A stretch of 64,000 bases of DNA from assembly GCF_008329965.1 (NCBI RefSeq), contig NZ_CP036150.1, positions 1,240,001 to 1,304,000 on the forward strand, read 5' to 3'. Made by a program: the position numbers and the translations under genes. This document shows, one piece after another, positions 1-64,000 of the stretch (its first letter is position 1; every line of letters begins with the position of its first letter). This DNA is from Oceanispirochaeta crateris. Its GTDB lineage: Bacteria; Spirochaetota; Spirochaetia; DSM-2461. The notes below the pieces were generated by a model, which did no database searches, was not told the origin of the DNA, and saw only the letters and a list, made by a program, of their open reading frames with translations.

Positions 1-790
1 GAATATTGACATCAAAGGCCCATGTCATAGGCCTCAAGGGAGAATAGGCAATTCCGGTTGAGACCATGGTGGGGAGAGGATCAGGATCCCTGATAAACTC
101 TGTTCCTAAATTTTTTAAAACAAGGCCAAAAGCAAAATTTTTATCCCTGGAACTGAAAAACTTTAAAACATTGAATTTGGATTGTATTCCAAGGTCTACC
201 ATCATAGCAAAGGCTGACTGGTCGGGAGCAATAGAGTAGGGAACACCCCGGTAAGCCATCTTAAAGTTTGCACCAACAGCAATACCATGATAATAATAAT
301 CATCAAGAAAGGTGTAAGCTATGTTAAAAGTAGTGACTGTTTCTGTATAATACCCGGAAGAAAAACTTCCATCTTCATTTTTGGCACGATCACCCCAATC
401 GTCAATTCCCGTAAATGGAAGATATAGGAATTTCCCTCCGATGCCAATACCGAAATTATCCCAGCGGGATGTGTAGGTCACACTCTCAAGGTTTGTATCT
501 GCAATCCAGTTATTATGAAAAAAAGTCAACTCGGAATTTTTTATGAAAGAACTTCCAGCAGGATTGGCATCTAGAAATCCAGAATCCACACTCATGGCTG
601 TAAAAGCGGTTCCCATGCCTTCATATTTACCTCCTCCCGGTATCAAAAGAGTTAAAAAGGAGTTCATTCCGGCATCAGGATCAATACCAAAAAGATTACT
701 AACATTAGCATAGGTTGACGCAGCTGCATCACCAGCTGAAGCCTTTGAGATCATGATAAATAACAAGAGAAGCACTATGCTTTTTTTCAT
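1..790 (-). CDS. UPF0164-like outer-membrane protein (3' end outside window)
   Basis: Reverse-strand reading frame open from an ATG at 790 to the window edge, giving about 263 residues without a stop, so the C-terminus is missing. It begins with a signal peptide (MKK, a hydrophobic stretch, then SKASAG). Early on come a glycine-rich turn (IPGGGKYEGMGTAF) and the segments DANPAGSSF and FHNNWIAD, which resemble the UPF0164/FadL-like family of treponemal outer-membrane barrels. The rest alternates short aromatic strands, as expected for a beta-barrel. Role inferred: outer-membrane protein, possibly a transporter of hydrophobic substrates; substrate unknown. It is divergent from the gene at 903. 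Confidence 0.75.
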   Translation of the reverse strand, partial: MKKSIVLLLLFIMISKASAGDAAASTYANVSNLFGIDPDAGMNSFLTLLIPGGGKYEGMGTAFTAMSVDSGFLDANPAGSSFIKNSELTFFHNNWIADTNLESVTYTSRWDNFGIGIGGKFLYLPFTGIDDWGDRAKNEDGSFSSGYYTETVTTFNIAYTFLDDYYYHGIAVGANFKMAYRGVPYSIAPDQSAFAMMVDLGIQSKFNVLKFFSSRDKNFAFGLVLKNLGTEFIRDPDPLPTMVSTGIAYSPLRPMTWAFDVNI

Positions 791-902
791 CCACATATAA
801 TATACCTTTGATTGGTGCTTTTATCCAGATTCTTTCCTATGTTGCCGATAATGTTATAAGATGAAGTGACTGTTGTTAATTTCGGTTATCTGAAGGGTTT
901 AC

Positions 903-3890
903 TTGACTGCTATAAATAAGAAGAGATGTCTTACAATTTCTATATTTTTCCTCATTTTATTCTTTCTGCCAGCTCAGGAGAGCGATTTACGCATCGGACA
1001 GAAGTATAAAGAAGCAGATCGATTGATAGAAAACTATGATTATAATGGTGCTATAAACCTTCTTGTTGAGATTGTGAAAGAGAATCCAGAAGAAATGGAT
1101 AAAGCACAAAAGATGATTCAGGAGATTCGAAAGAAAAAAGAAGAGTTTAATGCTAAATATGAAGAACTGATTCGGATTCTCTTCGAAGAAAATGATTATC
1201 AGAAAGGTCTGGAAATCATTGAAGAACTGGAAGAACTGGATAAAAATCCTAACGATGCAACCGCCGAATCTCTCACAGACGCCAGAATCAGTGCTGAGTT
1301 GATCTATTTCAGATTGCTTTTTAACGATCTCATGGATAGAGCTCTTGTTCAGATAGAGAACAATAACTTTGATTCTGCTGTTACAATTTATATAACAGGC
1401 TTTCAGCTTCATAAAAGAACATATGATGAGAGAAACTATGGGGAGGTCATCAAAGGACCCGTTGATTCTGAGCTCTCACTCCTTTTAAGTTCTCTCGATG
1501 AATTTGTCTCCTCCTACAACAAACTGGATTCGTACTCACCAGAGTCAATGGTGTCGTCGGTTGAACAGAATAGAATCATCCATGACTCGATGCTGAATGA
1601 CTTTAGTCTTTTTACAAGCCTTAGAAATAATATATGGAAGGCTGGATACGTTTTTGAAGAACAGAATAAACTTCTAAGCAGAATCAGTGATGAGTTTAAG
1701 GAAGACTTCTTTTTGAGTTTTGCCAATAGAATTGTCTTTGGAAGGCTTGATAACAGATTTCAAGAGGGCATTGTTCTGGCCATGGATCAATTCTGGCAAG
1801 ATAAAATTACCCTCATTCAAGAAGAATACATTAGGAAAACTGACGAACTTATCACCAGCGCTGAGACCTTTTTTGACAGAGCATCCTGGCTGCAGGCTCA
1901 GGAAAGCTTCGACGAAGCCGAATATTGGGCTGAAAAAGGAATCCAGCTCAGCTCTCTTTGGTCGGGTCGTATAAATCTTGATACCAACTACAAAGTTTAC
2001 CCTGGCTCAAAGCCCTGGATGAATAGTGAATATATCACTCTTGAAAATTTCAGAATTAAAAAAAATAAAGCTGAATATCAATCCCGATTGAGTCTATTTA
2101 ATCTGCGATTGGAAGACTATCAAAACTATGACGATCAAAACTTGGAACTCATGGCAGTGCAGAGGGACACAATAGCAAGAGAATTAAACGATCTTATTCC
2201 TCTCAGAGAGGAATGGAATCGATATATAGATTCTTATAAAAGTGATGTCTTATATAATGATAATTTAGCCGCACAGCAGGGAGCACTGTATCTGTCCAAG
2301 ATAGAGGATGGAATTGAAAATTATAGGAATTTAGATGGAAAAATAGCGCTGGACTCGGCTGATTTTGAAATTCTTCCCATGGAAAGGGAATATAGCCAGA
2401 TTAGAACTTCAATGAATCGTTCTCTTCAACTCCTTAATGGAATTCAACCTGAAAATGCAGAAGAGGGAGATGTGACAATCCTTTATGTCTATCCTGAAGA
2501 GAGTGCTTCTATCATTAGTCAGCTGATTGAAGAAAATGAAGACCTTACTAGCAGGGTCAGTGCTTATAAATCACATTATCAGGAGATTCAAAGAGAGATA
2601 CCGCAAAAAGAAAATATGGCGGCCTATATAGGCCGTGCCGAGGCTCTACTTCTTAATATGGAAGATGATCTAAAAGAATATATCCGGCAACAGCGGAAAG
2701 CCGATCAAAATATAGCCTCATCTCAACGATTTTTAGGAGAAGGAGAATTTCGACTTGAACAGTCAGAACAAGCCCTCTCCAATAGAGAATTCAGACAGGC
2801 GGTTCAAGAGTTGACCACGGCGCAGGATCTTTTTGTTCAAGCCCTTTCATTTAATGAAACAGTTGTAGACCGTGAGGAAATTGACAGAAGAATAGCCGAC
2901 TTGCAAGACAGAATACTGCAGGAAGAAAATAAAGAAGTTATTCGCTATGTCCGTGAAAATGTTAACGAAGGCAAGAGCCTTTATTTGCAAGGCCTTTATG
3001 GTCAGAGTGAAGTCGTTCTGCTCAGAGCAGAAAGTAGATGGTACACCACAAATGCAGATCCAAATAATGAAATCAATTACTGGTTGAATCTTGTTCGAGC
3101 AGCCCTTTCCGTAGAATCGGGGCGAACAATAGAAGAAACCGAACCTCTGTATGCAGAGATGACCCAATTCTTAAACCACGCCTTTACTAACTTTGAATTG
3201 GGAAAAGCAAGAATAGAGGGTGGAAATAGAAGTGAAGGACTAAGGTACCTGGACAAGGCAGATCAGAACCTCAACGAAATCCTCATCCCCATGCCGTTGA
3301 ACCAACAGGCCAGTGTGCTTAAATTGAAAATTCAGCAGCTCAAGGATCCTGAGTTGTTTAAAATAACTTTTGATGAAAAATTTAAGAGTTCCTTAAGTAA
3401 ACTCCGCACCGAGACTGATATTGCCTACATCGATTTGAAAGACCTTTCGGCAATACAGCCAGACTATCCCGGCATGAGCAAAGCGCTCTATGATGCAGAA
3501 ATAATACTGGGGATTAGGAATCCTCCCCCTGACCTCAGGGCTTTGGCAGAGAGTGAAGATCTGTACAATAGGGCCTATGCTATTGTAGAAGGAAATGTGC
3601 GTTCTCAATTTCCTGTTGCCCTCTCTCAATTAGACAGGGCTATCGTACTCAACCCTGAAAATCAGGACGCCATCACTCTGAAAGATAGAATCCAGCTGGA
3701 TGCAGGCGGACAGACGACGGCAGTCCTGACATCTGCTGCTAATGCTCGGTTCAAATCTGCCGAAGAAAAATATATAAATGGAGAATACTTTGAGGCCTAT
3801 GCCATTGTGCAGCAGCTTCTTAACGATCAAAAAACAGCATCCTATCCTCCACTTCAGGATCTAAAAAGGAGAATTGAATCAAAATTTTAA
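903..3890 (+). CDS. Large periplasmic helical-repeat (TPR-like) protein
   Basis: 995 residues starting at TTG, preceded by GAAGGG at a workable distance; no in-frame ATG near the N-terminus gives a better signal peptide. Residues 1-25 form a cleavable signal peptide ending LPAQE. The rest is almost all helical and charged, with repeated spacing like TPR units (for example YDYNGAINLL near the start, then EYFEAYAIVQQLL near the end), so it is probably an exported scaffold. Two bases separate it from the next gene, a giant membrane phosphatase, so the two are probably cotranscribed and may form one envelope-sensing unit. The exact function is not recognisable. The family appears spirochete-specific to me, but that is memory rather than a search. 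Confidence 0.7.
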   Translation: MTAINKKRCLTISIFFLILFFLPAQESDLRIGQKYKEADRLIENYDYNGAINLLVEIVKENPEEMDKAQKMIQEIRKKKEEFNAKYEELIRILFEENDYQKGLEIIEELEELDKNPNDATAESLTDARISAELIYFRLLFNDLMDRALVQIENNNFDSAVTIYITGFQLHKRTYDERNYGEVIKGPVDSELSLLLSSLDEFVSSYNKLDSYSPESMVSSVEQNRIIHDSMLNDFSLFTSLRNNIWKAGYVFEEQNKLLSRISDEFKEDFFLSFANRIVFGRLDNRFQEGIVLAMDQFWQDKITLIQEEYIRKTDELITSAETFFDRASWLQAQESFDEAEYWAEKGIQLSSLWSGRINLDTNYKVYPGSKPWMNSEYITLENFRIKKNKAEYQSRLSLFNLRLEDYQNYDDQNLELMAVQRDTIARELNDLIPLREEWNRYIDSYKSDVLYNDNLAAQQGALYLSKIEDGIENYRNLDGKIALDSADFEILPMEREYSQIRTSMNRSLQLLNGIQPENAEEGDVTILYVYPEESASIISQLIEENEDLTSRVSAYKSHYQEIQREIPQKENMAAYIGRAEALLLNMEDDLKEYIRQQRKADQNIASSQRFLGEGEFRLEQSEQALSNREFRQAVQELTTAQDLFVQALSFNETVVDREEIDRRIADLQDRILQEENKEVIRYVRENVNEGKSLYLQGLYGQSEVVLLRAESRWYTTNADPNNEINYWLNLVRAALSVESGRTIEETEPLYAEMTQFLNHAFTNFELGKARIEGGNRSEGLRYLDKADQNLNEILIPMPLNQQASVLKLKIQQLKDPELFKITFDEKFKSSLSKLRTETDIAYIDLKDLSAIQPDYPGMSKALYDAEIILGIRNPPPDLRALAESEDLYNRAYAIVEGNVRSQFPVALSQLDRAIVLNPENQDAITLKDRIQLDAGGQTTAVLTSAANARFKSAEEKYINGEYFEAYAIVQQLLNDQKTASYPPLQDLKRRIESKF

Positions 3891-3892
3891 AC

Positions 3893-6800
3893 ATGAAAAC
3901 TTCTCAGATTCTATTCATCCTCATCCTTCTTTTCTCCGGAGAAGAGGTATTTTCACAGAACTATTACTGGGAAAATCCTCTTCTCATCAAGAGTGGTGAG
4001 TCCTTTTATCCCCAGCAGATCTCTAGTGAACAAGGGTATATACTCAGCGTCTGGCAGGAATATAACCCCCAAGATCCTGAGATTGTTACCATCATGGGAT
4101 CATTTTCTGAGACCGGATCGTCCTGGTCCAGTCCTTCCATTCTTATCGAACCATTTCGATATACTGGAGAAGATAAAGTATCTTTGTTTTCCTTGGGTAA
4201 AGACCGTCTTGGAGCTCCCGTTCTGGCATTAGCTGCAACAGAACAGTCTGTTGAAATTTTCAAATTACAAAATACTGAAAATCCAATGATCAAAATTTCA
4301 TCAATAGAGAGCGAAAGCTCTTCGGTTGTACCCAGGATCTTTCAGAAGGCCGATAAAAGTTTGATTCTTTTTATGACGGGGAAAGTCATTCTTCCCAATC
4401 AAACCGAGGTTTTATCCATATATTACAGTGAATCAGCTGAAGGAGAGACTTGGACAAAACCAGAACATTTTATTCAGGATAATAACCTTAAACAGAACTT
4501 TCTCCCATTTTATACCTTTGATGATGAGATGGAATATGTGGTCTTTCAATCCTTATTTACCGATCAGAGAAATACCTATCAGATATACCTGAAGTCAAAA
4601 GGCAGGGATGAAACAAAATGGTCAGGGGAGACCCAACTGACATCTTTTAGTGAGTTTAGAAACGGTGAAAACAATGCTTTCTTTCAGTTTGATAACCAAC
4701 GTCCCCATCTATTTGCAGAAAACGGAGCTCTACACCTTGTCTGGGAAAGAAGATTAAGCCGTGAAATGCCCCAAATCTATTACGGAATCTTCGATAAAGA
4801 TGGTATCCTCATCGAAGAATTAGAGCAAATCTCAAATGGAAGTTATTTTACTGCTTCACCGAGAATTATAAGAGAACAGGGAGAATCCCTGATCCTCTGG
4901 TTCGATAACCGTAATGGTAACCAAATAATAATGGCACAGAAAAAGGGTGTCTTCTGGCAGGAAAAAAGAGTCAGCATCATGAATGGAGATTCCACCTACG
5001 GACGATGGATGAACCACAATGGAGATCTATTTATTCTCTGGGAAAATCTGATGAACGGCAGTAGAAATAATGTCATTCTGACTCCAGACAGGTCGGCGCC
5101 TCCCCCCATAATAAGAACGATCAACTTTGAAGATAAGGGCAGACAGGCTGAAAATCAAGCGATCATAAGCTGGAGACGTCCCTCCGACTCCTCGGGAATT
5201 CAGGGATTCAGCTATGCATGGGATATGAATCCCGATACAGTTCCAGAGAAGGATCTGGATCTTTTGGATTTCAGAGAAAGGACTAAAACGTTCAGAGCCA
5301 TCAATGATGGAGAATGGTTTTTTCACATAGCTCTGGTTGATTATGCCGGAAACTGGTCAGAGCCTGTGCATATCAGCATGACAAGAGACACGGTTCCTCC
5401 CGAACCGGTTCAATTTTTTAAGCCGCTCACTGATGCTTTGGGTTATCTAATCAGCAATACTTTTACCCTGACTTGGTCTTCCTCAGAAGAGCATCCCGGT
5501 GGATACAGTTATCAGTTTCACTTTTTAGGCGAAGAAGCCGATCTCTTAGATCCTTCTTTACTGGATTTACCATCCCCTCCCATGACAGTCCAGACTCGCA
5601 GTACGGCCGTACAATACAGCAATAGAGATAATGGGTACTGGGCCTTATCAGTCTGTGCCTTTGATGATGTGGGAAACAGGAGTGAACCATCCATCATTCT
5701 GTTTAGAACAAACAAATATATACCAGTTACCTACATTTCTGATGTTCTCACAAAACGGGATAATCTGGAAAGAGTCGGTCTAACCATAATTGGCCGGGGA
5801 TTTTCAGAAGGGGGACTGATACGGCGTGTTGTACTAGACAGGGATGGCTCCAGCCCTTGGGACTATGAATTTAATCTCAATGACGAAGAATATGAAGTCA
5901 CAAGCGACAGGATCATAAAAGGGCCTCTTGTCGAAGTATTTGAAGAGGGAAGTTACCTCGTTGGTGTAGAACATCCCGTTAGAGGATTTGCCTTTGCCAG
6001 GGGCAGACTCCAACTGGATTCCACAGGGATTGTTCGATTTGGTGACTTTACATTTGATTACTCAACCTTCTGGAACCCTGTAAAACTTGCCAAACATATT
6101 TTCAGCATGAATAGCTTAACAATGTATTTGTTTCTCCTGCTGTTGATACTCGTCTGCCTGTTCTCATCCTGGCAAATTTATAGATTGATGATTGAATCTA
6201 AAGACCTGGAAGAGGATATTAAGGCCTTAATCGAAGGGACACCCTTTCGAAGTGAAATGAGAAAAGAGAGGATTAAAATCATGAAACGGAAAGGAATGGG
6301 TCTGAGGCTTAAGTTTACACTGGCCCTGCTGACATTGATCCTGGCTGTGATTTTGCTGATATCCATATTTCTGGGGAATTACATGATTAATACCCAAAAA
6401 AGGAATTTGACCGAAGGGCTCTATGCCAAGAGTTCGTTGCTCCTGGAGACGCTGGCAACAAGCGCCAGGACATATCTGCCGACTCAAAATAGACTGGAGC
6501 TGGGACTTCTGCCCGGAACGATACGAGCCATGGATGAGGCTCTTAACACGACGATAACAGGTCAAGGAACCAATGATCCTGAAAATTTTAACTATATATG
6601 GAGTTCAAATAATCCTGAAATTGACTCACTTCAGCAGTTTCCTTCGGAGATTTCAGAGACACAGTTGCAATTCCCATCAGGCTGGTCTTTAAACCAAATT
6701 GAAGACTTTGATCGAAAATTTAAAGAAGGGAACATATATGATTTCTCCAACTTCACTGAAGATGACAGATTTCAAATCCTGGAAGCACTCAATGAGTCTG

Positions 6801-8617
6801 GATTAATCACCAGGTTTCAAGCGGGGATCAGCAGAATTGACGATGTAATCTCTCCTAGAGTCAAAGAATTGGAAATTGAAATTAATCAAAAGGCCACAGA
6901 ACTTATTGGTGACCAAAGTCTGCAGTTAGACCAGCTTTCAGAGGATGCTGTTCGTCTGGCCATCAGGGGAGATGCCGCCTCTCTCGAAGAGTTGAGTATC
7001 ATTCAGGAAACGATTAGCCGCATAGAAACTGAAATCAACGACAAATTATCTACAGTCTCAAACATCATTCAAATCTCTCCCGATTTCAATACAGAAACCC
7101 TCTCTCAAGATCAGCTGGTCTATACCTTTTACAAACCCGTTGTATATCGAAACAAGGGTAGGGAAACTTACTTTAGAGGCATGATCCGTCTGGATGTTTC
7201 AATACAGAGCATTCTGGAAGACATTATAGATATACAAAAAGATATCCTTCGTATAACTATCATAATTTCTCTATTGGCCCTGGGCGGAGGACTCGTGGGA
7301 GCTCTTCTTCTGGCGCAGACCATGTTGAATCCCATCAGAAAACTTGTGGAAGGGGTTGCAATGGTCAGGGATACCCAGGATAAGTCAAAGCTCAAAAATT
7401 ATACGATCGAAACGGGAACTAAGGATGAGCTTTCTGAACTGGCCAATACATTCAACCAGATGACCGAAGGACTGGTCGCCGCCGCTGTAGCCAATAAATC
7501 TTTGGTTTTGGGGAAAGAGATTCAGAAAAAGTTTCTACCACTGGAACCCGTAGCTGGAGCGGACAGGAAATATACGACTGGTGAAGAAATCAACGATAAG
7601 ATTCATTTCTTTGGCTACTATGAGGGTGCAAAAGGTGTTTCAGGGGACTACTTTGACTACAGAAAGCTGGATGACAAACACTATGCCACTATAAAGTGTG
7701 ATATTTCAGGAAAAGATATTCCTGCCTCTCTTATCATGGTTGAGGTGGCCACTCTCTTTAAGGACTATTTTTCAAAACTGAACATCAGAAGGGATGGAAT
7801 ACATTTGGAGAAACTGGTCATGAACATCAATGACCTTATCGCTCAAATCGATTTTCAGGGAAAATTTGCGGCATTGATTGTGACCATCATCAACATAGAA
7901 ACCGGAAAATGCTGGATCTGTCATGCTGGGGACCGTGTTTTTTATTATTATGATGGAACCACTCAGAAAGTGATGAAGGAAGAAATGGAGTCTTCTCCTG
8001 CTGCCGGTATGTTTTCATCTGATGTGATTGGAAATGATGCCTTTAAGCAAATTACTCACCAGCTCAAAAAGAATGATATCCTTTTCCTTTTTACCGATGG
8101 TATTGAAGAAGCCAAGCGGACATTCAGAGATTTGGACTTATCCCATATACAGTGTGATGGGACCTGCGATTCCTCAATTGTAGGGGATGAAGACTTTGTT
8201 TCCCATGAATTGGGTTCTGATAATGAAGAGCTTGGTTTAGCCAGAATTGAAGAGATTATGGATGCAATCCTGAAGAAAAAGCAGTACAGAATCTATCAAT
8301 ATCACCAGCCCAATCCGGATATCAATCTGACCTTTGATTTTTCAAACGGCTCGGGAGACATGAGAGATACTGTCTTAGGACTGATTGCCGTTGAAAAAGT
8401 GTTCAGGCTCTATCCGGATCCAAACGCAGGACCCGATGATAGAATCAGAATTGACAATAAGGTAGATGCTTACTTAAAACTCCACTTTGATCAATACAGA
8501 GAGTATTTCAGATATCCCATAGAAGATGATGAATACCCAGAATACACATACTATTCCCACCTCAAGGAAGATGCACAGTATGACGACCTGACAATACTAG
8601 GAATTCTAAAAAAATAA
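3893..8617 (+). CDS. Membrane SpoIIE/PP2C-type protein phosphatase with large periplasmic sensor
   Basis: 1574 residues. The order seen is: signal peptide (1-22); a long exported region of beta-propeller-like repeats (about 25-400); fibronectin-III-like segments (about 400-620); a membrane segment near 743-766; a second near 805-830; a periplasmic loop; a third near 1117-1143; a HAMP linker; and a cytoplasmic SpoIIE/PP2C phosphatase domain. The phosphatase shows the metal-binding GDYFD, the CDISGKDIPASL stretch, CHAGD, LFTDGIEEAKR and a terminal DDLTILGI. About 180 extra residues lie between the TDGIEEA and DDLT motifs. By family it would dephosphorylate a Ser/Thr-phosphorylated anti-sigma antagonist (RsbU/SpoIIE logic). 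The ligand is unknown. The stop codon overlaps the next start by one base. Confidence 0.85.
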   Translation: MKTSQILFILILLFSGEEVFSQNYYWENPLLIKSGESFYPQQISSEQGYILSVWQEYNPQDPEIVTIMGSFSETGSSWSSPSILIEPFRYTGEDKVSLFSLGKDRLGAPVLALAATEQSVEIFKLQNTENPMIKISSIESESSSVVPRIFQKADKSLILFMTGKVILPNQTEVLSIYYSESAEGETWTKPEHFIQDNNLKQNFLPFYTFDDEMEYVVFQSLFTDQRNTYQIYLKSKGRDETKWSGETQLTSFSEFRNGENNAFFQFDNQRPHLFAENGALHLVWERRLSREMPQIYYGIFDKDGILIEELEQISNGSYFTASPRIIREQGESLILWFDNRNGNQIIMAQKKGVFWQEKRVSIMNGDSTYGRWMNHNGDLFILWENLMNGSRNNVILTPDRSAPPPIIRTINFEDKGRQAENQAIISWRRPSDSSGIQGFSYAWDMNPDTVPEKDLDLLDFRERTKTFRAINDGEWFFHIALVDYAGNWSEPVHISMTRDTVPPEPVQFFKPLTDALGYLISNTFTLTWSSSEEHPGGYSYQFHFLGEEADLLDPSLLDLPSPPMTVQTRSTAVQYSNRDNGYWALSVCAFDDVGNRSEPSIILFRTNKYIPVTYISDVLTKRDNLERVGLTIIGRGFSEGGLIRRVVLDRDGSSPWDYEFNLNDEEYEVTSDRIIKGPLVEVFEEGSYLVGVEHPVRGFAFARGRLQLDSTGIVRFGDFTFDYSTFWNPVKLAKHIFSMNSLTMYLFLLLLILVCLFSSWQIYRLMIESKDLEEDIKALIEGTPFRSEMRKERIKIMKRKGMGLRLKFTLALLTLILAVILLISIFLGNYMINTQKRNLTEGLYAKSSLLLETLATSARTYLPTQNRLELGLLPGTIRAMDEALNTTITGQGTNDPENFNYIWSSNNPEIDSLQQFPSEISETQLQFPSGWSLNQIEDFDRKFKEGNIYDFSNFTEDDRFQILEALNESGLITRFQAGISRIDDVISPRVKELEIEINQKATELIGDQSLQLDQLSEDAVRLAIRGDAASLEELSIIQETISRIETEINDKLSTVSNIIQISPDFNTETLSQDQLVYTFYKPVVYRNKGRETYFRGMIRLDVSIQSILEDIIDIQKDILRITIIISLLALGGGLVGALLLAQTMLNPIRKLVEGVAMVRDTQDKSKLKNYTIETGTKDELSELANTFNQMTEGLVAAAVANKSLVLGKEIQKKFLPLEPVAGADRKYTTGEEINDKIHFFGYYEGAKGVSGDYFDYRKLDDKHYATIKCDISGKDIPASLIMVEVATLFKDYFSKLNIRRDGIHLEKLVMNINDLIAQIDFQGKFAALIVTIINIETGKCWICHAGDRVFYYYDGTTQKVMKEEMESSPAAGMFSSDVIGNDAFKQITHQLKKNDILFLFTDGIEEAKRTFRDLDLSHIQCDGTCDSSIVGDEDFVSHELGSDNEELGLARIEEIMDAILKKKQYRIYQYHQPNPDINLTFDFSNGSGDMRDTVLGLIAVEKVFRLYPDPNAGPDDRIRIDNKVDAYLKLHFDQYREYFRYPIEDDEYPEYTYYSHLKEDAQYDDLTILGILKK

Positions 8618-8934
8618 TGGGCTTCTATTGCGATAATTGTGGTAAGAAAGTGAATAGAAATTCCAATACCTGTCCGGAATGCGGTGTAAAATTCAAGGCC
8701 GTAAAATGTCCTTCCTGCGGGTATACTGACCAAGCAGACTTTTTTAAGGGAGGGTGCCCCCAATGTGGTTTCCTCGGAGAAGAAGAATCCACCGGTATTG
8801 ATCATAAAGCAAAACATGTGAAGACCAGAAAGCCTTTTCTAGATTTTATATCCTCCAAAGTTTTTTGGATCATGAGCCTCATTCTATCCCTTATTCTGTT
8901 CTATATCTTTTATTTGATCAGCCAGGATGTTTAG
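8617..8934 (+). CDS. Small zinc-ribbon protein with C-terminal membrane anchor
   Basis: 105 residues. The N-terminal half carries several CxxC pairs (CDNCG, CPECG, CPSCG, CPQCG), which form two tandem zinc ribbons. A hydrophobic segment of about 20 residues near the C-terminus (roughly 82-101) would anchor it as a tail-anchored protein with its ribbons in the cytoplasm. The start overlaps the stop of the phosphatase gene (TAATG), so translation is probably coupled and the protein may work with that phosphatase. The 3' end overlaps the convergent gene at 8931 by four bases. No specific function recognised. Confidence 0.75.
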   Translation: MGFYCDNCGKKVNRNSNTCPECGVKFKAVKCPSCGYTDQADFFKGGCPQCGFLGEEESTGIDHKAKHVKTRKPFLDFISSKVFWIMSLILSLILFYIFYLISQDV

Positions 8935-10388
8935 AGTAAAAAACCAAGATTAAGTCCCATGGAGCGTCCTCTATCACCCTCATTCACCTTCTGCATTATA
9001 GAGTAAATATTCAAATACATGGGTGTATTCTTTATATAATATGTTCCTTCAAGACCTGCCTGCATGACTGGCTTACTCCCATTGATGGATGGAAGATACA
9101 ATGCAGAAGAGATACCGACACTGAACAATAGATCCGGTGTATAACTGATACCCCAGCGAAGAACAGTGAGAATATCATTCTCGTTTTGACTGACATCATC
9201 GGAAATTGACTTCAAAGTAAACATAATTTCGGGTGATACAAAAAAATCCCAATTTTGCTTTCTATACTGAAACGGAATGTAAAAAGACCCGCCTGAAGGA
9301 TTTTTTATAAAAGAAGAGGAAACAGAATCTGAAAGATTGTTGATTCTACTCCTATAGGTACCTCGCATTCCCAAAGAGACTTGAAAAGGATAAGACCCGT
9401 AAATGTAAACTTTTTGAGAACTGTTCAGAGTCAAATAAGGCTGATTATCTTCGGTCACAAAGGCGGTCTCTGCCTCAAACGCGGCCTCCCATCTTTTTAA
9501 AGGAGATGTTCGTATAAAAAAGGAAAATGGCAGATTATACAGCGAGTCACCAATCTCTTCCTTATCTAAACTGATGGTTGAACCAAATTGAAAATCTCCT
9601 TGAAAGAGTGTCCTAGCAAATGGAACTAAGGCCAGGCCTGTAAAACCCGAAAAATAATTTGAACTCCGTCGAGAATACTCTCTATCGATACCAACTGAAA
9701 AACTATTACGTTCATCATCGGATGTTAATTTGAGCAAATACTCACCATCCAGAACAGGTTGATCTTTGCCATCCAATCCATCCCATGAAAATTGGGCTCC
9801 CTCAGCCACAGACAAATCTGGGTTGAGAATCATAATTTCTTTAGAGTCTTCATAGGCCATGACCGCCAATTTATGATTAAGAAAATCAAAAGGATTCATA
9901 TAATAAAGCTGTCTGTAATAACCTGGATCCTCAGGATTAATGATTTTAAAAAGCTGCTTAGACCTGTCATCATTCCCATTTCTGACACTCAATGATTCAG
10001 ATTCGGCAGATTGAATATAAGAAACAGTCACCGTGGTGCGGTAATTCTCCCGAACAGTGACCCATAAGGTCAGGTCTTCGTATCCGGTTTTTTTAAGTTT
10101 GATTCTGAGAGAACCATTTTGAACACGATTATTCTCATAAGGGGTCCTTCCAACTTCATCATCAAATAAAAAAACTCTCATGTATTCCACATCTGTCACG
10201 ATTTCCAGTCCGGAAACAAATTGGAATGATTCTGAGTTTTTCTTATCTTCCTCTATCAATCTGGCGGGTCTTTCATATTCAAGAATCTTTCTCATTTGAA
10301 TTTGAACAACAGGCTGAGCCTTGGATTGACTGAAAAGAATGGTGGGTAAAAAAAGCATTAAGAGTAAAAAATTGACAGTTTTCTTCAT
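8931..10388 (-). CDS. Secreted outer-membrane protein with FlgD-like Ig segment
   Basis: 485 residues. A signal peptide (MKKTVNFLLLMLFLPTILFSQ) is followed by a PEGA-like stretch (VEYMRVFLFDDEVGRTPYENN, roughly residues 68-88) that in other proteins decorates extracytoplasmic surfaces. Around residues 195-225 there is FSWDGLDGKDQPVLDGEYLL, which matches the FlgD-type Ig fold consensus (W-G-D-G-x-x-x-DG-Y). The C-terminal 250 residues alternate polar and aromatic positions and end in GLNLGFLL, so they look like a beta-barrel. Probably an outer-membrane protein with a periplasmic adaptor region. Convergent with the zinc-ribbon gene and divergent from 10468. Function unknown. Confidence 0.7.
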   Translation of the reverse strand: MKKTVNFLLLMLFLPTILFSQSKAQPVVQIQMRKILEYERPARLIEEDKKNSESFQFVSGLEIVTDVEYMRVFLFDDEVGRTPYENNRVQNGSLRIKLKKTGYEDLTLWVTVRENYRTTVTVSYIQSAESESLSVRNGNDDRSKQLFKIINPEDPGYYRQLYYMNPFDFLNHKLAVMAYEDSKEIMILNPDLSVAEGAQFSWDGLDGKDQPVLDGEYLLKLTSDDERNSFSVGIDREYSRRSSNYFSGFTGLALVPFARTLFQGDFQFGSTISLDKEEIGDSLYNLPFSFFIRTSPLKRWEAAFEAETAFVTEDNQPYLTLNSSQKVYIYGSYPFQVSLGMRGTYRSRINNLSDSVSSSFIKNPSGGSFYIPFQYRKQNWDFFVSPEIMFTLKSISDDVSQNENDILTVLRWGISYTPDLLFSVGISSALYLPSINGSKPVMQAGLEGTYYIKNTPMYLNIYSIMQKVNEGDRGRSMGLNLGFLL

Positions 10389-10467
10389 TTATCATCCAAA
10401 ATCATAGGTTAAAAACTAGTATACTTTAACTGTTTAAATGGCAATATACATCCGATAATAGAAAATA

Positions 10468-11070
10468 ATGGTATTTGAAAAGTTTTGCATATTAATATTA
10501 TTCTTTATTTCTCAGCTGCTGTACAGCCAGACTTCATTAATTCAGAGCAATACGGAAGAAATGACAGCTCCTACCACCCAAGAACTTCTACCGGAAGCAG
10601 AGTTCCAGGAATTGCCGGAGGGTTACCGAACCATTCTGCTGGGCATGGATTTTGAAGAAACCAAAAATATACTTCTGAGGGAATCCAGGTTCGATTTTAG
10701 GGGTGATCCGGATGTCTCCCTACAAAAAGAGGGAACTCAGGCCTTGATTAGTTCCCGGGGTCGGTCATTCATTGAACATGGATATTTTCAGTTTCACGAA
10801 AACAAGCTCTATCTGATTATCCTCCATATGGATGAGACAAAATTGGATTTTTTCAGCCTGCAGAAATCTCTCACTGAGAAATATGGACCTCCCGTTGAAC
10901 TTTCACCAGAGGGAATGCACTGGTCTAATGATAAAATTAAAATGAGTCTTGAATATCCTCTGACGGTGAAATATTTAGATTTAGAAGTATTTAACTCATT
11001 TCTTGATGAAAACATCCGGCTGAAGAGCTTTCAGGAAGTATCTCGAAATGATTTCCTGGAGGATTTCTGA
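10468..11070 (+). CDS. Secreted protein of unknown function
   Basis: 200 residues with an N-terminal signal peptide ending LLYSQ. The mature part is a small mixed alpha/beta domain (LLGMDFEETKNILLRESRF, then HFxENKLYLIIL-like strands, then LTEKYGPPVEL). That layout recalls small periplasmic domains that read substrate or ligand through a beta-sheet, but I do not recognise a named family. Its stop overlaps the start of the DUF192 gene (TGATG), so the two are translationally coupled. The upstream gap of about 80 bases holds a TATACT box that could serve as a promoter. Confidence 0.6.
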   Translation: MVFEKFCILILFFISQLLYSQTSLIQSNTEEMTAPTTQELLPEAEFQELPEGYRTILLGMDFEETKNILLRESRFDFRGDPDVSLQKEGTQALISSRGRSFIEHGYFQFHENKLYLIILHMDETKLDFFSLQKSLTEKYGPPVELSPEGMHWSNDKIKMSLEYPLTVKYLDLEVFNSFLDENIRLKSFQEVSRNDFLEDF

Positions 11071-11483
11071 TGCCAAGAATACTTATTTTTCTCTTGTTCC
11101 TGATTTCATCCTGTTCTGCATCTGATAATAATTTTTCTACCATTCAAATAGGGGACCTAACATTCCGAGTTGAAATAGCAGAGACAGCAGAAAGTAGAAG
11201 ACAGGGGCTCATGAATAGAAAATCATTGCCATCTGATGAAGGAATGTTATTCATTTTTGAGCAAGAACAAAAAATGTCATTTTGGATGAAAAACACATCC
11301 ATACCACTTTCCATTGCCTATATTAGTAAAGCGGGAATTATCCGCGAGATATATAAGATGAAACCATTTTCGGAAAAAACAGTCTCATCCCGCACTTCTG
11401 TACTCTATGCTTTGGAAGTAAATGATGGATTCTTTGAAAGACATGGAATAAAAGAGGGAGACAAGGTTCAGTTCTCTCCCTGA
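11070..11483 (+). CDS. DUF192 family lipoprotein
   Basis: 137 residues. The N-terminus ends its hydrophobic part with LISSCSA, a lipobox-like cysteine, so the protein is probably lipid-anchored. The rest is a full DUF192 domain: RRQGLMNRKSLPSDEGMLFIF, then MSFWMKNTSIPLSIAYI, then LEVNDGFFERHGIKEGD. DUF192 proteins are small beta-barrel proteins, usually exported, whose biochemical role is not settled. Coupled to the upstream secreted protein by a TGATG overlap. Its 3' end overlaps the convergent xseB by 16 bases. Confidence 0.85.
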   Translation: MPRILIFLLFLISSCSASDNNFSTIQIGDLTFRVEIAETAESRRQGLMNRKSLPSDEGMLFIFEQEQKMSFWMKNTSIPLSIAYISKAGIIREIYKMKPFSEKTVSSRTSVLYALEVNDGFFERHGIKEGDKVQFSP

Positions 11484-11659
11484 TCTTCTTCGGATATTTC
11501 CTGAATCAGCAATTCTGCCTTTTCTAACTCTTTTTCAATTTCTTCGGCCAGAACAGCACCTTCCTTGTAGAGTTCAAGTTGCTGAGAAAACTCGGGTTCT
11601 CCCGATTTTATCAATTCTGAGATTTCTTCAAGACGATTCATTTTTTGTTCAAATTTCAA
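11468..11659 (-). CDS. xseB: Exodeoxyribonuclease VII small subunit
   Basis: 63 residues, beginning MKFEQKMNRLEEISELIKSG, then a helix containing LYKEGAVLAEEIEKEL. This is the standard XseB layout: a short helical hairpin that coats the XseA coiled coil. The start chosen is TTG at 11659, because AAGGAG lies five bases upstream and the resulting N-terminus matches the family; a longer frame opening at 11716 has no such support. It overlaps the 3' end of xseA by 11 bases, which implies coupled translation. Exonuclease VII degrades single-stranded DNA in both directions and acts in repair. Confidence 0.9.
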   Translation of the reverse strand: MKFEQKMNRLEEISELIKSGEPEFSQQLELYKEGAVLAEEIEKELEKAELLIQEISEEDQGEN

Positions 11660-12851
11660 TTTTATCTCCTTCAATGACGGCAGAGATCTGTCCGTCTGTA
11701 AACTGCAAATGCACATGATCCCCCTGTGTCAGCTGGTTTGCCTGACTAATAAGATTCCCATCTTTTCTAACAAGGGCATAGCCTCTGGACAATATATAAT
11801 GAGGGGAAGATGCTTCCAGGACCTCTTTATTGACCCTGTTCATATGTCTTATTTGACTGATTCTATCTTGCAAAACCCTCTTAGTTTCCATTTTCCAAAG
11901 ATCAATCGATTGCTGCTGCATACTGATTTGTTGTAATAACGATGTTTCAAGGTCCTCTTTACTGCACCGGCTCAACTTCCATTTCTGCTTTTCCAAAGAA
12001 TGCTTCATGCCTTGAAGAAGCTGCGATTTGATCTGTTTTACTTTTGCGGGAGCTTCAACACTCCTTTGTGAAACAATCTCTGCAGCGGCCGAGGGTGTTG
12101 CGGCCCTCATATCTGCTGCAAAATCAGACAGAGAAAAATCAATTTCATGTCCGATGCCAGAGATAATAGGATGACGTGAAGCAGCAACGGCTCGGACAAC
12201 GGCTTCATCACTGAAGGATAAAAGATCTTCCAGAGAACCTCCTCCTCTGGCAAGAATGATTAAATCAATATCATCTCTTTGATTGAGAACTTCCAGGGAC
12301 TTCAAAACAGACCTTGCAGAGCTATCTCCCTGGACAACGGTATCTTTGATAAGGATTCTGCAGGAACTCATTCTTCGCTGTAAAATTTGAAGGATATCCT
12401 GAAGGGCGGCACCCCGCAAAGATGTAACGACTCCAATACAAGAAGGGTAGAGTGGTAAAGGTCTTTTGAATTTTGAATCAAATAATCCTTCCCCCTGGAG
12501 CTTCATTTTTAATTGTTCTAGCTGATACAGAAGATCACCCCGACCTGTTTCTTCCATGGATTCACAAATGAGTTGGTAGTTTCCTCTTTGTGCATACACG
12601 GTCACCCTTGCAATGACAGCCACAGACTGTCCATCACCGGGTTTAAAGGTCAATAGTTGCCGTTGCTGTCTGAATAAGACTGCCGAAATAACTGCGTCTT
12701 TATCTTTAAGATTAAAATAACAATGTCCTGATGCAGCGGGTCTAAAGTTGCTGATTTCACCTTGAACACGGACAACAGGAAAACTGTCCTCCAGTTGATT
12801 CTTGATGAGATAGGTCAGTTCAGAAACATTGTATCGTGGGATACCGGTCAT
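11649..12851 (-). CDS. xseA: Exodeoxyribonuclease VII large subunit
   Basis: 400 residues from ATG 12851, with AAGGAG at 12862-12857 and a five-base spacer; a GTG six bases earlier abuts the Shine-Dalgarno sequence and is unlikely. The N-terminal OB-fold (YNVSELTYLIKNQLEDSFPVV, HCYFNLKDKDAVISAVLF) binds single-stranded DNA. The catalytic core follows (GVVTSLRGAALQDIL, LIILARGGGSLEDLLSF, PIISGIGHEIDFSLSDFAADMRA). The C-terminal half is a coiled coil that recruits XseB. The length is slightly short of the usual 400-450. Operon with xseB. Confidence 0.95.
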   Translation of the reverse strand: MTGIPRYNVSELTYLIKNQLEDSFPVVRVQGEISNFRPAASGHCYFNLKDKDAVISAVLFRQQRQLLTFKPGDGQSVAVIARVTVYAQRGNYQLICESMEETGRGDLLYQLEQLKMKLQGEGLFDSKFKRPLPLYPSCIGVVTSLRGAALQDILQILQRRMSSCRILIKDTVVQGDSSARSVLKSLEVLNQRDDIDLIILARGGGSLEDLLSFSDEAVVRAVAASRHPIISGIGHEIDFSLSDFAADMRAATPSAAAEIVSQRSVEAPAKVKQIKSQLLQGMKHSLEKQKWKLSRCSKEDLETSLLQQISMQQQSIDLWKMETKRVLQDRISQIRHMNRVNKEVLEASSPHYILSRGYALVRKDGNLISQANQLTQGDHVHLQFTDGQISAVIEGDKIEI

Positions 12852-12865
12852 TAACACTCCTTATT

Positions 12866-13351
12866 TTATTTATTCGGAGAGAGCACTCTTTCCATGATCA
12901 TGGCCGCTTCAGAAGCCTCCCTCATGGCTTGATAAATATATTTTTCCTTCGCATTGAGGGGAGCCTTCACTGTATAGAGGATCAGATATTGATCACTGCT
13001 GCTGTCTTTCAAAAGAGACCAACTGCCCATAACTCTTGTTTGCAGATTATCCATGAGCAGGACCCGGCTGACATAATTCAGTTCCACAGGACTCAACAGG
13101 GAAGAAAAGGTAAATATTTCACGGATGCCAACGGAACCGGAATAATTGATATGGCCCCGGATCCAAACATCTCTCATTAAAGACTCACCATCAGATATAA
13201 TCCTGTAATCTCCTTCATGGTCAATTGTGTATGTAAAACTATCTTTCAAAAATTTTTCCAAAGCTCTGTTTTTTTCAAGAGAACGGGAAGAACAGGATGA
13301 CAGAGACAAAATAATCAGGAAAACAGTCAGGAACTGGGTACTAATTCTCAT
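12866..13351 (-). CDS. Predicted lipoprotein of unknown function
   Basis: 161 residues. The hydrophobic leader ends LSLSSCSS, a plausible lipobox with cysteine at residue 20. The mature part is a single compact domain with alternating strands (YTIDHEGDYRIIS, VWIRGHINYSGSV, DQYLILYTV) and a C-terminal helix (EASEAAMIMERVL). I do not recognise a family. It lies 14 bases upstream of xseA on the same strand, so it may share a transcript with xseA-xseB, and is divergent from the spiro-SPASM gene. Confidence 0.65.
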   Translation of the reverse strand: MRISTQFLTVFLIILSLSSCSSRSLEKNRALEKFLKDSFTYTIDHEGDYRIISDGESLMRDVWIRGHINYSGSVGIREIFTFSSLLSPVELNYVSRVLLMDNLQTRVMGSWSLLKDSSSDQYLILYTVKAPLNAKEKYIYQAMREASEAAMIMERVLSPNK

Positions 13352-13413
13352 ATTTTCTCCCGGGATTGTATCTTTCCCTCAGATGAAATATTCTTTTTGA
13401 CGATATTGTGACT

Positions 13414-14925
13414 ATGAGAAATATAGTATTTCTGAATTTGATCAAAAGCAATTCCTACTCACAAAAGCAACTTCCAAGTAATAGAACCATATCACAAATG
13501 GTTCAGGATTTTACAGCCTGTATTCCCGATGTGGAAAAAGTAATCCCTATAGCCCTGGATCAGGAACAGGTTCTAGCATTCTACGGTGATACCGAGAACC
13601 CGGACATAGTATATCTTGAGTCAGACAGACAGGATCTATTGCTAAAAACCATGGCGAAAGAATCGGAAGGCTATGATCACTGTTTCTATTATTACACCGA
13701 CACCCCCTTACTGGATCAGAACCTGATGAAAAAGATGTATGCCAATCACTTAAAGTATTATGCTGATTATACTTTTGCTGATGGTTACCCCCTTGGTCTG
13801 GCTCCGGAAATCATTTCATCCAATACCCTTAAGGATCTCAATAAAATCATTCCAGAAAAAAAAGAAGCCATCGAACGTGAGAGCCTGTTTTCATGGATTC
13901 AAAAAGACATCAATTCTTTTGATATAGAGACAGAGATTTCATCAGTAGACCTACGCTTAAAGAGAATATGCCTCAGTACGGAGAATCAAATCAATTTCCT
14001 TCAGCTTGAAAGTTTCATGAAATCAGGAATAATCACTGCAGAAGATTTTATGGAAAAACATAAATCCCTTGATGAACACTGTAGAACTGTCCCCAATTAC
14101 TATCAGATACAGATTTCTTCATCTTGTCCTCAAAGTTGCTCCTATTGTCCCTATCCTACAATGAATCCGCATCATAGAAGTGACAATTCAGAGATGTCTA
14201 TCCACAATATTTTAAAACTGGCTGAATCCATTGAGGCTTTTACTCCAGAAGCAAGGATCTCTTTGAGCCTTTGGGGTGAACCTGCCATGCATTCTGATAT
14301 AAAGAATGTTTTAACATCTCTTATACAGAAAAGCAGATTGAATTTTGTCATCGAAAGCTCTGGAATTGGATGGGGTAATCTTGAAACGCCTGAAATGGCA
14401 GAGATTTTAGAGTCTAATCGAATTGAATGGATTTTTTCTCTGGATGCTATGGACAGCAATCTATACAAACAACTCAGGGGAGACGGCCAGGTAGAAGCTC
14501 TTTCCATGATCGAGAAAATGCTGACAGTCAATCCCGAGCGCACCTGGATACAGGCGGTCAGGATGAAAGAGAATGAAGATGATCTTGAAGAGTTTTACCG
14601 ATTTTGGAAAGAAAAAACCAACAATGTTATCATTCAGAAATATGACCACTTCTCCAAATCCCTGCCCGAAAAAAAGATTACCGACCTATCGCCATTAAAA
14701 AGATTTCCCTGCTGGCATTTGAAGAGAGAAATGGCGATTCTTCTAGATGGATCGGTTGTCCGCTGCCGCGAAGATATCAATGGAAAACATCAAAGAGAGA
14801 ACTGCTTCGAAGTCCCCCTGGAATCAATCTGGAACAATGGAAGAACTCTCTACAATGAGCATTTAAATGAAGAGTATAAGGGAGTATGTGCCGGTTGTGA
14901 TGAATACTACAGCTATAACTTCTAA
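13414..14925 (+). CDS. Spiro-SPASM radical SAM protein with SpsF-like N-terminal domain
   Basis: About 503 residues; ATG 13414 is chosen over GTG 13408, and neither has a clear Shine-Dalgarno sequence. The radical SAM cluster-binding motif CPQSCSYC (CxxxCxxC) lies near residue 233, and a C-terminal SPASM-like region holds further cysteines (FPCWHLKRE, VVRCRED, CAGCDEYY). This matches the family known as spiro-SPASM. The first 200 residues look like a degenerate nucleotidyltransferase: YYYTDTPLLDQNLMKKM and YADYTFADGYPLGLAPEI align by eye with the SpsF-like protein encoded at 15844. Radical SAM enzymes with SPASM regions make radical modifications, often on peptides; the substrate here is unknown. 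First gene of a coupled cluster. Confidence 0.85.
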   Translation: MRNIVFLNLIKSNSYSQKQLPSNRTISQMVQDFTACIPDVEKVIPIALDQEQVLAFYGDTENPDIVYLESDRQDLLLKTMAKESEGYDHCFYYYTDTPLLDQNLMKKMYANHLKYYADYTFADGYPLGLAPEIISSNTLKDLNKIIPEKKEAIERESLFSWIQKDINSFDIETEISSVDLRLKRICLSTENQINFLQLESFMKSGIITAEDFMEKHKSLDEHCRTVPNYYQIQISSSCPQSCSYCPYPTMNPHHRSDNSEMSIHNILKLAESIEAFTPEARISLSLWGEPAMHSDIKNVLTSLIQKSRLNFVIESSGIGWGNLETPEMAEILESNRIEWIFSLDAMDSNLYKQLRGDGQVEALSMIEKMLTVNPERTWIQAVRMKENEDDLEEFYRFWKEKTNNVIIQKYDHFSKSLPEKKITDLSPLKRFPCWHLKREMAILLDGSVVRCREDINGKHQRENCFEVPLESIWNNGRTLYNEHLNEEYKGVCAGCDEYYSYNF

Positions 14926-15847
14926 TTCACTCCCTGGATATACTGTTGTGACCTCAGGAGACAGTGAACGGGAAACCTTTGAAGGAATTACGATTGTTCT
15001 TCTCAGTAGAGGAGGTCGTCCCTTCAGGAAGGAACAGATACAAAAACTGGCTCAAATGCAGGTTCAGGAGATACTCTCAGTAGAAAATCCCGGATCTGAT
15101 CTGGATGGGCTGACCAGAATGATGCCGACCCTCAAATGTATTGTCATGCCAGACCATCTTTCCACGGGTGAAAAAATTAATATTGCCATGCGAGAATCGT
15201 CGGGATCACATGTCCTCGTGATGTGGGACGATATGGATTTACAGATCATAGGAAAGACAGGGCGTCTTTTTGCCATGGCATCTGAACAGGATTCCCTTTG
15301 CAGTGTTCCCGTACTGATGAATGCCCGAAAAGATTCCATTCCGATTAGACTGGCTCCTGTATTCTCCGGATCTAAACTCGATGTGATTCCTCTGGGCTCA
15401 GTAAAGAATGAGACCCCCACACTCTATCCATTTGATTATTGCGGGATCTACAATAGAGCAAAATTTAATCTATCAGAAGGATTTGATCCTAAGATTCGGT
15501 CTCCCTACTGGCAAAAACTCGATTTTGGTTTCAGGGCGTTTCTTTGGGGAGAGAAAGTACAATGTTTTACAGGTATTAAAATTGCCTATCAAAATGAAAT
15601 ACCCCACGATGATATTACAATAGACTTTTCTTATAAACGGTTTTTCTTGAAAAATCTGGCTCTCATTTACAAAGGCGACTCGTGCCATTTGTCCATAAAA
15701 AGCATCTTGCGTTTTCATCTACAGTCCAGAATGTCTCTATTCAACTCTTTTAAAGATTATAGAGAAATCTGGCAGTGGGTTAGAGTAAATACCTACCGGT
15801 TTCAATTGGATCCTTACAGCCTCACAGAACTCTGGGAATTAGAATGA
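14900..15847 (+). CDS. Glycosyltransferase-like protein (GT-A fold)
   Basis: About 315 residues. The frame is open from 14867, inside the preceding gene; ATG 14900 is chosen, with AAGGGAG at 14878-14884. The protein starts with ITIVLLSRGGRPF, then a helix, then VLVMWDDMDLQ, which carries a D-D-x-D element like the metal-binding DxD of GT-A glycosyltransferases. Later parts (LYPFDYCGIYNRAKF, SPYWQKLDFGFRAFLWGE) resemble the acceptor half of family 2 enzymes. No membrane segment is seen. It overlaps the spiro-SPASM stop by 26 bases and the next gene by four (ATGA). Role inferred: transfer of a sugar or other activated group in the same pathway as its neighbours. Confidence 0.65.
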   Translation: MNTTAITSNSLPGYTVVTSGDSERETFEGITIVLLSRGGRPFRKEQIQKLAQMQVQEILSVENPGSDLDGLTRMMPTLKCIVMPDHLSTGEKINIAMRESSGSHVLVMWDDMDLQIIGKTGRLFAMASEQDSLCSVPVLMNARKDSIPIRLAPVFSGSKLDVIPLGSVKNETPTLYPFDYCGIYNRAKFNLSEGFDPKIRSPYWQKLDFGFRAFLWGEKVQCFTGIKIAYQNEIPHDDITIDFSYKRFFLKNLALIYKGDSCHLSIKSILRFHLQSRMSLFNSFKDYREIWQWVRVNTYRFQLDPYSLTELWELE

Positions 15848-16509
15848 AAAAAGCTGTATTTTTACAGGTTCGTCTGGATTCTCACAGACTTCCTCAAAAA
15901 GCCCTCAAACTGATAGACGATAAAACTGTCGTAGAACATGCCATGATCTCACTTAAAAACCTGGATTTGGACAATTATGTCATTGTCACGGCCCGGGGAG
16001 ATGAAAAAGATCTGAAACCACTGGCCGATCGCTGTGGTTTTGAAGTCTTTGCCGGCGACAGACAAGATGTCTTAAAACGCTATATTGAGGCTGGTAGATT
16101 ATATGAACCTCAGCTCATCATCAGGGCAACAGGTGATAATCCTCTTGTCTCCTGGGAAATGGCGTCTAAAGTGATAAAAGACTTTGAACAAGACGATTGT
16201 CCTGATTATATGGCCATGAAAGGGCTGCCCATCGGTTGCGGTGTGGAAGTCTTTAAGCGGGATGCCCTCGAAAAATCCTATCCTCTCACTGAATCAAACT
16301 ATGATCATGAACATGTAACACCCTATATTTATAATAATCCTGATATGTTCAGTCTAAAGTATTTAAACCATAATCCACCTATGAATCAGAGAGTGACCCT
16401 CGATACACTGGAGGATTATAAGAATATCTCTTATATTTTTTCACAATTATATGAAGGAAAGACCATCGACTTTTGCCGCTTGAAGGAATATTTACTCAAC
16501 CATGATTAA
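15844..16509 (+). CDS. SpsF-like cytidylyltransferase
   Basis: 221 residues. It starts KKAVFLQVRLDSHRLPQKAL, the nucleotide-binding signature of CMP-sugar synthetases of the SpsF/NeuA/KdsB group. It continues with KRYIEAGRLYEPQLIIRATGDNPLVS (the D-x-P metal-binding motif), then VEVFKRDALEK, then YDHEHVTPYIYN and QRVTLDTLEDYKN. Members activate a sugar acid or similar compound with CTP. Overlaps at both ends (ATGA upstream, eight bases downstream) show tight coupling to the glycosyltransferase-like and PseG-like genes, which suggests all act on one compound. Confidence 0.85.
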   Translation: MKKAVFLQVRLDSHRLPQKALKLIDDKTVVEHAMISLKNLDLDNYVIVTARGDEKDLKPLADRCGFEVFAGDRQDVLKRYIEAGRLYEPQLIIRATGDNPLVSWEMASKVIKDFEQDDCPDYMAMKGLPIGCGVEVFKRDALEKSYPLTESNYDHEHVTPYIYNNPDMFSLKYLNHNPPMNQRVTLDTLEDYKNISYIFSQLYEGKTIDFCRLKEYLLNHD

Positions 16510-18253
16510 CAGTGACAAAATACTATTTATCCCGTCTATTAGGCATGGAAACGGTACAGGTCATCTAAGACGCTGCTTAGAATGGTCATCAGAACTGAAA
16601 AAGGCTCACTATTACCTCCCTTCAGAAGACAAGGAATCAGCCATTGATCTAAAAAACCATCCTCTAATTAAAAAGACTGCCAATCTGGTTCGCCATGATT
16701 CAGAAAAAGAATTGAAACAAATAGACTGGAAACTGATTGTCCTGGACAATCGAACGACATATGATGTGCCTTCAGTCTTGAATAAGATTCCTGTGATAGC
16801 CATTGATGAGACAGGACCATTTCGACAAAGAGCATCTTATGTATTGGATATTCTACCATCAAGGAAGCGGAAACAAGCCAACAACCATGTATTTTCCTTT
16901 TTAAACTTCCCAGAGAAAATAAGATCCATAAGACCATTGAAAAAGATCCTGATCTCCTTCGGTGGTGAAGATCCAGGAAATTTAAGTCAAAAGATTCTCG
17001 ACTCCCTGGATAAGAAACTGCTGGAAAACTATGAATGGTCAGTCATTCTCCCCCACAGGGGAAACACAGAGGCAATTCCTAATCAAGTACAATGTTTACA
17101 TTACGTTGAAGACCTCAAGAATCAGCTTCATCATTATGATCTTGTGATCACAAGTTATGGACTAACAGCTCTTGAAGCTTTGGCCTCTCAAGTTTTTGTG
17201 CTGTTATTCAATCCAGGAAGCTACCATGATCAATTGTCCAGGAATTTTAGGATACCCTATTGTCCTCGAGGATTTAAAAAAAACAAAAGGCAGTTGAATC
17301 AGTACTTGAATCATGCAATAGGATTACTGAATGAAGGAGGGGAGAGCTCCTTTAAATCTCTCTGGTCAAAAATGACGATTAAACATCAATCATTACTAGA
17401 ATGGCTTGAAAAAATGACGATTTCAAGTGAAAGCTGTCCAGTTTGCGGGAGTATGGATCGCAAAGTGATTGGTCGATTTGAATTCAAGAGTTATTTTATT
17501 TGCACAAACTGCTCCATGAAATATATGGTTCAGTTCATGCAGAAATCAGACATATATTCTAAAGACTATTTTTTCTCTGAATACAAAAAACAATACGGAA
17601 AGACCTATTTAGAAGACTTTCCCCATATTCAAAAAATGGGTGAAGAAAGATTAGATAGAATTCCCATAAAAGCGGGAAAGATTTTGGATATTGGATGTGC
17701 CTATGGACCCTTTTTACTCAAAGCTGCCGAAAGGGGATTTTCCGCCTGGGGACTAGAGATTTCCGAAGAGGCAGTCTCTCACATACAGGAGAACTATCCT
17801 CAAATCAATATTCATCAAGGCTCTTTTGAAAACCTGGATATTCATCACTCCGTTTTTTCAGAAAATCAGTTTGATGTTATAACCATGTGGTATGTCATTG
17901 AGCATTTTGATGACCTAAAATCCTTATTACCAAAATTGAACTCTTTATTGAAGGAGGGAGGGATTCTAGCCTTATCCACACCTCATGCTTCAGGAATAAG
18001 CGGCCAATTTAATCTGCAGAACTTTCTTAAAAACAGTCCCGAAGATCATTTTACCCTATGGGATAGAAAATCGGCCGTAAAAGCCTTAAAATTGCACGGT
18101 TTTCGTTCCATCCGATTCCATGTAACAGGTCATCATCCCGAAAGATTTCCTCTCATATTAAAAAAGATTCTGACTTATAATATGAGAAAATATATGAGTA
18201 TCCTCCTTGGATGGGGCGATACATTTGAAATTTATGCTAAAAAAGGGAAATAA
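16502..18253 (+). CDS. Fusion of PseG/SpsG-like hydrolase-transferase and SAM methyltransferase
   Basis: 583 residues with two halves. Residues about 1-300 resemble PseG/SpsG: RHGNGTGHLRRCLEW (the GxGHxxRC motif), ISFGGEDPGNLSQKIL and ITSYGLTALEALAS; in the pseudaminic-acid pathway PseG removes UDP from a UDP-sugar. Residues about 310-345 hold a four-cysteine zinc knuckle (CPVCG and CTNCS). Residues about 390-520 form a class I methyltransferase (ILDIGCAYGPFLLKAA as motif I, VITMWYVIEHFDD, LNSLLKEGGILALSTPH). One protein could thus release or transfer and methylate the same intermediate. Overlaps spsF-like gene by eight bases; one base before the ATP-grasp start. Confidence 0.8.
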   Translation: MINSDKILFIPSIRHGNGTGHLRRCLEWSSELKKAHYYLPSEDKESAIDLKNHPLIKKTANLVRHDSEKELKQIDWKLIVLDNRTTYDVPSVLNKIPVIAIDETGPFRQRASYVLDILPSRKRKQANNHVFSFLNFPEKIRSIRPLKKILISFGGEDPGNLSQKILDSLDKKLLENYEWSVILPHRGNTEAIPNQVQCLHYVEDLKNQLHHYDLVITSYGLTALEALASQVFVLLFNPGSYHDQLSRNFRIPYCPRGFKKNKRQLNQYLNHAIGLLNEGGESSFKSLWSKMTIKHQSLLEWLEKMTISSESCPVCGSMDRKVIGRFEFKSYFICTNCSMKYMVQFMQKSDIYSKDYFFSEYKKQYGKTYLEDFPHIQKMGEERLDRIPIKAGKILDIGCAYGPFLLKAAERGFSAWGLEISEEAVSHIQENYPQINIHQGSFENLDIHHSVFSENQFDVITMWYVIEHFDDLKSLLPKLNSLLKEGGILALSTPHASGISGQFNLQNFLKNSPEDHFTLWDRKSAVKALKLHGFRSIRFHVTGHHPERFPLILKKILTYNMRKYMSILLGWGDTFEIYAKKGK

Positions 18254-18254
18254 A

Positions 18255-19823
18255 ATGAATCAAACAGCCATAATGATACTGGGAGCCGGAATCATGCAGT
18301 TGCCGGCTTTTGAAGCTGCCAAAAAAAATAATTGGTATACCATCGCCGCCGATGGGAATCCTGAAGCTCCCTGTCGTTCCAGAGCAGATCAATTTCTAAA
18401 CATAGACCTGAAAGATAGAGTAGGTCTTGTGGAAGCAGCAGAAGAACTGATGACGACAAGAAATATTCAGGGGGTTTTCACCTGTGGAACAGATTTCTCA
18501 GCCTCTGTCGCCTGGATAGCAGAAAAGCTGAATCTTCCGGGAATTCCCTATCAGACAGCACTAGACTGTACAGACAAATACCGAATGAGGATGAAATTTA
18601 AAGAACAGAATATTCCCATTCCGGCATTTTGTGAATTATCTGCCGAGCTGGATCCTCATAAAGAAACAAAACATCTCTTATACCCCCTGGTTGTCAAACC
18701 AGTGGATAATATGGGCGGTAGGGGAGTTATCACCGTTGATACTCCTGAAAATCTTGAAAAAGCCCTTAGCGAAGCCATAAAGTTCTCCAGAACAAATCGT
18801 GCTATAGTTGAAGAATTCATGGACGGACCAGAATTCAGCATTGATTCATTAGTAGTGGATGGCGAGCTTGTCATATGCGGATTTGCTGACAGACACATCT
18901 ATTATCCTCCCTGTTTCATCGAAATGGGACATACACTTCCTTCTAACATTGAGAAATCAGAGGAAGAGGAAATATATCGTGTATTCAAAAATGCCGTAAA
19001 AGCCCTGAATATTACGACTGGTGCGGCAAAAGGTGATATAAAACTCACTTCAAGGGGAGTGATGATTGGTGAAATTGCCGCCAGACTGTCCGGTGGTTAT
19101 ATGTCCGGCTGGACCTTTCCCTATGCTTCGGGAGTGTCTCTAGTCGAAGAAGGAATGCGCCTTAGTATGGGACTCAAGCCGGTGAATCTGAAGGCTACAG
19201 AATCCAATACATCTTCTGAAAGAGCCTTTATATCTATACCCGGACGGATACAGGACATCCACTATCTTGAAGAAGCCCATGCTCTTGACTACGTAAAAGA
19301 TATTTTTCTAATTTCTGATAAGGGAGACAGAGTCCAATTTCCACTGAACAATGTCATGAAATGCGGAAACGTCATTGCCGTGGGACCAGATAGAGCAAGC
19401 GCTGTAAACGCGAGCGCCAAGGCTGTGTCAATGATTAGAATCAGCCTGGAAAGTGGTGATGCAGAGACACAAGAGTTTCTTTCTATGCCCTTGGAGACTC
19501 AGTTTCCACCGTCTGCCTACCTAAGGGAGAGCTGGAAGGAATTAGAAAACCTCAAGGCCTTCAAACCTGATTTTTCAATGCAATATAAAGAAAGTCCCAT
19601 TCCGGTGCCTCAGAAAGCTCAAGGATTGGATTTTCTCTCACAAAAGGATTGGAATTGCCTGTCTTTGGAAGAGGCGCTGGAAGAGATCATAAAAACAAAA
19701 AATCTCACCAAAACCAGTGAACCCCTGTGGACACTCTATGCTCTTCATTTCTGGTATGCCTTTATCAGGGGAGGCATTCAGGGCGGTTTATGGTATATTA
19801 ATCAGAACAATGAGGTTCATTAA
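18255..19823 (+). CDS. ATP-grasp ligase
   Basis: 522 residues from ATG 18255 (GGGAAATAAA upstream); a frame opening at 18207 lies within the previous gene and adds no conserved sequence. The N-terminus (IMILGAGIMQLPAFEAAKKN, AADGNPEAP) is a PurK/CarB-like pre-ATP-grasp Rossmann domain. The ATP-grasp core follows: DKYRMRMKFKEQNIP, YPLVVKPVDNMGGRGV, AIVEEFMDGPEFSIDS, GAAKGDIKLTSRGVMIGEIAARLSGG. Such enzymes join a carboxylate to an amine or thiol using ATP. The C-terminal 130 residues are extra and unassigned. Substrate unknown, but its place after the SpsF-like and PseG-like genes suggests amide formation on the same molecule. Confidence 0.85.
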   Translation: MNQTAIMILGAGIMQLPAFEAAKKNNWYTIAADGNPEAPCRSRADQFLNIDLKDRVGLVEAAEELMTTRNIQGVFTCGTDFSASVAWIAEKLNLPGIPYQTALDCTDKYRMRMKFKEQNIPIPAFCELSAELDPHKETKHLLYPLVVKPVDNMGGRGVITVDTPENLEKALSEAIKFSRTNRAIVEEFMDGPEFSIDSLVVDGELVICGFADRHIYYPPCFIEMGHTLPSNIEKSEEEEIYRVFKNAVKALNITTGAAKGDIKLTSRGVMIGEIAARLSGGYMSGWTFPYASGVSLVEEGMRLSMGLKPVNLKATESNTSSERAFISIPGRIQDIHYLEEAHALDYVKDIFLISDKGDRVQFPLNNVMKCGNVIAVGPDRASAVNASAKAVSMIRISLESGDAETQEFLSMPLETQFPPSAYLRESWKELENLKAFKPDFSMQYKESPIPVPQKAQGLDFLSQKDWNCLSLEEALEEIIKTKNLTKTSEPLWTLYALHFWYAFIRGGIQGGLWYINQNNEVH

Positions 19824-20829
19824 GCTCTTAATCACAATAAACATATGTCTCTTAAGCAGCTCACTCTACGCTGAGTCTATGAATCATGAGGAACTGGTTG
19901 CCAAAACTGGAGCCCGTCTTCTCTGGGACCCAGCGATCAAGAAGGGTATATTTTTAAAAGACAAACAATCCATTGCCTTTATGGCCGATGAGTCCATACT
20001 CCTTCTCAATGGCCGCGATGTTTATTACACAGCAGCCATCGTATACGAAAAGGGTGTCTTAAAATTTTCTGCTGACACCGTCGACTTTATAAGCAGTTTT
20101 TTTCTCAGTGAAAACTCAAGAAGCACGGCATCACAATTCAGAGTGGCTGCCATCATATTAGATGCAGGCCATGGAGGAAGAGATTCCGGAGCCACAAGTT
20201 CCTTTCCAGTAGATGGGATTAAAGTTCCCTTATATGAAAAGAACCTAGTTCTGGACCTGACACTTGCCCTAGAAGAGGAGCTATCAGAAAAATATACCCA
20301 GAAGGAAATAATCTTAACGAGAACAAATGATACCTATCCGACTCTGGAAGAAAGAGTCGATCTCGCCAACAGTTTCAATCTCCAAAAAGGGGAAGGAATT
20401 ATCTATATATCCATTCATGCGAACGCCAGCTTAAACCAAAAAGCACAAGGCTTTGAAATATGGTACCTTCCCGAAGATTATAGGCGTCAGATTTTGAACG
20501 AAGAAGGACATGAAAATAGACTGGACCCCGTTTTAAATACTCTGATGGAAGAAGAATTTACCCTGGAAAGCCAAAAACTGGCCGGATATATTTCTGAAAA
20601 CCTTAAAGAGTCACTGGGAGAAACAACACCCAACAGAGGAATCAAGGAAGAATCTTGGTTTGTAGTTCGTAATGCCATGATGGCATCGGTGTTGATTGAA
20701 ACAGGTTTCATAACAAATAATGAAGAAACAGCAAAACTCCGTGATCCTGAATACTTGATGCGACTAAAGAATGGAATCTATAATGGCATCGTTGATTTTG
20801 TAGATTTTTTTGAAAATAGGTATAATTAA
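19810..20829 (+). CDS. N-acetylmuramoyl-L-alanine amidase (Amidase_3)
   Basis: 339 residues from ATG 19810, 14 bases inside the end of the ATP-grasp gene; an earlier in-frame opening at 19717 lacks a signal peptide. Signal peptide ends SSSLYA. A short N-terminal region precedes the catalytic domain, which shows IILDAGHGGRDSGA (zinc His), LYEKNLVLDL (zinc Glu), YISIHANASL (zinc His) and VLIETGFITNNEE (catalytic Glu). It cleaves the amide bond between muramic acid and the stem peptide in periplasmic peptidoglycan, for cell separation or flagellar passage. Overlaps the GerMN gene by one base. Confidence 0.95.
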   Translation: MRFIKLLITINICLLSSSLYAESMNHEELVAKTGARLLWDPAIKKGIFLKDKQSIAFMADESILLLNGRDVYYTAAIVYEKGVLKFSADTVDFISSFFLSENSRSTASQFRVAAIILDAGHGGRDSGATSSFPVDGIKVPLYEKNLVLDLTLALEEELSEKYTQKEIILTRTNDTYPTLEERVDLANSFNLQKGEGIIYISIHANASLNQKAQGFEIWYLPEDYRRQILNEEGHENRLDPVLNTLMEEEFTLESQKLAGYISENLKESLGETTPNRGIKEESWFVVRNAMMASVLIETGFITNNEETAKLRDPEYLMRLKNGIYNGIVDFVDFFENRYN

Positions 20830-21314
20830 TGATAAAAAAGATTCTTCCCTTTGTTCCCGTAGCGCTCATTTTCCTTTTTCTTATAACTGTACTCATTTTA
20901 TTTAACCTTGAAAAAGGAAGAAACAGTCATGTATTGTTCTTTCCTTTAGATGGGATGAACGGTAAAAATGCAGAAATTAGAAATATTTACAGATCGTCTG
21001 ATCCTAAACACAGAATAGATCTCTTTATCAGTGAACTCATTTTGGGACCAGTAGAACTGGAACTAAACTCATTCATGCCGGAAGGGACCAAGATCAAGGC
21101 ATCTATTTGGTCGGGGAATTCTTTATATCTTGATTTCAACAAAGACTTTATTTTGGATACACCCCGCATACCACTCAGCTATACTGAGAAGATTGATTAC
21201 CTTCAAAGGAACATCAAATTTAATTTTCCGCATATAAAAGAGATAGTTGTCACAGTAGAAGGTCAGATTCCTGGTTCTGAATTCTATTATGATTCGGAAA
21301 AAATAGACTCTTGA
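20829..21314 (+). CDS. GerMN-domain membrane-anchored protein
   Basis: 161 residues. An N-terminal membrane segment (about 5-27) is followed by a GerMN domain: RIDLFISELILGPVE, EGTKIKASIWSGNSLYLDFNKDF, TEKIDYLQRNIKFNFPHIKEIVVTVEGQIPG. GerMN domains occur in sporulation and germination proteins and in many non-spore-formers, often beside amidases, where they may aid peptidoglycan remodelling. One-base overlap with the amidase stop shows coupling. No terminator follows before the flaA promoter. Confidence 0.85.
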   Translation: MIKKILPFVPVALIFLFLITVLILFNLEKGRNSHVLFFPLDGMNGKNAEIRNIYRSSDPKHRIDLFISELILGPVELELNSFMPEGTKIKASIWSGNSLYLDFNKDFILDTPRIPLSYTEKIDYLQRNIKFNFPHIKEIVVTVEGQIPGSEFYYDSEKIDS

Positions 21315-21338
21315 TTGAGTAAAAAAATTTTTAAATCG

Positions 21339-21366
21339 TTGACAAACATGTGGGCATCTGTATAAT
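21339..21366 (+). promoter_or_regulatory. Strong sigma-70-type promoter for flaA
   Basis: TTGACA at 21339-21344 and TATAAT at 21361-21366, both perfect consensus, with a 16-base spacer. Transcription would start near 21373 and give a short leader of about 36 bases, with AAAGGAG before the flaA start. A housekeeping promoter rather than a sigma-28 flagellar one fits abundant constitutive sheath protein. Confidence 0.85.
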
Positions 21367-21408
21367 TTTGTTTATAAATAATATGAAAAGAATTTAAAGG
21401 AGCTATGA

Positions 21409-22392
21409 ATGAAACGGTTCTTCACACTCTTGTTTTTGGCAGTTTTTTTCCTGACTGGCTCAGTATTTGCTGAAGAAACAGTTATGATTAACTTCTCAGA
21501 CCTGATTGATGACTATCAGGGACAGAACAAGGCCACATTGATGGATTTCAGTACGGTAGCAGGTACACGCTACACTGAAGAAGAAAAGGCTGCCATGCAG
21601 ACTTCTCTCCTCGTTCCTAACTGGGAAGTTGAGCTTACATCTTCTGCACAGACTGTTGTAAACAACTCTCTTTCCTATGTACTCGGAGTTCCCGTCCAGA
21701 ATGACGTGAACAATTTTGCTACAGCAGGTGATCAGGTAATGGGTATAAGAGTCCATTTTCCAGAGGGATCTTTTAACGCTTATGCGATGGTTAAACCTCC
21801 TTTTGCGATTCCCGCTTATGCAACTAGTACTGTTGAAGATGATCCTGTTAGGGGTGAACAGTTTACAGGATATGGTGTTGTAAAAAATGTTGGTGTTCTT
21901 AAGTCTGTAAAAGTTCGTGTTTATGGTATGAACTTTCCAATGGGTCTCGGTCTTGTATTCCGTGATTCCAATGAAAACACACAGTCTATCTTTTTAAGCT
22001 ATCTGGATTTTGATGGCTGGAGAGAACTGGAATGGCAGAATCCTAACTACATCACCGAAATTAGAAATAGAGAACTCAGAAATGATCCTCTTTACCCAAG
22101 AAGCCAGCCTTCTTTAACTCTTGACAGCATCTATGTTTATAGAGATGCAATGCAGGAAGGTGGAGACTTCATCTCTTATATCAAAGATATAAGCGTCATT
22201 TATGACCAGGCTGTTCTTGATGTTCTCAACTCTGATATTGATCATGAATCAACTTGGAGTATTTTGGCAGATAGAGAAGAAGCCAGAAGAAATGCAGAGC
22301 TGAAAAGATTGGGAAATGTTCAGGTTCTCAGATATCTTGAATCTCAGAAAATGCATTCTGATGAACAGGTTGCGGAACCCGCAGCTGAGTAA
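21409..22392 (+). CDS. flaA: Flagellar filament sheath (outer layer) protein FlaA
   Basis: 327 residues with a signal peptide (cleaved after SVFA) and a mature N-terminus EETVMINFSDLIDD. FlaA proteins are exported to the periplasm and coat the FlaB core of spirochete periplasmic flagella. Sequence features match the family: KVRVYGMNFPMGLGLVF, FLSYLDFDGWRELEWQNPNY and SLTLDSIYVYRDAMQEGGDF. Preceded by a consensus promoter and followed by an intrinsic terminator, so it is its own transcription unit. In Borrelia flaA heads the flaA-cheA-cheW-cheX-cheY operon; here the che genes follow but are separated by a reverse-strand gene. Confidence 0.95.
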   Translation: MKRFFTLLFLAVFFLTGSVFAEETVMINFSDLIDDYQGQNKATLMDFSTVAGTRYTEEEKAAMQTSLLVPNWEVELTSSAQTVVNNSLSYVLGVPVQNDVNNFATAGDQVMGIRVHFPEGSFNAYAMVKPPFAIPAYATSTVEDDPVRGEQFTGYGVVKNVGVLKSVKVRVYGMNFPMGLGLVFRDSNENTQSIFLSYLDFDGWRELEWQNPNYITEIRNRELRNDPLYPRSQPSLTLDSIYVYRDAMQEGGDFISYIKDISVIYDQAVLDVLNSDIDHESTWSILADREEARRNAELKRLGNVQVLRYLESQKMHSDEQVAEPAAE

Positions 22393-22436
22393 TCATAGTC
22401 TTAACTGACAATAGAGCCGAATTTATGCTCTTTAAT

Positions 22437-22465
22437 AAAAAGACCCCTCTTAGGGGTCTTTTTTT
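22437..22465. terminator. Bidirectional intrinsic terminator between flaA and the convergent gene
   Basis: AGACCCCT (22441-22448), loop CTT, AGGGGTCT (22452-22459), flanked by A run upstream and T run downstream, so it can end transcripts from both strands. Its right edge includes the stop codon of the convergent gene (22464-22466). Confidence 0.9.
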
Positions 22466-23312
22466 ATGAACTCCATTTGAATCCAGACATGACGGTTATC
22501 AAATACGTTGGAATATCTCCCAAATCTATTGATCCATAGGACCCGGGATATATTTTGTTATCCATCCCAATGAAGACTGCGGCTGAAGAATTGATATAAA
22601 AATCTGTTTGGATTCCCAGTAAGATGTTTCTAATCTCAATATCATTTCCATTATCAAAGTCTCTACTTAATATTTCATAACCCATTTTTGTTGTAATCTT
22701 AAATATTGATCCTTTTTCAAAGAAATCTGTGTAAAAATTATATGTCAAAAGACTATCTGTATAGGGCTCAGATCCGGAGAGGCTGGAATAGATATCAAGA
22801 TTCTGTGTGAAATAGCAGAGGATGTGATCCTGCTTTAGATAAAACCCGATGGTATAATATCCCGTAGAAGTGCCGTAATCATAAGCGATCCCTGTGTTCT
22901 GAGCCGGAATCATATCACCTCCGATCTCTAAAAAGGCTCTGCCTGGTATTTCTCCCTTCAAACTCCCCGAAAACCCTGGTTTAACCAGAGATACAGACTC
23001 ATTAGTGATCCCGAAAACAGGACCAAAGGCTATGGAATAATATGGCGTAACATAGCTCAACTCGGAGGCGAAACTATAGCCTTGAACTGCATTTCGATCT
23101 AGGATGAACCCATATTGCAGATTCTCATTCTCTTTAGAATGATCAAAATAAAAAAATTGTCCTCCCCATTGAAAATAAGGAGTGTATGTTGTTGAACTGC
23201 TGTCATATTCTGAGAATCCATAATTTCCGAATTGAGTGGAAAAACCAGTTTCATAGGAAAATCCATGAATTGTCAAAGCCAGCAGGAACATAGGAAAAAT
23301 TAGTTTTTTCAT
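22464..23312 (-). CDS. Predicted outer-membrane beta-barrel protein
   Basis: 282 residues with a signal peptide (MKKLIFPMFLLALTIHGFSY). The mature part has regular alternating aromatic strands and glycine turns (YTPYFQWGGQFFYFDH, YYSIAFGPVFGIT, GYYTIGFYLKQ) and ends ITVMSGFKWSS, as in a small barrel of 10-14 strands. No family recognised. It is convergent with flaA and divergent from cheA, so it sits between flaA and the chemotaxis genes with which flaA is cotranscribed in Borrelia. Substrate and role unknown. Confidence 0.7.
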   Translation of the reverse strand: MKKLIFPMFLLALTIHGFSYETGFSTQFGNYGFSEYDSSSTTYTPYFQWGGQFFYFDHSKENENLQYGFILDRNAVQGYSFASELSYVTPYYSIAFGPVFGITNESVSLVKPGFSGSLKGEIPGRAFLEIGGDMIPAQNTGIAYDYGTSTGYYTIGFYLKQDHILCYFTQNLDIYSSLSGSEPYTDSLLTYNFYTDFFEKGSIFKITTKMGYEILSRDFDNGNDIEIRNILLGIQTDFYINSSAAVFIGMDNKIYPGSYGSIDLGDIPTYLITVMSGFKWSS

Positions 23313-23434
23313 TTATCTATACCTTTGTATTTATCTCTCACTATGATTTTCGTATGATATGGTCCAAGTGCTTAGGATATTCTTCTAATGTCAGAGAAAT
23401 AGTCTAAGCCATAGAGATAATAACTTTTAAAATA

Positions 23435-23464
23435 TTTACAATCTCACTTTTAAAGCTGTATACT
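23435..23464 (+). promoter_or_regulatory. Candidate promoter of the cheA operon
   Basis: TTTACA at 23435-23440 and TATACT at 23459-23464, spacer 18. It lies in the 235-base gap between the divergent barrel gene and cheA, which otherwise shows only AT-rich sequence. A TATAAT at 23489 also exists but has no well-spaced -35 partner. Confidence 0.4.
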
Positions 23465-23547
23465 ATTAATTGTCTTTGTATTATTCGGTATAATAATTTA
23501 ATATAAAAATATAATGAACTTTTATCATCAAAAGCGAGAATATAATC

Positions 23548-25725
23548 ATGAGTGATTACCTTGATCCGAACAATGAAGAATTACTGAAAGACTTTTTCTA
23601 TGAGGCCAATTCTCAAGTAGAAATGCTGGAACAGAACATTATGGCCATTGAAGACAATCCTACTATAGACGTTATCAAGGAAATGCTTTCTGCCAGAAGT
23701 GATGGTACAATCTATGATGAAGATATATCTGTCCTCAAGCAGTCCTTGAGAACTCTCAGTGAGGGGAAAGCAGAATCCTCTCCCTCTAACACGGTGAACA
23801 CATCAGCTGAACCGCTTAAAAAAGCACAGGAAAGTCCAGTCTTGTCTGAATATGACATGCTTGAATTGAAAGAAGCTGCCGGCGGTTTGCCTGTTCTACA
23901 AGTGATTGTATCTTTTGATGAGTCAAACCCCATGAATTCTGTTGGGGGCATCCAAGTCTATGCTAAACTAAAAACCTTCGGACAGATACTGAAAACAATA
24001 CCAGAATTTGATCGACTCTATGAAGATGAATATCATCCAGAGGTTCTGTATTATTTATCATCCGAAATGGATCCAGCCGCTGTGGAAGCAGAGGCTCAGA
24101 TTGACGATGTCACAGAGGGTGTATCAGCCACCATTCTGGGTAAAGAGACATCGGCTGTTAAAGTAAGTGTTAAAAAGGAAATCCCTCCAGTAAGAGTTGC
24201 ACAAGAAAAAACAAGTGTGCCATTGGAAGTGAAGAAACCCGCGACTCCAGAAAAAGTAACAACACCTGCTAATGAGCATGATGCTATCAATAAAGAAATC
24301 AACAAGACCTCCACTGTAAAAGCAAAATCAAAGGACTCTAGCGGTTCAATTCTGCGTGTAGACAGTAAAAGAATTGATAATTTACTGAATCTGGTGAGTG
24401 AAGCAGTGATCAATAAAGCTACTTTTAATCAGATCAATAGCTCATTTGCAGATATCCAGAATGAACTTCAGCATGCTGAAAGCAGCTTCAAGGAAAAACT
24501 TAAATCCCTGTTTGATGAACTCCCCCAGTATCTGGAAGATATTCAGAAAAACAAATCTGTAAAAGAAGTCAAAAAAGAGATCAATGAAAAATACGAACCT
24601 CTTTTCACAATTTTTGACTCCTTTGAAAGCAGCTTTAAACAAACAGTTGGAACCTTCAAGAGTACCGCTGCGAACCTCGGACGCAACACGGGAGACCTGC
24701 ATGAAGCCATACTAAAAATTAGAATGGTACCCATTAATCAAATCTTTTCCAGATTTCCCCGTCTTGTTAGAGATCTTTCAAAATCATTAAATAAGAATAT
24801 AAAACTGGTCATTGAAGGTGAAGACACAGAGCTCGATAAGTCGGTGATCGAAGAGCTTTTGGATCCATTAATGCATTGTGTCAGGAATTCCCTGGATCAT
24901 GGAATCGAAGCTCCGGAAGAACGGGAAGCTGCAGGCAAAGAAAGTGAAGGTCAGATACTCCTGAAAGCCAGTAATGAAGGGAACATGATCGTCATTGAGA
25001 TTGCTGATGATGGTGCCGGTATTGACGTAGAAAAGGTTAAGAAAAAAGCCATAGATAGAGGAATCATTCATCCAAGCAAAAATCTTTCTGATGTAGAAGC
25101 CTTCAATTTGATCTTTGAACCCGGTTTTTCTACAGCTCAGCAGGTGACAAACATTTCCGGCCGCGGAGTTGGCCTGGATGTAGTCAGGAAGGAAATCGAA
25201 AAATTAAATGGAACCGTAACTGTTCATTCAACAAAAGGAACAGGGACTCGTTTTATCATAAAACTCCCCTTGACCTTGGCAATCATCCAGGGGCTTCTTG
25301 TCCGAGTAGGAACGGAAGTCTACGCTATACCCATCACCAGTGTTATAGAGAGCCATAGAATCAAACCGGAAGAAATAAAAATTATTGATAATCATGAAGT
25401 ATTCAATGTGAGGGAAGATGTTATATCCCTTGTCCGGATGAACCGTCTGTTTAGAATCAATACAGAGGAATCCAAGGATTATAACTTCATTGTCATCGTG
25501 GGTAGCGGGGACAAGAAAATGGGGGTAATGGTAGACTCTCTCATAGGAGAAGAGGATGTTGTCATCAAACCTCTGAAAGATAAATATACAAATTCCCCAG
25601 GAATTGCTGGTGCAACTATTTTGGGGGATGGAACGGTTTCACTGATAATTGATGTTAGTCAGCTTTTAGATCTTTGTATTCAAAAAGAGCAGGCAACAAG
25701 GCTTAAAAGATCACAGGCATATTAA
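23548..25725 (+). CDS. cheA: Chemotaxis histidine kinase CheA lacking the P1 phospho-histidine region
   Basis: 725 residues, start typical of spirochete CheA (SDYLDPNNEELLKDFFYEA). The first helix of P1 is present, ending NIMAIEDNPT, but the sequence then goes straight to IDVIKEMLSARSDG, which corresponds to the end of P1. The part with the AHTLKG motif and its phospho-accepting His is absent in frame, about 60-70 residues by family comparison. Downstream is normal: a P2-like region, P3 dimerisation (ILRVDSKRIDNLLNLVSE, with a long insertion), P4 kinase with N box HCVRNSLDHGIE, G1 DDGAGID, F box FEPGFST, G2 GRGVGLDVV, and P5 coupling domain. It could bind receptors and ATP but not accept phosphate on P1. 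Operon with cheW, cheX, cheY. Confidence 0.9.
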   Translation: MSDYLDPNNEELLKDFFYEANSQVEMLEQNIMAIEDNPTIDVIKEMLSARSDGTIYDEDISVLKQSLRTLSEGKAESSPSNTVNTSAEPLKKAQESPVLSEYDMLELKEAAGGLPVLQVIVSFDESNPMNSVGGIQVYAKLKTFGQILKTIPEFDRLYEDEYHPEVLYYLSSEMDPAAVEAEAQIDDVTEGVSATILGKETSAVKVSVKKEIPPVRVAQEKTSVPLEVKKPATPEKVTTPANEHDAINKEINKTSTVKAKSKDSSGSILRVDSKRIDNLLNLVSEAVINKATFNQINSSFADIQNELQHAESSFKEKLKSLFDELPQYLEDIQKNKSVKEVKKEINEKYEPLFTIFDSFESSFKQTVGTFKSTAANLGRNTGDLHEAILKIRMVPINQIFSRFPRLVRDLSKSLNKNIKLVIEGEDTELDKSVIEELLDPLMHCVRNSLDHGIEAPEEREAAGKESEGQILLKASNEGNMIVIEIADDGAGIDVEKVKKKAIDRGIIHPSKNLSDVEAFNLIFEPGFSTAQQVTNISGRGVGLDVVRKEIEKLNGTVTVHSTKGTGTRFIIKLPLTLAIIQGLLVRVGTEVYAIPITSVIESHRIKPEEIKIIDNHEVFNVREDVISLVRMNRLFRINTEESKDYNFIVIVGSGDKKMGVMVDSLIGEEDVVIKPLKDKYTNSPGIAGATILGDGTVSLIIDVSQLLDLCIQKEQATRLKRSQAY

Positions 25726-25736
25726 GGAAACGGCAG

Positions 25737-27062
25737 ATGAATACGAGTGTACAGGGACTGAACAGAATGGCCAATGAAAAAGAAATTGAATTGGCCAAAA
25801 TAGATTTTAAAATGGTAACATTTACTCTGGCCGGTAAAGATTACGGCATAGACATCATGAAGGTAAAAGAGATTCATAAGGCCTTAAAATTCACATTTGT
25901 TCCGAATTCGGCCCCTTTTGTCAAAGGTGTATATAACATGAGAGGAGACATCATTTCTGTTATAGATTTGAGAGTTTTCTTCAATTTGCCGGTTCCCAAA
26001 GAAGACAAAGGCTTTGAAAACATGATTATCCTCCGGCTGGAAGATAATACAATTGGGATTCTTGTAGATACCATAGATAAGGTTATTGGCATTGATTCCT
26101 CGAGGAAACAACCTCCCCATCCTTTGTTTGGAGATATTAATATAAAATATATTGACGGTGTTGTAGAAAACGATTCCAGTCTTTATATCATTCTGGATTC
26201 TGAAAAAATCTTCAACAAAGAAGAAAAAAGCGATAAAAATGAAAAAATCAGAAATATTGCGGCCCAGGCAGCCATGCCTGCTGAGGTTACAGAATTAGAA
26301 GAATCAATCGCCAATACGGATAATCATGAATCCCTGAATCTTGGTTTTATTAAAGAAACTCTCCCCACCTATCTTAATTTCTTCCCCAGTGGTATGAACG
26401 AGGATTGGATTTCTTCTCGTTTTGACGGATGGATGAAGGTGAAGGGTGAAGATAACTTTCAGCTGAAAAACAGACAGGATGCCGAGGAATACCTAAGAGG
26501 ATTCAACTCTAGCTGTTCTGGGCAACTGTGGAGTGATGATTTAATAGCCAATATCAAACCCCTTCTTCCAAGCCTTAAGGGAAATGCCATGGTTTGGAAT
26601 CCGGGTTGCGGTAGAGGCTATGAGACATATTCCTTAGCCTGTCTTCTTAAAAATAAAAACCCCGAAGTCATCCTCAAAATCCAGGGTAATGACAATGATT
26701 TGATCAATATATCCTCTGCACCTGGATTAAATGTCGATAAGGAAAAAATATCTTCTTTCTATGAACCATATCTTGTCACAACGAGTACGGGAGCCCAATT
26801 TAACGAGGTAATCAAAGACAGTATTATTTTTGAATACAGTGATTTAAGCAATGAATCATCATTGCCACCACTGGATATGGTAGTATGCCGTGATACTCTG
26901 TGTTATCAACCCGTGGAAGGTCAGATTAAATTGTTAGACTATATGTATGAGTGTTTAAAACCAGGAGGGTTACTCATGTTGGGAGATAATGAGGTCCCTA
27001 TTAACCTGAGCGGATGGGAAGTAATAGCGAATAACAACCTTAAATTATTTAAAAAAATATAA
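25737..27062 (+). CDS. cheW: CheW with C-terminal CheR-like domain (CheW3 type)
   Basis: 441 residues; AAGGA precedes ATG 25737. Residues about 20-160 form a CheW coupling domain (FTLAGKDYGIDIMKVKEIHK, VKGVYNMRGDIISVIDLRVFF, GILVDTIDKVIGID). Residues about 210-441 resemble the CheR methyltransferase domain: MVWNPGCGRGYETYSLACLL fits the SAM-binding loop, and MVVCRDTLCYQP fits the CRNVLIYF motif of CheR. The N-terminal CheR helical domain that binds receptors is missing. This fusion matches CheW3 in Borrelia and the long CheW of Treponema. It would link receptors to CheA; whether the C-terminal part still methylates is uncertain. Confidence 0.9.
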   Translation: MNTSVQGLNRMANEKEIELAKIDFKMVTFTLAGKDYGIDIMKVKEIHKALKFTFVPNSAPFVKGVYNMRGDIISVIDLRVFFNLPVPKEDKGFENMIILRLEDNTIGILVDTIDKVIGIDSSRKQPPHPLFGDINIKYIDGVVENDSSLYIILDSEKIFNKEEKSDKNEKIRNIAAQAAMPAEVTELEESIANTDNHESLNLGFIKETLPTYLNFFPSGMNEDWISSRFDGWMKVKGEDNFQLKNRQDAEEYLRGFNSSCSGQLWSDDLIANIKPLLPSLKGNAMVWNPGCGRGYETYSLACLLKNKNPEVILKIQGNDNDLINISSAPGLNVDKEKISSFYEPYLVTTSTGAQFNEVIKDSIIFEYSDLSNESSLPPLDMVVCRDTLCYQPVEGQIKLLDYMYECLKPGGLLMLGDNEVPINLSGWEVIANNNLKLFKKI

Positions 27063-27112
27063 GAATGGTATATTGTTTAGTATATAATGAAGAAATATGA
27101 GGAGACTACTGC

Positions 27113-27583
27113 ATGAGAGTTGAGTATATCAATCCTTTTGTTGAAGCAGCGTTCAACATTATCAAGGAAGTACTTCAATGTGAAGTAAACAGGGAAGAAT
27201 TGTATCTGAAAAAGTCAACACAACCTGTTATGGGCGTAGCAGCTATTGTTGGCCTTGCCGGCGATGTCGAAGGAAGAGTGTTGATTGATATGTCTCAGGA
27301 GACGGCTATAAAAGTTGCATCCACCATGAACGGTGAAGAGCTGACTTCCATGGATGAACTGGTAAAAGCCACAATCACAGAATTGGCCAATATGGTAACA
27401 GCTCAGGCAGTCACAAAACTACATGATTTAGGATTTAAGTTCGATCTGACTCCTCCGGCCATTATTACCGGCGAAAATATGCAGGTATCGGACATAAATG
27501 TTGAAGCACTGATTGTCCCCCTTGGATTACCACATGGTAAGATAGAAATTAATGTTGCAATTAGAGAACGGTTAGGAGTCTAA
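27113..27583 (+). CDS. cheX: CheY-P phosphatase CheX
   Basis: 156 residues with GAGGAGA before the start. The fold is that of CheX/CheC: RVEYINPFVEAAFNIIKEVL, then GVAAIVGLAGDVEGRVLIDMS, then the signature helix SMDELVKATITELANMVTAQA, whose E-x-x-N (ELAN) pair inserts into the CheY active site. CheX dephosphorylates CheY-P and is the main phosphatase in spirochete chemotaxis. Two bases separate it from cheY. Its retention makes sense only if CheY is still phosphorylated by something. Confidence 0.95.
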   Translation: MRVEYINPFVEAAFNIIKEVLQCEVNREELYLKKSTQPVMGVAAIVGLAGDVEGRVLIDMSQETAIKVASTMNGEELTSMDELVKATITELANMVTAQAVTKLHDLGFKFDLTPPAIITGENMQVSDINVEALIVPLGLPHGKIEINVAIRERLGV

Positions 27584-27584
27584 A

Positions 27585-28016
27585 ATGAAAACCACAAGTG
27601 ATTTTCCTTCTATTAATGAACGTACGCCTGTTGGGCAAATGGATGGTAGAGCAATTAAGGTTCTCATTGTTGATGACTCTATGTTCGTAACAAAACAGAT
27701 CAGCCAAATTTTAACATCAGAAGGGTTTGATATTGTTGGAACCGCTGCTGATGGTGCTGAAGGTGTTGAAAAATACAAAGAACTTTTCCCAGAAGTCGAT
27801 TTGGTAACAATGGATATTACAATGCCCCGCATGGATGGTGTTACAGCCCTGGAAAAGATCGTTGAATTTGATAAGAATGCAAATGTCATTATGGTCAGTG
27901 CTCTTGGAAAACAAGATCTTGTTAAAAAATCTCTGATGCTTGGTGCAAAGAATTACATAGTTAAACCTTTGGATAGAAAGAAAGTATTAGAAAGAGTCAT
28001 AAGCGCCATAAAATAA
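27585..28016 (+). CDS. cheY: Chemotaxis response regulator CheY
   Basis: 143 residues, a single receiver domain with a roughly 22-residue N-terminal extension. Key residues are all present: D30 and D31 (LIVDDSMF), phospho-acceptor D77 (VTMDITMPRMDG), the switch Ser/Thr in IMVSALG and the conserved Lys in IVKPLD. It would bind the flagellar switch when phosphorylated. Last gene of the che operon; the palindrome at 28023-28054 follows directly. Confidence 0.95.
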   Translation: MKTTSDFPSINERTPVGQMDGRAIKVLIVDDSMFVTKQISQILTSEGFDIVGTAADGAEGVEKYKELFPEVDLVTMDITMPRMDGVTALEKIVEFDKNANVIMVSALGKQDLVKKSLMLGAKNYIVKPLDRKKVLERVISAIK

Positions 28017-28022
28017 TTGTTC

Positions 28023-28058
28023 TACGGTTATTGACAAAATTGTCAATAACCGTAAAAT
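28023..28058 (+). promoter_or_regulatory. tRNA-Val promoter inside a perfect 32-base palindrome
   Basis: TACGGTTATTGACAA (28023-28037), two A, then the exact reverse complement to 28054. Within it TTGACA (28031-28036) is spaced 16 bases from TAAAAT (28053-28058), so the palindrome contains the -35 box and spacer of a strong promoter that would start near 28065, seven bases before the tRNA. As RNA the palindrome could also form a hairpin ending the cheY transcript, but no T run follows, so terminator activity is less certain. Confidence 0.7.
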
Positions 28059-28071
28059 AGTGATTCCTAAG

Positions 28072-28145
28072 GGGGGGCTAGCTCAGTTGGTTAGAGTACA
28101 TGCTCGACATGCATGGTGTCGGCGGTTCGAGTCCGCCGCTCCCCA
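28072..28145 (+). tRNA. tRNA-Val (anticodon GAC) with C33
   Basis: 74 bases fold as a full cloverleaf. Acceptor GGGGGGC pairs GCTCCCC (one G-T), discriminator A at 28145. D stem GCTC/GAGT. Anticodon stem CATGC/GCATG with loop TCGACAT, placing GAC at 28106-28108. Variable loop GTGTC, T stem GGCGG/CCGCC with TTCGAGT. CCA is not encoded. Position 33 (28105) is C rather than the near-invariant T. It has its own promoter and terminator. Confidence 0.9.
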
Positions 28146-28150
28146 GAAAA

Positions 28151-28179
28151 AAACCGGTTTATTGTAAACCGGTTTTTTT
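28151..28179 (+). terminator. Intrinsic terminator after tRNA-Val
   Basis: AAACCGGTTTA (28151-28161), loop TTG, TAAACCGGTTT (28165-28175), then a T run to 28179. The palindromic arms also let it act on the convergent histidine-kinase gene that ends at 28182. Confidence 0.9.
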
Positions 28180-28181
28180 AT

Positions 28182-29870
28182 TTATAATTCAATTGAAAGA
28201 TCATATATACAACCCTGATCATTATAGATATGCATCTCTCCCTTTCTCTGTTTGACCAATGTGCGGATGATTCTGAATCCGAGAGATTTTTGTTCCAGAG
28301 AATCAATGACTCCATCGGGTATCCCCACTCCAAAGTCCCTAAAAAACAAATGAAGCCTATCGGTTTCATCCCGCCTTTTTTCCAAGGTAGTCCTACAGAG
28401 AAAAGATTTGCGCGCTTCTTCCAGGGGATAGGCATATTTCAAGGCATTCAAAACAATTTCATTGAGGATCATACCCACATGTATACAGGTTGTGGTCGAA
28501 CAGTGGACGCTGCAGAGATCCAGCTCAAGGTCCTCCAGTTGATCGTACAGCATAGAATGCAATAGATCCCCAAGGTAGCGTTTTAAATTGATCCTGGTGA
28601 AATCTTCGGACTTGTAGAGCATTTGATGCACCATGGCTATTGTCTGGACTCTCGCTACAGAATCTTTTAAATAGTGTTTCAGCCGATCTTCTTCTACCTT
28701 ACTACATTGCAAATTGAGAAGGCTGATGATCATCTGAAGGTTATTGTTGACCCTATGATGAACCTCCTGAAGTAAAACATTTTTTTCTTCTACCAGTTTT
28801 TTTAATTTTTGATTACTTTTATTCAGGCTGTCTGTCCTATTATGAACAAGCGATTCAAGTTCTTCAGAGAGATGTTTTAAACTGATTTCAGAATCCTTTA
28901 ATGCTGTGATCTCCGTAAGGGACACTGCATAAATATGATCATTTTTTCTCAGAACCGTGTTTATATTTACATGATAAAATAGATGATTGTGAAAGATGAT
29001 TTCCTCTTTTAGATTCTCAAGAGATGAGATCACGGATTTGATATTGACCGAGTAGAATTGTTTTTCACAAATCCCGGTCATCCGGGAAGCCGAATCATTG
29101 GCAAAAAGGATCAATCCATCTTCCGAAATTATAAATAAAGGATCTTTCAATGTTGATAAAATATTATATTTATTTATCAGAACCTGACTCTTAATACTAT
29201 TCTTTAAATAGAGCAATGCCGTCAGGCCAACAATGGAAATGGTCAATGGAGTTAACTCAAATTGTAATTTGTAATCAGCCTTCCATTCGAAAAATGCAGT
29301 TCCCATGGACAAAACCCCCATGAATACAACGAGCCACCTGGCATTCCCTCCTTTTTTTAAAGCTTCGTTTGGCCGTATTACCAAAAGTGCAATTCCTAGA
29401 AAAATAGTTGAAAAATTTATTAAAAACAAATAGGAAAATAGGGGTTTTAAGGCCTTTGAGATTCCATAATTGCCCCCAATATACTGAGGTGAATCCCAGA
29501 GGAGCTTATGGAATGAATTGGTATATACCAGAAGAATGACCACAAGGGGATAAAGAAAGAAAAAACGAAACCCCTTATTTCTAAAAAAAGATTTCCCTAG
29601 CCTGATATGATAGCAAAAAGAAATCCAAATAAGTGGTAAAAAAGAGGTCGCAATATATTGTAGATTATTAAAAATAAATTTTAATTTTGCCGTTGAAGTA
29701 TAGTATTCGGCCAATTCGCACATCAGCCAAAACCAGAATAGAAACATCAATAAGGCGGCTGGCTTAAACAGGGATGGTCCATGAAAAACGATAAGCAAGA
29801 TAGCCAGTGAAAGAGACAGGCATCCGGTCATGATATTTAAAAAGAAATAGATAAAATCTAAATTCAGCAT
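28182..29870 (-). CDS. Membrane sensor histidine kinase (HisKA_2 type)
   Basis: About 562 residues from ATG 29870; a TTG six codons earlier (29888) is possible, and neither has a clear Shine-Dalgarno. The first 220 residues contain seven or so hydrophobic segments, like the 7TM N-terminal region seen in many histidine kinases. A PAS domain follows (KDPLFIISEDGLILFANDSA), then a coiled coil. The HisKA_2 box is EVHHRVNNNLQMIISLL with His at about 371-372. The ATPase domain shows MILNEIVLNALKYAYP, FRDFGVGIPDG and LGFRIIRTLV. No response regulator is adjacent, so this is an orphan kinase. Signal unknown. Confidence 0.85.
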   Translation of the reverse strand: MLNLDFIYFFLNIMTGCLSLSLAILLIVFHGPSLFKPAALLMFLFWFWLMCELAEYYTSTAKLKFIFNNLQYIATSFLPLIWISFCYHIRLGKSFFRNKGFRFFFLYPLVVILLVYTNSFHKLLWDSPQYIGGNYGISKALKPLFSYLFLINFSTIFLGIALLVIRPNEALKKGGNARWLVVFMGVLSMGTAFFEWKADYKLQFELTPLTISIVGLTALLYLKNSIKSQVLINKYNILSTLKDPLFIISEDGLILFANDSASRMTGICEKQFYSVNIKSVISSLENLKEEIIFHNHLFYHVNINTVLRKNDHIYAVSLTEITALKDSEISLKHLSEELESLVHNRTDSLNKSNQKLKKLVEEKNVLLQEVHHRVNNNLQMIISLLNLQCSKVEEDRLKHYLKDSVARVQTIAMVHQMLYKSEDFTRINLKRYLGDLLHSMLYDQLEDLELDLCSVHCSTTTCIHVGMILNEIVLNALKYAYPLEEARKSFLCRTTLEKRRDETDRLHLFFRDFGVGIPDGVIDSLEQKSLGFRIIRTLVKQRKGEMHIYNDQGCIYDLSIEL

Positions 29871-30016
29871 ATACTTAGAATAATACAAGTTGCATATAGA
29901 TACATAAAAAGCTCATATTATAATATTAAAGTGCTGGTAAAACTCTTTCTGATCAACTAAAAATGTTGCGGAAGAGAAAACATAACATTAGAATTGCAGT
30001 TTATACAGGAGTAGCT

Positions 30017-30760
30017 ATGCATCAATTCAGCAATGGGAAGAAGGTTTTTTTTCTTTATCCCCCTCAAAATTTTTCTAAAACAATCATTAAAAGGATTTTC
30101 AAAGACGGATTTGAAATTTACAAACTGAACAGTACAGAAAGGCTTCTACCTCTATTACAGAAGTATCCCGACTCAATTCTTTTTATTAATACTGACTATC
30201 CCTACGATGATAACTTTAATTTCAACACTTTTAATGAAATAGAGCTTTCTAAAAAAATCTTTGAAAATCTTAAGGTCTATACTTTTTTCATGGAAAAGGT
30301 GAGTTATGGAGATAAAATCCTCGACTATATCTCCCTCGAAAGATCGGATGAAGAAGTTTATTCCGACATTTATAAGATTCTAGATGAAGCCGAAGCCCAC
30401 GGTAAAAGAGAATTTGTCCGGTATGGCAACTATAATGAAATATTAAGCTCAATCAGCTTCACTTGTGATAAAAATGTTTATAAGACAAACATGCATGATA
30501 TAAGTCCAAAAGCTCTTTCATTTTCCAGCGATGACGACTTAGATAGATTGATAGAGTCTTCATTTTCAGACATGAGGCTAAAGGTCGGTGTTTACGAGAT
30601 CACAGTAGTTGGACGCATTGTTACGAGCCGTATGATTGGTGATAAAAAAATCTATATTGCCGAATTTGAAGCAGATGAGAGTAAAAAGGATGAAATTTTC
30701 GATTTTATCTTTACTTCACTTGAAAAGGGGATGGATGAGATCATCCATAGTTTATCTTAA
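30017..30760 (+). CDS. PilZ-like protein (degenerate c-di-GMP-binding domain)
   Basis: 247 residues from ATG 30017, with AGGAG at 30007-30011; a longer frame from 29963 lacks this. The N-terminal 125 residues look like a receiver-like or YcgR-N-like alpha/beta domain (KVFFLYPPQNFSKTII, SILFINTDYPYDDNF) without phosphorylation residues. Residues about 130-245 resemble PilZ: REFVR fits the RxxxR motif and HDISPKALSFSS fits D/NxSxxG, with Ala in place of Gly. PilZ domains bind c-di-GMP and often regulate motility. Convergent overlap of four bases with cobS. Confidence 0.65.
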   Translation: MHQFSNGKKVFFLYPPQNFSKTIIKRIFKDGFEIYKLNSTERLLPLLQKYPDSILFINTDYPYDDNFNFNTFNEIELSKKIFENLKVYTFFMEKVSYGDKILDYISLERSDEEVYSDIYKILDEAEAHGKREFVRYGNYNEILSSISFTCDKNVYKTNMHDISPKALSFSSDDDLDRLIESSFSDMRLKVGVYEITVVGRIVTSRMIGDKKIYIAEFEADESKKDEIFDFIFTSLEKGMDEIIHSLS

Positions 30761-31512
30761 AATATTTGGATGACAAAGAAGTGAAGGATAAGCATCAAAA
30801 ACAAAAGGATCGTTTCACCTGTCTCGCAGATAAATCCATAAACATCACCGGTTAACCCGCCGAGCTTCCTACTGATGCTTTGACTGGTCACCAAGACGTA
30901 GAGGGCATGAAAGGGAAGTACAAGCAGCTGAAGTATGTGGTTCGTCAGAACAAAGACAGCGAGGATCGTTATAAGACCCATAAGGAGTTCCCGGAACCGC
31001 ATATATTCCTGAAAAAACCGCCCCATTCCATCTTTCCTGGCGGGTGAAAAAAAACGAATGCTCAACAACTGTCCCCATCGAGCCGTCGTAGGAACAAGCA
31101 GTATGAAAGATGGGTCCAATGCATTAATCTCAAAACAGAGTAGAGTCTTTGCTAACAGCTGAAGGATAAGAGAGAGTGCTCCAAAGGCTCCAATATGACT
31201 GTCTTTCATGATGTCCAGAGTCCGTTCTCTATTTTGACGACTCCCCAAACCATCCATGGTGTCCGATAGACCATCCAAATGGAGCCCGCCGGTCAACAAA
31301 ACCCAGGCTAGAGTCTGTAAAAATGCCGTAGTCAAATCTGAAAAGATTTCGGAAGACAGCAGATACACAGAGTAGAGTAGGAATGCAATTATAAAACCAA
31401 CCAATGGAAACATGCCCGATGATCGGGAGACCTGAACCAAATCTTCATTGTCGTCCCAAGGTAGAGGGAGAGAGGTCATAAACCTGACTGCATAAAAGAG
31501 TTTTTTAATCAC
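30757..31512 (-). CDS. cobS: Adenosylcobinamide-GDP ribazoletransferase
   Basis: 251 residues, integral membrane. Motifs of CobS are present: FMTSLPLPW at the N-terminus, then GGLHLDGLSDTMDGLGS with the Asp-rich pair that binds metal, and RTLDIMKDSHIGAFGA. It joins alpha-ribazole to adenosylcobinamide-GDP to complete cobalamin. Four-base overlap with cobT upstream (ATGA), last gene of the five-gene cobalamin operon. Confidence 0.95.
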   Translation of the reverse strand: MIKKLFYAVRFMTSLPLPWDDNEDLVQVSRSSGMFPLVGFIIAFLLYSVYLLSSEIFSDLTTAFLQTLAWVLLTGGLHLDGLSDTMDGLGSRQNRERTLDIMKDSHIGAFGALSLILQLLAKTLLCFEINALDPSFILLVPTTARWGQLLSIRFFSPARKDGMGRFFQEYMRFRELLMGLITILAVFVLTNHILQLLVLPFHALYVLVTSQSISRKLGGLTGDVYGFICETGETILLFLMLILHFFVIQIF

Positions 31513-32570
31513 AGTTCCACCTCAGTCACACCCGCTTCTTCAAATGTGGCCATCTTGTAATAGCAAGAAAGGGCATTATCGATGAGAGGAAGGATCATTA
31601 CCGCTCCAGTTCCTTCTCCCAACCTCATATTCAGATCGACAAGAGGAACAAAACCAAACTGCTGCCTGATCTCTGCAAAACCAGACTCTCCCGAGTGATG
31701 AGAAAATATCAAATATTCCTTAATCAGAGGATTTAGTTTCATGGCAAGAACGGCAGATGCTCCTGAAATAAACCCATCCACCAGAACAGGGCATCCATAT
31801 ACTGCACCGGCCAGCATGACGCCGCACATAGCTGCAAGCTCAAATCCGCCCACAGCTGAGAGAACATCAATAGGATCATCAGAATTCGGTTTATGCAGGA
31901 ACAGGGCATCTTGTATGACCCGGGCTTTATGCTTTACCAGATGTTCTGGTAGACCGGCTCCATTTCCTGTAACAGATTCGGCATTCATGCCAGTAAGAGC
32001 CGCATATATAGCACTGGCAGAGGTGGTATTGCCAACACCCATTTCACCGGTTATCAGTAGTTCGCAGGAATTGTCTATTTCTTCCACAGCTGTGAGATAA
32101 CCCAATTCAATGGCTTGATACACCTGTTCTTCTGTCATGGCTCGCTCCACACGCATATTGGCCGTCCCGCAGGCTATAGACCTTTGTATAATCAAAGGAT
32201 GTTCAATGTGATGGACCATACCGGCATCAATGACTTTCAGAGCCGTATTGGTACAGGAGGCCAGAACGGAGATGGCAGCACCACCATTCAGAAAATTACG
32301 AACCATTTCTGCTGTTACGATTTGTTTAGACGGAGAAACACCTTCGGCTACAACACCGTGATCTGCCGCAAAGCATAAAACGGTTCTTTTTCCAATCTGA
32401 GGATGGGAGGTCCTTTGAATTCCGCCCAACTGCGAGACCAATCTTTCCAGGGTTCCTAAACTTTCAGGAGGTTTTGTCAAACTGTCCCACCTGGCGGATA
32501 TAGAATTCATGGAATCTAAATCAAGAGTTTGAATCTTTTCTAAAAGTGTTTGAATCACTTCACGATTCAT
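31509..32570 (-). CDS. cobT: Nicotinate-nucleotide-dimethylbenzimidazole phosphoribosyltransferase
   Basis: 353 residues, normal length. Motifs: FAADHGVVAEGVSPSKQIVT, the glycine-rich GEMGVGNTTSASAI, AVGGFELAAM and the catalytic-Glu region RLGEGTGAVMILPLID. It makes alpha-ribazole phosphate from the lower base and nicotinate mononucleotide. Stop and start overlap neighbours: ATGA with cobS downstream, and one base with cobU upstream. Confidence 0.95.
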   Translation of the reverse strand: MNREVIQTLLEKIQTLDLDSMNSISARWDSLTKPPESLGTLERLVSQLGGIQRTSHPQIGKRTVLCFAADHGVVAEGVSPSKQIVTAEMVRNFLNGGAAISVLASCTNTALKVIDAGMVHHIEHPLIIQRSIACGTANMRVERAMTEEQVYQAIELGYLTAVEEIDNSCELLITGEMGVGNTTSASAIYAALTGMNAESVTGNGAGLPEHLVKHKARVIQDALFLHKPNSDDPIDVLSAVGGFELAAMCGVMLAGAVYGCPVLVDGFISGASAVLAMKLNPLIKEYLIFSHHSGESGFAEIRQQFGFVPLVDLNMRLGEGTGAVMILPLIDNALSCYYKMATFEEAGVTEVEL

Positions 32571-33115
32571 TATTTTATCCTCTGGGGCAACCCGGCAATC
32601 ATTTGAATGACCTCTTTGGATTCTCTGGCAATCATCTGATGACTTCTTCCGGCCAACTCCTGAAAAATTCGCCCCAGGAAATTCGGAGAGATCAGTCCGT
32701 TTTCGACCTGATTAGAAATGACTATGATTTCACCTGGAAAGGTATTAGAAGCCTCTAAAAACTCACTTATGGCCTTTAGGATGTGATCTTCAGCCTCTTC
32801 CTGTGAAAACTTATCACCCAGTTCCATGAGTAGGTTTGTCATCCAGAGAGTTAAACAGTCAAAAAGTACGATATGCTTTGAGGAGAAATCAGTCCCTTTC
32901 AATACATCTGTGATATGCAATGGTTCTTCTATAGTTTCCCATTCCTTGGGGCGGGACAGCTTATGCCTATGTATCCTGAGCTTCATTTCATCATCCCAGG
33001 CTCTGGCTGATGCCAAATAGACAACTGTCCCGTTGTTCCTGAGTGCCCATTGGGCAGCTCTGTTTTCTGCCCAAGATGTTTTCCCTGACTTAACCCCACC
33101 CAATACAAAAATCAT
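32570..33115 (-). CDS. cobU: Adenosylcobinamide kinase / guanylyltransferase
   Basis: 181 residues. The P-loop GGVKSGKTSWAE is at the N-terminus, followed by YLASARAWDDEMKLRIHRHK, which holds the catalytic His, and DCLTLWMTNLL. The enzyme phosphorylates adenosylcobinamide and then attaches GMP from GTP. It overlaps cobT by one base and the aminotransferase-like gene upstream by four. Confidence 0.95.
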   Translation of the reverse strand: MIFVLGGVKSGKTSWAENRAAQWALRNNGTVVYLASARAWDDEMKLRIHRHKLSRPKEWETIEEPLHITDVLKGTDFSSKHIVLFDCLTLWMTNLLMELGDKFSQEEAEDHILKAISEFLEASNTFPGEIIVISNQVENGLISPNFLGRIFQELAGRSHQMIARESKEVIQMIAGLPQRIK

Positions 33116-34164
33116 TTTTTTAAGTAACTCTTAAAACTCTGTATAAGTTTATGGTTATCTTCATCCGTTCTAATCCCAATTCTGATCGTATTCACTAAAC
33201 TAAAGGAACTGCAGTCTCTCACAAGGATGAGGTCTTTCCACAAATGAGTTTTAAGAGCTTCAGCATCATCCACTTCAACCAGAAAAAAATTTGAACAGCT
33301 GTCATAAACAGTCAATCCCAGGTCTTCAAGGTTTTTCTTAAGAAAATCTCTTCGTTCGGTCGTTTTTCTCCAGCTATTTTTGAAATAGTCGAGTTCCCTA
33401 AATCCGGCGACACCCGCAACCTGAGCAGGTGCACTGATGCTCCACTCGGGCTGCCATTTTTTAATGCGTTGAATGATCGTGGGAGATGAGAGAATATACC
33501 CAAGACGCAGACCGGGGATGCTGAAATCTTTGGTCATTGATCTTAAAACAATGACTCCTTCTCTCAGCGGGTTATACCTCTTTTTTTCTTGAACGAAACA
33601 CACATAGGCTTCATCCAGAATGAGGAGGGTACCCTCTTGAACACAAGCCTTTCTGATCGTTTCAAAATCCTCTTCATTTAAGTATGATCCTGTTGGGTTA
33701 TTGGGAGAACAGAGCCACAAAAGTGCTGGCTTTTTCGACTGGACGGTTTCAAGGATTCTGCTTGTTGAAATCCTGAAAGATTCCTGCGGAGTCATTCTTA
33801 CGGAGATTATGTTATCTGTCTTCAATCGGCAAGCATCGTAGTATTCACTGTAAGTGGGTTCAACGATGGCAACGCATTGATTCTCTTTCAACAGCGACGA
33901 AACAATGAGAAACATACCCTGAGATGTGCCATTTACGACCAGTATTGAATCTGTTTCAATGTTATTATAAGCAGCAATACTGTTTTTCAGTAGGCCGCTG
34001 TCAGAATCAGGATAACGGATAATGCATGAATTTCGAATGTCTTCTAATACAGAATCAGGGAGAGGATCAGGATTGATGCTCACGCTGAAATCAAGAACAT
34101 CATCTGGTGATATACCCAACTTCCTCAATTCAGAATAATTCAGACCACCATGTTCAGAGCCCAT
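33112..34164 (-). CDS. cobD: L-threonine-O-3-phosphate decarboxylase (CobD/CobC type)
   Basis: 350 residues from ATG 34164, preceded by GGGGGAG; a frame opening at 34236 overlaps cbiB more and lacks family support. The N-terminus GSEHGGLNYSELRKLG and the following VLDFSVSINPDPLP are typical. The PLP-binding Lys lies in RSMTKDFSIPGLRLGY, and SPNNPTGSYL and LILDEAYVCF complete the aminotransferase fold. It decarboxylates threonine phosphate to the aminopropanol linker of cobalamin. Neighbouring cbiB and cobU make the histidinol-phosphate aminotransferase reading unlikely. Confidence 0.9.
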   Translation of the reverse strand: MGSEHGGLNYSELRKLGISPDDVLDFSVSINPDPLPDSVLEDIRNSCIIRYPDSDSGLLKNSIAAYNNIETDSILVVNGTSQGMFLIVSSLLKENQCVAIVEPTYSEYYDACRLKTDNIISVRMTPQESFRISTSRILETVQSKKPALLWLCSPNNPTGSYLNEEDFETIRKACVQEGTLLILDEAYVCFVQEKKRYNPLREGVIVLRSMTKDFSIPGLRLGYILSSPTIIQRIKKWQPEWSISAPAQVAGVAGFRELDYFKNSWRKTTERRDFLKKNLEDLGLTVYDSCSNFFLVEVDDAEALKTHLWKDLILVRDCSSFSLVNTIRIGIRTDEDNHKLIQSFKSYLKK

Positions 34165-35084
34165 ACGCTCCCCCTTATTAAAGCAACGAGTGCAATCATT
34201 GTTATTATCAGGGATAATAACGTAATTTTTAAGCATATGTCTATCTTAGTGCTATTCAATAAACTGCTCCCACCATGGAGGCGATACTCTCCTTTCTTCA
34301 TGAGGGTCACATCCAATGCACCAGCCATGGCGCTCATGGTCCAACCGGCATTGGGGCTGGCTGTCTTTTTACGGTCTTTTAGTAAGCAGTAAAAACCTCT
34401 TCTCAGGGAGGCTCGCGGATGCAAAAATGCGGCTAGAAGAATCATAAGGGCAGAGATCCGTGCAGGCAAGTAGTTCAAAAATGAGTCACACCAAGCCGTA
34501 AATTTTCCAATCCATTCGAATTCTTCATTTCTATAGGCGATCATAGAATCGGATGTATTTATAAACCTGTATGCCCAACTTCCGCTGAGTCCAAAAATAA
34601 GATAATAAAACACAGGAGATGTGAAACTATCAGTGATATTTTCAGAAAGAGATTCGATAACACAGGAACATATCTCTTTTTCGGATAATTCATCAGTATT
34701 CCTACTCACAAGATGAAATGATGTCTGTTTTCTGGCTTCTACCAGATTTCCTTTTTCGAGCTCTTCCTTAATGATCTTTCCACTTTTCAGTAAAGACCGT
34801 ATTGAAAAGGAGACTTTTAACAAGGGAATACTAAAAAGTGTGATGAGAAGAGAAAAGGGTACTGATATTTTCGAAATAAGATGCACACTTCCAGCAAACA
34901 GAAGAACTCCTGTCAAAATCAGAAGAAATCCCCAAAGAAATTCAACGATTTGACTCTTATGGGGACATTTTTTGTAAAACCAGTGAATATAAGTGCCCAT
35001 CCAGACGGTGGGATGAAATTTAGAAGGAGGTTCTCCCAGTAAAAAATCTAGAAAAACTGCAAATATAAGAATTAATTCAGACAT
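34140..35084 (-). CDS. cbiB: Adenosylcobinamide-phosphate synthase
   Basis: 314 residues, four or five membrane segments. FLLGEPPSKFHPTVWMG is the N-terminal signature of CbiB; LVSRNTDELSEKEI and AYRFINTSDSMIAYRNEEFEWIG (positions roughly 168-190) are further family regions. It attaches the aminopropanol arm to adenosylcobyric acid. First gene of the operon cbiB-cobD-cobU-cobT-cobS, so the late nucleotide-loop steps are together while ring-forming genes are not here. The 149-base upstream gap has no recognisable cobalamin riboswitch. Confidence 0.9.
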   Translation of the reverse strand: MSELILIFAVFLDFLLGEPPSKFHPTVWMGTYIHWFYKKCPHKSQIVEFLWGFLLILTGVLLFAGSVHLISKISVPFSLLITLFSIPLLKVSFSIRSLLKSGKIIKEELEKGNLVEARKQTSFHLVSRNTDELSEKEICSCVIESLSENITDSFTSPVFYYLIFGLSGSWAYRFINTSDSMIAYRNEEFEWIGKFTAWCDSFLNYLPARISALMILLAAFLHPRASLRRGFYCLLKDRKKTASPNAGWTMSAMAGALDVTLMKKGEYRLHGGSSLLNSTKIDICLKITLLSLIITMIALVALIRGSVWALNMVV

Positions 35085-35233
35085 AATATTTTATACCATA
35101 TCATAACAAGAATGACATTCCTGTTTTTATATTTTAATGACGTGTTATAAAAAAATAATAGGTTTGATTAAAAATCTTTGAGCATGTACTATAAGGATAT
35201 TATTAGTTTATCCATTGTGGAATCAGAACATAC

Positions 35234-36775
35234 ATGCAAAAAAAAGATGCCGATCAGAAAATTAAAAAGCTAGAAACCCTCAGTACAGGCGAACTGGTTA
35301 CTTTGGTAACCACTCTTGAAGAAGAGAGGGAATCTCTCATCAGCCAGGTTGGGGAATTAGCGATTGAGTACAAGAATATTCAACAGCAGAATTCTGATCT
35401 GAAAAGACGTGTTGTCCTCAATCATAAAACTGGTCTTCAAAATCATGTCAAAGCCAATGAAGATATCAATAGGCTCCTGGATAAACGCTTTGAACGGGAT
35501 GATATGTCGCCCATCGCCTTTATCCTCGTTAAACTAAATGAGAATTTTGAAGCCATTAACAAGGCTCTAAAACCCTCTATCAGTGAATGGGTTCTGTATC
35601 AGATAGGTGTCAGGCTGACAGAGCTCAGTGGACCTGAAAATACTGTATATCATACAAGAGAGGATGAGTTTCTCATTGTCTATGAAAGTATGACAGATGA
35701 AAGCCGTTTGCACATGTTTCTTCAGCTTCTTAATGAAGAGTTGAAGCGGCCACATATCTTCTCTGGATATAACATATCCATCGATTCCAGTTGCGGAATC
35801 TCTTTGTTTCCTAAACATGGTCTTGAAAGAAACGCCTTACTTCATAATTCCGATATCGCCTTGAGTTATGCCTTCAAACAGCATCTTACCTATACAATTT
35901 TTACTGATGAGATCAGTAATCTAGTTATTCAGAAAATGGAGCTTCAAAATAGTATTATCAAGGCTTTGGAAAAACAGGCTATCAAAGAAATCAATAAGCA
36001 GTTTTATCTTAATTATCAGCCCATATTGACGATTGAAATCAATAGCGATTCTTTCACTGTAATAGATGTGAAAGCAGAATCTCTTATCCGCTGGAATCAT
36101 CCTGAAAAGGGAGGAATAAAACCCGATGATTTTATCCCTCTGGCAGAAGAAACAGGCCTCATAATCCCTCTGGGGAACTGGGTACTCTTCAGCGCAGCCC
36201 GTCAGCTTCAAAACTGGCACAATAAAAACTGTCATGATGTTCAAATATCAGTCAATGTCTCCCCAAGGCAGTTTTACGATTCAGAACTCGTTGATACATT
36301 TAAGCGGATGGTAGAGACCTATGATATCGATCCCTCAGATCTTAAGATTGAATTAACTGAAAATAGTCTCATTGATAATCCGGTGAATGCCATCAAGAAG
36401 TTAAATCAGCTTAGAGAAGCGGGTTTTCACATTTCACTCGATGATTTTGGAACGGGGTATTCTTCACTGAATTATCTCAAGGACCTCCCGGTTGATACGG
36501 TCAAAATTGATAAATCATTTATCAACAAGATTGATAATAATCAATTGGATCAATCTATTTTGAAGGGTATCCTCTACTTTATCAGAGAATTAAACTATGA
36601 TCTTATCGTAGAAGGTGTTGAAACTCTGGAGCAGTTGAAGAGTCTGGTGGAAATGGGATGCCGCTCATTTCAGGGGTATTTCTTTTCTTCAGCTCTTTCA
36701 GAGAGTGACTTTATCAAATATAGAAAAAAAATTCTTGGTAAAAAATTCAACATAACCACCTGGAACTTACCTTAA
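35234..36775 (+). CDS. c-di-GMP phosphodiesterase with degenerate GGDEF and intact EAL domain
   Basis: 513 residues, cytoplasmic, no membrane segment. Residues about 5-65 form a coiled coil. A GGDEF domain follows in which the signature reads REDEF (HTREDEFLIVY), so cyclase activity is unlikely. The EAL domain (about 250-505) has ESL in place of EAL (the Glu kept), NVSPRQF, ELTENSL, LDDFGTGYSSL, VKIDKSF and EGVETLEQL, so all usual catalytic residues for c-di-GMP hydrolysis appear present. Divergent from cbiB; overlaps the convergent SGNH gene by four bases. Confidence 0.9.
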   Translation: MQKKDADQKIKKLETLSTGELVTLVTTLEEERESLISQVGELAIEYKNIQQQNSDLKRRVVLNHKTGLQNHVKANEDINRLLDKRFERDDMSPIAFILVKLNENFEAINKALKPSISEWVLYQIGVRLTELSGPENTVYHTREDEFLIVYESMTDESRLHMFLQLLNEELKRPHIFSGYNISIDSSCGISLFPKHGLERNALLHNSDIALSYAFKQHLTYTIFTDEISNLVIQKMELQNSIIKALEKQAIKEINKQFYLNYQPILTIEINSDSFTVIDVKAESLIRWNHPEKGGIKPDDFIPLAEETGLIIPLGNWVLFSAARQLQNWHNKNCHDVQISVNVSPRQFYDSELVDTFKRMVETYDIDPSDLKIELTENSLIDNPVNAIKKLNQLREAGFHISLDDFGTGYSSLNYLKDLPVDTVKIDKSFINKIDNNQLDQSILKGILYFIRELNYDLIVEGVETLEQLKSLVEMGCRSFQGYFFSSALSESDFIKYRKKILGKKFNITTWNLP

Positions 36776-37452
36776 GAATTGTGCTTTAGAACAATGGTTT
36801 CAAGTTGATGGGACAAGATTTTTGAGATTCTCAGATAGGACTCTCTATTCAAATGTATATTATCAATAAATATATTTTCTTCCATACTAAAGACATCATA
36901 AATATTGAGAAGAGGATAGCCTTTTTGTGATGTATAGGAGACCAGGGCCGGTATAATTGCAGATCTTACTTTTCCGTCATCAATGCCAAATAGATTAATG
37001 CCACTCGGTGGAGGAGTCATAACAACAACACTGGCACCTTGAGAGCTCAATGTCTTGATAATATTATTCAACCCTTGGATATAGGCTTCAGTAGAAGTCC
37101 AGTTTTCCTCTTTTGAATCATTACTGCCCAACATGACAACCAAAATATCGGGATTCCAATTCAAAATTTGATCATAGGGTTGATTCAAATAATAATCTTC
37201 TGATGATTCTACCGCACAGGCTCCGTTAATACCAAAATTCATGACCTCAAACCCTGGAGGCAGGAGTTTCTCTAATTGAGCCGGATAACTATTAACTCCT
37301 CTAAAAAACAAACCATACCCGTATGTGAGGCTATCTCCAATACAGGCTATTTTAATGGCACTTGCTTTTGCTGTAGAAGCAGAAATACCCGAGACTGAGA
37401 GTATGGATGTCAGATAAAAGAAAATAATCCGTCTGAAATTAGTCATTCTCAT
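36772..37452 (-). CDS. SGNH/GDSL hydrolase, secreted
   Basis: 226 residues with a signal peptide. The blocks are all visible: IACIGDSLTYGYGL (catalytic Ser), NFGINGACAV (Gly), VVMLGSNDSKEE (Asn) and IDNIHLNRESY (Asp and His). Such enzymes hydrolyse esters, including acyl groups on lipids and O-acetyl groups on sugars; the substrate cannot be told. An alternative ATG lies two codons later (37446). Convergent with the EAL gene and divergent from 37508. Confidence 0.85.
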   Translation of the reverse strand: MRMTNFRRIIFFYLTSILSVSGISASTAKASAIKIACIGDSLTYGYGLFFRGVNSYPAQLEKLLPPGFEVMNFGINGACAVESSEDYYLNQPYDQILNWNPDILVVMLGSNDSKEENWTSTEAYIQGLNNIIKTLSSQGASVVVMTPPPSGINLFGIDDGKVRSAIIPALVSYTSQKGYPLLNIYDVFSMEENIFIDNIHLNRESYLRISKILSHQLETIVLKHNS

Positions 37453-37507
37453 GATTATAATGTATCTTATTGCTAATGTTCAATTGCTGATGAGGAGAGT
37501 CTACAAT

Positions 37508-38032
37508 ATGGGATTTGCGAAAGAAATGAATCCGGAAGTGCTGCAGCATTTACAACTCCTGGCGGGAAAAGACAAGACCCTGGATGAAAACTATCTCAAG
37601 GATTTAATCAAGGCATGGCAGAAGAAAGAGCGAACATTTATGAAACAGGTTCGCTCTTATCATATGACCATCGAATCGGAAATTCCCTCACAGGAGAGCC
37701 GAGCCTTTATAGTCTTAACCTTTTCAGGGTCAATATTGGGAGTGGGTCCCAGCCAAAGCAATGGTTCAAGGCAGGTCATTTATGCCAGTGTCGGCTTACG
37801 CAAGGAAGTCCCTGAAAAGCTCCTGGAAGACAATATCACTTTAAATAGTCCTGTAAAACTGGATAAGGAAGTCCTTTTTAAGGGAGGAACTCTCCAAAAA
37901 AGTTCACCTGTGTATAAGATTGCTCTTATGAAGGAGGCGCTTCCCCAAACACAAACACGTCAACTTAAAGATGCGACACAGATCATGACGAAAGAATTTG
38001 TAAGCATCAACAATACGATCATACCGGAATAA
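37508..38032 (+). CDS. Conserved-looking protein of unknown function at the head of the kinase operon
   Basis: 174 residues from ATG 37508, with GAGGAGAG upstream; a longer frame from 37451 lacks a ribosome site. The N-terminal half is helical (NPEVLQHLQLLAGKD, LIKAWQKKERTFMKQV); the middle is a beta-rich domain (AFIVLTFSGSILGVGP, RQVIYASVGLRKEV). There is no signal peptide or membrane segment. Its stop adjoins the phosphoesterase start, so it belongs to the same operon as the kinase, FHA and vWA genes. I do not recognise the family. Confidence 0.65.
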   Translation: MGFAKEMNPEVLQHLQLLAGKDKTLDENYLKDLIKAWQKKERTFMKQVRSYHMTIESEIPSQESRAFIVLTFSGSILGVGPSQSNGSRQVIYASVGLRKEVPEKLLEDNITLNSPVKLDKEVLFKGGTLQKSSPVYKIALMKEALPQTQTRQLKDATQIMTKEFVSINNTIIPE

Positions 38033-39067
38033 ATGATGAATCCACTCAATTACGACCAATTGCTCAGTGAATTGATAAGAATAGAAAAAGCTCAGTCGCC
38101 TGATCCATTAGAAAGTCTTAGCGAAAATTTGAGTCTTGCAGTGACAAGTTTAAACTCTCAAAACCCTCTCATTAGACCCCAAGATAGCTTGGGACGGGGA
38201 GGAGGCCTCATCTTTTTGAATACAGAGCTTCCTTTGCTCATATTGCCCGATCTCCATGCCAGAAAGGATTTTCTTTTAAAAGTGCTCCTCTCAGAAATGA
38301 TGAGTGGTGGCACCGTCCTGGAATGGCTGCGGGATAAAAGGATTCAGATTCTGTGCGTCGGCGATGGTTTCCATGCTGAAAAAAGGGCCCACAAGCGCTG
38401 GGTCAAGAGCCTGGATGAGTATAAAACGAACTATCGAAGACATAAAAACATGGACAAGGAAATGGCGGAGAGCCTGGGATTGATGCAGATGATCATGCTT
38501 TTACAGTCTTTTTTTCCCGATCACTTCTTTTTTCTCAAGGGAAACCATGAAAATATCCTGAATGAAGAGGGCCGTGGGAATCATCCCTTTGGAAAGTTTG
38601 TGTATGAAGGTGAGATGGTGAAATCCTGGACCGAAAAGTTTTTGGGAAAATCATTCCTTTATGCCTATTCGGAATACGAACATTCACTACCGTTTATGGC
38701 GTTGGCCAACAATCTGATCATCTCTCATGCAGAACCAAGAGAGTACTATTCACCTGAAGAGATTATTGAAATACATGAATATGAGAACATCAAACTTGGA
38801 TTGACCTGGACTGCTAATAATCAGGCAGATGAAGACTCGGTCTCTTCCATCCTGGATGATTATTCTCGCCGTTTTAATCGGGACTTCACTCATTATATAG
38901 GAGGTCATAGAACGATAAACACACTCTACAACCTCCGGGCATCAGGCAGATTTGTACAGATTCATAATCCTATGATAAGGGTAGTATTGATCACCGACCA
39001 GCAGGAGAGATTCAATCCAGATAAAAACATTTCAGATCTAGACACCTTAAGGAGCCTGCCCCTATGA
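38033..39067 (+). CDS. PPP-like metallophosphoesterase
   Basis: 344 residues, cytoplasmic. Metallophosphatase blocks appear in order: LPDLHARKD (for GDxHG), CVGDGFHAEKR (for GDxxDR), FLKGNHENIL (GNHE), LIISHAEPRE (for HGG) and YIGGHRTINT. This order fits PPP-family serine/threonine phosphatases, though the second and fourth blocks deviate. It overlaps the Ser/Thr kinase gene by four bases, so it may reverse the kinase's phosphorylation. A second ATG follows directly and could be the start. Confidence 0.8.
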   Translation: MMNPLNYDQLLSELIRIEKAQSPDPLESLSENLSLAVTSLNSQNPLIRPQDSLGRGGGLIFLNTELPLLILPDLHARKDFLLKVLLSEMMSGGTVLEWLRDKRIQILCVGDGFHAEKRAHKRWVKSLDEYKTNYRRHKNMDKEMAESLGLMQMIMLLQSFFPDHFFFLKGNHENILNEEGRGNHPFGKFVYEGEMVKSWTEKFLGKSFLYAYSEYEHSLPFMALANNLIISHAEPREYYSPEEIIEIHEYENIKLGLTWTANNQADEDSVSSILDDYSRRFNRDFTHYIGGHRTINTLYNLRASGRFVQIHNPMIRVVLITDQQERFNPDKNISDLDTLRSLPL

Positions 39068-40953
39068 GCCGTATCCCTTCAAAAATTGGAAAATATGAAA
39101 TCGAAGATAAAATTGCAGAAGGAGGAATGGGGGCGGTTTTCAAAGGAACTCATCCAACGCTGGATCGTCCGGTTGTACTGAAAAAACTCATGATGAGCAC
39201 CAATGAGCATCTGATTGAAAGGTTTCGTAGAGAAGCAAAAATCATGATGGAGTTCAGCAATGAGAATATAGTCCGGGTCTATGATCATTTTAAAAATGCC
39301 TCAGCCTATTACATAGTCCAGGAATTGGTGGATGGTAAATCTGTTGATGTCATTTTAAAAAAAGAGCGATACCTTCGATACGATGAAGCCCTTTATATCT
39401 TTTACTATGCCTGCAAAGCCTTGGATTATGCTCATAAGAATCAGGTTGTCCACCGGGATATAAAACCGGCCAACATCCTCGTTTCCAAGGGAGGAGAAAT
39501 CAAACTTGTAGACTTTGGAATCGCCCAGTCTGATGAGGAAGAGGAATCTTTAACAAAAGAGGGTATGGCCCTAGGAACCCCCTCCTATATGGCTCCTGAA
39601 CAATACGACGACTCTAGAAATGTGACGTTCAAGGCAGACATTTACTCCCTTGGCATCATGCTTTATGAAATGGTTACAGGCAAAAAGCCCTATCCCGGCA
39701 AGATGAATCCAGACACTCTGATGAAAATACACAAGGGCAAATTCGTGCCTCCCAGGAAAATAAATCCAACACTCCCTTCGGGAATCAACTGGTATATTCG
39801 AAAATGTATACAGGCGAAACCTCAAAAGAGAGCTGCATCGGTTTCTCTTCTGCTGTCGAAACTCGAAAAATGGTTTCAATCAACCGACATAGAAAGGATC
39901 AAAAATGACTTGATTAGAATTGTTAATGATCAGGAAAGAGTTCCTCATAAATCTGTTAGGAAGAACAAGGTTTTTAAGTGGTACACCCTGGTAGTTCTTT
40001 TGTTTCTTATTTCAGCAGGCGGGTATTATCTATATAGCACGGGATTTCATTATAGAACGATTTTTGCTTCTCGGTATGGCGGATTCCATTTGACACAAAA
40101 GATTGCTTCCCCCTTGAATCCCATAGAGAACTATCGGATCGAAACCATTGTATTCAAGGATGCAGGGGGAAGGATATCTGATGAGAAAGCGAAAACCCTC
40201 TTGTATGGAGTGGATAAAAAACTGGACGACGGCTCAATCATGATTCAGTCACCCGATGTCTTCCTGCCTCCGGGCTCTTACTGGCTAAAAACATCGATCA
40301 ATGAAAAAGTATACTGGCAGAATATATTCATTCCCCCTTTTAGTAATGCCTTCATGAACCTGAAGCCAGCTCCAGTGATGACCTTCGTCCTTGACTGGCC
40401 CGTAGAAAAGCCTAAACCTCTGAACCTTCAGATGGATGTCCGCAGCAGGTATGACGGGCGAAACTTGAATGATTATGCGCTTTTGACAGTAGAAATAAAC
40501 CACCAGTTCGTTCCACTCGATGACTTAGAGCAAAAACTGATGACAGGGAAAAGTTATAATTTCAAAGTAGAAGTAGAAGGCTATTATCCGCAGATATATG
40601 ACCTAGGGATTAAGATTCATCAGGATCAATTGATTCTAAATCCGAGAATGATACCCAAAGAAGGTTTTATCAGACTGAAGAGCTCTCAGGATTTGTCCGC
40701 ATCGCTCAAGATTCTCATAGATGACAAAGATGTGATTATCCCGGGGGGTCTCTCTTCTGAAATGATCAGTACCTCAGAACTGACCGGTTTAAAAAAGATT
40801 CCCTTAACCCCGGGAACTTATACTTTTGAATTCCAAGCGGGTAAAATACATAAGACCAAAGATGTCACCATAAGAATTGGAGAAGAAACGGTCTTAACAC
40901 TGGAACTCAATACAGAAAAAAAGAAGATAAACAATTTACTAATCAAGGAGTAA
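39064..40953 (+). CDS. Membrane serine/threonine protein kinase
   Basis: 629 residues. Residues about 8-270 form an STK domain: glycine loop AEGGMGAV, VVLKKL lysine, HRDIKPANIL near 130, DFGIAQ near 150, GTPSYMAPEQYDD, and a C-lobe that ends LLLSKLEKWF. A basic linker follows, then one membrane segment near 304-325, then about 300 extracytoplasmic residues of beta-rich PEGA-like units (LPPGSYWLKT, ISTSELTGLKK, LTPGTYTFEF). The layout is that of PknB/Stk receptors but without PASTA repeats. The domain outside may sense an envelope ligand. Operon with a phosphoesterase and FHA proteins. Confidence 0.9.
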   Translation: MSRIPSKIGKYEIEDKIAEGGMGAVFKGTHPTLDRPVVLKKLMMSTNEHLIERFRREAKIMMEFSNENIVRVYDHFKNASAYYIVQELVDGKSVDVILKKERYLRYDEALYIFYYACKALDYAHKNQVVHRDIKPANILVSKGGEIKLVDFGIAQSDEEEESLTKEGMALGTPSYMAPEQYDDSRNVTFKADIYSLGIMLYEMVTGKKPYPGKMNPDTLMKIHKGKFVPPRKINPTLPSGINWYIRKCIQAKPQKRAASVSLLLSKLEKWFQSTDIERIKNDLIRIVNDQERVPHKSVRKNKVFKWYTLVVLLFLISAGGYYLYSTGFHYRTIFASRYGGFHLTQKIASPLNPIENYRIETIVFKDAGGRISDEKAKTLLYGVDKKLDDGSIMIQSPDVFLPPGSYWLKTSINEKVYWQNIFIPPFSNAFMNLKPAPVMTFVLDWPVEKPKPLNLQMDVRSRYDGRNLNDYALLTVEINHQFVPLDDLEQKLMTGKSYNFKVEVEGYYPQIYDLGIKIHQDQLILNPRMIPKEGFIRLKSSQDLSASLKILIDDKDVIIPGGLSSEMISTSELTGLKKIPLTPGTYTFEFQAGKIHKTKDVTIRIGEETVLTLELNTEKKKINNLLIKE

Positions 40954-40957
40954 ACTT

Positions 40958-41842
40958 ATGAATTCAAGCGGTAGATATGTTGTAGCACTCTGCATGGGAT
41001 TGTCCGCGGCGCTTTTGGGCTGGTCTGTCCTGGAACTAATACTCTCTTTACAAAATTATTTTCCGGGATATACATTACTCCTTCTGGCAACAGGTGGACT
41101 CACGGGAGCCGTGATGACCGCCGTAATGGCTTCCATTGAAGGAATCCTTCATAAAAATACAGTAAAAATTCATAAGGAATGGTCCCTTGGTTTCTTGTGG
41201 GGCCTGGCTGGAGGAATGATTGGAGCTTTAGGTGGCCAGTACCTATTTACCCTGATTCTTCCTAGCACTCTCATGCCGGAGTCCTATATTTACCCCTATT
41301 ATGGGGCAAGGATTGTGAGTTGGGCATTTTTGGGAGCCTTTATCGGGACCGCCGAAGGAATAAGATCCAGGTCAAATCAAAAACTCACTGCCGGACTGAT
41401 AAGCGGTATCCTTGCTGGTCTAGTAGGGGGGTCAATCGTGGAAACAGCCATGCTTTTTTTCCCCCAAGATAGTTGGCTTAAACTCCCAGGATTTATGATC
41501 ATGGGAATCGGTACGGCGGTTCTAACAATCTTCATTGAAGAAAAAACATCTCCCGGCGTATTCAGAGTGCTCAACGGTGTCTCTAAAGGTCGTAAATATT
41601 TGTTAAACCAGCGAAAGGTAACCCTAGGGAGCAAACATTCTTGCGATATCTCTCTTCAGGGAGACGAAAAAATTCCTGATTTAGCCGTGATACTCAAAAG
41701 AAAAGGCAAAGAAATGACCCTGGAAAGCAAAGAAGGATTTTCTGTTTCGGTTAACGATGAAATGACCCATAAAACCACGTTAAAGTATGAGGATGTTGTT
41801 AAAATAGGAAACTTGAAATTTCTGTATGAGGTAAATTCATGA
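40958..41842 (+). CDS. Polytopic membrane protein with C-terminal FHA domain
   Basis: 294 residues. Six or so membrane helices rich in glycine occupy residues about 5-195 (GLSAALLGWSVLELIL, TGGLTGAVMTAVMAS, GLAGGMIGALGGQYLF). Residues about 205-294 form a cytoplasmic FHA domain (VLNGVSKGRKYLLNQRKVTLG, HSCDISLQGD, SVSVNDEMTHKTTLKYED, KIGNLKFLYEV). FHA domains bind phosphothreonine, so the neighbouring kinase is the likely partner. Follows the kinase by four bases and overlaps the vWA gene by four. Confidence 0.85.
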   Translation: MNSSGRYVVALCMGLSAALLGWSVLELILSLQNYFPGYTLLLLATGGLTGAVMTAVMASIEGILHKNTVKIHKEWSLGFLWGLAGGMIGALGGQYLFTLILPSTLMPESYIYPYYGARIVSWAFLGAFIGTAEGIRSRSNQKLTAGLISGILAGLVGGSIVETAMLFFPQDSWLKLPGFMIMGIGTAVLTIFIEEKTSPGVFRVLNGVSKGRKYLLNQRKVTLGSKHSCDISLQGDEKIPDLAVILKRKGKEMTLESKEGFSVSVNDEMTHKTTLKYEDVVKIGNLKFLYEVNS

Positions 41843-43257
41843 AAAATAATTACAAACGTCTCTATTCTATTCTGATGATTTTTTGGGTCCTGTCACCTCT
41901 TTACTCACAGGAAAATGTTGCTATAACCGGTGTAGATACAAGCAAAATGCTCAAAAACGGCCTCATACATCTGTACGTATCATTTGCTGATACCATCACA
42001 GAAGAAGACCTTCCCGGGAAAGAAGATTTTATTTTAAACGAATTTGATTTTGACAGTGATGAATGGAAAGAGGAAGAAATCAAAGATGTTCAATATAACG
42101 GATTTAAACAGGAAGAGATTTCATTCATCTTGTTAATTGATAATTCTGGCAGTATGTACGACACCCTCGCAGGAATACCTACAGAAGAAAATGATTCACA
42201 AAGGATATTCTTTGTTCTCAAAGCCCTGCAGGATTTATTCTCATCAACAAGAGAATTTAAGGACTCACTTGCCTTATATACATTTAACACCAATATTGAA
42301 AAAATCAGCAGTTTTACATCAGATAGAAATCAACTGCTAAATAGTTTGTCACAAATCACTCAGCCCACAGCCGAAGAATCTTACACCGAACTCTATAGAG
42401 CCATGCAGCTTGCCTCGGATGAATTGAGTAAAAGACCAGGAAGAAAAGTTCTTATACTTCTGAGTGATGGAGAAAACTATACATACTCTGAAAACAAAAA
42501 AACACCTCACCCTCTGTGGGGAAACAACCTCATCCAAATTGAAGATGTTGAAAGTTCTTTACAGAAAAGAGGGATCACCCTGTACACAATTCATTACGCC
42601 CGTTCTTCAGACCCGTCGCTGGTGCAAGTGTCCACCCAGAGCGGAGGGAGTTCCTATCCCGTAGCGTCTAAGGATGAACTACTCCTGGCTTATAGGGAAA
42701 TACACAGTAAGATCAATAGAGAATTCAGAGTATCCTATAAACCGAAAGTATCTAATTTCAGGGAACGACTGGTCTCCGTCAGTGCGTCTAATAAAGGAAC
42801 CAGTCCGGAATTCTCATTTAGGTGGGAAACATTCTGGGGATTAACCCCTGTTCTCCCCTGGTGGGTCTACTGTGTACTAACTCTTTTGTCTCTGATGATT
42901 GTTTTCATTATACACAAAACACCATTTGAGAAGATTTATACCTTTCCCCACCTAGAAGTTCTTTCTCCCTATGAATCCGAAAAAACCATTATTCAGATAT
43001 CAGAAAACAAGACAATGATAGCGGTTGGCCGGGAACAGACGGTCATTATGGATGAGGGGGAATTTAAAAATAAAAATGATGATGAAACGGGGATTACAAT
43101 CATAAAAGGACCAGATGGAAAGTACCAGATGGAAGCCGATCATGAAATAATGGTAAACAACAAGACGGTCATATCCAGAGAGCTGGAACCGGGAGATGTG
43201 ATTCGAAGCGAAGGAACACTCATAATCTTTGATGAACCGGAAGAAGATAAAAAGTGA
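41839..43257 (+). CDS. Exported vWA protein with membrane segment and FHA-like tail
   Basis: 472 residues with a signal peptide ending SPLYSQ. The von Willebrand A domain (about 85-300) has the MIDAS motif LIDNSGSM (DxSxS) and LLSDGEN. A membrane segment lies near 338-358, after which a cytoplasmic region of about 110 residues looks like a degenerate FHA fold (ITIIKGPDGKYQMEADHE, MVNNKTVISRELEPGDVIRSEG). So a periplasmic metal-dependent binding domain is joined to a phospho-reading fold. It is the last gene of the kinase operon. Confidence 0.8.
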   Translation: MKNNYKRLYSILMIFWVLSPLYSQENVAITGVDTSKMLKNGLIHLYVSFADTITEEDLPGKEDFILNEFDFDSDEWKEEEIKDVQYNGFKQEEISFILLIDNSGSMYDTLAGIPTEENDSQRIFFVLKALQDLFSSTREFKDSLALYTFNTNIEKISSFTSDRNQLLNSLSQITQPTAEESYTELYRAMQLASDELSKRPGRKVLILLSDGENYTYSENKKTPHPLWGNNLIQIEDVESSLQKRGITLYTIHYARSSDPSLVQVSTQSGGSSYPVASKDELLLAYREIHSKINREFRVSYKPKVSNFRERLVSVSASNKGTSPEFSFRWETFWGLTPVLPWWVYCVLTLLSLMIVFIIHKTPFEKIYTFPHLEVLSPYESEKTIIQISENKTMIAVGREQTVIMDEGEFKNKNDDETGITIIKGPDGKYQMEADHEIMVNNKTVISRELEPGDVIRSEGTLIIFDEPEEDKK

Positions 43258-43284
43258 AAACGTCATCATGGCAAACAAGAGAGC

Positions 43285-43313
43285 TTGTCATGAAAGACTA
43301 ATTCCTATATTAT
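43285..43313 (+). promoter_or_regulatory. Promoter for the PUR-domain gene
   Basis: TTGTCA at 43285-43290 and TATTAT at 43308-43313, spacer 17. Each box has one mismatch to consensus. The ribosome site GAAGGAA precedes the gene start at 43347. Confidence 0.65.
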
Positions 43314-43346
43314 CCACGTCACACATCAAAAGAGAAGGAATATACA

Positions 43347-43796
43347 ATGGGACAACGAGGAGAAGTCTTTACTTTAAAACGTTTTGTAGAAGAGGGCGGA
43401 CTTACCTATTTTTTCAATGTCAAGGAGAACCGCTATGGTGACCTTTTTTTAAATTTAGTTGAAAGTCGAAAAAAGGAAAATCGATTCGTTCGTTTTTCAC
43501 TCATTGTTTATTCTGAAGATTTCAAAAAGTTTGCAGATGTTATGGAAACAGCTGTAACAAAGCTGAAAGCTTCTTCCCGGGATTGGGAATATGAACTCAA
43601 AACTGGTTCTGGGAAAAGAAAATACACATTCAATATCAAATCTGCAAAGAATGGAGAGTTATACCTGATCCTAGCGGAAAGCCGTGTAGGTACAGATGAA
43701 AACTATGAAAATGTTTCCATTCGTGTCTTCAAAAAAAATCTGCAAACCTTCTTAGAAGGTTTTGATCAGGCCGCCAGTCATATGACTCCCGCATAA
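43347..43796 (+). CDS. PUR-domain DNA/RNA-binding protein (BpuR type)
   Basis: 149 residues. It begins GQRGEVFTLKRFVEEGGLT and contains two related repeat halves: YFFNVKENRYGDLFLNLVESRK near the start, and YTFNIKSAKNGELYLILAESRV later (each about 22 residues). This is the PUR fold seen in Borrelia BpuR and in DUF3276 proteins, which bind single-stranded nucleic acid and regulate genes. Both halves lie close to canonical. It has its own promoter and terminator, so it is monocistronic, and it sits near smc as in Borrelia, where the two genes are also neighbours. Confidence 0.85.
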   Translation: MGQRGEVFTLKRFVEEGGLTYFFNVKENRYGDLFLNLVESRKKENRFVRFSLIVYSEDFKKFADVMETAVTKLKASSRDWEYELKTGSGKRKYTFNIKSAKNGELYLILAESRVGTDENYENVSIRVFKKNLQTFLEGFDQAASHMTPA

Positions 43797-43820
43797 GAGG
43801 GTAAAGCAGTCAAATAGCGG

Positions 43821-43844
43821 CCCGCCCTTGTGGCGGGTTTTTTT
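43821..43844 (+). terminator. Intrinsic terminator after the PUR gene
   Basis: CCCGCC (43821-43826), loop CTTGT, GGCGGG (43832-43837), then a run of seven T. Confidence 0.9.
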
Positions 43845-43881
43845 ATTTAAAATTGCACCTGACCAATTATTTAGCTTGTGT

Positions 43882-43887
43882 TATATT
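43882..43887 (+). promoter_or_regulatory. Candidate extended -10 promoter for smc
   Basis: TGT followed by TATATT (43879-43887) forms an extended -10 element 36 bases upstream of the smc start. No -35 hexamer at good spacing is seen (TTGCAC at 43853 is 23 bases away). Confidence 0.35.
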
Positions 43888-43923
43888 TAAGGGTTGTAAG
43901 CCACCCCAAATTTTGGAGGAGAC

Positions 43924-46713
43924 GTGTTTCTTAAACGCATAGAAATAATGGGTTTTAAGTCCTTTGCAGACAGAACTCATATTGACTTTACAGATGGAAT
44001 TACAGCGCTGCTAGGTCCCAATGGATGCGGAAAAAGCAATATAGTAGATGCCATGAAGTGGGTTCTGGGTGAACAGTCCACTAAAAACATGAGAGCCGAA
44101 AAGATGGAAGATGTCATCTTCAATGGTACGGATGAACGCAAAGCACTGAATGTTGCAGAAGTCACCCTTATAATTTCCAATGAAGAAAACCTCCTAGACC
44201 TTGATCTTTCCGAGATATCTATTAAACGACGCCTCTATAGAAATGGTGATAGTGAATACTTTGTAAATAATACTCTGGTCAAGCTCAAAGAATTGAGAGA
44301 GCTCTTTTATGACACAGGAATAGGTAAATCTGCTTACTCAATTATGGAACAGGGAAAAATAGATCAAGTCCTTTCAAATAAGCCTGAAGAAAGGCGCTAC
44401 CTGTTTGAAGAAGCGGCGGGTATCACACGTTTCAAAATGAAAGGCAGTGAAGCTGAAAGAAAACTCAACAAGACCAATGAAAACATGGTTCAAGTTGAAA
44501 ATATCCTGAGTGAAGTCAAAAAGAATTATGAAACGCTAAAAAAACAATCTGATAAAACACTCATTTATAGACAATTACGAGAAGAAATATCATCAATCGA
44601 CATTGATCTTCAACTCCTCAAATACAACCAACTAGTGAGCCAGCTGCAATCAAAAGAGAAAATACTAAATAAAGAACTTGAGAATAAAGGTAAAATAGTA
44701 GAAGAGATCAATAGCCTGAATGGAAACCTCGCCAGTAATCTGGATGAAGTGAATTCAATGGAAAATGAACTCATTGAAGACCAAAAACGGCTTTATGGCC
44801 TCGATCTTGAAAAAGAGAATCTTTCAGATAGGATTAAATTTCTGGGAGAACAGTTGGGAGAACTGGAAAATCAAAAACAAACTCTCAAACAAAAAGAACT
44901 TGATTTCCTAGATAAAAAAGAAGGCTTTAAGAAAGAAGAGGTCAACCGGAAAAATTCCTTACAGGAATTCAAGGATCAGTTGAAAGATATAGAAAATAAT
45001 ATTCTAAACTTTCAAAAGAACATCAAGTCTGCAGAAATTGGGATCGACGAGAATTCCCGTATAATAAAAGAAACCGAATCTCGGATTGTTCAGGGTGAGA
45101 AAGACAGAGAAACCCTACAGCATAAACTCAGAGACTTAACGGATAACATCGTCCATCAACTTGATCAGGGTCTCAAGAATTCAGGATTTTCCATAAAAAA
45201 GAAGAAAGAGCTAGAAGAAAAGGTCATATCTCAACTCAAGGCTGTACAGATACAACTGGAGGGTAAAATTAGACTTTTTGATGATTCTTCAAGAGTCGGA
45301 CACGGTAAAGATGATTCTGAAATATGGGATTCAGGGGTTCTAATCTTGAGGGAATTCCAAAAAAACCTGTCTGTCCTTGAAGAGTCCATTCACAATCTTG
45401 CAGATTCTCTCCCAGATTTTCTGGAAGAGTTTCTTGCTCCCAGTGGCATTATCAGTAAAAAAAGAGATATTGACGATAACATAGAAAAACTGGCTTTGAG
45501 TCTTAAAAACGATAGAGATAGTGTTAAGACCAAAACCGATGAATCGATGAAATTGAACATAAGGATTCAGGAATACAGAAATACCCTTGAGGAATTGAGA
45601 GTCAATAAAGCCAGGATGGCCACCCAAATAACGGCCATAGAGGACAATATACAAGTCTTATCCAGAGAAATCATGGAATTGGAAGAACAGATTCGAAATA
45701 ATCTGGAAGAAATAAATCATGTAGAAGCCCGGAAAATGGAAACCCAGAAAAAAATTGACGAATCGGGCATCCTCTTGAAAAACCATGATGTATCCAAGAA
45801 AGATCTTCTATTGAAACTCAAAAAGCTTGAAAAATCCATCCAAAACAGAACAAAGGATGTGAGCGGGAAAGAGGGTGAATTAAAGAAGAAAAATGCAGAT
45901 CTTCAAAAATTGATCTTGAATCTGGAAAAGGTTAACCTTGAAATTGAACATATTAATACAGATCTACAGGAATTGAAACAAAACTTCCGAGAGAATAATT
46001 CTGCTGATATCATGAGTTTTATAGAGAGGATACCTTTTCTGAATACAAATCGTCAGGATCTAAAAAGTGATTATTCAGCGGCAAGGGAAAAACTGAGGGC
46101 ATTGGGACAGGTCAACCTGATGGCTCCGGAAGAATTCTCCGAAGTCAAAGAGCGTTATGATTTCCTCAATAAACAATTGGAAGACCTGCGAACAGCAAAG
46201 GAACATTTAATTCAGGTTACCAATGAAATACGAAAGGAGTCGGCTCATCTTTTCCAGAAAACCTATCAGGAAATTAAAAAGAATTTTAATGAAACATTTC
46301 GAAGAATGTTCGGAGGTGGACGGGCAGAGTTGAAACTCGTAGATCCAGAGAATATTCTTGAGTCCGGTATAGAAATTTACGCACAGCCTCCCGGAAAAAA
46401 ACTTGAGAACATCGCTCTTCTATCCGGTGGAGAACGATCGCTCACAGGAGTGGCTCTGCTCTTTGCAACATATAAGGTAAAACCCTCACCATTTTGTATC
46501 CTCGATGAGATCGATGCGGCCCTCGATGAAGCTAATATTCAGAGGTTCATCAATGTTCTCATGGATTTTGGGGAGAGATCACAATTTATTGTGATTACCC
46601 ACAACAAAAAGACCGTAACGGGAGCCAAAACTCTATTGGGTATAACCATGCAGGAATCTGGAGTCTCTAAGCTTATTGCTATGAAAATAGGAGAAGCCAA
46701 TGAAACTCGCTAA
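43924..46713 (+). CDS. smc: Chromosome segregation ATPase SMC, short form
   Basis: 929 residues, starting at GTG with TTGGAGGA upstream. Walker A is GPNGCGKSN near residue 31, the signature is LLSGGERSLTG near the C-terminus, and Walker B is CILDEIDAALDEAN. Between the heads are two long coiled coils. Usual bacterial SMCs are near 1150-1190 residues and have a hinge of about 150 residues with conserved glycines; the central region here (about 450-545) lacks recognisable hinge motifs. Shorter SMC-like proteins also occur in Borrelia (P115 type). It compacts and segregates the chromosome. Overlaps the next gene by 14 bases. Confidence 0.9.
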   Translation: MFLKRIEIMGFKSFADRTHIDFTDGITALLGPNGCGKSNIVDAMKWVLGEQSTKNMRAEKMEDVIFNGTDERKALNVAEVTLIISNEENLLDLDLSEISIKRRLYRNGDSEYFVNNTLVKLKELRELFYDTGIGKSAYSIMEQGKIDQVLSNKPEERRYLFEEAAGITRFKMKGSEAERKLNKTNENMVQVENILSEVKKNYETLKKQSDKTLIYRQLREEISSIDIDLQLLKYNQLVSQLQSKEKILNKELENKGKIVEEINSLNGNLASNLDEVNSMENELIEDQKRLYGLDLEKENLSDRIKFLGEQLGELENQKQTLKQKELDFLDKKEGFKKEEVNRKNSLQEFKDQLKDIENNILNFQKNIKSAEIGIDENSRIIKETESRIVQGEKDRETLQHKLRDLTDNIVHQLDQGLKNSGFSIKKKKELEEKVISQLKAVQIQLEGKIRLFDDSSRVGHGKDDSEIWDSGVLILREFQKNLSVLEESIHNLADSLPDFLEEFLAPSGIISKKRDIDDNIEKLALSLKNDRDSVKTKTDESMKLNIRIQEYRNTLEELRVNKARMATQITAIEDNIQVLSREIMELEEQIRNNLEEINHVEARKMETQKKIDESGILLKNHDVSKKDLLLKLKKLEKSIQNRTKDVSGKEGELKKKNADLQKLILNLEKVNLEIEHINTDLQELKQNFRENNSADIMSFIERIPFLNTNRQDLKSDYSAAREKLRALGQVNLMAPEEFSEVKERYDFLNKQLEDLRTAKEHLIQVTNEIRKESAHLFQKTYQEIKKNFNETFRRMFGGGRAELKLVDPENILESGIEIYAQPPGKKLENIALLSGGERSLTGVALLFATYKVKPSPFCILDEIDAALDEANIQRFINVLMDFGERSQFIVITHNKKTVTGAKTLLGITMQESGVSKLIAMKIGEANETR

Positions 46714-47092
46714 TATAATGGTCTCCATCAACAAAAAAGTCCTAATACTGATGGGAGTTGCAGCTCTCCTCCTTTCATTTTTAATCGTGACCTTGATGTT
46801 ATTCTTTAACTATAGAGAGGAACAGTCGGTGAAAGAGGCAGAACAGAAAAAAATGGCCTATGATATGAGTATTCTAAGTCAGACAACGAAAAGTAAAAAT
46901 AGAAGTGAACTGATTTATCCGGAAGTCATTGAAGAGCAGGACTTGAGCATTGATCCCTATCGTGAAAAAGATTTTAAATGGACTGCCGATGAAGTCTCCA
47001 GGCTGTGGATTGAACCGGATGCCGGAGATATTGACTACTTCACCGATGCCAATCATAAACTAGTATGGGATATTCTCAAAGATGCGCCCTGA
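46700..47092 (+). CDS. Single-pass membrane protein of unknown function
   Basis: 130 residues, AGGAGAAG before ATG. A membrane segment lies at about 13-38 (VLILMGVAALLLSFLIVTLM) and a charged, mainly helical soluble tail follows with IEEQDLSIDPYREKDFKW and AGDIDYFTDANHK. It overlaps smc upstream (14 bases) and the next lipoprotein gene (11 bases), so the three form one operon. The overlaps hint that it is translated with smc, but a shared function is not shown. Confidence 0.6.
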   Translation: MKLANIMVSINKKVLILMGVAALLLSFLIVTLMLFFNYREEQSVKEAEQKKMAYDMSILSQTTKSKNRSELIYPEVIEEQDLSIDPYREKDFKWTADEVSRLWIEPDAGDIDYFTDANHKLVWDILKDAP

Positions 47093-48506
47093 ATATCTGA
47101 TCTTACCACTGTTGCTCCTCATGGCTTTGTCATCTTGCCAAACAACAGCAGATGATATAGAGAACCCGTCCCCTGTAGAATCAGGAAACATCACCACTGA
47201 AGTTCAGGCAGAAACAATTCAAGCAGAAGAGCCCGCACAGGAAGCTCAAACAACAGACACAGTAATAGAATCCGTCACAGTAGAGGAATCTCCGGACGAG
47301 ATAACTGTTGAAGAGGAACCTATTCCCAAACTGATTTCCGATTTGAAAGAAAAAGATCGCAGGGGAGGGTTAAAAAAACAATCCGAGCCTGAAATAACGG
47401 ATATGCCGGAGATTATATCACCCTCGTCGACCTTAGAAGCTCCTGAGGAACTTGATCCTGAAGAAGAGGCCCAAGAGACTATCGCTCCGCCAGTTTCCGA
47501 GGAACCTATACCTTCTGATGAGCCAATAGAGTATTTTGAAGCAGATCCTCTACCATCTGAAACAGCAGAGCCAGACAGGGATCTACTTCCCTCTGAAAAT
47601 GAATCAGCTCCATTCAATCCTTTACTCCCCATTTTGATTCAACCTCACCAGAGTGATTCTGAATCACCAGTTCCCACAATGCCAGAGAAGATTCCCCAGA
47701 ATAATATACCAGCAGATACGGAACAGCCCTCTGCTCTGGATGTGGAAGAAATTGACCAAGAACTGCCCTCTGAAAATCAGAATGAAAATGACACCATATT
47801 GCCTATTGCCTCCGGCGAGTATCAACTCAGTTCTGATTCATCTGGGAAACTGATCATACAACTTCAGGGACCGGGCTGGATCTATCTCTCCAACAATGGA
47901 GACTCATCGTTCAAATTAATAGACAAATCCTATGACCCTGAAAGCGGTAGAACCAAATTCATTTTTAGCACATCTCAGGAAGAAGATTTGATCAATGAAA
48001 TCATTTTTTTAAAACAGGATTTACTGCGTGGAGAATCCGCTCAGCAGTCCCTTACGATCGATAGCAGTAACAATCCCCTGATCAACGATCAAAACATCAC
48101 AGAGACTCCTGAGGGCTCTCAAAACAGCTTAGAGACTATTATCAGCAACAGTGATGAAAAACCCCTTACAGAGGATCAGGAGAGGGAAGAACAACAATGG
48201 CAGGATTCCTTGTACCCAGAGCTAGGGACAATCGATGAGACCATGTCTGAAGAAACAATTTCGAGTGAAAATACCGCCCGGGAAAATTCGACAGTTCAAG
48301 AGGAACCATTTCCCCCTACAGGCCTCAAGGCTTCAGAGCTTCTAAAGCAAGCTGAGTACTATGAACAACCCGGTCCGGGGCAATCTCTCGAAAAAGCCAT
48401 GCAGCTTTATGATATTATCATAAAAGATTACCCGGTAACAGAAGAGAGATTCATTGCCGAAAGCAGAATTAGATATCTAAACAAACATTATTTTAAAGTA
48501 CAGTGA
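47082..48506 (+). CDS. Acidic proline/glutamate-rich lipoprotein with C-terminal TPR-like segment
   Basis: 474 residues. The leader ends MALSSCQT, a lipobox with Cys at about 19. Residues 25-250 are low-complexity and rich in Pro, Glu and Ser, so disordered and spacer-like. A short beta-rich module follows (YQLSSDSSGKLIIQLQGPGWIYLSN, about residues 247-270). The C-terminus has a TPR-like pair (ASELLKQAEYYEQPGPGQSL, LYDIIIKDYPVTEERFIAES). Probably an envelope-spanning scaffold. Third gene of the smc operon; promoter for ffh follows. Confidence 0.65.
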   Translation: MRPEYLILPLLLLMALSSCQTTADDIENPSPVESGNITTEVQAETIQAEEPAQEAQTTDTVIESVTVEESPDEITVEEEPIPKLISDLKEKDRRGGLKKQSEPEITDMPEIISPSSTLEAPEELDPEEEAQETIAPPVSEEPIPSDEPIEYFEADPLPSETAEPDRDLLPSENESAPFNPLLPILIQPHQSDSESPVPTMPEKIPQNNIPADTEQPSALDVEEIDQELPSENQNENDTILPIASGEYQLSSDSSGKLIIQLQGPGWIYLSNNGDSSFKLIDKSYDPESGRTKFIFSTSQEEDLINEIIFLKQDLLRGESAQQSLTIDSSNNPLINDQNITETPEGSQNSLETIISNSDEKPLTEDQEREEQQWQDSLYPELGTIDETMSEETISSENTARENSTVQEEPFPPTGLKASELLKQAEYYEQPGPGQSLEKAMQLYDIIIKDYPVTEERFIAESRIRYLNKHYFKVQ

Positions 48507-48535
48507 TAAATGATTTTATTTCATCCTTAGGGTGT

Positions 48536-48564
48536 TGACTAAGCTGCCGAATATCTGTATAAAA
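48536..48564 (+). promoter_or_regulatory. Promoter of the ffh-rpsP operon
   Basis: TTGACT at 48536-48541 and TATAAA at 48559-48564, spacer 17. It lies in the 90-base gap before ffh and would start near 48571. Confidence 0.75.
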
Positions 48565-48596
48565 ACTGGATAGTTAAAGAAGGGTTCGATTAATAT

Positions 48597-49931
48597 ATGC
48601 TTGAAAAATTAACAGAGAAATTTTCAGATCTTTCCAGACAGTTGTCGGGACAGTCCAAAATTTCAGATAAAAATATTGAAGATGCAGTCAATGAAATAAA
48701 AATGGCACTCCTTGATGCGGATGTTAACATTCGTGTAGTGCGCCGTTTTGTAAATCATACGATTGAAGAAGCCAGGGGAGAAAAGGTTCTAAAAGCCATC
48801 AATCCCGGGCAGATGTTTATCAAGTTAGTACATGATCGTATGGTGACCCTCCTGGGAGATAGCAAACAGGATTTAATCTTAAAGGGTCCAGACACCGTTT
48901 CTTCAATACTCTTTCTTGGGCTCAACGGAGCTGGTAAGACAACGACTGCCGCAAAATTGGCAGCCCGCCTTAAATCCGAAGGGAGACGTCCTCTACTGGT
49001 TGCCTGTGACCTTGCACGGCCCGCAGCTGTTCAGCAGCTCAAGGTCCTAGGAGAGCAAACTGATGTTGAAGTTTATTCCGAAGAGTCTCAGAATCCTGTA
49101 AAAGTCGCTAAAAACGCGCTGAAACACGCTAAAAAGTTTCAATTTAATACGGTAATATTTGATACTGCAGGTCGACTTCAGATCGATGCTGATCTAATGA
49201 AACAGATCAAAGAGATCAAAGATGCCGTAAAACCTGATGAAACAATCCTTGTTGCCGATGCTATGACCGGTCAGAGTGCCGTTGACATAGCAAAGACATT
49301 TGATGAAGAATTGGATTTGTCAGGTGTTATACTCAGTAAATTTGACTCCGATACACGCGGCGGTGCTGCTCTTTCCCTCAAGAGCATCACAGGTAAAGCA
49401 ATTAAGTTTATCGGAGTCGGTGAAAAAATAGAAAATCTTGAACCTTTTTATCCTGAGAGAATTGCCTCCCGAATACTGGGAATGGGCGATATCGTCTCTT
49501 TGGTAGAAAAGGCACAAGAAACAGCCTCAGAAGAAGAAGCTCTCCAGCTTCAGAAGAAAATGGCTTCTGCCACATTCTCTCTGGAAGATTATCTGGAACA
49601 GTTTCAACGGATGCGGAAAATGGGCAGTGTTCAATCACTTGTCGGCATGCTTCCCGGATTGGCAGGGAAAGTATCCGAAGAGGATATTGACGAAAATGCT
49701 TTAAAACGCGAAGAGGCAATCATTCTCTCAATGACTCGGAAAGAAAGACAGAATCATCGGATTATTGGTCCACCCCGGAAAAAGCGTATTGCTTTGGGTA
49801 GCGGATCCACTGTAGCCGATGTAAACAAGCTTCTGAAGAATTTTGAGAAAATGCGGTTGATGATGAAGAAAATCAGCAAAAATAAAAAGTACCAAGCCCA
49901 GCTGATGCAGCAGTTTGGTGGCATGTCTTAA
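48597..49931 (+). CDS. ffh: Signal recognition particle protein Ffh
   Basis: 444 residues. NG domain: N helices at the start, then GLNGAGKTTTAAKLA (P-loop), DLARPAAVQQLKVLG, FDTAGRLQID and SKFDSDTRGGAAL. The M domain follows with FSLEDYLEQFQRMRKMGS and a basic RNA-binding helix ending in QLMQQFGGMS. It delivers nascent membrane and secreted proteins to FtsY with 4.5S RNA. First gene of the translation operon; 18 bases precede rpsP. Confidence 0.97.
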   Translation: MLEKLTEKFSDLSRQLSGQSKISDKNIEDAVNEIKMALLDADVNIRVVRRFVNHTIEEARGEKVLKAINPGQMFIKLVHDRMVTLLGDSKQDLILKGPDTVSSILFLGLNGAGKTTTAAKLAARLKSEGRRPLLVACDLARPAAVQQLKVLGEQTDVEVYSEESQNPVKVAKNALKHAKKFQFNTVIFDTAGRLQIDADLMKQIKEIKDAVKPDETILVADAMTGQSAVDIAKTFDEELDLSGVILSKFDSDTRGGAALSLKSITGKAIKFIGVGEKIENLEPFYPERIASRILGMGDIVSLVEKAQETASEEEALQLQKKMASATFSLEDYLEQFQRMRKMGSVQSLVGMLPGLAGKVSEEDIDENALKREEAIILSMTRKERQNHRIIGPPRKKRIALGSGSTVADVNKLLKNFEKMRLMMKKISKNKKYQAQLMQQFGGMS

Positions 49932-49949
49932 ACAGTAGGAGAAAGAATA

Positions 49950-50198
49950 GTGGTTAAGATACGACTGAAAAGAATGGGAGCGAAGAAGCGCCCTTATTAC
50001 AGAATAGTTGTTATGGACTCAAGATCACCCAGAGACGGTAGAACCATTGAAGAAGTGGGTTACTATCATCCGGTTGAAGCAGCAGATAAGCAAGTTAAAT
50101 TCAAAGAAGAAAGAGTCCGCGAATGGTTAGATAAAGGGGCTCAGCCCACTATGACCGTACGGAAACTTCTGAACAAGAATAACTTTTTTATCAAATAA
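49950..50198 (+). CDS. rpsP: 30S ribosomal protein S16
   Basis: 82 residues from [23 protein letters not shown] is the family signature, followed by [14 protein letters not shown] and [12 protein letters not shown]. Position after ffh and before khpA and rimM matches the usual bacterial order. AGGAGAAAG lies upstream of the start. Confidence 0.97.
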
Positions 50199-50216
50199 AT
50201 CTTCAGTGGAGTGGAT

Positions 50217-50450
50217 GTGGAAAAAGACTTAGTTGAATTTATAGCAAAATCTCTCGTAGATGATCCTGATAGTGTAATTGTCAACATGATTGAAGGTGAA
50301 AAGTCTACAATTATTGAACTCAAAGTTGCAGACGACGACATTGGAAAGGTCATTGGAAAACACGGACGAATTGCAAAAGCTGTTCGAACGATCCTCAGTG
50401 CTTCTGCCAATAAAACCGGTAAGAGGTTTGTGCTGGAAATTCTGGACTAA
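50217..50450 (+). CDS. khpA: KH-domain RNA-binding protein KhpA
   Basis: 77 residues from GTG 50217, with GGAG at 50208-50211; an earlier GTG at 50211 overlaps the ribosome site. EKDLVEFIAKSLVDDP begins the domain, then GKVIGKHGRIAKAVRTIL holds the KH GxxG loop (GKHG). KhpA binds RNA and with KhpB affects cell size and division in other bacteria. Its stop overlaps the rimM start by one base (TAATG). Confidence 0.9.
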   Translation: MEKDLVEFIAKSLVDDPDSVIVNMIEGEKSTIIELKVADDDIGKVIGKHGRIAKAVRTILSASANKTGKRFVLEILD

Positions 50451-50950
50451 TGTTGAAGGAAATAGCCATTGGCCGTATCCGAAAAACACACGGAGTTAAA
50501 GGCTATCTGAAGGTAATGAGTTTTTCGGGTGAATATGACCATTTCATGGATTTGGAAAAGATCACCTTGAAAAGCAAAGATCAATCTAAGATTTTCAAGA
50601 TTGAAGAAGTAACTCCCTTTAGTGGGGAAATACTAATCAAATTGGAAGGGATTGATACTCCTGAAAAGGGTAAACTGCTTTCCGGTTGGGACATATGGGT
50701 CCCCAGGGAACATGCGGCGCACTTAGAACAGGGTGAATTCTACCATGCCGACCTTCATGGTTGTCAGATTTTGCTTGAAGGAAAAGTGATTGGCTCAGTT
50801 CAATCCATTCTGGAATCTGGATCGAACGACCTGCTGGAGATCAAAACAGAAAAAGGGATGAAACTGATCCCTTTTAATTCTGTATTTATCGGTGGTGTGG
50901 ATACAGAAAATAAGACAATAGAATTGCTTGAAGGGTGGATTTTGGATTGA
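50450..50950 (+). CDS. rimM: Ribosome maturation factor RimM
   Basis: 166 residues. AIGRIRKTHGVKGYLKVMSF is the N-terminal motif; the PRC-barrel half includes EFYHADLHGCQILLEGKVIG and GMKLIPFNSVFIGGVD. It binds S19 and helps mature the 30S head. Coupled to khpA upstream and trmD downstream by overlaps. Confidence 0.95.
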   Translation: MLKEIAIGRIRKTHGVKGYLKVMSFSGEYDHFMDLEKITLKSKDQSKIFKIEEVTPFSGEILIKLEGIDTPEKGKLLSGWDIWVPREHAAHLEQGEFYHADLHGCQILLEGKVIGSVQSILESGSNDLLEIKTEKGMKLIPFNSVFIGGVDTENKTIELLEGWILD

Positions 50951-51639
50951 AATTCACCGTTTTAACATTGTTTCCAGAAATTTTGGAATCATTCTTCAAC
51001 AGTTCTATCATGAAAAAAGCAGTAGAGAAGGGTTTAATTGAGTACAACCTTGTGGATATCAGAGATTTTGCTCTGGATAAACACAGGACTTGTGATGATG
51101 CTCCCTATGGGGGTGGAGCAGGAATGGTGCTGAAGGCAGAACCTCTGGCATTAGCGCTGGACTCTGTAAAGGCCTCTGTAAAAAGAACAGTATTTCCAAC
51201 TCCATCGGGAGTGAGATATACTCAGAAAATTGCTGAGGAATTGTCAGAAGAAAAAGAGATTGTTCTCATTTGCGGCAGATATGAAGGCATTGACCAAAGG
51301 ATCATTGATCTGTATGTTGATGATGAAGTGTGTATTGGAGATTATGTAATATCCTCCGGTGAAATAGCATCATTAGTGGTCATAGACAGTATCTACCGGC
51401 TCTGCGACGGAGTCATTACACAGGAATCCCTGGAAGAAGAAAGCTTTCAGGATACACTGCTGGAATACCCGCATTATACTAGACCCGAGGTGTTTAGAGA
51501 CCAAAAGGTACCTGACATCTTATTATCCGGACATCATGCCCGCATTGTAGAATGGAGGCATGGAAAACGTCTGGAAAAAACGAAAAAGAATCGTCCTGAT
51601 TTATGGGACGGCCATGATTTAGACAGGAGGATGAAGTAA
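50947..51639 (+). CDS. trmD: tRNA (guanine-37-N1)-methyltransferase TrmD
   Basis: About 230 residues if it starts at TTG 50947 ([15 protein letters not shown] as the first conserved stretch, TTGA overlap with the rimM stop); a GTG at 50935 adds four residues. Motifs: [43 protein letters not shown], which form the deep trefoil knot that binds SAM, and the active-site Asp region [12 protein letters not shown]. It methylates G37 in tRNAs. Followed by rplS, one-base overlap. Confidence 0.95.
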
Positions 51640-52004
51640 TGGATATTATTCGTGCTGTTGAAGCTGAACAGTTGAAGGATAACGCTGAAAACTTCAGAGT
51701 TGGTGACACCGTTAAGGTTCACTTTAAAATTATTGAAGGTAAAAACGAAAGAATTCAGATTTATGAAGGACTCGTTATTGCAATTAACAACACGGGGATC
51801 AACAGAACTGTTACTGTTCGTAAGATTTCCTACGGTGTAGGTGTGGAAAGAATTTTCCCCATTCATTCACCAAAGATTCAATTGATTGAAGTTACCAGAC
51901 GCGGTAAAGTTAGACGCGCCAAACTCTATTATATCCGTGATAGAGTTGGTAAGGCTGCCAAAGTAAAAGAACTGATAAGAAAAAAAACAGTTACAAAGGC
52001 ATAA
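51639..52004 (+). CDS. rplS: 50S ribosomal protein L19
   Basis: 121 residues. [33 protein letters not shown] and [14 protein letters not shown] are typical L19 blocks, and the basic [20 protein letters not shown] lies near the C-terminus. It sits at the 30S-50S interface. Last gene of the operon; a strong terminator follows. Confidence 0.97.
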
Positions 52005-52021
52005 TTATTTAGTTGATTTGG

Positions 52022-52050
52022 AAGGCTCCCTTTGAAAGGGAGCCTTTTTT
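52022..52050 (+). terminator. Intrinsic terminator after rplS
   Basis: AAGGCTCCCTT (52022-52032), loop TGA, AAGGGAGCCTT (52036-52046), then T run to 52050. Confidence 0.95.
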
Positions 52051-52081
52051 ATTGAAAAGTATACAATCAAAAAATGATTTA

Positions 52082-52090
52082 TGTTATAAT
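52082..52090 (+). promoter_or_regulatory. Extended -10 promoter for the HD-GYP operon
   Basis: TGT immediately before TATAAT (52085-52090), a perfect extended -10; no good -35 is seen. A start near 52097 leaves a leader of about 38 bases before ATG 52135. Confidence 0.5.
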
Positions 52091-52134
52091 GTATTATGCA
52101 ATGGCTCTGTCTAACAGATAAAAGCAGGTTACTA

Positions 52135-53274
52135 ATGAATAATTATAAAGTCAGCGACTTAAAACCCGGTCTTTCTTGTAATAAACCGGTATACATAGAT
52201 GAAGAGACTCTTTTCATCCCCGCTGGGGTTCCTATCAGAGAGAAAGACCTCTCTCGTCTTGATAAATGGGGAGTCTCCGAGGTTCAATCTGAAGGCATGT
52301 TTTCTGAATCTGAAAACGAAGACTTATTGAACAGCAGACAACTTTGGGGAATCCCCTCAGATAAGGAACTCTCTACGTTCTATAATAAAACTCTCGATGA
52401 TTTGGATAATTTATTTAATCGTATCAATCTGATGGAAGATATCAATGTAGCAGAACTGGATAGGATCTCTGACAAGTTGATAGATACTGTTGAAAATAAA
52501 AAAATGCAGACGATTAGAATGGTTCTAACTCACAACAGCAGCACAAAAGCCATGGCTAAAAGTGCTCTTAATACGGCAATTTTAACCTTAACTATTGGTT
52601 TTGCCATGAATAGACCTAGACCAAAATTGCTGCAACTTGTCAACGGCGCTCTCCTTCATGATATTGGAATGATGCGCATACCCGAAGAAATAAAAGTCAA
52701 AAAATCCGGCTTAAGCAGTACAGAAATGAACAAACTGAAGAGCCATACAGTTTTTTCCTACCAGATTATCTCGAAGGAACTGGGTTATGGAGATACGATT
52801 GCACAAATAGCTCTTGAGCATCACGAACGCTGGGATGGTGATGGTTATCCCCAGGGTAAAAAGAAAGACGATATCCTTATGGAAGCTCGCATTGTTTCCA
52901 TTGCAGACGCTTTTGAAGCCATGGTGAGTGAAAGGCCCTACCGGAATTCGATGATTGGCTATGAAGCCATGAAGCATATCATCAGTGATAACTCTAGAAA
53001 ATTTGACCCCGAGATTCTCAGATATTTTATTCACAGTATGGGAATCTATCCTCTGGGGAGCATTGTCATGTTAAATGATTCTACAGTAGCCAGAGTCATA
53101 AAAGGAAACCCTGAAGCCCCTCTGCGTCCAGAAGTGATAACACTGATAGACAGTACGGGTAAAGAGTATCCCGGTGATATGGGTCCTGTACTGAATCTAC
53201 TGGAAATCAAAAACCTTTTTATTGTTAAAGCAGTAGATCTAAATTCTCTGTTATTAAGGAATGATACAGCATAA
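52135..53274 (+). CDS. HD-GYP phosphodiesterase
   Basis: About 379 residues from ATG 52135; a frame from 52096 begins before the likely transcript start. The N-terminal region (NNYKVSDLKPGLSCNKPV) matches the DUF3391-like cap seen on HD-GYP proteins. The catalytic domain shows ALLHDIGMMRIPEEI, KSHTVFSYQII, HHERWDGDGYPQG (HHExxDGxGYP) and SIADAFEAMVSERPYR. It would hydrolyse c-di-GMP or a related dinucleotide. Overlaps yraN by 14 bases. Confidence 0.9.
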   Translation: MNNYKVSDLKPGLSCNKPVYIDEETLFIPAGVPIREKDLSRLDKWGVSEVQSEGMFSESENEDLLNSRQLWGIPSDKELSTFYNKTLDDLDNLFNRINLMEDINVAELDRISDKLIDTVENKKMQTIRMVLTHNSSTKAMAKSALNTAILTLTIGFAMNRPRPKLLQLVNGALLHDIGMMRIPEEIKVKKSGLSSTEMNKLKSHTVFSYQIISKELGYGDTIAQIALEHHERWDGDGYPQGKKKDDILMEARIVSIADAFEAMVSERPYRNSMIGYEAMKHIISDNSRKFDPEILRYFIHSMGIYPLGSIVMLNDSTVARVIKGNPEAPLRPEVITLIDSTGKEYPGDMGPVLNLLEIKNLFIVKAVDLNSLLLRNDTA

Positions 53275-53608
53275 AAAAGGTGTTCTTGGAGAGCAGAGAG
53301 CTACAGATTATCTCTCATCATCAGGATATCAAATTATAAAAAGAAACTTCAGGAAATCCTTCGGAGAAGTCGATATTATAGCTGTAAAGGGAAATAAAAT
53401 TGTTTTTTGTGAAATTAAAAATTGGGATTATATCGGCTGGGAGGATTTACATTTCAGCATAAATACAAGTAAAATCCAGAGGATAAAGAGGGTTGCAACT
53501 CTTTTTCTTCAACAGAATCCGGATTATGATGGTTATCATGTCGGTTTCGATTTGATTCTTTTGTCAAGGAGGATGAAAGTTTTGAATCATATTGAGGATT
53601 TTATCTAG
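53261..53608 (+). CDS. YraN/UPF0102 family protein
   Basis: 115 residues. KGVLGEQRATDYLSSSGYQI begins the family and GEVDIIAVKGNKIVFCEIKN is the PD-(D/E)xK nuclease-like core (D, E and K all present). The biochemical role of YraN proteins is not settled; a link to DNA repair or uptake is suggested by the fold. It overlaps the HD-GYP gene and is followed by two small genes. Confidence 0.9.
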   Translation: MIQHKKGVLGEQRATDYLSSSGYQIIKRNFRKSFGEVDIIAVKGNKIVFCEIKNWDYIGWEDLHFSINTSKIQRIKRVATLFLQQNPDYDGYHVGFDLILLSRRMKVLNHIEDFI

Positions 53609-53624
53609 GGAGAAGGAGCTCCGA

Positions 53625-53789
53625 ATGGTAAGAATCGCGAAAAATACAGATCCAAAAAAACTCAAGGAATTAAAGTCCAAAATATTGGAACAAGATTATC
53701 TTGATTTAGCAATTACAAGGATCGCATTGACATTAACAAATGAAATTGTTCATATGAACGAGGATAAAAGTGGCATCAAATTCCAATAG
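53625..53789 (+). CDS. Small helical protein of unknown function
   Basis: 54 residues from ATG 53625 (GGAG six bases upstream); a frame opening at 53592 overlaps yraN. The protein is charged and mainly helical (DPKKLKELKSKILEQDYLDL, ALTLTNEIVHMNEDK) with no membrane segment. It overlaps the next small gene by 20 bases. Family unknown. Confidence 0.6.
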   Translation: MVRIAKNTDPKKLKELKSKILEQDYLDLAITRIALTLTNEIVHMNEDKSGIKFQ

Positions 53790-54165
53790 TAGCCGTCCCC
53801 CCCGGAAAAACAATAGAAACCGGAACTATAAGGGAAGGAAGAAGACCAGTCAGACAATTAGCTACACCGGCCCTGCGGTGAGTTGTTCTCTGTGTGAAAA
53901 GAATATCAGAGACCTCAGCTCCGCCATCAAAGAAAGAGATTCAGGTCTCCCGGCCCATTTTGACTGTATCATCAAGAAAATTGCAGAAAATGAGACGCTC
54001 AAAGAACAGGAAAAGATTGTCTATCTTGGAAGTGGTAAATTTGCTGTTATTCAAACAGAAAACAATCAGAATAAGAATTTCAAGATTGTAAGAGAAATTG
54101 AATACGAGGAAAAAGAAGAGGATCCTCCAGAATGGAGAGGATCACTTAAGAAAGAAATTCTATAA
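53770..54165 (+). CDS. Small basic protein with Cys pair, possibly RNA-binding
   Basis: 131 residues starting at GTG, GAGG upstream. The first 30 residues are rich in Asn, Arg and Lys (SSRPPRKNNRNRNYKGRKK), a disordered tail that would bind nucleic acid. CSLCEKNI, then a Cys in PAHFDCIIKK and a Lys/Glu-rich end follow; the CxxC and single later Cys could bind zinc. No family named. It overlaps the small helical gene; the operon ends at the terminator at 54185. Confidence 0.6.
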   Translation: MASNSNSSRPPRKNNRNRNYKGRKKTSQTISYTGPAVSCSLCEKNIRDLSSAIKERDSGLPAHFDCIIKKIAENETLKEQEKIVYLGSGKFAVIQTENNQNKNFKIVREIEYEEKEEDPPEWRGSLKKEIL

Positions 54166-54184
54166 GGATTCTATTGTATTCAAA

Positions 54185-54212
54185 AAAAAGCCACCTCTTG
54201 GGTGGCTTTTTT
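54185..54212. terminator. Bidirectional intrinsic terminator
   Basis: GCCACC (54190-54195), loop TCTTG, GGTGGC (54201-54206), with an A run before and a T run after, so it ends both the operon from 52135 and the convergent gene that stops at 54233. Confidence 0.9.
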
Positions 54213-54232
54213 ATTTCCAGAACTCTATGAAA

Positions 54233-54934
54233 TCAAAAGTCCTGTAGATCTTTCAACAATTCAAATGCTTTTTTACGTACAACGGTGATGTATCCACTTC
54301 TAGGGTCTGCAATCTTTGTCAATTCTTCAAAGACCCTGATATCATCAATTCCATCACTGTCATCCGCCAAATTTTCAACGGCTAAAATAAAAGCATTGGC
54401 AAAATTATTATCTTTATTCAGAGCTGTTTGAGAACGCATGGCATCGGCGAGAACAGCCATGGCCACTCCATTGTCATCAGTACCAACCTTAGAAATAGCC
54501 ACAACAGCCTCTGCCAGAACCATAGGCTCGTTATCAGTTAAGAGTACGGTGATAAGCGATTCACGTGCAAAATCCCCTCCGACTTCACCCAGTAATCTCA
54601 CGGCCTCTTTACGAACCATGGGAAAGTTGTTAATAACAGCTCCCTGTTCGATGACCTGATTGCTAATGCCCTCTGTTCCCAAGCTGCTAAGGATTCCAAC
54701 CATTTCTCTATTATCGGGGTCTACATCACCATCTGATATCATTTTCTCAATGTCTTGAATGGCGATCATCTTCATGTCACGATCCACAGAGTCTGCCTCA
54801 GCCTTGATAATTTTAACTTTAACCTGACTCTTTAAATACAACTCTTCAATTGTCTGCTCATCTTCCTGAGCAGCAAGATTCATCGTTAGAAGGATAGAAA
54901 ACAGAAGGACAGCACCCAGCTTAAATTTATTCAT
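54233..54934 (-). CDS. Secreted HEAT-repeat protein
   Basis: 233 residues from ATG 54934 with GGGAGA upstream; a longer frame from 54964 lacks a signal-peptide-like start. Signal peptide ends NLAAQ. Four or five HEAT-like helical pairs follow (VRKEAVRLLGEVGGDFAR, PMVLAEAVVAISKVGTDD, VVRKKAFELLKDLQDF). HEAT repeats bind proteins, so it is probably a periplasmic adaptor. It is divergent from nothing; a lipoprotein gene lies upstream on the same strand. Confidence 0.75.
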   Translation of the reverse strand: MNKFKLGAVLLFSILLTMNLAAQEDEQTIEELYLKSQVKVKIIKAEADSVDRDMKMIAIQDIEKMISDGDVDPDNREMVGILSSLGTEGISNQVIEQGAVINNFPMVRKEAVRLLGEVGGDFARESLITVLLTDNEPMVLAEAVVAISKVGTDDNGVAMAVLADAMRSQTALNKDNNFANAFILAVENLADDSDGIDDIRVFEELTKIADPRSGYITVVRKKAFELLKDLQDF

Positions 54935-54976
54935 TTTAATTTCTCCCACTTTAATTATATTCATTATACGTATATT

Positions 54977-55558
54977 TTACCAAACACTAATTAACCATTT
55001 ACCATCAACATTTTCTAATTCATAAAGGATTGTTCTTTTTTCTCTAAACAAAGTATAGGCAGTAATATGATTATCATCCATAAAAACAATATCATCCAAG
55101 ACAGCCTTTGATCGACTAGGGACAACTACCCATTCAAAATAATCCTTTAAAGTTCCAAGCACTATATTATTATCGGCCAGAATTTCAGATTGCTCAGAAA
55201 TCTGTTTTAATTTCTCTTTATCGTTATATGTTTGAATGTAATTATCCGAGAGGAATAATTTCCATTTGTCATAATTTTCATCAGAAATAATTTCATTAAG
55301 ATTTTCAATAAGTTCCTTCATTTCATTGAATGTTTGTTCGTACAGAGCAGCAGAGACTGCAAACCCTGTTTCGTTATTAACAATGACCTCTTCTTCAACG
55401 GTCTTTTCTGCGACGAGAGGCTCTTCTACGCTTTTAATGTCCTCCTCTGCTGGTTCAACCTGAACAGTCTGTTCTTCAGCCACAGGTTCGACTGTTTTAC
55501 AGGAGAAAAATGCAAAGATTAATATCATCATCCAATAGACAGGTGTTATTTTTTTCAT
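54977..55558 (-). CDS. Predicted lipoprotein of unknown function
   Basis: 193 residues. The leader ends FAFFSCKT, a lipobox Cys at about 20. Residues 25-60 are Glu/Val-rich and disordered. The C-terminal domain (about 70-193) resembles an NTF2-like alpha+beta cone: a long helix pair (FNEMKELIENLNEIISDENY, YNDKEKLKQISEQSEIL), then strands ending YELENVDGKWLISVW. Possibly a periplasmic binding domain. Same strand as the HEAT-repeat gene, 42 bases apart. Confidence 0.65.
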   Translation of the reverse strand: MKKITPVYWMMILIFAFFSCKTVEPVAEEQTVQVEPAEEDIKSVEEPLVAEKTVEEEVIVNNETGFAVSAALYEQTFNEMKELIENLNEIISDENYDKWKLFLSDNYIQTYNDKEKLKQISEQSEILADNNIVLGTLKDYFEWVVVPSRSKAVLDDIVFMDDNHITAYTLFREKRTILYELENVDGKWLISVW

Positions 55559-55727
55559 GAAATTAGTCTATCCATTTAAACAGAGAATGTCAAAATAAAT
55601 TCTACATATAAATAATTTATTTGTTTTCACTCGGAGTTTTAATCCTTTATTTTTTCCGCAGATTTGCTAAAATTTACAATATTTGTTTGTGTTGATTACC
55701 AGCTGCAAAATCATTAAGATAAACAGC

Positions 55728-56222
55728 ATGGTAAAAGCAGTGTTTCCCGGTTCATTTGATCCACCGACCAATGGACATTTAAATTTGATCAAAAGAGGAT
55801 CTCAACTCTTTGATTCCCTGGATGTTGTTATTTCCGTAAACTATCAAAAGAAATATCTACTGACTCCAGAAGAAAGGTTTACTCTAATAAATGATATGAT
55901 AGAGGACATACCCAATGTGACGGTCACCCTTTGGGACAGGTTGATAGTCGACTACGCTCATAACAATAATATTGGTGTTATAATGAGAGGCGTACGTGCT
56001 GTGGATGATTTTGGGTACGAATTTGAACTATCCATGCTGAATAAGCAGCTGAATCCGCAAGTTGAAACGATTTTTCTTCCTACGGATCAGAAGTATTTTG
56101 TCCTACGGTCTTCCTCCATCAAAGAACTTGTGCAGCTAGGGGCGGATGTGAGTAAAATGATCCCCCTTAATGTAGAAAAACTTCTGAGAGAAAAAATATT
56201 TGATAAGGGTAAAATTAATTAA
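55728..56222 (+). CDS. coaD: Phosphopantetheine adenylyltransferase
   Basis: 164 residues from ATG 55728; an earlier in-frame opening at 55683 adds an unlikely N-terminus. AVFPGSFDPPTNGHLNLIKR holds the TxGH motif, then RGVRAVDDFGYEFELSMLNK, then VLRSSSIKEL (the ISSTxIR region, here SSSIKE). It transfers AMP to 4'-phosphopantetheine in CoA synthesis. Divergent from the lipoprotein gene; rpmF promoter lies just downstream. Confidence 0.95.
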   Translation: MVKAVFPGSFDPPTNGHLNLIKRGSQLFDSLDVVISVNYQKKYLLTPEERFTLINDMIEDIPNVTVTLWDRLIVDYAHNNNIGVIMRGVRAVDDFGYEFELSMLNKQLNPQVETIFLPTDQKYFVLRSSSIKELVQLGADVSKMIPLNVEKLLREKIFDKGKIN

Positions 56223-56254
56223 AAAGCTAATTTATTTTAACAGATGTGGATACC

Positions 56255-56283
56255 TTGACAAAAAAAAGAGGACGTACTATATT
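56255..56283 (+). promoter_or_regulatory. Promoter of the rpmF-acpP operon
   Basis: TTGACA at 56255-56260, perfect, and TATATT at 56278-56283, spacer 17. Start near 56290; AGGAGAGG precedes the rpmF ATG. Confidence 0.85.
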
Positions 56284-56317
56284 CTTCCAGTCAATAACAG
56301 CCAGGAGAGGATTATAA

Positions 56318-56506
56318 ATGGCAGTACCAAAATATAAAACATCAAAAGCAAGGTCCAAAAGAAGACGTACCATTAACATGAGAATGGGCGTTCCTACTTT
56401 GGTATCCTGCAGTAACTGCGGAAATAAAGTTCTTAGACACAGAGTTTGTCCTAAGTGTGGTTTCTACAAGGGTAATCAGATTATTGAGCCTCAGGATATG
56501 GCTTAA
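56318..56506 (+). CDS. rpmF: 50S ribosomal protein L32
   Basis: 62 residues. VPKYKTSKARSKRRRTINM is the N-terminal family block, followed by CSNCGNKVLRHRVCPKCGFY, the four-cysteine zinc ribbon form of L32. Next to acpP as in many bacteria, though fabH and plsX are absent here. Confidence 0.95.
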   Translation: MAVPKYKTSKARSKRRRTINMRMGVPTLVSCSNCGNKVLRHRVCPKCGFYKGNQIIEPQDMA

Positions 56507-56523
56507 TTTCAAGGAGTCTTACG

Positions 56524-56763
56524 ATGGATGAATTATTCGAAAAACTGAAGAATCTTATTGCTGAAAAATTGGAAGTGGAAGAGGATAAAATTACTCTTGA
56601 CGCACGCTTTAGAGAAGACCTCGGAGCGGACAGTCTGGACACATATGAACTCCTTTATGCTATCGATTCTGAAATGGGTGTATCCGTACCCGATGAAAAA
56701 GCAACAGAATTTGAAAAAGTTTCTGATGCTCTTGATTTCATTAAAGCAGAACTTGGTAAATAA
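56524..56763 (+). CDS. acpP: Acyl carrier protein
   Basis: 79 residues, acidic. FREDLGADSLDTYELLYAID carries the DSL serine that takes the phosphopantetheine arm. It carries acyl chains in fatty-acid synthesis. CAAGGAG precedes the start; coaD, whose product supplies the precursor, lies upstream. Confidence 0.95.
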   Translation: MDELFEKLKNLIAEKLEVEEDKITLDARFREDLGADSLDTYELLYAIDSEMGVSVPDEKATEFEKVSDALDFIKAELGK

Positions 56764-56775
56764 TCGAATCCAACA

Positions 56776-57528
56776 GTGAAACTTTTTTCTACAACACAGG
56801 GCATAGTTTCTATGCCCTGTACTCTTTTAAGAAAGAAAGAATTATTAATCTTCGAAAAATCAGCTGGAATAAAATTCAAAAACCACGATCTTCTTAATCT
56901 GGCGTTCTGTCATAGATCTTACACGAATGAGCATCAGGATCAATTTGAAAATAATGAAAAACTTGAATTTCTAGGTGATTCTATCCTCGGGCTTGTCGTT
57001 TCGGACTATCTATATAATTATCTCCCCGATAAGGCAGAGGGTGACTTGGCCCGAATTAAATCCTTTGTAGTCAGCGAAGAAAGCTTAGCCGAACTGTCAC
57101 ATCAACTTGAAATTGAAAAATATTTATTGATGGGGAAGGGTGAAGAAAATTCTGGCGGACGTCTCAAAAAAGCAATACTAGCAGATGCAATGGAAGCTAT
57201 TTTCGGAGCCTACTACCTAGATGTTGGCTTTAAAGAGGTTGCTCGATTTATCTCAACATTGCTCATTCCACAAATTGAGAAAGTTCTTGAAAAAAAACAT
57301 AAGCGTGATTTTAAGACATTACTTCAGGAATTTTGCCAAAAGACATATAAAATATATCCACGGTATACTGTGATTAAAAAATCAGGGCCCGATCATAATA
57401 AAACTTTTTGGATTGAAGTCAATGTTAATGACATATCCTATGGTCCGGGTGTAGGAAAGAATAAAAAAGAAGCGGAACAAAAAGCCGCGAAACAGGCCTA
57501 TCTCACACTCAATCCTGAAGATAAATAA
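56776..57528 (+). CDS. rnc: Ribonuclease III
   Basis: About 250 residues if GTG 56776 is used, about 238 from ATG 56812; neither has a convincing ribosome site, so the start is uncertain. Motifs: LAFCHRSYTNEH, NEKLEFLGDSILGLVVSDYL (catalytic signature), DAMEAIFGAYYLD, then the dsRNA-binding domain (DFKTLLQEFCQKTYKIYPRY, GVGKNKKEAEQKAAKQAYL). It cuts double-stranded RNA and matures rRNA. A perfect hairpin spans 56796-56820 at its 5' end. Five bases before the convergent cca stop. Confidence 0.95.
   Translation: MKLFSTTQGIVSMPCTLLRKKELLIFEKSAGIKFKNHDLLNLAFCHRSYTNEHQDQFENNEKLEFLGDSILGLVVSDYLYNYLPDKAEGDLARIKSFVVSEESLAELSHQLEIEKYLLMGKGEENSGGRLKKAILADAMEAIFGAYYLDVGFKEVARFISTLLIPQIEKVLEKKHKRDFKTLLQEFCQKTYKIYPRYTVIKKSGPDHNKTFWIEVNVNDISYGPGVGKNKKEAEQKAAKQAYLTLNPEDK
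56796..56820 (+). promoter_or_regulatory. Perfect 11-bp hairpin at the 5' end of rnc
   Basis: ACAGGGCATAG (56796-56806), loop TTT, CTATGCCCTGT (56810-56820). It overlaps one possible rnc start codon (ATG 56812). As RNA it could limit ribosome access or be cut by RNase III, as with autoregulated rnc leaders in E. coli. No T run follows, so it is not a standard terminator. Confidence 0.5.
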
Positions 57529-57533
57529 CCATT

Positions 57534-58910
57534 TTATTTGAGTGTTTTTGAATACTTTGAAGCTATATCTAAGAGTGTAGCCTTATTATTCTGTTTAGGA
57601 TCATCTAAAACTGTTTCAAGTAAATAATCCAGAATATGACCTACCATAGGACCGCCCTTAATACCCGTGGCCGTCATAACATCCTTTCCGTTGACTGCCA
57701 GGTCTTTCACAGAAAAGGCATTCTCTTCTTCCAATATCGCAGCGACTCGCAGCTTCAACTCTCGCAAGCCATACCCATCTTCTGGAATGGAGCCACGGGT
57801 CATCCCTTGAATATCGGCTTCACGAAGCGCATACTGATCACTCATATAGGATAATTCAATCTTCCTAATGAAACGTCTAACAGCAGAATCACTCCAGTTT
57901 TCGGTGTAATGAAACATATGGTTCTGAATCAGTTGGAGGATCCTCTTCATTTTGTTCTTGGGAAATCTGTAACGGTTCATAATTGATTGGGCAATCTTAA
58001 CAGATTCCATCTCATGATTATAGAAAGTAGGGATTCCATCGTCACCAATGCTTCTAACAGCAGGTTTTCCAAGATCATGAAAAAGAGCAGCAAAACGGAC
58101 ATCAGAATTTTCAGGTGATGCTGCATCACAGCTTCTCAGCAGATGCTCAAACACATCAAATTCATGAGCCCCCTTTTGACCGACTCCAATGCAAAGACTC
58201 AGTTCGGGAAGAATCAGAGGAAGTATGCCAGTTTCCTGAAAGAGATGGAATGATAAAGAAGGCTTGTCTGTCTTCATAATTTTGAGAAATTCTTCATAAA
58301 TTCGTTCAGCCGATAGATCCTGAATATTGGAAAGACAATTTTTAATCCCTTCAATCGTTTCATTCTCTATGGTGAAATTGAGTTGAGAGGCAAAACGGCA
58401 AGCCCTGATGGATCGAAGACCATCTTCCCGGAACCGTTCTTCAGGAACTCCGATTGCTCGTATGATACCAGATTTTAAATCGGCCTCTCCATTATTAGGA
58501 TCATAAATTTTGTTTTCAAGAACATCATAAGCAATTGAATTAATAGTGAAATCTCTTCTTTTCAAATCTTCGGTTAAATCGTCTGTGAATAAAATATCAT
58601 CAGGTCTTCGCCCATCGCTATACTTCCCATCAATCCTGAATGTAGTGATTTCATAGGATTCACTGTTCATCAAAACAGTGACAGTTCCATGTTTAATCCC
58701 GGTAGGAATGACTTTTTTAAATATGGACATGATATCCTCAGGAAGAGCATCTGTACAAAGGTCATAATCCTTGGCAGAAAGACCCAGCAACTGATCTCGA
58801 ACGGCTCCACCTACGAGATAACTTCTAAAACCGGCTTTTTTAATTCTAGAGGAAATGATTTTTACTTCATCAGGAAATTTTATTCTCATTAGATGGAACT
58901 TATCGGTCAT
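57534..58910 (-). CDS. cca: CCA-adding enzyme / poly(A) polymerase family with HD domain
   Basis: About 458 residues from ATG 58910; TTG 58925 and ATG 58889 are alternatives. The nucleotidyltransferase head has YLVGGAVRDQLLGLSAKDYD, the Asp pair, then RRDFTINSIAYD and RFREDGLRSIRACRFAS. The HD domain (ALFHDLGKPAV, then HEMESVKIAQ) and C-terminal helices follow. It adds or repairs the CCA end; the tRNA in this window lacks an encoded CCA, so such an enzyme is needed. Convergent with rnc, and downstream of flaB's terminator on the same strand. Confidence 0.9.
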   Translation of the reverse strand: MTDKFHLMRIKFPDEVKIISSRIKKAGFRSYLVGGAVRDQLLGLSAKDYDLCTDALPEDIMSIFKKVIPTGIKHGTVTVLMNSESYEITTFRIDGKYSDGRRPDDILFTDDLTEDLKRRDFTINSIAYDVLENKIYDPNNGEADLKSGIIRAIGVPEERFREDGLRSIRACRFASQLNFTIENETIEGIKNCLSNIQDLSAERIYEEFLKIMKTDKPSLSFHLFQETGILPLILPELSLCIGVGQKGAHEFDVFEHLLRSCDAASPENSDVRFAALFHDLGKPAVRSIGDDGIPTFYNHEMESVKIAQSIMNRYRFPKNKMKRILQLIQNHMFHYTENWSDSAVRRFIRKIELSYMSDQYALREADIQGMTRGSIPEDGYGLRELKLRVAAILEEENAFSVKDLAVNGKDVMTATGIKGGPMVGHILDYLLETVLDDPKQNNKATLLDIASKYSKTLK

Positions 58911-58933
58911 ACCGCCGGATGTCAATACAAAGC

Positions 58934-58962
58934 AAAAAAAACCCGATCCTAAGACCGGGTTT
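58934..58962 (-). terminator. Intrinsic terminator after flaB
   Basis: On the reverse strand AAACCCG and CGGGTTT arms enclose a short loop, with a T run at 58940-58934 ending the flaB transcript. It lies just before the cca start region. Confidence 0.85.
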
Positions 58963-59002
58963 CTGTAAAGGTTTTGTTGTTTGTATAAATTGTAAGAGAG
59001 GA

Positions 59003-59863
59003 TTACTGTAGCAACTGCAATACCTGCTGTGTTCTCTGATTTGCCTGAGCCAACATAGCATTGCTAGCCTGACCAAGAATTTGATTCTTTGTAAACTCAA
59101 CCGTTTCCTGAGCCATATCAAGGTCTCTGATCCTTGATTCCGAAGCTTGAAGATTTTCAGCACCTACATCGATACCTCTCACAGCCATTTCCAATCTGTT
59201 TTGATAGGCTCCAAGGTCAGCTCTCTGTTTATTGACTCTCTTTAGAGCCATATCAAGAACACCAATATTTCTGTTTGCCTGTTCAGGAGTTGAAATTGAC
59301 ATGATATTACCAGTAGCCACCTGTCTGACACCCAAAGCAGAAGAGTTCATGGTTCCTATAAAAACCTGTTCTCTCTGATCCATATTCGCTCCAATATGAA
59401 ACCACATTGAACTGGTGACTGCATTCTCTCCTGTAGACTGTGCAAATCGTCCAGTGAGCATATTTAGACCATTGAACTGTGCATGGGATGCAACTCTATC
59501 AAGCTCATCAACAAGCTGTGACACTTCAACCTGGATCTGCATTCTATCTTCTGAAGTATAAATCCCGTTGGATGCCTGTACAGCAAGCTCTCTCAGTCTC
59601 TGGAGAACATCACCGGTTTCCTGTAAAAATCCTTCTGCTGTCTGAATGAATGAAATACCATCTGATGCATTTCTAGAAGCCTGATTCAAACCTCTGATTT
59701 GTGAACGCATTTTTTCAGAGACAGCCAATCCTGATGCATCGTCTCCAGCTTTATTGATCCGGGAACCTGATGATAATTTGGCAATACTCTTGGCTGCATT
59801 CGAATCATTGATTGAATTGGCACGTGCTGTATTGAGAGCACTCAAGTTGTGATTAATAATCAT
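59003..59863 (-). CDS. flaB: Flagellin FlaB, core of the periplasmic filament
   Basis: 286 residues. [20 protein letters not shown] begins the D0/D1 flagellin domain; [20 protein letters not shown] and [19 protein letters not shown] are the N-terminal block and the C-terminus [20 protein letters not shown] completes it. The short variable middle is typical of spirochete FlaB. GGAGG precedes the start. No signal peptide, as flagellins leave by the flagellar type III apparatus. No convincing sigma-28 promoter is seen upstream. Confidence 0.97.
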
Positions 59864-59995
59864 TGTATATCCTCCATGATATAACTTTCATAATGCGAAC
59901 ATCCTTATTCGCTGTTTAAATTTTCGGAACTTGAATATCTTCCTTTAGAGAAATATAATAATTTTTCAAGAATTCATTTTATTCAGGAGCTGATT

Positions 59996-60625
59996 ATGCA
60001 GGGAATCCTTATCACCGGAGGGCAGAGACCTGACTTCAGCAGGATCAAATATCTATTGGAAAAACCGAGCTATGTGATAGCTGCCGATTCGGGACTAGAC
60101 TATTGTTTGGATCATTCTGTCAAGCCGGACTATATACTGGGAGACATGGATTCAATCAGTTCAAAAGAACTCCTAAGAGGATTCAACCCTGAAATTATTG
60201 AGAAACATTATGAAGATAAAGATTTTACAGATACTGAACTGGGTTTAATGCATCTCCAATCAAAGGGCCATTCACCTGTTATTATCATTGGAGGAGGAGG
60301 GGGAAGGTTGGATCATCTGTTGGCAATATCCAATCTTTTTGAACGACAAAATCCCCCTGATCTATGGATTACCCAAGAGGAAGAAGTCCACTACATCCAT
60401 AAGGCCTATAACGGTCATGGTCAGGATAATGAACTGATTTCTTTTTTCCCACTGGGTTCACAGACTGTCAGGATGACCAGTTCTGGCCTGAAATGGCCCC
60501 TGGACAATCTGCACTGGAAGAGAGGAGATGCAGGAATCAGCAACAGATTGACAGGAAAGGAGTTTTCCATAGCAATGACTTCAGGACACCTGATGATGAT
60601 CAGGGAGATTCAGAAGCCTGGCTAA
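59996..60625 (+). CDS. Thiamine pyrophosphokinase
   Basis: 209 residues with AGGAG before ATG. VIAADSGLDYCLDHSVKPDY, LGDMDSIS, YEDKDFTDTELGLMHL and GGGGGRLDHLLAI are the family motifs. It makes thiamine diphosphate from thiamine and ATP. Divergent from flaB; its 3' end overlaps the convergent Band-7-like gene by 26 bases. Confidence 0.9.
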   Translation: MQGILITGGQRPDFSRIKYLLEKPSYVIAADSGLDYCLDHSVKPDYILGDMDSISSKELLRGFNPEIIEKHYEDKDFTDTELGLMHLQSKGHSPVIIIGGGGGRLDHLLAISNLFERQNPPDLWITQEEEVHYIHKAYNGHGQDNELISFFPLGSQTVRMTSSGLKWPLDNLHWKRGDAGISNRLTGKEFSIAMTSGHLMMIREIQKPG

Positions 60626-61478
60626 AGTCCTGAAACAGAGAGGGATCGATTTTTTCCTTATCCAATCCATAATACTGAAGGAGTACAGGAAACTCGCTGA
60701 GAACTTCTCCATATTGCCTAAGAAGGTCCATTTTTCTTGAAGTGACTGTCTCTAGCTCTGTTTGTATCTGTTCAGTCTTAAGTTCTGCCTGACGGAGAAC
60801 CGCCAATTCTTCTAGAAAGTAGGCTCTTGTTTGCTCATAGAGTTCAATATCCGGATACTGATACGATATAATTCTTAAATCATTGAGCTGATACCTTGGA
60901 TCAGACTCTGAAATCTTGAGACTGAGCATCTTTTCAGCTTCACTTATGCCCTCAAGATTGAGGGAATCCTGATCCTTAAAAAAATCTTGAATAATCTCAT
61001 TTGTTGCCGCAACATACTCTTGATTTCTATCTTCAATAAGCTGGGAATAGTAAGTCCCCGATTCAATGAGAGAGACAAAGCTCTCATCTTTTATTGAAAA
61101 ACGATACTCTACTTCAAATGTATAATGAAAGGCCTCTGGTCGGTTGATATACTGACCATAGAGCTCTCCTGAAGGCAAATACCCAGTCATTGTATACTCT
61201 TCACGGCTGTTTTTTAATTCAATAAAATGAAGTGTCATATTTCCAGGGAATAAGTTCTCCCATCGCCAGACAAATTGACCAGGCGAAATTAACTGATTGT
61301 CATAACCACCGGTTTTCGTATAAACAAGAGCATGAACCCCTTCGGGAATTCTGATCTGAATCCAACCCATATAAAATACAAAAGCGGCAAATACCAGCAC
61401 AATGAGAAAGGAAAGACGATTTTTGAATTTTTTAAACCTTGATTTCCCTTCTTTTTTTACTTTAATTTTCTTAGTCAT
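60600..61478 (-). CDS. Membrane-anchored SPFH/Band-7-like protein
   Basis: 292 residues. A basic N-terminus precedes one membrane segment (about 23-43). The following region (IRIPEGVHALVYTKTGGYDN, LISPGQFVWRWENLFPGN) resembles the start of SPFH/Band-7 domains, where a beta-rich head leads to a long helix (YLEELAVLRQAELKTEQIQT-like region near 220-260). Such proteins form large membrane rings in other bacteria. The family assignment is weak; I base it on layout. Overlaps the HAD gene upstream by eight bases. Confidence 0.6.
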   Translation of the reverse strand: MTKKIKVKKEGKSRFKKFKNRLSFLIVLVFAAFVFYMGWIQIRIPEGVHALVYTKTGGYDNQLISPGQFVWRWENLFPGNMTLHFIELKNSREEYTMTGYLPSGELYGQYINRPEAFHYTFEVEYRFSIKDESFVSLIESGTYYSQLIEDRNQEYVAATNEIIQDFFKDQDSLNLEGISEAEKMLSLKISESDPRYQLNDLRIISYQYPDIELYEQTRAYFLEELAVLRQAELKTEQIQTELETVTSRKMDLLRQYGEVLSEFPVLLQYYGLDKEKIDPSLFQDFSQASESP

Positions 61479-62400
61479 CCACCCCTCCCATAAGAACTAC
61501 TTCCAGTTGGCCCAATTCGGTGATTATATAGTCGGCTTTTACACCTATGACTCTCGAATCCTGCTCTCTCATCCTCAACGACCTCTGGTCTCCGGCGAAT
61601 AAAGCAGTTTTCAGTCCTAGAGCTGATGCTGTGGCAATATCGTTTAGCATATCATTTCCAACATACAAAATCTCATGACATTTGATCCCTAAACGTTTAA
61701 GTTCATCCAGGGGATCTCTAAAAATCAGTGGATCAGGTTTACCACATTTTTTTTTATATGACCAGGAGATATACTTCTCTTGAAACCCCATACGATCCAA
61801 AGTCAGTCCTGATAAAAACTCAAACAATAAGGGTGTATAAAATTGAGCATTTGAAACGATCCCTAATGGCATTCTTCTTATACGCAAGAACTCAATAAGA
61901 GAGAGTGCTCCAGGCATAAGCCAAACTTTGTTGCTAAAAATCTCAAAAGCTATGGATGCTTTCAGTAAATCAGCGATATTGTAATCCCGGAATCCCAGAA
62001 GATGGAAAATATCAGACCATAATGTAATGATATCCACCTCTGGATATACAATTCCTACATCCTTCTTTTTGACCATCTCATGGTAATAGCTGATGCGATG
62101 GAACAACATGGATTTTAGTTTATTATATCCAATTTCTTTTTGACCTTCTGTAGTTTCGATCTGAATGAGATGATCTTCTCCCTGATCCAGTGCGCTTAAA
62201 CCGATGTCTCCGGCTTCTGAGATGAGAAGAGTCCCGTATATATCAAACAAAACCGCTTTGATTGAATTGTCGGCCTGAAAAAAGGGAATCATATCTGTCT
62301 TCACAACAGACAATGGAACAAAATCATCACTCCGGCTCTCCAAATAGGATAGGGCCTGATTCAACGGGATCATTGAGCTGTTATAAAACTTCTGATTCAT
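61471..62400 (-). CDS. HAD-superfamily hydrolase
   Basis: About 309 residues from ATG 62400; a frame opening at 62439 is possible. Motif I is VLFDIYGTLLISE, motif II GIVSNAQFY, motif III the Lys in CGKPDPLIF, and motif IV VGNDMLNDIATASALGLKT. This is the haloacid-dehalogenase phosphatase fold with an alpha-helical cap. Substrate unknown. Coupled to the Band-7-like gene. Confidence 0.85.
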   Translation of the reverse strand: MNQKFYNSSMIPLNQALSYLESRSDDFVPLSVVKTDMIPFFQADNSIKAVLFDIYGTLLISEAGDIGLSALDQGEDHLIQIETTEGQKEIGYNKLKSMLFHRISYYHEMVKKKDVGIVYPEVDIITLWSDIFHLLGFRDYNIADLLKASIAFEIFSNKVWLMPGALSLIEFLRIRRMPLGIVSNAQFYTPLLFEFLSGLTLDRMGFQEKYISWSYKKKCGKPDPLIFRDPLDELKRLGIKCHEILYVGNDMLNDIATASALGLKTALFAGDQRSLRMREQDSRVIGVKADYIITELGQLEVVLMGGVDD

Positions 62401-62495
62401 AGTTTTGATTTTAAGGTTAAATATTTCTTCTGGCAACACTGATCTGTCTGACAGTGTTCAAAAACAGAGAAGCTATGATAAAATAGACTCCAATT

Positions 62496-62840
62496 ATGAA
62501 AAGGTTTTACAAGGGACAAAAGCTGTGGCTTCCACCATTACTATCACGGATTACTCTTTATTTTTTCTTCATGTCCCTCATCATATTTGTCCTGTACATC
62601 CTTGGAAACTTCCAAGGATTTTCGGATAGAACTATAAGAGTTATCTTTGACTTAATGGATTTGTTTTTTTATACATTTATAGTCCTATCCCTCGGGAATA
62701 CCCTCGTCTATACACTGTGGGGGTGGAATAATGGTCTAAAAGGAATTCTATTTTATGTATTAACCTCCTTAAAAACCCTTTTGATTCTTTTTCTCTATAT
62801 TCTCATGAAATTTCTAATGACTCTATTTAATGGATTTTAA
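62496..62840 (+). CDS. Small polytopic membrane protein
   Basis: 114 residues with three hydrophobic segments (LYFFFMSLIIFVLYILG, LFFYTFIVLSLGNTLVYTLW, TSLKTLLILFLYILMKFLM). No family recognised. It precedes the chorismate mutase gene by 22 bases and may be cotranscribed. Confidence 0.55.
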   Translation: MKRFYKGQKLWLPPLLSRITLYFFFMSLIIFVLYILGNFQGFSDRTIRVIFDLMDLFFYTFIVLSLGNTLVYTLWGWNNGLKGILFYVLTSLKTLLILFLYILMKFLMTLFNGF

Positions 62841-62862
62841 AATAACTTAAGAGGTATGAATT

Positions 62863-63234
62863 ATGGTAAAAGCTGTCAGGGGAGCAATATCCCTGGATTC
62901 AAACAGTGAACGAGAGCTGACTTTGTGCGTAGATAAACTCTACAAAGACTTAATGAGATTAAATAGGCTAAAAGCAACAGACCTTGTGAGTATTATTTTT
63001 TCACAAACTCAAGACATAACCTTTAATCCAGCTAAGGCATTGCGTTTATCCAATAATTTAAATGATACGCCCCTTTTCTGCACTCAAGAAGCTGTTTGTG
63101 AAGACTTTACTCAACCAAGGATGCTTCGGATACTCATGACTTATAATTCAGAAAATGACACAAAGCCTATTCCAGTTTATCTCGGAGATGCACGATTACT
63201 GAGAACCGATATTTCTTCAGATTCAAATGTTTAA
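62863..63234 (+). CDS. aroH: AroH-type monofunctional chorismate mutase
   Basis: 123 residues. VKAVRGAISLD is the N-terminal motif with the active-site Arg, then SIIFSQTQDITFNPAKALR, then PLFCTQEAVCEDFTQPRMLRILM and PVYLGDARLLR. It converts chorismate to prephenate for Phe and Tyr. The stop is followed directly by the start of the MetAP gene, so the two are coupled. No other aromatic gene is nearby. Confidence 0.9.
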   Translation: MVKAVRGAISLDSNSERELTLCVDKLYKDLMRLNRLKATDLVSIIFSQTQDITFNPAKALRLSNNLNDTPLFCTQEAVCEDFTQPRMLRILMTYNSENDTKPIPVYLGDARLLRTDISSDSNV

Positions 63235-63993
63235 ATGCTGACACACGCAGAAATCCAAAGCATAGCCGATCTTTCATTGTACCTTCATGAATGTCTTCTC
63301 CTATTGGGGAAAGAAATAGTTCCTGGTAATAACGGCTTGTCCCTGCAAAATAAGTTGGATGAAATCCTGCAGAGTCATCGTACAATGTGTCATTCAGCCT
63401 CATTCGATATTAATGTGAATCAGCGGGTTTGCCATTCGCATCCCGATGAAAGTGTGTTCTCCTCCGAAGATATTGTGACCCTAGACCTCGTTCTTCAGAA
63501 AAACGGTTTGTTTGCCGATTCCGCCTGGACCTTCATTTGTGGTTACAAGAGTCCTGAAAATAGGGCTCTTTTACAAAAGTCCTGGGATGTTTCAAAATCT
63601 GCGTTCTCTTCAATAAGATTAAATGAAAATAGTTTTGAAATGAAAAAAGTCGTACACAGGGAATTAACGGGATCTCCCTATGCCCTGATTGAAGAGGCCT
63701 GCGGACATGGAATTGGAAAATCCATCCATACAGCTCCGGATATAAGTTATTCAATTTTGAATAAAAATGATGTTAAATGGAATGCCGGTATGGTATTGAC
63801 CATTGAACCCGTGATTGCTCAAAAAGGCACTAAACTGATATACAGCAAGGAAAAAGGTTATACAACAAACAATGGTTCACCAAGCTCTTATTTTGAACAC
63901 ATGGTTGCAATTGATGAAAATGGACCACGTTGTTTGAATATACCTCAAATAAAAGATATCAACTCTATTGACATTTTTTCAGAGATTATTTAA
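63235..63993 (+). CDS. map: Divergent methionine aminopeptidase (M24)
   Basis: 252 residues. The five metal ligands of M24 enzymes are all found: D84 (VTLDL), D95 (FADSAW), H158 (CGHGIGK), E191 (LTIEPV) and E221 (YFEHMVAI). The catalytic His (residue about 67, in CHSHPD) fits CHGIP of typical MetAP, but the surrounding sequence differs and two short gaps shorten the fold. It removes initiator Met. Follows aroH without a gap. Likely the second, divergent copy rather than the main enzyme, but this cannot be told from the window. Confidence 0.8.
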   Translation: MLTHAEIQSIADLSLYLHECLLLLGKEIVPGNNGLSLQNKLDEILQSHRTMCHSASFDINVNQRVCHSHPDESVFSSEDIVTLDLVLQKNGLFADSAWTFICGYKSPENRALLQKSWDVSKSAFSSIRLNENSFEMKKVVHRELTGSPYALIEEACGHGIGKSIHTAPDISYSILNKNDVKWNAGMVLTIEPVIAQKGTKLIYSKEKGYTTNNGSPSSYFEHMVAIDENGPRCLNIPQIKDINSIDIFSEII

Positions 63994-64000
63994 ATTACCG

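Follow-up and report, generated by a model that had tools for sequence, protein, structure and literature searches.

Oceanispirochaeta crateris K2 encodes an F2-class CheA without the histidine-bearing part of P1, apparently through a recent strain-specific deletion

CheA of Oceanispirochaeta crateris K2, encoded in an operon of the F2 (spirochaete flagellar) chemotaxis class, is missing 59 residues of its P1 domain, the phospho-accepting histidine among them. The loss is real, neither a chance pattern nor a misreading. We consider it probable (roughly 70%) that the principal kinase of this strain lost the ability to autophosphorylate through a recent in-frame deletion, which silenced the main chemotaxis pathway and left the array-building parts. 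The gene looks like a strain mutation and not like a new kind of kinase.

Results

A gap of 59 codons in P1

Coordinates refer to the forward (+) strand of the window, the whole stretch of 64,000 nucleotides that was analysed, which corresponds to bases 1240001-1304000 of the single-contig K2 genome. The cheA gene (23548-25725; open reading frame, Pfam and alignment) codes for 725 amino acids, and the N-terminal part of its translation reads ...NIMAIEDNP-TIDVIKEMLSARSDG... Alignment with relatives places a gap of exactly 59 codons between P38 (23659-23661) and T39 (23662-23664). The 177 bp missing at this junction (23661-23662) encode in relatives helix B with the AHTLKG motif, helix C and the first part of helix D; judged by the alignment and the model of a congener, the gap runs from the loop preceding helix B into helix D. 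Helix A is retained (residues 1-38; 23548-23661), with 94.7% identity to congener G002 and no K2-specific changes, and so are the remainder of helix D and helix E (residues 39-75; 23662-23772, by alignment). An in-frame jump after the first P1 helix had been noticed in an earlier sequence-only reading of this DNA, and the junction indeed falls inside the interval 23640-23700 singled out there.

Motif search found no AHTLKG in the 725 residues, and Pfam, which does find P2, H-kinase_dim, HATPase_c and CheW in this protein, detected no Hpt domain. K2 CheA thus does not have the P1 with phospho-accepting histidine (AHTLKG) that is expected of F2-class spirochaete CheA, which bears out the main claim of that reading. 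Since the histidine and two whole helices are gone, normal autophosphorylation is impossible, as had also been proposed. Relocation of P1 was considered and rejected: searched with the intact P1 of a congener, the rest of the K2 genome contains no second copy of the lost segment, and the only matches are the two flanks in cheA, a second CheA (CheA2; 35% identity) and a third CheA-like protein (26%).

AlphaFold models the K2 N-terminus with three helices in the place of P1 (10-35, 38-51 and 61-71; pTM 0.39), and PDB search with this model retrieved no P1, the best match being a CheA P2 domain. The intact congener, used as control, yields a five-helix P1 (pLDDT 95-98) that matches solved CheA P1 structures. 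The folded P1/Hpt domain required of an autophosphorylating CheA is not seen in the K2 model, and on these models the remnant is not expected to act as Hpt.

The segment in other Spirochaetia

We surveyed 297 Spirochaetia genomes, of which 202 gave a strong CheA match. Among the matches listed, nearly all begin at residue 1; the K2 match begins at residue 99. In an alignment with other Spirochaetia, the histidine column is H in all 84 other CheA proteins, each of which also carries the 59 residues, and only K2 cheA has a gap (the second gapped row, L009, is K2 cheA itself and not another gene). All four congeners having the gene (G002, G003, G004 and G005) encode intact CheA. Among the best matches listed, K2 is the only one of the 297 genomes whose contig-internal cheA was found without the segment. 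Four candidates for CheA without P1 (G199, G234, G275 and G294) were rejected when AHTLKG was found in each, and two more (G278 and G243) because their genes are cut by contig ends; the other late-starting matches, G018 and G029, are short ORFs in fragmented assemblies. In G001, a genome of the same genus that is 85% complete, no CheA of either chemotaxis cluster was detected at strong E-values; it is either lost or encoded in sequence that this assembly lacks.

Age of the deletion

K2 is separated from its nearest relative, G002, by 1.24 substitutions per fourfold site, and dS was saturated between species in the comparison of dN/dS on the K2 branch. Age was judged by counts of K2-unique changes. 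The P1 remnant has 49 columns on which three congeners agree, and K2 deviates at a single one of them. This column is the junction residue T39, which is also the sole K2 departure among family-invariant columns of the whole protein. Comparison with congeners revealed no decay in the remnant or elsewhere. With T39 the lone K2-specific change at invariant columns and no compensatory substitutions observed, the deletion is taken as very recent. If the remnant drifted freely, the event would date to about the final 7% of the K2 branch; the remnant may also have been conserved because it kept a function, which would loosen this bound. Judged from the single O. crateris genome, the loss appears to be recent and confined to this strain. 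With intact congeners and no decay of the remnant, a strain mutation, mentioned in the earlier reading as a dull alternative, fits best.

Retained domains and operon

The rest of the protein is intact, as had been read for P3 to P5. The P2 response-regulator-binding domain spans residues 117-190 (23896-24117; PF07194, E 1.4e-9), and Pfam domains P3, P4 and P5 (24346-25725) depart from none of 240 family-invariant columns. All four kinase boxes (N, G1, F and G2) are present, with motifs HCVRNSLDHGIE (443), DDGAGID (487), FEPGFST (523) and GRGVGLDVV (538), from which P4 is predicted to be competent to bind ATP. Over G002 residues 99-787 the two proteins are 81% identical, and the P3-P4-P5 core is orthologous to that of F2 kinases.

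Downstream of cheA lie a CheW-CheR-like fusion (25737-27062; Pfam CheW and CheR), an array component regarded as a mark of the spirochaete F2 system (PMC7666581), cheX for the chemotaxis phosphatase (27113-27583) and cheY (27585-28016). The latter two were correctly described as kept: both are intact by Pfam, with 96% and 91% identity, respectively, to G004. All these genes are conserved, and their order is that of the F2 class, matching the order in a Borreliaceae genome (G163). Neither ORFs nor Pfam revealed an Hpt partner inside the operon, as a bipartite CheA would have. A tRNA gene (28072-28145) is found directly 3' of cheY. Elsewhere in the genome, about 29 receptors above the Pfam cut-off and two FliG-type genes were counted, so the remainder of the chemotaxis system looks in place.

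Other CheA and Hpt proteins of K2

The genome search for another cheA or a stand-alone Hpt, which the earlier reading had called for, retrieved six Hpt matches, none of them adjoining cheA: CheA2, the third CheA-like protein, three hybrid kinases and a stand-alone Hpt of 119 aa with an LHKIKG motif. The matches in the three large proteins were discarded as candidates for a relocated P1, these being hybrid histidine kinases. CheA2 has an intact P1 with SIHTIKG. Its gene belongs to a second cluster (hpt-cheD-cheY-STAS-cheA2-cheR-cheB-MCP-like), located about 78 kb upstream of the cheA operon.

The second cluster, Hpt included, is carried by the four congeners whose CheA is intact; therefore neither CheA2 nor Hpt arose as replacement for the lost domain. 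The suggestion that another protein might stand in for it was right about the existence of both candidates, which belong to a cluster older than the loss. No unusual burst of change is seen in CheA2 P1 along the K2 branch. Within the second cluster, the stand-alone Hpt (L119 9597-9956) evolves much faster than its neighbours, with 33-48% identity among congeners versus 68-92% for CheA2 and CheB. A cheW gene lies between cheD and cheY in G003, G004 and G005 and is missing there in K2 (G000:C1:1186542-1186665; L119 10543-10666) and G002; three lone CheW genes occur elsewhere in K2.

The third CheA-like protein (623 aa; G000:C1:1675189-1677060, L121 190-2061) has the Hpt motif HSLKS in place of HxxKG, and no H-kinase_dim domain was detected in it. 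Its gene adjoins one for a FapA/DUF342-like protein, and ORFs of similar length match in congeners.

Both che clusters have counterparts in Borreliaceae. The K2 cheA operon corresponds to B. burgdorferi cheA2-cheW3-cheX-cheY3, and the second cluster shares synteny with one in Borreliaceae that matches cheW2-bb0566-cheA1-cheB2-bb0569-cheY2, in which bb0566 encodes STAS. B. burgdorferi CheA2 is accordingly the orthologue of the shortened K2 protein, and B. burgdorferi CheA1 that of K2 CheA2. The B. burgdorferi cheA2 mutant does not reverse and is non-chemotactic despite the presence of CheA1 (PMC10703414).

Discussion

We propose that a 177-bp in-frame deletion, arising in K2 or its very recent ancestors, in culture or in nature, stripped CheA of its phospho-accepting histidine and of the P1 bundle core. 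The shortened protein would still dimerise through P3, bind ATP through P4 and enter receptor arrays via P5, together with CheW and the CheW-CheR-like protein. It would be unable to hand phosphate to CheY, leaving the main chemotaxis pathway silent, and cells would run without reversing or steering, like the B. burgdorferi cheA2 mutant. By this analogy the type strain K2 probably swims without steering; a literature search on the strain found no description of its motility phenotype.

Could the segment be missing only from the assembly, with a full P1 on the real chromosome? Its presence in every relative would agree with such an artefact. However, the 4,012,482-bp chromosome of K2 (CP036150; "crateria" in the paper) was closed from PacBio RS II data at 125x coverage with three rounds of polishing, using DNA from DSMZ (PMC7380536); the missing stretch leaves the reading frame exactly preserved, and the genes on either side are intact. 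The segment has no second copy in the genome, and no flanking repeat able to give the K2 junction was found in relatives, so that neither assembly collapse nor repeat slippage is suggested. The collapse named in the earlier reading is therefore unlikely, and an artefact of any kind highly improbable. In G003 an 8-bp repeat lies close to the borders; it too was dismissed, as it would not yield the K2 junction, and no deletion mechanism is claimed.

The remaining alternatives grant the loss and let signalling survive it. P4 of the shortened CheA might act in trans, phosphorylating either the stand-alone Hpt or the P1 domain of CheA2, from which phosphate would pass to CheY. The intact P3-P5 and the two available Hpt domains, of which CheA2 P1 resembles the lost one, would allow this, and free P1 domains are functional and examples of split CheA exist (PMC10782961; PMC6829392). 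On the other hand, the cluster encoding both acceptors accompanies intact CheA in congeners, CheA2 P1 does not change faster in K2, Hpt lies outside the cheA operon, unlike in known bipartite cases, and there is no sign that the two K2 systems share an array. Such trans-phosphorylation, which would spare signalling, is possible but unsupported, and we regard a split kinase as unlikely; that the shortened CheA has become the kinase part of a naturally split system, joining two chemosensory systems that other spirochaetes keep apart, seems more doubtful still. The architecture might instead be older, selection having kept the shortened CheA in the array for a structural or regulatory role, with CheA2 driving the motor. 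Conservation of the remnant and of the whole kinase core is compatible with this, as is the second complete CheA, but a junction residue as sole departure from invariance, with no compensating changes, is what a very recent event would leave, and in Borrelia the orthologue of CheA2 fails to sustain chemotaxis. We find this quite unlikely as well. Takeover of chemotaxis by CheA2 is conceivable, since the shortened kinase is still encoded and could act in trans, but unlikely given that the B. burgdorferi cheA2 mutant fails with CheA1 present. A recent inactivating deletion remains our preferred explanation.

E. coli produces CheA-short, a CheA form without the phospho-accepting histidine, beside the full-length protein from one gene. 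K2 cheA, in contrast, encodes no full-length form; a literature search on trans-phosphorylation of CheA-short gave nothing usable. With F2-class CheA of Treponema denticola (CheA) and B. burgdorferi (CheA2) the K2 gene shares orthology, the operon cheA, cheW-cheR-like, cheX, cheY and domains P2, P3, P4 and P5; it differs in lacking the histidine-bearing part of P1. Rhodobacter sphaeroides CheA4 likewise has P3, P4 and P5 and no working P1, and it phosphorylates CheA3. This dedicated partner is encoded in its own operon, whereas the K2 operon has no Hpt; moreover, K2 CheA keeps P2 and P1 remnants and its loss appears recent. In bipartite CheA (Berry et al. 2023), an Hpt-less kinase core also coexists with a stand-alone Hpt, but there Hpt is encoded in the same operon. 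The K2 Hpt gene belongs instead to another che cluster, at a distance of about 78 kb, and occurs in congeners beside an intact CheA. Among thousands of CheA proteins surveyed, Hpt-less ones were either contig-end artefacts or had Hpt in the same operon (PMC10782961). K2 CheA, from a closed genome, belongs to neither class, being away from any contig end and without an operon Hpt.

The K2 gene list alone does not warrant inferring chemotaxis. If the deletion is confirmed, the O. crateris type strain would be a naturally occurring P1-deletion mutant of its F2 system, in which array assembly in the absence of phosphotransfer could usefully be tested, as could the ability of the second spirochaete CheA to take over.
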